Of a stretch of 20,210 bases of DNA, positions 1 to 20,210 are shown piece by piece. Positions within the stretch are counted from its first letter, which is position 1; each line of letters starts with the position of its first letter. Source of the DNA: a virus; IMG/VR virus record IMGVR_UViG_3300028925_000179, positions 1-20,210 of that record. One strand, 5' to 3'. Both the position numbers and the translations under genes were made by a program. Under the pieces are notes generated by a model. The model was not told the origin of the DNA. It saw nothing but the letters and a program-made list of their open reading frames with translations, and did not search any database.

Positions 1-80
1 ATCAGTATAGTCTTGGCGGTATAGTTAGTGCGAGCATTGGTATGCGTGGCGTAAGTAAATTCTTTGGAGGCAAAAAATGA
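1..80 (+). CDS. 3' end of an upstream gene, product unknown
   Basis: Frame 3 is open from the window edge to a TGA at 78-80 and gives about 25 residues ending in VSKFFGGKK. The stop overlaps the ATG of the endolysin in an ATGA arrangement, which is the same close packing seen elsewhere in the window. The other two forward frames hit stops at 8-10 and 22-24, so this is the only frame that can be the preceding gene. The Gly/Ser-rich hydrophobic stretch with a basic end would suit a virion protein, but the fragment is too short to identify. Confidence 0.6.
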   Translation, partial: QYSLGGIVSASIGMRGVSKFFGGKK

Positions 81-589
81 GTGCAGAAAACTTTGATAAG
101 TGCTTGAAAATGTTGTTAAAACACGAAGGGGGATTTGTAAATCATCCAGATGATCCCGGAGGTATCACAAATTTGGGAGTCACTAAAAAGGTGTACGACG
201 AGTGGATTGGTCGTGAGTCTACGGAGCAAGAAATGCGTGACCTAACACCTGATGATGTTGGCCCGATATACAAGAAAAACTACTGGAATCGAGTTAAAGG
301 AGATTCACTTTATTCTGGTTTGGATTGGGCCTGCTTTGATTGGGCCGTAAATTCCGGTTCAGGTAGACCTGCAAAAGCTGTGCAACGAGCAGTGGGCGCT
401 ACGCAAGACGGAGCCATTGGCCCCGCTACACTTGCATTGGTCATGGAAAAAGACCCTAAATTTATCATTGAGTATGTCCATGATGTACGTCAGGGATTTT
501 ACGAAAGTTTAGATACGTTTAAAACATTTGGACGTGGATGGACTAGGCGCAACAAGGAAACGTTAGAGCAATCTTTAAAAATGATATAA
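77..589 (+). CDS. Endolysin, GH108 family N-acetylmuramidase with peptidoglycan-binding domain
   Basis: Predicted muramidase that cuts the glycan strands of the host cell wall for lysis. The N-terminus carries the GH108 signature: KHEGGF (catalytic Glu17) followed by HPDDPGGITNLGVT. The C-terminal half (about 95-160) matches the PG_binding_3 pattern, with AVGATQDGAIGPATLA. At 170 aa it is a normal length for a single-domain phage GH108 enzyme. A GGAGG at 66-70 sits 6 nt before the ATG, and the start overlaps the upstream stop. I see no signal peptide. Export would therefore need a holin, but no holin or spanin is recognisable in the window. A terminator-like hairpin follows, so this may be the last gene of its transcript. 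Family assignment is from recall of conserved motifs; the lysis role is established for the family. Confidence 0.93.
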   Translation: MSAENFDKCLKMLLKHEGGFVNHPDDPGGITNLGVTKKVYDEWIGRESTEQEMRDLTPDDVGPIYKKNYWNRVKGDSLYSGLDWACFDWAVNSGSGRPAKAVQRAVGATQDGAIGPATLALVMEKDPKFIIEYVHDVRQGFYESLDTFKTFGRGWTRRNKETLEQSLKMI

Positions 590-637
590 ATTGTTCGGTT
601 TATTTTTAAAAACTAAATAAAATTAACAATTGTTCGG
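589..637 (+). repeat. Short direct repeat AATTGTTCGG in the intergenic gap
   Basis: AATTGTTCGG occurs at 589-598 and again at 628-637, separated by an A/T-rich 29-nt spacer. The second copy provides the left arm of the terminator hairpin at 633-665. The first copy could pair with the same right arm using G-U wobbles. It may be a duplicated half of the hairpin or chance in A/T-rich sequence. Confidence 0.4.
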
Positions 638-670
638 CTTAAAGCTAACTCTAGCATAAGCCGAATTTTT
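633..670 (+). terminator. Rho-independent-type terminator after the endolysin
   Basis: TTCGGCTT at 633-640 pairs perfectly with AAGCCGAA at 658-665, and five T residues follow at 666-670. A second short stem, GCTA 644-647 with TAGC 652-655, can form inside. The element lies in the 111-nt gap between the endolysin stop and the ATG of the next gene, where a transcript end is expected. The T-run ends only 19 nt before the Shine-Dalgarno sequence of that gene. Nothing else is recognisable in the gap. Confidence 0.6.
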
Positions 671-700
671 GTGTATAATCCTTTCAACAGGAGTCTGCTG

Positions 701-2824
701 ATGCCGTTACAAAAACTTCAATTTCGTCCGGGTGTAAACCGTGAAACTACGTCTTACAGCAACGAAGGCGGCTGGTTTGATATGGATAAAGTTAGATTTC
801 GATTTGGATACCCTGAAAAAATTGGAGGATGGATTAAATCTTCTGCAAGTACATTCCTTGGAACGTGCCGCGCCTTGCACCCTTGGGTTGCTCTTGATGG
901 AACTAATTATTTAGGTGTTGGAACTCATTTAAAATACTATATAAATCAGGGTGGTTCTTACAACGACATTACACCTATCCGATTAACAACATCTGCTGGT
1001 GATGTAACTTTTTCTGCAAACGCAAATACTCTTGCTGCTTCTGCAACCGCTATTCAAACTACTTTAACCTTAACGTCTAGTTCAGGCTTCCCAACTTCAG
1101 GTCGAGTTAAGATTAATAGTGAAATTATTACTTATGCAGCTTTAAATGGAAACAATCTTACTGGTTGTGTGCGTGGCGTAAACGATACAGCCGCTGCATC
1201 TCATTCTTCCAGTGCTGCTGTATTATGCGCAACTCTAATCGTAACAGATGCTGATCATGGTGCTCTTGAAAATGATTTTGTTACTTTTTCTGGGTCTGCA
1301 AGCCTTGGTGGAAACGTAACTGCGGCTATAGTAAACCAAGAATATCAAATTACAACTATTGTTAGCAGTAGCATCTATCAAGTCGAAGCTAGAATAGTTG
1401 AATCTATCAGCAGTATTACAGAATCTTATGGTTTAAATGAAACATTTGTTTTTGCAAGCACTTCTGATTCAGCTAGCGGCGGTAGTTCTGTTGTTGGAGC
1501 TTACCAGATAAACACTGGCCTTGATACAACTATTGTGGGTAACGGATGGAGCGCTGGTGGTTGGGGTAGAAGCACTTGGGGTTCTGCCGCTGATTTAACA
1601 GCATCTGGAGACACACTTAGAATTTGGTCACATGATAATTTTGGTGAAGACCTCGTTATTAATGTGCGAGATGGTGGACTGTTTTATTGGGATAAATCTG
1701 CAAACTCTGGAACTACATTTGGTCGTGCTGTCGATCTTTCTAGTATAACAGGGGCTAACAAAGCTCCAGTTATAGCAAAACAAGTTATTGTATCTGACAT
1801 AGACCGTCACGTTATAGCATTTGGCTGTGATTCAGAAACTAATCCCGGAGTTCAAGACCCTTTATTAATTCGTTTTTCAGATCAAGAAAATGTTACAGAA
1901 TGGCAATCACTTGCAACTAATACGGCTGGTGACTTGCGTATTGGTTCAGGCTCTAAGATTGTAACTGCTGTAGAAACTCGCCAGCAAGTCCTAGTGTTTA
2001 CTGACGTTTCATTACACGCCATGCAATTTTTAGGCCCACCATTTACCTTTGGTATTAATTCTATTTCTGAAGGTATTACTATAGCAAGTCCGCTTGCTGC
2101 TATTGCCGTTGAGGACAACGTATTCTGGATGGGTGCTGAAGAGTTTTATGTTTATGGCGGAACAGTGCAACGACTTCCTTGTTCTGTTCGAGATTATGTC
2201 TTTTCAAATATTAACAGTAATCAACTTGAAAAAGTTACTGCTGGTGTAAATTCTGCATTCTCCGAAGTTACTTGGTTTTATCCTTCAGCATCTAGTGAAG
2301 AAAACGATAGCTATGTAACTTACAATTATGAGCAAAAGATATGGTATTATGGAACTATGTCACGCACTGTATGGTTGGATCGTGGTGTAAATGCAGACCC
2401 TATAGCGGCTGGTGATGACCACTTCCTATACTTACAAGAAGTTGGCTTTGATGATGGAAGCACAAGTCCTGCTACCGCTATATCTTCGTATATTGAAAGC
2501 AGTCAGATGGATTTAGGAGATGGCGAACAATTTGCCTTTATGCGCCGTTTAATTCCAGACATGACGTTTAGAAACTCTACGGCAGCAGTGCCTAGCGCAA
2601 CTATGACGCTTAAAGTTAGAAACTTCCCCGGAGGTAATTATCTTGACTCAAATGCAAATTCTATAACAAAAACAGCAAGTGTGCCTATAGAACAATTTAC
2701 AGAACAGGTATTTGTTCGGCTTAGAGGCAGATCATTTGCATTTAGGATTGAAAGTGAAGATACTGGGGTTGCATGGCGGTTAGGCTCTCCACGGGTTGAC
2801 ATTAGACCTGACGGGAGGCGTTAA
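701..2824 (+). CDS. Large virion protein, candidate tail nozzle/head-tail stabilisation protein
   Basis: I chose ATG 701 (707 aa) because AGGAG at 689-693 lies 7 nt before it. A longer GTG start at 671 has no ribosome binding site and overlaps the terminator T-run. The N-terminus reads FRPGVNRETT, then WFDMDKVRFRFG and PEKIGGW. This is the pattern of a widespread marine-phage family resembling the P22 gp10 type DNA stabilisation/tail accessory protein. The body is beta-rich, with repeated aromatic/Gly strands that would suit a propeller or nozzle fold. At about residues 94-175 there is an inserted Ser/Thr/Ala-rich module with GFPTSGRVKI and CVRGVNDT, a module I recognise from other phage structural proteins. 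It opens the virion operon and overlaps the next gene by 1 nt (TAATG). Nozzle function is inference; a virion role is more secure. Confidence 0.72.
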   Translation: MPLQKLQFRPGVNRETTSYSNEGGWFDMDKVRFRFGYPEKIGGWIKSSASTFLGTCRALHPWVALDGTNYLGVGTHLKYYINQGGSYNDITPIRLTTSAGDVTFSANANTLAASATAIQTTLTLTSSSGFPTSGRVKINSEIITYAALNGNNLTGCVRGVNDTAAASHSSSAAVLCATLIVTDADHGALENDFVTFSGSASLGGNVTAAIVNQEYQITTIVSSSIYQVEARIVESISSITESYGLNETFVFASTSDSASGGSSVVGAYQINTGLDTTIVGNGWSAGGWGRSTWGSAADLTASGDTLRIWSHDNFGEDLVINVRDGGLFYWDKSANSGTTFGRAVDLSSITGANKAPVIAKQVIVSDIDRHVIAFGCDSETNPGVQDPLLIRFSDQENVTEWQSLATNTAGDLRIGSGSKIVTAVETRQQVLVFTDVSLHAMQFLGPPFTFGINSISEGITIASPLAAIAVEDNVFWMGAEEFYVYGGTVQRLPCSVRDYVFSNINSNQLEKVTAGVNSAFSEVTWFYPSASSEENDSYVTYNYEQKIWYYGTMSRTVWLDRGVNADPIAAGDDHFLYLQEVGFDDGSTSPATAISSYIESSQMDLGDGEQFAFMRRLIPDMTFRNSTAAVPSATMTLKVRNFPGGNYLDSNANSITKTASVPIEQFTEQVFVRLRGRSFAFRIESEDTGVAWRLGSPRVDIRPDGRR

Positions 2825-3138
2825 TGTCAAGAAATTTAGTCCTACCGTTCTTTCCTGTACCTCCAGAAGAGTACAGTAAAGAATATATGGCAGAAATAAT
2901 GAGATCATTTACCGTGTATTTGACTCAAATGCAGAATCCCGGCGAAGGTCGTAATACAGGTTTAAACCTTACAAACCTGCAAACAGACGATCAAGGTTTA
3001 GCTCCGGGCGAATTGTTTAATTATAGAGACGCTTCTGGAATGATGGGGTATGTAAAGATTACATTGGCAGATACTTCTAATCTAAGAGGCAATACCGCAA
3101 CAGGTGGAGTAGGAGCAACAACGGTGACAATAGCATGA
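2824..3138 (+). CDS. Small conserved virion-associated protein
   Basis: A 104-aa protein starting PFFPVPPEEYSKEYM, with FTVYLTQMQNPGEGR next and GGVGATTVTIA at the end. Short proteins with a PxPPxEY opening, a helical stretch and a Gly/Val/Thr beta tail are common next to the nozzle-type gene in uncultured marine phages, but I know of no assigned function. The start overlaps the previous stop by one base, with GGGAGG at 2813-2818 six nt upstream, so the two are probably translated together. The helix (about 16-40) followed by a short beta tail could be a trimeric connector, which is a guess. There are no membrane segments or cysteines. Confidence 0.75.
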   Translation: MSRNLVLPFFPVPPEEYSKEYMAEIMRSFTVYLTQMQNPGEGRNTGLNLTNLQTDDQGLAPGELFNYRDASGMMGYVKITLADTSNLRGNTATGGVGATTVTIA

Positions 3139-3365
3139 CTGATACAATTATTACAATGGAAGACGGCTCAAAATGGAAGCCTGCAATTAGCAAAGATACT
3201 GTTTGTTGCGCAAACTGTAAAAATGAGGTAGATACACCGGAAGAGATTGCGTCCTATCCGGATGGTAACTGTCCAGATTGCGGTGAAAGCTGGGTTGGGA
3301 CGGAAGAAAGAAGCACAAGTATTCAAGTTACGGCCCCTGAAGGAATTTCTGGGTCAACGCTCTAG
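3135..3365 (+). CDS. Small zinc-ribbon-like protein
   Basis: A 76-aa protein with two CxxC knuckles, C25-x2-C28 and C46-x2-C49, spaced like a rubredoxin-type zinc ribbon; Cys24 is an extra. The loop between them is acidic and ends DGNCPDCGESW. The tail after residue 55 is polar and likely flexible. Its ATG overlaps the previous stop (ATGA), with no strong Shine-Dalgarno close by, so translation is probably coupled. Lying between virion genes it could be a minor virion part or an assembly factor. Small zinc ribbons also bind nucleic acid, and nothing in the sequence decides between these. Zinc binding is inferred from the spacing only. Confidence 0.7.
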   Translation: MTDTIITMEDGSKWKPAISKDTVCCANCKNEVDTPEEIASYPDGNCPDCGESWVGTEERSTSIQVTAPEGISGSTL

Positions 3366-3418
3366 TATTTTGTTAAAACATTTGTTATCTTAAAGACATT
3401 AAACACGAGGTTGGTATA

Positions 3419-4387
3419 ATGCAGAACATGGCTGGATATGGAAGAAACGGTGACACTACTATGGGACACCTAACTCCGGGTGAAACAATTGTTCCACAGC
3501 AGGTTCTTCAACAGAACCCACAAGTAGCTCGTGGCCTTGGTCGTGCGTTTACAGATTCAGGTGTTGATCCTAGTCGTTATGTTGTTGGATCAGGTCAAAA
3601 CAGCATCAATCCTGTAACTGGTGAAAGAGAATTTTTTCTTGATAAAGTACTTGGCGCTATTATGGGAAACCCTTCAATATCAGGCGCTCTTGGAAATCTT
3701 GCACTGCGAAAGATACAAGGAAAAGATGTAGGTCTTCGTGATGCTTTATTAGGTGGACTAGCCGGTGGATTAGGCGGTGCTATGGCAAAAGGCGGAACAG
3801 GAATACCATTTTTAGATAACCTTGGCCAATCTGATATGGGAAATTTTATTAAAACAGGAACAAATGTTGGAGGCCGTGGTTCAGAAGTAGACGCGATTAA
3901 AGAAGCAGTAACAAAGGCAGCAGCTAATCAGTCAAAAAGAACCGAAGGTCTTTTAGGTATAGGTGAAATGTTTGGCTTTGATAACGTCGATAGCGGAATT
4001 GGCCGGTTTCTTAATACAAAAGCAGGCGAAGGCATAGTTTCTGGACTTGCATCTCAATTAGCGGATAGTTTGTTTAGCAAAGATGAAGACCCTGATCCAT
4101 ATGGAAGTATGGCTAGAGCTACAAGAGGAGCAGGTCAAGCACCTGTAACTCTTCGTCAACGTGCTCCACGCAGGCAAACAGATATTTTGTATAGAAACGA
4201 AGGCGGACCAGCTTATTTTCCTCGTAGAAATGGTGGAATAATGCCAAGCGAAGGTTCTGGGACTAAAGATGACGTACCTGCAATGCTGACTGCTGGTGAG
4301 TTTGTAATGACTCGTGATGCAGTTGAGGGTGCAGGTGGTATTAATAATATGTATAGCATGATGGATAAGTTCGAGAGGAAAGCCTAA
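3419..4387 (+). CDS. Gly-rich virion protein with LTxGE motifs at both ends
   Basis: A 322-aa protein. Near the N-terminus (about 11-26) it has GDTTMGHLTPGETIVP. Near the C-terminus (about 281-297) it has GTKDDVPAMLTAGEFVM, a motif that recurs in marine phage tape-measure and internal virion proteins. Between them lies a Gly/Leu/Ala stretch (about 108-126, LLGGLAGGLGGAMAKGG) that could be membrane-active, and a charged linker. The start follows CGAGG at about 3406-3410. The 53-nt A/T-rich gap before it (3366-3418) shows no clear promoter. It overlaps the next gene by one base. A role as an internal or tail protein is inferred from motif and position; no enzymatic motif is visible. Confidence 0.7.
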   Translation: MQNMAGYGRNGDTTMGHLTPGETIVPQQVLQQNPQVARGLGRAFTDSGVDPSRYVVGSGQNSINPVTGEREFFLDKVLGAIMGNPSISGALGNLALRKIQGKDVGLRDALLGGLAGGLGGAMAKGGTGIPFLDNLGQSDMGNFIKTGTNVGGRGSEVDAIKEAVTKAAANQSKRTEGLLGIGEMFGFDNVDSGIGRFLNTKAGEGIVSGLASQLADSLFSKDEDPDPYGSMARATRGAGQAPVTLRQRAPRRQTDILYRNEGGPAYFPRRNGGIMPSEGSGTKDDVPAMLTAGEFVMTRDAVEGAGGINNMYSMMDKFERKA

Positions 4388-5790
4388 TGGTTGATGAAGT
4401 AACAAGCACCCAGATAAGACAACTTCCAGCTTATATGCAGGAATACGATGAGGCGTTGCTTCAGCGTATTTTTGGCGCTCCTGACGATGATGGCGTTCTA
4501 ACAGGTGGACTAATTGATGATCCAAATTTGTTCGGAGTTCCTGATCAAGTTCAAGCTAGTGAAGACCCGCTTCAAAGCTCTGTATATGGAACATTTGACA
4601 CTCAAGAAAAACGACAAGCATTTATGGATCGTGCTCAACCGTATTTTATGGATGGAAACGGCATTGCGCGATATTTACCACAAGCATCTGCTAATTTTGA
4701 TGCAGGTTCATCTACTATAGCAGATTCACTTGCAAATTATTTCCCTGATGCAAAAAATTATTTACAACAAGGTGTTGGCGGAGTTAATACAAAAGGTTTT
4801 TACGATACAGAACTTGCAGGCGCAAAATTACGAGCCGATCAATCAACACAATCTTTTAACGCACAAGACCGAGCGAATTCACTTCTTGGCGATGCTCGTA
4901 GCGCAATTCAAGGCGGTTTGGGTAGCTTTAACCCATCTTCTGCTGAATCATTTATGAACCCATACAAAGAACAAGTTATTGATGCTACTTTAAGCAAAAT
5001 AGACCGTGAGGGCGCAAAACGGCGTCAAGGTGACGCTGCTACTGCAATTAGTAAAGGTGCGTTTGGTGGGTCACGTTCGGGTGTTCAAGCCGCTGAAACA
5101 GAAAGAGCTATTGAGGAAGCTAAACAGGCAACTATTTCTCAATTGATGTCTCAAGGTTACGATAAGTCTTTAGCTGGAGCGCAAGGTGCATATGAAAATG
5201 CGGCAAAGCGTGGCATAGCTGGTGGTCAGCAACTTGGATCAATTGCTTCAACTCAACTTGGTACGGAAGCAAAGAGCTTTGAAGGTGCTGAAGGTCGTTT
5301 ACTTAAAGCGGCTGATATGTATCGTAGCATGGGTCTATCCAGTGCTGAAGCGCAAGCTCGTGCTGGTGAAGATGAAAGAAAACGTAATTTAGAAGCAGGT
5401 CGCCTTGTGGGTGGACTTGGATCAAGCATGGGTCAACTAGGTGGAGCACAAGCTAACATTGGCAAGGCATACGGACAGTTAGCAGGAACATCTGCTGATA
5501 TTGGTCGAGTTTATGCTGGAATGGCACCTAAAGACTTAGCAACTATGTATGAACTTGGTGGAAAACAACGTCAGTACAATCAACAGTACAACGATTTTGC
5601 TCGCCAAAACCAATTGGCTAATACTCAGCAAGCTTTGGCACCTTACAGTTATGCACAAAATTTCTTAACGGGAGCACCTTCTGCATCAATGTATTCGCAA
5701 TATAATTCGGCTCCAAGCCAAGCGCCTAATCCTTTCTTGCAAGGCGTTGGCGGTTATGCAACTTTTCAGGGTCTAAACTCTTCTAAATAA
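4387..5790 (+). CDS. Helical virion protein, candidate internal/ejection protein
   Basis: A 467-aa Ala/Gly/Gln-rich protein predicted to be mostly helical. About residues 188-245 contain FMNPYKEQVIDATLSKIDRE, then KGAFGGSRSGVQAAETERA. I recognise this pattern from a family common in uncultured marine phages and placed among virion genes. The C-terminal part (about 390-467) is Gln/Asn/Tyr/Ser-rich and probably disordered. It starts on the last base of the preceding stop (TAATG), with GAGAGGAAA just upstream. Its position before two larger helical proteins resembles the order of internal core (ejection) genes of T7-like phages. That role is inference, since I cannot show homology to T7 gp14-16. 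Confidence 0.68.
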   Translation: MVDEVTSTQIRQLPAYMQEYDEALLQRIFGAPDDDGVLTGGLIDDPNLFGVPDQVQASEDPLQSSVYGTFDTQEKRQAFMDRAQPYFMDGNGIARYLPQASANFDAGSSTIADSLANYFPDAKNYLQQGVGGVNTKGFYDTELAGAKLRADQSTQSFNAQDRANSLLGDARSAIQGGLGSFNPSSAESFMNPYKEQVIDATLSKIDREGAKRRQGDAATAISKGAFGGSRSGVQAAETERAIEEAKQATISQLMSQGYDKSLAGAQGAYENAAKRGIAGGQQLGSIASTQLGTEAKSFEGAEGRLLKAADMYRSMGLSSAEAQARAGEDERKRNLEAGRLVGGLGSSMGQLGGAQANIGKAYGQLAGTSADIGRVYAGMAPKDLATMYELGGKQRQYNQQYNDFARQNQLANTQQALAPYSYAQNFLTGAPSASMYSQYNSAPSQAPNPFLQGVGGYATFQGLNSSK

Positions 5791-5802
5791 AAGGTAAATA
5801 AT

Positions 5803-7626
5803 ATGGCTGATCCTAGTGGTAGCGAAATTGCAAAAACATTAAAAACCTTATTCCAAACTGAAGGCCCAGAAGCTGATGGTACTTATTTTGAAGTGCCTTC
5901 TTTTCAAAGTAGTCCCGGAGGTAGATTAGACGCGTTTAAAGAAATTAGTGAAAGATTTTCTCCAGTAACTAAAGCAGACCCTAAAAAATCTGGAATATAT
6001 AAAGGAATAATTGATGATATTAATTCAAGAACAGCCGGAGCTGATGGTTTAGGTATATTTTTAGATGATCCTTTTAAGTCTAGCGAGTTAGAATTTGCTA
6101 AACGAGAAATAATAAAGAGCGCAGGATTAGATGATTTAGCTAATTCATCTATGTATCCTAGTGGTTCGAAAGGCATGTCTTTAACCAAAAAGAAAATACT
6201 AGAAGATCAAGCATCTCGAATAGAAGATATGCCGAACAACTCTTCGGTTTTTGATGAATCTGGACTTGATCAAATAGCTGCAACATTAGCTGAAGCTCAA
6301 CAACCTATCTTAGACGGCTCTGCATCAAGTGGCATTGAGGCGGCTGGTGAAGGGTTAAAAGCTTCATTGTTAGATAACTCTACATCAAAGGGTCCAGATG
6401 ATGGATTTAGAGGTGGAGAACCTAAAGTATTAGGTTCACAAGAAAATTTAGATGATGGATTTTCTGCCGCTTGGCAAGATGCTCAATCAATTTTAGGAAT
6501 TGATGCCTCTCCCAAAGAAAGTGAAAGCAAAAAAGATTCTCTTGAAAGATATAAAAAAGAATTTTCAGAAGCTACAGGAATAGATGTTAGTGGTAAGGTT
6601 GATAAAGGCAGAGCTTTAATGTCTTTTGGTTTAGCTCTTATGCAAAATAAAGCTGGTAAAGATTTTAATGTCAGTAAAATACTTAAAGAAACTGCTGTTG
6701 CGGGTGAAGAAGCGCTTCCTGCCTTAGACAAAGCAACTGCTAATGCTAAAGCAGGCCAGCTTGCAGCAGGTCAATACGCACTTGGTCAACAAAAGGCTGA
6801 TGTTGCAGCAGAGCGTGCTGCAATATCATCTAGTGCAAAATTCAAAAACGATTTGTATTTAAAGTTTTATGATTCCTCTCTAAAGCGCGAAGAAAATCTT
6901 TTAGAAAGTAAGCTAACCATTCAAGAGCAAATGGCAGAAGCTAAAGCGGCAGGAAAAGATTTTACTAAAGTTGACGGTAGAACATATGCAGTAGGCCAAG
7001 GGTCTGCGGCTTCTTGGGAAGTAAAGTATGTATATGATAGCACAGACCCCAATGGAGGATTCCTATTAAAACCAGAGAATGCAATTAAAAAGCATATACA
7101 GGGACGAGAGGGAGTTACTGACGCGAGGGAATTGATTACTGGGTTAAAGGGAGCCGCCGCAGAAATAGCTGAAGGTGGAGGTAGTAAAGCTTTTGTATAT
7201 GACAAACTTCTTTCTTTCGGAAAAGCGGTAATGCCTGCTAACTATTTAACTGGACAACCTACTAATGTTGAAGATTATGACAAAGGTGTAAAATCAATAT
7301 TAGCTGAATTTAAAAGGTTTTTAACACAAGAAACAGGTAACGGAATTTCTGATAAAGATGTTGAAATGTGGACTAAAGATTTAATGGGGAATCAAACCAT
7401 ATTTTCAAACCTTGATGCGACTAATTTAGCTTTAGATAAATTAGATAGAATTTTTTACAAAAAAGAAAAAGAATTTGATGGCGCGTTAGAAGAATTACTT
7501 GACCCGACTAATCACGAAAAAAGCACTCGTGCTGAAATATTGAAAAAATTTGGAACTTACGATGACTTAAAAGGTCAAGGAGACCTTGTATTTGTTGACG
7601 GAAAAATTCAAAGGATAAAAAAATAA
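5803..7626 (+). CDS. Large helical virion protein, candidate internal core protein
   Basis: A 607-aa protein with no enzymatic motif that I recognise. The N-terminal third is acidic and polar with Ser/Gly/Asp linkers, as in flexible regions. A central segment (about 265-350) runs GRALMSFGLALMQNKAGKD, then an Ala/Gln/Lys-rich helical stretch typical of coiled coil. A short Ala-hydrophobic stretch followed by a long amphipathic helix is a recurring pattern in internal virion proteins of marine podoviruses. The C-terminal region (about 470-600) looks globular and helical. It starts 12 nt after the previous stop with a modest AAGG upstream, and overlaps the next ORF by one base. Function is inferred from position. 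Confidence 0.62.
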   Translation: MADPSGSEIAKTLKTLFQTEGPEADGTYFEVPSFQSSPGGRLDAFKEISERFSPVTKADPKKSGIYKGIIDDINSRTAGADGLGIFLDDPFKSSELEFAKREIIKSAGLDDLANSSMYPSGSKGMSLTKKKILEDQASRIEDMPNNSSVFDESGLDQIAATLAEAQQPILDGSASSGIEAAGEGLKASLLDNSTSKGPDDGFRGGEPKVLGSQENLDDGFSAAWQDAQSILGIDASPKESESKKDSLERYKKEFSEATGIDVSGKVDKGRALMSFGLALMQNKAGKDFNVSKILKETAVAGEEALPALDKATANAKAGQLAAGQYALGQQKADVAAERAAISSSAKFKNDLYLKFYDSSLKREENLLESKLTIQEQMAEAKAAGKDFTKVDGRTYAVGQGSAASWEVKYVYDSTDPNGGFLLKPENAIKKHIQGREGVTDARELITGLKGAAAEIAEGGGSKAFVYDKLLSFGKAVMPANYLTGQPTNVEDYDKGVKSILAEFKRFLTQETGNGISDKDVEMWTKDLMGNQTIFSNLDATNLALDKLDRIFYKKEKEFDGALEELLDPTNHEKSTRAEILKKFGTYDDLKGQGDLVFVDGKIQRIKK

Positions 7627-10520
7627 TGGGAACTATTGAGTTAGAAATTGAACCCGGAAACTTTGTTCCTTTTGAAATAAAAGGTGAAGAGCCTACATAT
7701 TCTGAAATGATGCAAGCTGAAAAACTTGTTCGTAAAAATGAAATGAACTCTCGTGAAAGCGGAATTTCTCCTAAAGGCTCAAGCCAATTTGACACTGAAA
7801 CAGGAATTAAAGACTCATCTTTGCGCCGTCAATTAGGTGGAGCAGAAAATTATAAAGAAGAAGAAAATGTATTAGGTCGGTATGGATTTAGAGAAGGCGA
7901 CTACATTCGTGATAGTCGTGGCAATCTTGCTTTAACACCGCAAGGCGCTTTACTGTTAGATATTGAAACTGATAAGCCAATTATGATTGATGAAAGTGGG
8001 TTTAGTTTAGCTGACTTGCAAGATTTTGTTGGAGAAGCTGGAGAAGAGATTGTTGGTGGTATTGCTGGTGCTATAGCTGGTCAAGCCATGATTCCTATTC
8101 CAATTCTTGGTGCAATGATTGGTGCTGGCATTGGTGCTGGTGGCGGTAAGTTTGTAGAAGAGGGCATAGAAACGCTAAGAGGAACGCAAGAAGAAAGCTT
8201 TCTTGATGTTAGCAAAGCCGCAGGTAAAGAAGCTGTTATAGCCGCCGCTGGTGAAGGTATATTCGCGGCAGTAGGTAAGGGGTTTGGAGCAGTTGCAGGG
8301 CGTGGTCGTGTTGGCAATAAGCTATCGGCTCAAGAAGCAAAAGACGCTGCCGAAGCTATAGAAGCAGGATTATTACCTTCAATGGATGCTATTGGCGCAA
8401 ACTCAATTATTTCAAGACAGCAAGCAATTAGTGATAAAGTTTTAGGATCGACTGGTCGGTTGGTTAATAACAATAAAAGAATTATGGAAGACCTATCAAA
8501 ATTAAGAGTTTTAGGAAGCAATGGAATTGTAGATGTAATTCAAACAGCAGATTTATTAACTAATGCAGTCAAAGCTGGAGACACAGCGCTATTAAACCAA
8601 TCAAAGAAAACATCTTCTGATCTTTTGCGTCACATGGATGACATAGCTACTCAAATGGGTAAAGCCGCAGTTAAAGATGTCGATATAGATGCTGGAATAC
8701 AAAAGTCTTTTAGTCAAGCGTTTAAAGAATTTGATACTCAAGCTAGAATACAGTATGAAAACATAGATAATCTTGTATCTAGCGCAACTGGTGATGCAAA
8801 TATTTTTAAGACATCTGCGATAGTCAAAGACGCAGAAAGAGAACTTAATCAATTAGTGGCTGCTGGTGGTGGTAACTTAGGAAAAGTTCAAAATGCCTTG
8901 CAAGATATAATAAATCTAGGAGATAGTGCTTCTTTTGCGCAAATATACAAAGCAAGAAAATCTTTAAACGACACATGGATGGGCAACTATGGCTCTGACA
9001 GCGTTAGGTTTATGAAAGACAAGTTTCTTGGACAGCTAGATAGTCGCATTCAGCCCAAAGGTCTTGGAGCCGCTTTACGAAGCAATGCTGCTGGAAATCT
9101 TAATGAAACGCAAAAAAACTTAATGAAAGTTGCATCTAAACAATTAGTTCCAGCTAATAAATTCTTTAGAGAAGGAATGGAAAAGTTTGAGGCAGTATCT
9201 GAAGCGGCTAGTATGAAAGAACTCGCAAAAGCGATTAAGTCTGGAAGCAAAGAAGCCAACCCAGCAGGTAAGTTTGGTGATCTAATCAGAAATGACAACG
9301 CAAGACTTTTAAAAGATACAAAAAGTGCTTTAGATAAATTTGCCCCTAACACTTACGAGCCTTTGCGAAAACGTGCTGCTGGTGAATGGCTAAGAAGAAA
9401 TTTAAAAGAATCTGGAGTAGGTGAGGGTTCTAAAAAGAAGTTTAGCGGCAGCAGATTTAAAGATAAATTAGACAAGCTTGGCTCTACAGCCGATGAATTG
9501 TTCGGAAAAGAAGCAGCAGGAATAAAAAAACTTGCAGATCAACTAGATGCACTTTCTTTAACTAACGTAAATCAAAGTTTAATTAATGATTTTGCAAAAT
9601 CTGGTGCTGATGATGCTGGAATAAGCTTGTTGCAAAAAGTTCAAACAGCTATGGACGAAGAAGCTTTATTTAAAAAGACTTCTGTAAATGCCAAACTTCG
9701 CACTGGCGTCCTTAGTGCAGAAGAAGCTGCGGATTTAATTTCAAGTCCCGCTATGCGTGGGCCTGATGTAAAAAAATTAATAAAATACTTTAATGACGAT
9801 CCTGCTCAAATGGAAAATGTGCGAAGTTATTATATGAACAACCTCATTGGTGACTTTGAAGAAACTTTCTTAACAGACAAATCTGCATTTAAGCTTTTAG
9901 CTAAAAGATTTGATTCCGCTAAAAAAACAGGTACCTTAGATGAATTGTTTAGCGCAGATCAAGCTAAAGACATTTATAAATTTGGTAGAATTATGAATGT
10001 TCTTGGTAAGTCTGCTCAAGGTGGTGATCTTGTTGCAGCTAACATTGCGGCTAACCCTCTTCAAAATCTAGGAAGAATTGCAAGATTTTTTGTAATAGGT
10101 AAACTTCTTTCAAACGAAGCAATGTATAAATCATTCGCGGCTAAATATGGAAAAGAAGCTGCAAAAGTTAAAACTCCTGAAGGTAAGATGCAAGTGTTTT
10201 TAAGTATTATGAATCAAACTGCACAATCTTTTGCAAAACAAACTGGAGTTAGGGAGGCTTCAAATGTTGTATCTTCTACAAGAGATAACGCTTCTAATTT
10301 AATAAGTGATATTCAAAATGAAATAGTTTCTGAACCTACTACGCCATCAATAAGATCACAAGGTATAGAAATACCAGAAGTAACATCTTTAAATAGATCG
10401 TTTTACAATCCAGAAGCCGTTTCTCCTATGCAGACACCTTCAGTTAGAGATCGAGCAAGGCAAAGCCCTGCGGCGGCGGCTACTCTGTTAGGTGGTTTAG
10501 GTAGCGCTGATCTTCTTTAG
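7626..10520 (+). CDS. Very large virion protein, candidate ejection/pilot protein
   Basis: At 964 aa this is the largest gene here. The N-terminus (IELEIEPGNFVPFEIKG) forms a short beta unit of a type often seen at the start of large phage internal proteins. About residues 138-175 are strongly hydrophobic and Gly-rich (GAIAGQAMIPIPILGAMIG and following), a plausible membrane-inserting hairpin, followed directly by KFVEEGIETLRG. The remaining roughly 780 residues are helical, with Lys/Ala/Asp repeats. The C-terminus is Pro/Ser/Arg-rich and probably exposed. I see no lytic transglycosylase motif. It is translated from a TAATG overlap and is the last gene of the virion block. Its stop overlaps the stop of the minus-strand RHH gene. 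The membrane-spanning ejection role is inference from size, the hydrophobic segment and position. Confidence 0.65.
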   Translation: MGTIELEIEPGNFVPFEIKGEEPTYSEMMQAEKLVRKNEMNSRESGISPKGSSQFDTETGIKDSSLRRQLGGAENYKEEENVLGRYGFREGDYIRDSRGNLALTPQGALLLDIETDKPIMIDESGFSLADLQDFVGEAGEEIVGGIAGAIAGQAMIPIPILGAMIGAGIGAGGGKFVEEGIETLRGTQEESFLDVSKAAGKEAVIAAAGEGIFAAVGKGFGAVAGRGRVGNKLSAQEAKDAAEAIEAGLLPSMDAIGANSIISRQQAISDKVLGSTGRLVNNNKRIMEDLSKLRVLGSNGIVDVIQTADLLTNAVKAGDTALLNQSKKTSSDLLRHMDDIATQMGKAAVKDVDIDAGIQKSFSQAFKEFDTQARIQYENIDNLVSSATGDANIFKTSAIVKDAERELNQLVAAGGGNLGKVQNALQDIINLGDSASFAQIYKARKSLNDTWMGNYGSDSVRFMKDKFLGQLDSRIQPKGLGAALRSNAAGNLNETQKNLMKVASKQLVPANKFFREGMEKFEAVSEAASMKELAKAIKSGSKEANPAGKFGDLIRNDNARLLKDTKSALDKFAPNTYEPLRKRAAGEWLRRNLKESGVGEGSKKKFSGSRFKDKLDKLGSTADELFGKEAAGIKKLADQLDALSLTNVNQSLINDFAKSGADDAGISLLQKVQTAMDEEALFKKTSVNAKLRTGVLSAEEAADLISSPAMRGPDVKKLIKYFNDDPAQMENVRSYYMNNLIGDFEETFLTDKSAFKLLAKRFDSAKKTGTLDELFSADQAKDIYKFGRIMNVLGKSAQGGDLVAANIAANPLQNLGRIARFFVIGKLLSNEAMYKSFAAKYGKEAAKVKTPEGKMQVFLSIMNQTAQSFAKQTGVREASNVVSSTRDNASNLISDIQNEIVSEPTTPSIRSQGIEIPEVTSLNRSFYNPEAVSPMQTPSVRDRARQSPAAAATLLGGLGSADLL

Positions 10521-10548
10521 TCTTCTAAGACAGAAGACAGTCCACCTA
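10489..10548. other. Nested inverted repeats at the convergent gene ends
   Basis: GTCTTCT at 10520-10526 pairs perfectly with AGAAGAC at 10532-10538 across a 5-nt loop. An outer pair, TAGGTGG 10489-10495 with CCACCTA 10542-10548, can enclose it. The structure spans the overlapping stop codons of the virion block and the RHH gene. It is the only candidate for ending both convergent transcripts. No T-run follows on either strand, so intrinsic termination would be weak. It could instead shield the RNA 3' ends or be chance. Confidence 0.35.
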
Positions 10549-10741
10549 GACCAACTGTGCCATAGCTATTTGGAGCTTGACGCCTAGACTTGACACTAGC
10601 ATTAATATGTTCGTATGTTTCGTCGATCATACGCGCAAGTTGTCGCCCAATAGCGCGATCTTCGCTTTCAGCAATGATAACAAGTTTATCATAAGCTTCA
10701 ATAGAGACGCCTACGGATTTATACTTACCGGGGTTTGGCAT
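10517..10741 (-). CDS. Ribbon-helix-helix DNA-binding regulator (Arc/CopG-like)
   Basis: A 74-aa protein with the RHH layout: a basic N-terminus, beta strand KSVGV (8-12), helix A from about 13 to 27 (SIEAYDKLVIIAESED) and helix B from about 31 to 43. The last 25 residues are polar. Such proteins are dimeric DNA binders, typically repressors. It is the only minus-strand gene between two plus-strand blocks. Its stop overlaps the virion block stop by 4 nt, and its start lies 18 bp from the divergent DUF1064 gene. The minus-strand sequence GGAAGG six to seven nt before its ATG is a good ribosome binding site. Position suggests it represses itself and the replication block. An antitoxin role is less likely because no toxin is cotranscribed. 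Confidence 0.85.
   Translation of the reverse strand: MPNPGKYKSVGVSIEAYDKLVIIAESEDRAIGRQLARMIDETYEHINASVKSRRQAPNSYGTVGLGGLSSVLED
10590..10619 (+). promoter_or_regulatory. Candidate early promoter inside the RHH gene
   Basis: TTGACA at 10590-10595 (perfect -35) is followed after 18 nt by TATGTT at 10614-10619 (4 of 6 matches to the -10). It points towards the DUF1064 gene. Because the divergent starts are only 18 bp apart, any promoter for 10760 onwards must lie inside the RHH coding region, and this is the best match there. The assignment is by eye. Confidence 0.42.
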
Positions 10742-10754
10742 GGAGGTTCCTTCC
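10742..10754. promoter_or_regulatory. Back-to-back Shine-Dalgarno sites of two divergent genes
   Basis: The 18-bp gap holds GGAGG (10742-10746), which serves the plus-strand gene at 10760 with a rather long 13-nt spacing. It also holds CCTTCC (10749-10754), which reads GGAAGG on the minus strand and serves the RHH gene. The two make an imperfect palindrome, GGAGG-TTC-CTTCC, that is explained by opposed ribosome binding sites and need not be an operator. The arrangement means the two mRNAs have complementary 5' ends. Confidence 0.6.
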
Positions 10755-10759
10755 CATAA

Positions 10760-11134
10760 ATGACTTTCCCTAATGTATATAATCCCAAGCGGCGTGGGTC
10801 AAGACCCAAATACGGAAACAAAAAAGTTATCATTCAGGGTATCAAGTTTGATTCTAAATGGGAAGGCGAACATTACCTTTACCTAAAGTCGCTTGAACGA
10901 GCTGGAACAATCAAAGACCTTGAGCTACAGGTGCGATTTAACTTGATGGTTAATGATCAGAAGATATGTGCCTACATCGCTGACTTCTGTTACAAGCGCG
11001 AAGATAAAGATGGCGTATGGCATGATATTGTTGACGATGCCAAGGGCGTTGAAACTCCTGAATTTAAGCTAAAAAAGAAGCTTATGAAAGCCTGTCTAGG
11101 CATTGATATTCTATTATCGAAAAAAAGTTCTTGA
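10760..11134 (+). CDS. DUF1064 family protein, PD-(D/E)XK-like nuclease
   Basis: A 124-aa protein matching the DUF1064 pattern: YGNKKVIIQGIKFDSKWEG near the N-terminus, LELQVRFNL in the middle, then YIADFCY, DDAKGVETPEFKLKKKL and a GIDILL end. The likely nuclease residues are Glu35, Asp75, Asp93 and Lys95, in the order of the PD-(D/E)XK/VRR-type fold. Phage members are thought to cut DNA, perhaps branched structures or host DNA, but their exact substrate is unsettled. It is the first gene of the plus-strand replication block, divergent from the RHH gene. Its final codons overlap a strong promoter candidate for the genes behind it. Family call is from recalled motifs; active-site assignment is inference. 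Confidence 0.85.
   Translation: MTFPNVYNPKRRGSRPKYGNKKVIIQGIKFDSKWEGEHYLYLKSLERAGTIKDLELQVRFNLMVNDQKICAYIADFCYKREDKDGVWHDIVDDAKGVETPEFKLKKKLMKACLGIDILLSKKSS
10774..10808 (-). promoter_or_regulatory. Candidate RHH promoter with an overlapping palindrome
   Basis: On the minus strand TTGACC (complement of 10797-10802) is followed after 17 nt by TATACA (complement of 10774-10779). This would start RNA about 25 nt before the RHH ATG. The -35 overlaps a perfect inverted repeat, TGGGTC-AA-GACCCA, at 10795-10808. An operator there would let the RHH protein control its own promoter. The palindrome is clear in the sequence; promoter and operator roles are inferred. Confidence 0.38.
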
Positions 11135-11161
11135 CAGTATATCACACTGTATGCTTATAGT
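11131..11161 (+). promoter_or_regulatory. Strong sigma70-type promoter candidate with a possible operator in the spacer
   Basis: TTGACA at 11131-11136 overlaps the stop codon of the DUF1064 gene. TATAGT at 11156-11161 follows after 19 nt; alternatively TTATAG at 11155-11160 follows after 18 nt, with an upstream TG as an extended -10. Within the promoter ACAGT (11134-11138) and ACTGT (11146-11150) form an inverted repeat with a 7-nt spacer. It precedes a 60-nt leader with AAAGGA ahead of the ATG at 11195. It is the best -35/-10 pair I found in the window. Confidence 0.6.
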
Positions 11162-11194
11162 TGGGACTCTAGTAACAAGCAGAAAGGAAACGAC

Positions 11195-11593
11195 ATGAAA
11201 AGTCGCGAACTATTCGAACGTCGAGAGGAACTTAAATCAGTTATTAATCAACTGAAGGGTGAATTAAATGACGTTGAAAATGAATTGTCATGCACATATT
11301 TATCTCGTGCAAGAGATGCTTTGCATGAAGAAGGTAAAGACTTTGGTACGGCTCACATCTTAGATGGCAACCGTAAAATCAAAGCAGTTTTATCTAAAAA
11401 GATTTCATGGGATCAAGATGGACTGCGTAGAGCTTTAGGCGAATTGTCTGAAGAAGATGCACGACACTATGGCAAGATGACCTTTGCCGTTGAAGAGCGC
11501 AAGTTTACAGCAGCGCCACCAACAATCAAGAGAATTCTTGAAAATTGCCGAACAACAGAAGTTGGTCGTTTCACAGTAGAATTGGATAAATAA
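11195..11593 (+). CDS. Conserved small phage protein beside the Sak4-like ATPase
   Basis: A 132-aa protein. Residues 1-45 form a charged coiled-coil-like helix (ELFERREELKSVINQLKGEL). The rest contains GKDFGTAHILDG, then KAVLSKKISWDQDGLRRAL and VEERKFTAAPPTIK. I recognise this arrangement (a helix, then GKDFGT, then a WDQ segment) as a conserved hypothetical family that often sits directly before AAA ATPases in phage replication regions; it has no function known to me. It is the first gene after the promoter at about 11131. AAAGGAAA lies about 7 nt before the ATG, and the ATPase gene begins 1 nt after the stop. A partner role with the ATPase is inference from position. Confidence 0.75.
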   Translation: MKSRELFERREELKSVINQLKGELNDVENELSCTYLSRARDALHEEGKDFGTAHILDGNRKIKAVLSKKISWDQDGLRRALGELSEEDARHYGKMTFAVEERKFTAAPPTIKRILENCRTTEVGRFTVELDK

Positions 11594-11594
11594 A

Positions 11595-12461
11595 ATGGCT
11601 TTACAAATTATTACAGCCGATCAACGTATGGCAGAGACTAAAGGCCATAAGATCGTAGTGTGTGGTCAAAGTGGTGTAGGTAAAACTACACTAGCTCGCA
11701 CACTAAACCCAGACAGAACTTTGTTTATGGATTTAGAGGCTGGTGACGCGGCTATTGAAGGACATCCTATTGATGTAGTTCGACCTAGAACATGGGCAGA
11801 ATGTCGTGACTTAGCTTGCTTCTTAGGTGGACCAAATCCATCACTAGCAGAAGACCAGCCGTATAGTGAGTCTCACTACAACTATGTCGAGTCTATGTAT
11901 GGTGACGGATCACAAGACGTGTGGAACAAATATGACACACTTTTTGTTGACTCAATAACTGTAGCAGGTCGATTGTGCTTCCAATGGTGCTTACAGCAAC
12001 CAGAAGTACGTTCTGATCGCTCTGGCAAGTTAGATACTCGTGCAGCTTATGGCTTACATGGTCGTGAAATGATGTCGTGGCTAACCCACATACAGCATAT
12101 TCGATCAAAAAATGTAATATTCGTTGGTATACTTGACGAGATTACAGACGAATATGGAAGAAAACAGTATGCCCTTCAAATAGAAGGTAGCAAAACTGGT
12201 AGAGAATTGCCCGGAATTGTAGACGAAGTAATCACAATGTCAATCTTGACAGGTGATCATGGACAGTACCGAGCATTCGTGTGTCAACCTTTGAATGAAT
12301 GGGGCTACCCAGCTAAAGATCGTTCTGGTAGACTTGATACACTTGAAGAACCACACTTAGGTAAGCTCATTGAGAAAATGAGCAGTGGTGGTCCAAAAAC
12401 AGACAAAGAATTAACCTTTGTCGATCCTGCAACACAAATCTCTAGCGAAGGAGAAGCATAA
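11595..12461 (+). CDS. RecA-like AAA ATPase, Sak4-type recombinase candidate (AAA_24)
   Basis: A 288-aa protein with Walker A GQSGVGKT (24-31) and Walker B TLFVDSI (115-121, Asp119). A conserved stretch with HGREMMSWLTHIQHI then KNVIFVGILDE follows, as in the phage AAA_24 family. Sak4 proteins are short RecA-fold single-strand annealing or exchange ATPases that work with a partner SSB, and the following gene looks like that partner. Length, motif order and the missing RecA C-terminal domain fit Sak4 rather than RecA. There is no clear Shine-Dalgarno; translation probably restarts from the gene ending 1 nt earlier. The next gene starts on its last stop base. ATPase is firm; recombinase function is family inference. 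Confidence 0.82.
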   Translation: MALQIITADQRMAETKGHKIVVCGQSGVGKTTLARTLNPDRTLFMDLEAGDAAIEGHPIDVVRPRTWAECRDLACFLGGPNPSLAEDQPYSESHYNYVESMYGDGSQDVWNKYDTLFVDSITVAGRLCFQWCLQQPEVRSDRSGKLDTRAAYGLHGREMMSWLTHIQHIRSKNVIFVGILDEITDEYGRKQYALQIEGSKTGRELPGIVDEVITMSILTGDHGQYRAFVCQPLNEWGYPAKDRSGRLDTLEEPHLGKLIEKMSSGGPKTDKELTFVDPATQISSEGEA

Positions 12462-13075
12462 TGCTTAATCTAAATAACGTCCCACAAGACGAAAACCCAC
12501 AAAATCAAGAATTTACATTAATTCCAAAAGGAACTGTAGTTCGTGCTGTAGTCTTAGTTCAGGCTGGTGACATTGAAGTCCCTGAGTTTGGTCAAGGCCA
12601 ATGGTTTAAGAAATCAGCAAGTACGTCTGCAAAGTGGATGAACCTTGAATTTACTATTATTGGTGGTGATTTTGATCGTCGCAAGTTCTGGCACAGCATC
12701 TTTGTAGATGGTGATAAGCTAGGAGCAAGCGGTATGCCTCTTGCAAAAGAAATCGGTCTTCGTACATTGAAGTCAATCGTAGAAAGCGCACGAAGCATTT
12801 TACCTACTGACATGTCACCGCAAGCACAACAAAATCGTAATATCTCTGGCATGTTCGACTTGAACGCATTAGAGATTTGTGCGAAAATTGGTGTAAAGAA
12901 AGGCACTAATGGCTATCCAGATAGCAATCAGCTAATGGTGGCACTAACGCCTGAAAACAGCGAATTTTTTACCCAAGGGAATATACCGGCACAACAAACA
13001 CAACCGGTTAATCAGACTGCACAACAAACGGCTCCACAGCCAACTGGTGCAGTTCCTGCATGGGCGCAAAGTTAA
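12461..13075 (+). CDS. Single-strand DNA-binding-like protein paired with the Sak4-type ATPase
   Basis: A 204-aa protein. The N-terminal part (about 15-110) is beta-rich, with LIPKGTVVRAVV and SAKWMNLEFTIIGGDFDRRKFW, a pattern like DUF669/OB-fold phage proteins encoded beside Sak4 ATPases. The middle is helical, with a GVKKG motif at about 145-150. The tail (from about 173) is Gln/Thr/Pro-rich and ends VPAWAQS, resembling the flexible tail of SSB but without the acidic tip. AAGGAG at 12448-12453 and the TAATG overlap with the ATPase support co-translation. The role is inferred: coating single strands for the ATPase and the helicase. The unusual G/C-rich segment 13076-13155 follows directly. 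Confidence 0.68.
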   Translation: MLNLNNVPQDENPQNQEFTLIPKGTVVRAVVLVQAGDIEVPEFGQGQWFKKSASTSAKWMNLEFTIIGGDFDRRKFWHSIFVDGDKLGASGMPLAKEIGLRTLKSIVESARSILPTDMSPQAQQNRNISGMFDLNALEICAKIGVKKGTNGYPDSNQLMVALTPENSEFFTQGNIPAQQTQPVNQTAQQTAPQPTGAVPAWAQS

Positions 13076-13155
13076 TCTAGCGGCAAGGCCAATCTGCGCC
13101 TGCTAGAACACGGACAGGGGGGCCGTGAGCCGCTAACCCCCCAACTATTCTAGCA
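13076..13155 (+). ncRNA. Candidate structured RNA with interlocking pseudoknots, upstream of the helicase
   Basis: The 93-nt gap before the helicase is much richer in G and C than its surroundings and holds five complementary pairings. Arm 1, TAGCGGC 13078-13084, pairs with GCCGCTA 13129-13135. Arm 2, TGCTAGAA 13101-13108, pairs with TTCTAGCA 13148-13155. Hairpin CACGG 13109-13113 pairs with CCGTG 13123-13127. The G6 run 13117-13122 in that hairpin loop matches C6 at 13137-13142. As an alternative, TCTAGCGGC 13076-13084 pairs with GCC-T-GCTAGA 13098-13107. The first two cross each other, giving a nested double pseudoknot, and the fifth competes with both. The 3' arm ends 13 nt before the helicase ATG, close to its weak AGG site (13159-13161). 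A regulatory leader, processed RNA or ribozyme-like fold are all possible. I do not recognise a known class. Confidence 0.6.
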
Positions 13156-13168
13156 AATAGGTTTTATT

Positions 13169-14854
13169 ATGATATTACGTCCTTACCAAGAGGTAGCCGT
13201 TTCTGACGCGTGTAACGCATTAGATAAGCACGGAAATACCCTTGTCGTTGCTCCTACAGGAGCTGGCAAAACAATTATGCTTTCAGCTCTAGTTGGTCAA
13301 CGCCACAATAAGGGCAAAAGAATTCTAGTCATGCAACATCGTGACGAGCTTGTTAGGCAGAACAAGCAAAAGTTTGAGAAGGTTAATCCTTACATCACGA
13401 CAAGCATTGTCAATGGTACAATAAAGCACTGGGATGGCGAAGCTGTGTTCTCAATGGTTCAAACAATGTCGAGGAATAAAAACCTTAGAGATCGTCCTTT
13501 ATTTGATATGATTGTTATTGACGAAGCACATCATGCGGCGGCTGACACTTATCGCAAGGTTATTGACGCGGTTCTTGAAGATAACGACAAAGCAGAGATC
13601 GTAGGATTTACAGCAACGCCAAATCGTGGCGATGGTAAAGCTTTGCGGTCTGTATTTAATAACTGCTCTCACCAAATTGAATTAGCTACTTTAATCCGTG
13701 AAGGCTTTTTAGTTCGTCCTAAATCATTCGTGATTGATCTTGGAGTAGGCGAACAACTTGAAAACGTTACTAAGCGTGGCAAAGAATATGACATGGAAGA
13801 GGTTGCGGCGATCATGGATCGTCAGGTTATTAATGATCGTATCGTACAAGAGTGGAAAGAGAAGGCAGGAGATCGCAAGACCGTTGTGTTTTGTTCTACA
13901 GTTTTACACGCTGAACACGTATGCGAAGCTTTCCTAAACGCTGGAATTAAGGCAAATTTCGTAATTGGAGAAACACCAAAAGACGAACGAGCCGCGATGC
14001 TGCACGATCTTGAGTTTGGTGACACGCAGGTAATTGTGAATGTTATGGTGCTGACAGAAGGATTTGATGCTCCGCCTGTGTCCTGTATCATTCTAACTAG
14101 ACCATGCTCACAAAAAGGCACAATGGTGCAGATGATTGGGCGTGGTTTGCGCATTCTTGATCCTGAGTTATACCCAAATACGATTAAGACCGATTGCGTT
14201 GTCATGGACTTTGGCACATCTATACTTACTCATGGAGCTTTAGATGAAACTGCAAACCTAGATGGAAGACCCAAAGACCCGGACGCCGAAGCGCCAACAA
14301 AAAAATGTCCAGAATGTGATAGCGAAGTTCCTTTAAATATTCGCGTATGTCCAATCTGTGAATATGAGTTCCAAAATAAAATCAAAGAAGAATTAGATAG
14401 CTTCGTTATGACTGAGTATGACCTGATGCAGATGTCTCCGTTTATGTGGATTGATGCGTTTGGAAATGGAAACGCTATGATGGCTATGGGCTTCAGTGGG
14501 TTTACTTTGGTAGGTAATATCGGAGAATACTGGATAGCCATCGTCAAGGCTCAGAATGGGCGTCCTAGAGTGGTTTCTATCGGTGATAAAGTACAAGCTA
14601 TGGCAGCAGGTGATGATTTTCTCCGTGAGATTGAAGATAGCAACGCGGCTAACAAAAGTAAGCGTTGGTTAAATCAAGCGGCTACTGACAAGCAAAAGGA
14701 TCATTTGCGTAGAAACGGCGTACAAATTAGCGCGATTGATTTCTCTTGGACTAAGTATAAGGCAGGATGTTGTTTGAGCTACTATTGGAATAAACAAAAG
14801 ATTGATAAGATAATTTTCGAAAGAATAAAGCTGATGGAGATACAAGATGAATAG
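13169..14854 (+). CDS. SF2 DEAD/DEAH-box helicase with zinc ribbon
   Basis: A 561-aa helicase that would unwind DNA using ATP. Motifs in order: RPYQ (4-7), Walker A APTGAGKT (28-35), DEAH (118-121), TATP (147-150), a second RecA lobe with VFCST and LTEGFDAP, and motif VI QMIGRGLR (321-328). A four-cysteine zinc ribbon follows (C380, C383, C394, C397). The C-terminal region (about 405-561) includes RWLNQAATDKQKDHLRRNG, a segment I have seen at the end of related phage helicases, perhaps for DNA binding. The start has only a weak AGG at 13159-13161, behind the structured gap. The stop overlaps the next gene by 8 nt. Helicase assignment is firm; involvement in replication rather than recombination is inferred from neighbours. 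Confidence 0.93.
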   Translation: MILRPYQEVAVSDACNALDKHGNTLVVAPTGAGKTIMLSALVGQRHNKGKRILVMQHRDELVRQNKQKFEKVNPYITTSIVNGTIKHWDGEAVFSMVQTMSRNKNLRDRPLFDMIVIDEAHHAAADTYRKVIDAVLEDNDKAEIVGFTATPNRGDGKALRSVFNNCSHQIELATLIREGFLVRPKSFVIDLGVGEQLENVTKRGKEYDMEEVAAIMDRQVINDRIVQEWKEKAGDRKTVVFCSTVLHAEHVCEAFLNAGIKANFVIGETPKDERAAMLHDLEFGDTQVIVNVMVLTEGFDAPPVSCIILTRPCSQKGTMVQMIGRGLRILDPELYPNTIKTDCVVMDFGTSILTHGALDETANLDGRPKDPDAEAPTKKCPECDSEVPLNIRVCPICEYEFQNKIKEELDSFVMTEYDLMQMSPFMWIDAFGNGNAMMAMGFSGFTLVGNIGEYWIAIVKAQNGRPRVVSIGDKVQAMAAGDDFLREIEDSNAANKSKRWLNQAATDKQKDHLRRNGVQISAIDFSWTKYKAGCCLSYYWNKQKIDKIIFERIKLMEIQDE

Positions 14855-15116
14855 AAGCGAAATACTAAACACAGCTAAATTATACGTCACAAAAGACCGC
14901 GCATCTGATCATGGTGATATGGAAAGCAATTTTACTATGATTGCAGAATTATGGTCAATTTACTTAGGTGTAATTGTAAAGCCACATGACGTAGGTGTTA
15001 TGATGAACCTCCTAAAAGTGGCACGCATTAAGTCTAACCCTAAACACTCTGACAACTGGGTGGATGGTGCAGGTTATATGGCATGTGGTGGTGAATTAGC
15101 CACACGGGAGTTATGA
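14847..15116 (+). CDS. DUF6378 domain protein
   Basis: An 89-aa protein that is almost entirely one conserved domain: EILNTAKLYVTKDRASDHGD, NFTMIAELWSIYLG, DVGVMMNLLKVARIKSN and KHSDNWVDGAGYMACGGE. This order matches DUF6378, which is common in phages and has no proven function. The conserved His/Asp residues and helical layout recall metal-dependent nucleotide-processing folds, which is speculation. It starts inside the last codons of the helicase (8-nt overlap) with GGAGA about 6 nt before the ATG. Its stop overlaps the next start. Confidence 0.88.
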   Translation: MNRSEILNTAKLYVTKDRASDHGDMESNFTMIAELWSIYLGVIVKPHDVGVMMNLLKVARIKSNPKHSDNWVDGAGYMACGGELATREL

Positions 15117-15424
15117 TGCCAAGATTCGAAATGTATCTTATGCTTGCGCAGAAAAAAGAAGGTAACATTGAAACTTCTGAGTATGAAATAGTGTGCTGGG
15201 TCGATGACTCAAGCAACTTAAAAGAAATCCAATCAGTGGCTAATGAAGTGATTAATGATCACATAGAACGCGCTGAAAACCTTTTGCTGTTCGGGACTGC
15301 AAGCGTAAGGGTAAAGGGCAATGAAGTCTTAACTATTGGTTTTAGAAACAGTGAAGCAGATTCCGAAGAAATAGACGAAGCTATAGATTTGTTCGGTTTG
15401 CATGAAGGGGAGACGATACATTGA
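15116..15424 (+). CDS. Small acidic protein, unknown
   Basis: A 102-aa acidic protein that I do not recognise. I prefer ATG 15116 over ATG 15113 because GGGAG at 15106-15110 would be only 2 nt from the earlier codon and 5 nt from the later one. The first part alternates hydrophobic residues (FEMYLMLAQK, YEIVCWV) like beta strands. A helix from about 33 to 55 (NLKEIQSVANEVINDHIERA) follows, then two strands and a strongly acidic end (SEADSEEIDEAIDLFG). It lies in the early block between DUF6378 and another small unknown gene. Negatively charged small early phage proteins sometimes mimic DNA or inhibit host enzymes, but nothing here proves that. Confidence 0.75.
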   Translation: MPRFEMYLMLAQKKEGNIETSEYEIVCWVDDSSNLKEIQSVANEVINDHIERAENLLLFGTASVRVKGNEVLTIGFRNSEADSEEIDEAIDLFGLHEGETIH

Positions 15425-15657
15425 CAGCAGCAAGTAACGCGCCATCCGCGCAAAAGCCACTAAAAGAGTTGGCATTTATATTAAGTAAATTTGGTTGGAA
15501 TAAAAGGTTTTGCGATCTTACAGAAGAAGAAGTTCACACACTAATATTTGCCATACAAGAATCAACACCGCTAGATAAGGAGATTAAAATTGGGACACTC
15601 GAAGAAACCTACTATAAGTCAACAGGCACTTGGCCTTCTACTTCAATCCCATTCTAA
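15421..15657 (+). CDS. Small unknown early protein with TTG start
   Basis: A 78-aa protein starting at TTG 15421. The frame contains no ATG, and AAGGGGAGA (about 15406-15414) lies at good distance. The TTG overlaps the previous TGA (TTGA). Residues 12-53 look like a small helical domain (PLKELAFILSKFGWNKRFCDLTEEEVHTLIFAIQ split over two helices). The Leu-Thr-Glu-Glu-Glu-Val helix cap is typical of small phage proteins of unknown role. The final 23 codons overlap the next gene in another frame. The end (TGTWPSTSIPF) seems unstructured. I cannot assign a function. Confidence 0.65.
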   Translation: MTAASNAPSAQKPLKELAFILSKFGWNKRFCDLTEEEVHTLIFAIQESTPLDKEIKIGTLEETYYKSTGTWPSTSIPF

Positions 15658-16378
15658 TGAAAATCCTATCGCAAATAATATTAAAGAAGCTGTAGATAAT
15701 GCTATTGTAGCTAATGAAAGCAAGCGAGAACGCCGTTCTTATATCGGTGCGTCAAGCATTGGTGATGAGTGTCAGCGCAAGATACAGTATAGATATTTAA
15801 ATTATACGATTGATGAAGACAAAGCATTTACTGCAAGAACTTTGCGTATATTCCAGTTCGGTCACGAGATTGAAGATTACGCGTCTAAATGGATAAAAGA
15901 TGCAGGGTTTGATCTGCGAACTGAGCAGTCAGATGGTAAGCAGTTTGGATTTTCTATAGCTGATGGCGAAATAAAAGGTCACATAGATGGTGTTGTATGT
16001 GATGGTCCAGTTGCAATGGGCTATCCTTCCTTATGGGAATGTAAGTCAGCAAACGACAATAAGTTTAAGGCTTTTGTTCGTCATGGCGTTGCTAAAGCAA
16101 ACCCAGTATATGCTACACAACTTGCGCTTTATCAAACATATATGGAGCTTCACGAAAACCCAGCTTTGTTTACTGTGGTGAATAAAAACACTTCAGAAGT
16201 TTATTACGAACTTGTTCCATATGATAAAAAATTAGCTCAACAGGCAAGCGACAAGGCAGTGAACATATTGACTGCCGCGAAAGCAGGTGACATTCTGCCT
16301 CGTATTGCTCATAGCAAAGACTTTTTTCTTTGTAAGTTTTGTGAGTTTACAGAAACTTGCTGGGGAGCTAATCAATGA
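15590..16378 (+). CDS. Cas4/RecB-like PD-(D/E)XK exonuclease with predicted Fe-S cluster
   Basis: A 262-aa nuclease starting at TTG 15590, with AAGGAG about 7 nt upstream and no usable ATG before the catalytic domain. Motifs: GASSIGDECQRK (Cys61), FGHEIED, Asp133 in KGHIDGVV, Glu150-Cys-Lys152 in LWECKS, and QLALYQTYM as the QxxxY motif. The end carries C248-x2-C251-x5-C257. With Cys61 these give four cysteines in the positions that hold a 4Fe-4S cluster in Cas4 and AddB proteins. Such enzymes resect DNA ends, and here it may make single strands for the Sak4-like ATPase. No CRISPR array or cas gene is present, so a CRISPR role is not supported. It overlaps the previous gene by 68 nt and the next by 4. 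Confidence 0.88.
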   Translation: MGHSKKPTISQQALGLLLQSHSNENPIANNIKEAVDNAIVANESKRERRSYIGASSIGDECQRKIQYRYLNYTIDEDKAFTARTLRIFQFGHEIEDYASKWIKDAGFDLRTEQSDGKQFGFSIADGEIKGHIDGVVCDGPVAMGYPSLWECKSANDNKFKAFVRHGVAKANPVYATQLALYQTYMELHENPALFTVVNKNTSEVYYELVPYDKKLAQQASDKAVNILTAAKAGDILPRIAHSKDFFLCKFCEFTETCWGANQ

Positions 16379-18576
16379 ATATAATGAGTTTTGGCAAGTC
16401 ACCAAGGGATGTGGCGGAACGTATTTCTAAGGAAGTACCTCGTAGTATACAGCTACAGACGCTTATAGATACATATCCACAAGGTGTTCAAAGGGGTAAA
16501 GAATTCTATATAGGATCACTGCGCGGCGAAGCTGGCAGGTCTATGGTTATTAATATAGATCAAAGTAGTCCGTGGTTTCTTACAGGTAAAGACTTTGAAT
16601 CTGGTGATGGCATTGGTGGTATCTGTAAGGTTTTAAAAGAAGGTAGAGGCTATACTTTAAAAGAGTGCTTCGATCTATTTGAGGTCTATGTGCAGCCTGA
16701 CTATGTAGCTCCACCTGATAACATTGTTAAGCCGAACAATCCGTCTAACTTTGCTGTTACAACTGCTCAAAGTGGATTCTCAAAACCCGAACAAAAGAAA
16801 AACATTAACCCAAGCACAGATTTTGAGGACGAATATAACTATACTGATGAGAATGGTGTAGTCATTGTGTCTGTAAGAAAATACTTTGAGCGTGACTTAA
16901 CTGGAGAAATTATCCGGGATGATTTGGGTAAGCCTAAAAAGCAGTTCCGTCAATTCATGGAAGGTCGCCAAGGTATTCCAGAACCCAGACCATTATATAA
17001 TATTCCGAACATTTTAGGTTCAGATAAAGTTATATGGGTGGAAGGCGAAAAGTGCGCAGATGCTTTGAATGCTATTGGATACAATGCAACATGCACCATA
17101 GGTGGTGCTGGTATGTTGTCAGAAAACACATCACACAAGTTTGATTTCTCTCCTATGAAGGGCAAGAATGTAATTCTATGGCCTGATAATGATGATGCTG
17201 GCAAGAAGCTTGCCGCACTTGTAGAAAAAAACGTTAAGCTTGCTGGTGCAAAAACAGTTATGATGCTTAAAATACCATCAACCAAGCCAGAGAAGTGGGA
17301 CGCTGCTGATGCTATAGATGAAGAATTTAACATTACAAAGATGTTAAGGAAGAATGAGCGAAGCGTAAAGAAACCAATCAATCTGCTTGATGAAAGCCTT
17401 TTGATTAATGAATACTTTGTTGGCTCCGCTCCAACACAAAGCTTTTTAATCGGTGATACTATACCTCTTGGAGTTCCATGTGTATTTGCCGCCGCTGGTG
17501 ATAGTGGTAAAGGCATGATGACGCTAGACTTAGCAATGAAAGTTGCATCTGGAACGTCTATGCAAAGTGCGTTTGGGGGTTTAGTTGCGCAACATGGCGA
17601 TGTAATTCTAATTACTGCGGAAGATGATAAAGACGAGATGCACAGACGTATTGCGCGACTTGATCCTAAAAAATCTCGCGAAACATATAGCCACAAACTT
17701 CGCATATTGCCATTGCCAAACCTTGGTGGTGTGTTTCCAATCATGCAGAAGTTTGACAATACATATTTGATGGGTGATGAATTCTCTCGAATTTATGATC
17801 AGATGTTAGAGATGGAAACATTAAAGCTAATCGTAATTGACCCTATGGCCTCGTTTGTTCACGCAGATGTAAACGCTGATCCTGCGGCTGGAGCTGCATT
17901 TATGAGTTTACTTGCGCAGATGGCTACTGAAACTGGCGCTACTGTGATGGTCAACCACCACATGGCAAAGATTAAAGACAATGATCCTGTCAAAACACCA
18001 GAACAGGCTCGTAATCTTATTCGGGGTACTTCTGCTATCGTTGATGGCGTTCGGTCTGCTTTTGCAGTCTGGTCTGTAGATGAAAGCACAGGAAAACAAC
18101 GCTGTCGTGATCTTGAAATAGAATATACACGTAATGGTGTGTTTGATGGAGCTGTCGTTAAATCAAACGGGCCAGCTAATCGTGACATACGACACTTTAT
18201 TCGTAACCCGAACACTGGTCTGCTAGAGGATCGCTCTGTAGATATTAGATCGCTTGTCATGTCGCATTCAGTTCGTCAACGCATGATCCACATTGTTGAT
18301 TTCGTTCGAATGAGAGAAAACGAAGGACGCGCCGTGACTCATGGTGGTGCGCATGATGGAATATATCGTTCTATTCAAGAGTCAAATTCTCAAGAGCCAT
18401 GCGCAGTATACCTAAAAACTGCTGGATTAGAGACAACAATTAAAAATGCGGTGACAAAAGCTTGTGCAGATGGGCTAATGCGCAAGTATTCAATGACATC
18501 ATCGGGGTCTGAGAGATGGCTGGGTACAATTGATGGCCCAATGTCACGCGGTGAATATGAACGAGATACAGTTTGA
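16375..18576 (+). CDS. TOPRIM primase fused to a RepA-like helicase
   Basis: A 733-aa replication enzyme. The N-terminus (1-115) is a small domain with WFLTGKDFESGDGIGGICKV, common in phage primases. A Pro/Asn-rich linker follows. The TOPRIM region shows WVEGEK (Glu223) and WPDNDDAG (Asp271, Asp273). The C-terminal RecA-fold helicase has AAAGDSGKGMMTLD (Lys379), ITAEDD, and Walker B LIVIDPMA (Asp489), then NHHMAK. The residue after the Walker A lysine is Gly380 instead of Ser/Thr. The enzyme should prime and unwind at forks. It starts at ATG 16375, overlapping the nuclease stop, with GGGGAG about 9 nt upstream. No classical zinc-finger cysteines are visible at the N-terminus, so template recognition may differ from T7 gp4. 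Confidence 0.9.
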   Translation: MNIMSFGKSPRDVAERISKEVPRSIQLQTLIDTYPQGVQRGKEFYIGSLRGEAGRSMVINIDQSSPWFLTGKDFESGDGIGGICKVLKEGRGYTLKECFDLFEVYVQPDYVAPPDNIVKPNNPSNFAVTTAQSGFSKPEQKKNINPSTDFEDEYNYTDENGVVIVSVRKYFERDLTGEIIRDDLGKPKKQFRQFMEGRQGIPEPRPLYNIPNILGSDKVIWVEGEKCADALNAIGYNATCTIGGAGMLSENTSHKFDFSPMKGKNVILWPDNDDAGKKLAALVEKNVKLAGAKTVMMLKIPSTKPEKWDAADAIDEEFNITKMLRKNERSVKKPINLLDESLLINEYFVGSAPTQSFLIGDTIPLGVPCVFAAAGDSGKGMMTLDLAMKVASGTSMQSAFGGLVAQHGDVILITAEDDKDEMHRRIARLDPKKSRETYSHKLRILPLPNLGGVFPIMQKFDNTYLMGDEFSRIYDQMLEMETLKLIVIDPMASFVHADVNADPAAGAAFMSLLAQMATETGATVMVNHHMAKIKDNDPVKTPEQARNLIRGTSAIVDGVRSAFAVWSVDESTGKQRCRDLEIEYTRNGVFDGAVVKSNGPANRDIRHFIRNPNTGLLEDRSVDIRSLVMSHSVRQRMIHIVDFVRMRENEGRAVTHGGAHDGIYRSIQESNSQEPCAVYLKTAGLETTIKNAVTKACADGLMRKYSMTSSGSERWLGTIDGPMSRGEYERDTV

Positions 18577-18604
18577 GATAATATCTAGCAAAGGAATTAA
18601 AACA

Positions 18605-18925
18605 ATGAACCAGAATAAAATAGAGCGATACCAAGACATTTATCGGGAACTTTGGGAGGCGCAAGTCAAAAAAGATCGTAATGATAACCCAAGATTAAAT
18701 ACAATATCTCCTAATTATAAGAAACGAAAACCTTATATATCTATATTGAAATTAGATAAAACACCAATCCCATATCGTTATCGCGTGTTGTCAAAGCAAG
18801 CGGAAACAATCAACATGTTGTTGCTCCGGGGCTTCGGGGTTAAAGATATTTCTCCAATCATACATACGTCAGAGAAAGCTATTCGAATAATTAAAGATCG
18901 TTACAATTTGCCAAGAAAAAATTAA
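18605..18925 (+). CDS. Small helix-turn-helix protein at the end of the early block
   Basis: A 106-aa basic protein. I chose ATG 18605 because AAGGA at 18591-18595 precedes it by 9 nt; longer starts would run into the primase-helicase gene without a ribosome site. Residues 1-45 are highly charged. Residues about 65-100 (QAETINMLLLRGFGVKDISP, then SEKAIRIIKDRYNL) form a helix-turn-helix of the kind found in sigma region 4, LuxR-type and terminase small subunit proteins. It ends the plus-strand early block, and its stop overlaps the convergent minus-strand gene by 4 nt (TTAA). Likely roles are transcription regulation or recognition of packaging DNA; the sequence does not separate these. Confidence 0.75.
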   Translation: MNQNKIERYQDIYRELWEAQVKKDRNDNPRLNTISPNYKKRKPYISILKLDKTPIPYRYRVLSKQAETINMLLLRGFGVKDISPIIHTSEKAIRIIKDRYNLPRKN

Positions 18926-20210
18926 CGATTAAATCCGCCATAACCTGAGAAATTGTTCGAGTTATTTCCGTACTGCTGCGGTTGATACGGGTTTGACATC
19001 GGGGCGAAACCACCTTGACCACCATAACCTTGATTCATTCCGTAGCCTCCAAATTGTTGTGGCTGCGGACTGGGCTGTTGATATGGACTTTGTTGGTATC
19101 CACCGCCTTGCATCCCGTATTGTTGATAAGGAGTTTGCTGCGGCTGCATACCATAACCTTGCTGCATGTATGGATTTTGTTGCTGCTGCTGACCATAACC
19201 TGAAAAATTGTTCGAGTTATTGTATGGCTGCTGCCCATAATTTTGCTGCGGACGGGGCTGCATACCACCATATCCACCATATCCACCATATCCACCATAT
19301 CCACCATAATTTTGCTGCGGTCTTCCGTATCCACCCTGCATTCCACCCTGCATTCCTCCGTAAAAATTCTGCTGCGGGCGCTGCATACCGCCGTAACCCG
19401 AATAATTCATTGGCTGCGGGCGCTGCATCATCTGAGGAAACTGAGGTCTGCCGAATCCACCCATAATACCTTGCGGTCTTTGCGGAGGTCTTTGAGGAAA
19501 TCCACCAAACATTCCCATGCCTGTAGGTCTTTGACCACCAATACCCATACCCATGTTCGGGTTACGATACTGCTCATTCGCTTGGTATGTTTGATTTGCA
19601 CCATAGCTACCTATTAAATTTCTTTGAACTTGCGTTAATCCACCCATAAAATCATCAAAAGAAGATTGATTAAACTTAGGTTTAGAATTAAAATTAGGGT
19701 TTCTTGGATTGAGAATATTACCTCCCGAAGTCATCATTTCTGCAACTAGGCCAGTGGTTGGGTCTATTTCAGGTTGAGGTTGCGAAGCCATAGAATTTTT
19801 ACGTTCATCTCTAAATTGTTCAAAAGTTTGATTTTCTGTCGGTAAAACAACACGACCCATAAATCCGTTGGCTCTTTGATCTGCGGCTTCTTTCTTTAGT
19901 CTGTCATATTCGCTTCTTATCGGATCAGAAGCCCCAGATAAATTATTCATAGGGTCTATATTAAAACCACCTCTAGGAATAACGCCATCAGGTAAAAGAC
20001 TAGGTTTTGGTCCTTTTCTTCTTGGATCGTTTACAAAAAAACCATCTGAAAGTTTACGATCATTTGGACCTTGCGACATACTTCCGTAACCATCATTTCC
20101 TAAACCAGTAAATTCTTTAAACTTATCTTCGAAGGCTTGACCAGCTTCCGACAATGGCATTGAGCCTGCCCGCGCATCAAAGAATGAATTGATTGTTGGG
20201 AGATTGTTAT
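18922..20210 (-). CDS. Protein with Gly/Gln/Tyr/Pro-rich prion-like tail, 5' end outside window
   Basis: The minus-strand frame has an ATG at 20160 (412 aa) with only a weak GGGCAGG upstream. It stays open to the window edge and reads protein-like (NNLPTINSFFDARAGS), so the true start is probably further upstream. Residues 1-200, counted from that ATG, are polar and Asn/Pro/Gly-containing with some helices. Residues about 203-412 consist almost only of G, Q, Y, P, N, M, F, S, with no Asp, Glu, Lys, His, Cys, Trp, Leu or Val. Arg is almost always followed by Pro. YGG, MQGG and NNSNNFSGYG motifs repeat. I do not recognise the family. A tail, fibre or capsid-associated protein with a disordered end is plausible from context. 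The stop overlaps the HTH gene by 4 nt. Confidence 0.75.
   Translation of the reverse strand, partial: NNLPTINSFFDARAGSMPLSEAGQAFEDKFKEFTGLGNDGYGSMSQGPNDRKLSDGFFVNDPRRKGPKPSLLPDGVIPRGGFNIDPMNNLSGASDPIRSEYDRLKKEAADQRANGFMGRVVLPTENQTFEQFRDERKNSMASQPQPEIDPTTGLVAEMMTSGGNILNPRNPNFNSKPKFNQSSFDDFMGGLTQVQRNLIGSYGANQTYQANEQYRNPNMGMGIGGQRPTGMGMFGGFPQRPPQRPQGIMGGFGRPQFPQMMQRPQPMNYSGYGGMQRPQQNFYGGMQGGMQGGYGRPQQNYGGYGGYGGYGGYGGMQPRPQQNYGQQPYNNSNNFSGYGQQQQQNPYMQQGYGMQPQQTPYQQYGMQGGGYQQSPYQQPSPQPQQFGGYGMNQGYGGQGGFAPMSNPYQPQQYGNNSNNFSGYGGFNR
18938..19221. repeat. Pair of 29-bp direct repeats inside the low-complexity gene
   Basis: The segments 18938-18966 and 19193-19221 are identical except for one base. 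They encode the NNSNNFSGYG motif at the very end of the protein and 85 residues before it. Identity at wobble positions points to recent duplication or gene conversion rather than only protein-level selection. Confidence 0.85.
19265..19309. repeat. Tandem 9-bp repeat, five copies
   Basis: The unit CCACCATAT is repeated five times (the last copy differs at its final base) and encodes consecutive YGG units on the minus strand. Near-perfect identity suggests slippage-driven expansion, so copy number may vary between related phages. Confidence 0.9.
19331..19354. repeat. Tandem 12-bp repeat, two copies
   Basis: CCACCCTGCATT occurs twice in direct succession and encodes MQGG units on the minus strand, close to the 9-bp array. 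A third, degraded copy may follow. Confidence 0.8.

Follow-up and report, generated by a model that had tools for sequence, protein, structure and literature searches.

Locus and gene context

The window, meaning the whole stretch of DNA analysed here, comprises 20,210 nt of the IMG/VR virus record IMGVR_UViG_3300028925_000179 (positions 1 to 20,210). At the locus of interest, a gene for an SSB-like protein, whose 5' neighbour is a Sak4-like annealase gene, is separated by a short gap from a ResIII/DEAD helicase gene (Table 1). The SSB-like protein as modelled by AlphaFold (mean pLDDT 84) has its best PDB fold match in the OB-fold ssDNA-binding protein PrgE (E=1.7e-4), with RPA next, which makes 'SSB-like' a fair name; profile hits to triosephosphate isomerase were judged spurious. 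Elsewhere in the window, the minus strand carries a 412-residue ORF (18922-20160) that is very rich in Gly, Gln, Tyr and Pro, with repeats like QPQQNYGGYGG, and for which PHROGs returned no match.

The gap holds an RNA of ~67 nt that belongs to a new family of structured, cis-acting RNAs. It is encoded by the sense strand of an operon for phage recombination/replication, where it follows the SSB-like gene directly. The initial annotation had described strong G/C content in an A/T-leaning genome, and indeed the element has 67% GC against a window mean of 41%; the gap stretch is the GC maximum of the window, and only 2 of 4029 67-nt windows reach 65% GC. A reading as a Rho-independent terminator was dropped because the sense strand has no terminator-like site (GC hairpin followed by a T run) in 12900-13300.

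Table 1. Features of the locus, of the structured RNA and of related loci that carry the element within a gene.
Feature	Position	Strand	Remarks
SSB-like gene	12461..13075	+	phrog_2300; OB-fold ssDNA-binding protein (putative), Pro/Gln-rich linker, conserved PSWA tip
ResIII/DEAD helicase gene	13169..14854	+	3' of the element
Structured RNA core	13076..13142	+	family covariance model R1 matches 13076-13143, 86.6 bits
Helix A, 5' strand TCTAGC	13076..13081	+	directly 3' of the SSB stop codon; 6/6 pairs double-changed, 94.7% of cells paired
P1, 5' strand core GGC	13082..13084	+	bulge between A and B; core 96.9% paired; window extension 13078-13084
Hairpin B, 5' strand AGGC	13086..13089	+	relatives: AGGC/GCCT, GGGT/ACCC, CAGGT/ACCTG, AGAC/GTCT
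Hairpin B, 3' strand GCCT	13098..13101	+	same variant pairs in relatives as 5' strand
Helix A, 3' strand GCTAGA	13102..13107	+	also 5' arm of the initially annotated P2
P3, 5' strand CACGG	13109..13113	+	stem 1 of H-type pseudoknot; 5/5 pairs double-changed
K, 5' strand GGGGGG	13117..13122	+	pseudoknot stem 2; 6/6 pairs double-changed; abuts P3 3' strand
P3, 3' strand CCGTG	13123..13127	+	covariation
P1, 3' strand core GCC	13129..13131	+	extends to 13135 in the window
K, 3' strand CCCCCC	13137..13142	+	covariation
3' CTAGC copy (TCTAGC)	13149..13154	+	alternative partner of 13102-13107 (annotated P2); just 5' of Shine-Dalgarno-like AGG, 13159-13161
7-bp arm TAGCGGC/GCCGCTA	13078-13084/13129-13135	+	exact
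8-bp arm TGCTAGAA/TTCTAGCA	13101-13108/13148-13155	+	exact; annotated P2
5-bp arm CACGG/CCGTG	13109-13113/13123-13127	+	exact
6-bp arm GGGGGG/CCCCCC	13117-13122/13137-13142	+	exact
Winged-helix-like genes carrying the element	L398:2146-2496, L505:2157-2498, L397:1982-2500, L405:2076-2504

Fold of the element and covariation

The initial annotation listed four perfect complementary arms in the gap, and all four are exact (Table 1). None of 5000 dinucleotide shuffles of the gap reproduced the arm lengths (7, 8, 5 and 6 bp) in the same order, and 19 contained arms of 5 bp each; the single-sequence fold is unremarkable (z = -0.49) by a method that cannot form pseudoknots. Two helices had been missed: hairpin B, which lies in J1/2, and helix A, which is conserved throughout the family and competes with the annotated 8-bp P2. 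Helix A and hairpin B form a stem-loop with a GGC bulge on its 5' side. P3 and K make up an H-type pseudoknot, and a GCC in its third loop pairs with this bulge as P1.

Relatives of the locus were collected through protein searches with the helicase and the SSB, and through RNA patterns that are independent of the proteins. Covariation was counted on a sequence-only alignment (A4) of 34 divergent members. The compensatory changes that the initial annotation had proposed to look for are abundant, with 22 of 24 base pairs changed on both sides. Standard pairs fill 91.1% of all cells, compared with 38.7-54.6% when the partners are slid by 1-3 columns, and none of 500 shuffles reached any of five measures. 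The conservation of the element rests on structure, not on sequence, which agrees with the initial proposal of a structured RNA that has nested or crossing pseudoknots and is selected for its fold. Helix A alone contains 36 double-changed cells and occurs, for example, as CTAGC/GCTAG, GTAGC/GCTAC, CCAAC/GTTGG, GCAAC/GTTGC, GCAAG/CTTGC, TTGGC/GTCAA or TGTGA/TCACA. P3 varies likewise (for example CACGG/CCGTG, CTCGC/GCGAG, CAAGG/CCTTG, CTCTG/CAGAG, CACCG/CGGTG), as does K (GGGGGG/CCCCCC, GGGGGAG/CTCCCCC, GGGTAGC/GCTACCC, GGGTAGT/ACTACCC, GAGGGAG/CTCCCTC), which was counted on A4 because its columns are off by one in many rows of the model-fitted alignment A6.

On the sense strand, helices A and P3 together contain 15 G-U cells and no A-C cells, a count taken from these two helices only, hairpin B being misaligned and left out, and from a structure-fitted alignment, so that it leans somewhat toward the structure. 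G-U pairs in the absence of A-C pairs point to a sense-strand RNA that runs in the direction of the operon and not to duplex DNA or the opposite strand. This bears on the view that the element acts as DNA, for example as a replication or recombination signal folding as single-stranded DNA, with the RNA incidental. Such a role would suit a recombination/replication operon, the neighbouring SSB gene and the single copy per phage record; given the tolerance of G-U cells, an orientation fixed with transcription and a position locked to the end of a gene, we consider it very unlikely.

Among 22 clade representatives, P1 and a few A residues are nearly the only invariant positions, and the conserved unpaired bases are mainly the A after GGC and A residues before the 3' strand of K. 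So few conserved unpaired bases disfavour an aptamer or a catalytic centre and favour a mechanical or protein-bound knot.

Helix A and an alternative pairing

The 8-bp P2 of the initial annotation is restricted to members with a CTAG-like middle strand. As it does not covary and members with a changed middle strand are without it, we rejected it as a family-wide helix; in those members the partner of the middle strand is the 5' side, with which that strand covaries as helix A. Helix A is thus the helix of the family. The 7-bp P1 of that annotation has also had to be shortened to 3-5 bp family-wide: three pairs form the core, the fourth and fifth are kept in most members and covary, and the sixth is unpaired in 54 of 76, so a fixed 7-bp helix was rejected.

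The 3' CTAG copy is nevertheless frequent where the middle strand is of the CTA type (79 of 94 members, against 14.6 expected from shuffled tails), whereas members with a changed middle strand carry it at chance level (2 of 8, 1.6 expected). Of 21 non-redundant tails, 16 contain CTAG (1.5 expected), although all these ratios overstate independence, the members being related by descent. The copy is missing in about a dozen divergent lineages. It is a clade-specific addition that seems to be under selection, to which covariation adds no proof.

A second fold is open to CTAG-type members, that of the window among them. The fourth and fifth pairs of P1 use bases that helix A needs, so the two states, helix A with a short P1 and a long P1 with P2, are mutually exclusive. 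Helix stacks in the window, loops ignored, amount to -20.5 kcal/mol for long P1 with P2 and -9.3 kcal/mol for A with short P1, and an exchange between A and P2 may occur there. It could be that such an exchange serves a ligand-sensing riboswitch, in which the CTAG strands would switch between A and P2 and thereby open or close the next ribosome-binding site. The exclusive pairings, the stacking preference for long P1 with P2 and a conserved 3' CTAG copy near the ribosome-binding site speak for such a device. We nonetheless regard it as improbable, in view of a conserved unpaired core limited to a few A residues, the absence of the 3' copy from the divergent lineages, and a downstream gene that is not fixed, with the element inside an ORF in one clade.

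Distribution and evolution

The same element is present in several hundred IMG/VR loci, some contigs being counted more than once, and is abundant in a large set of uncultured aquatic phages. A covariance model built from the 34-member alignment recovers all 76 test loci, and 18 of 20 phage records of 20-58 kb contain one strong copy each. The record G005, which holds L280, has a second model match (32058-32128, plus strand; 15.8 bits, E=0.04) that is probably due to chance. The associated helicases range down to about 60% identity with that of the window, so the element has diverged strongly while keeping its fold. We found no isolate phage with a close helicase (best 37%), and the records of Pseudomonas phage MR5 and a Parageobacillus phage are without the element. 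BLAST of the element against phage records yielded only short chance matches within coding genes, for example in these two phages, that of the second-clade element yielded none, and a search against plasmids gave a single 25-nt chance match.

Gene context is strict on one side only. Among pattern-found copies with enough flanking sequence, the SSB gene is upstream in every case (102 of 102 and 77 of 77, 179 in total), and the helicase gene downstream in 90 of 90 and 65 of 65, either directly or after one inserted gene. The gene that follows the element may be the helicase, a PDDEXK_14 nuclease (Pfam PF24579) or another insertion, and such insertions between element and helicase affect about one sixth to one third of contigs. 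The element is therefore coupled to the SSB, not to any particular downstream gene. The position just after it is apparently a hot spot for insertions: in the main clade, about one contig in six has a PDDEXK_14 endonuclease gene there (L006:2576-2995, L331:2081-2497 and others), and other small inserts at the same spot are HNH-like (L342) or zinc-ribbon-like (L343, L385, L393).

In most CTAG-type members helix A begins 0-2 nt after the SSB stop codon. That codon was TAA or TAG and never TGA in the 108 distinct SSB ends first tabulated; a few TGA stops appeared in later loci (L496, L497, L498, L510).

In temperate relatives, from Alpha- and Betaproteobacteria among others, the two genes of the same SSB-helicase pair almost touch and the element is absent; some viral relatives lack it too. 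It is therefore a lineage-specific addition at the junction, and a dispensable one. The SSB-like/helicase pair is widespread in proteobacterial contigs (L416-L470), which share the PSWAQ C-terminal tip and are without the element.

The element within a reading frame

One clade (L397-L400, L402, L405, L409 and several of L496-L510) carries the element inside a gene, in the 5' portion of an ORF that encodes a small winged-helix-like protein and has an ATG of its own overlapping the end of the SSB gene. The K strands are here read as codons, AAG GGG GGC ... AAG CCC CCC in L398 and AAG GGG GAC ... AAG TCC CCC in L505, and nonsynonymous changes on both strands (GGC/GCC to GAC/GTC) keep K paired. 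That pairing is kept through amino-acid changes on both strands indicates selection on nucleic-acid structure in this clade, and the element shows that an RNA fold can persist within coding sequence. Its location inside an ORF, with no ribosome-binding site adjoining, argues against any role that requires one. A stimulator of frameshifting or readthrough was rejected, as the frames after the SSB stop close at differing places in close relatives; in this clade the downstream ORF has the start codon of its own described above. The same kind of winged-helix-like gene is found without the element in L407, L408 and L415. In L505 an apparent partial duplication of the N-terminal coding region (2157-2290) lies just 5' of the element and shifts it about 60 nt further from the SSB stop.

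Proposed function

While the fold, its conservation and its context are demonstrated, any mechanism has to be inferred from them. The element probably acts in the control of the operon mRNA. Our leading suggestion, tentative as it is, is that the element is a cis-acting boundary or stability element for the SSB message. A rigid knot would mark a boundary in the polycistronic mRNA, most likely by stopping exonucleases, and the SSB message might in this way be separated from the distal helicase message and be the more stable of the two. We rank this role first because the SSB end is constant while the downstream gene and its ribosome-binding site vary, and because few unpaired bases are conserved. 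In CTAG-type members, the exchange between A and P2 may link the knot to ribosomes finishing the SSB, since helix A starts so close to the stop codon. Yet a hairpin alone would be enough to stop an exonuclease, and the conserved P1 and knotted fold suggest something more specific. It also speaks against a boundary role that ribosomes of the downstream gene would unfold the knot in the reading-frame clade, and that the element is dispensable.

A second, rather unlikely explanation draws on analogy with T4. The phage's own OB-fold ssDNA-binding protein, when free, might nucleate on the knot and spread over the A/U-rich ribosome-binding site; as single-stranded DNA runs out, the next gene would then be shut off, in the manner of T4 gp32 at the gene 32 pseudoknot. 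The strict neighbourhood with the SSB gene and the OB-fold model of the SSB-like protein are in keeping with such a translational operator. In T4 and RB69, too, an H-type pseudoknot in a phage SSB neighbourhood is followed by an unstructured A/U-rich ribosome-binding region, and in some phages of that kind a nuclease gene (segG) is inserted beside the knot or overlaps it (PMC535899, PMC3014915), comparable to the nuclease insertions beside the present element. However, the T4 knot is a single one of ~28 nt upstream of the SSB gene, whereas here two interlocked knots (~67 nt) are located downstream of the SSB gene and not in its leader, which means that control would not be autogenous; the reading-frame clade lacks the ribosome-binding site, and element-free relatives retain the same SSB. 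The present element is also much more conserved than the T4 knot, and its binding by the SSB is putative. A boundary or stability role for the SSB message remains our preferred reading.

Comparison with known RNAs

Covariance models of the 4227 families in Rfam 15 gave no match to the element at the gathering threshold or at E<=10, in line with the initial view of a new or very divergent RNA. It is not described in Rfam 15 or in the accessible literature searched, a partial set from which subscription papers were missing. Covariation has proven interlocked pseudoknots in only a few families of small RNAs, and still fewer of these come from phages and have a fixed gene context; a 2010 review held the T4-type gene 32 pseudoknot to be perhaps still the only viral one in translational autoregulation (PMC3014915). 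With an alignment, a covariance model and an SSB-like neighbour at hand, control by SSB-RNA binding, an mRNA boundary and knot switching can all be tested directly.

The closest structural likeness is to HDV-like ribozymes. In these, the strands follow one another in a circle as P2b, P1a, P2a, P3a, P1.1a, P3b, P1b and P1.1b. The strands of the element, namely the 5' strand of A, P1a, the 3' strand of A, P3a, the 5' strand of K, P3b, P1b and the 3' strand of K, give the same order when read in a circle. The HDV order proposed in the initial annotation is not supported as it was put, depending as it did on an 8-bp P2 that is neither family-wide nor covarying; it does hold as a cyclic order, and the family has the topology of a circularly permuted HDV fold to which one hairpin is added. 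Crossing P1 and P2 helices and a P3 loop paired to the strand after P1 are shared with HDV-like RNAs, including the theta ribozymes of phages. Unlike them, the element has its P2b equivalent at the 5' end throughout the family, a P1 core of 3 bp instead of ~7 bp, a loop helix of 6-7 bp and an extra hairpin in J1/2, and it sometimes lies inside an ORF.

The initial annotation was right that hallmarks of the HDV class are missing, such as the fixed catalytic C in J4/2; the GGC core of P1 does start with G. A P2 strand at the 3' end is available in CTAG-type members only, where it does not covary, and no Rfam ribozyme model matched even at E<=10. Between K and the 3' CTAG runs a linker (aact, accaat, cacttt, tttcatca, ctctttt and others) that varies in length and sequence and has no C at a fixed position before P2; this C is essential in phage HDV-like ribozymes, reportedly with no rescue mutation (PMC10879173). 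We therefore did not file the element as an HDV-like ribozyme, on the grounds of P2b position, J4/2 C, P1 length and Rfam match. Self-cleavage by an HDV-like or permuted HDV-like ribozyme, cutting the polycistronic message between SSB and helicase, would have in its favour the cyclic strand order, the HDV order itself that CTAG-type members could adopt, and the occurrence of theta ribozymes in phages (PMC10879173). Against these stand the features just listed, an opposite polarity of K (G in the loop) and the location inside an ORF in one clade, and we think such activity highly improbable. A bolder idea, and a long shot, is that a natural circularly permuted HDV-type double pseudoknot exchanges with the HDV order in CTAG-type phages, driven by the ribosome ending SSB translation; such an RNA switch would read translation termination and decide what becomes of the downstream message, and it might contain a new catalytic site.

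In terms of the preferred boundary role, the element can also be compared with the xrRNAs known from RNA viruses. Both are compact knots with few conserved unpaired residues and a proposed mechanical stop, the resistance of the element being presumed; in contrast, the strand order differs, and xrRNAs have no sequence or Rfam match to it. Finally, like the candidate structured RNA motifs of bacterial and viral metagenomes, the element was found by covariation next to genes. It differs from these in its absence from the 4227 Rfam families and in the unusual strength of its covariation, which includes the pseudoknots.
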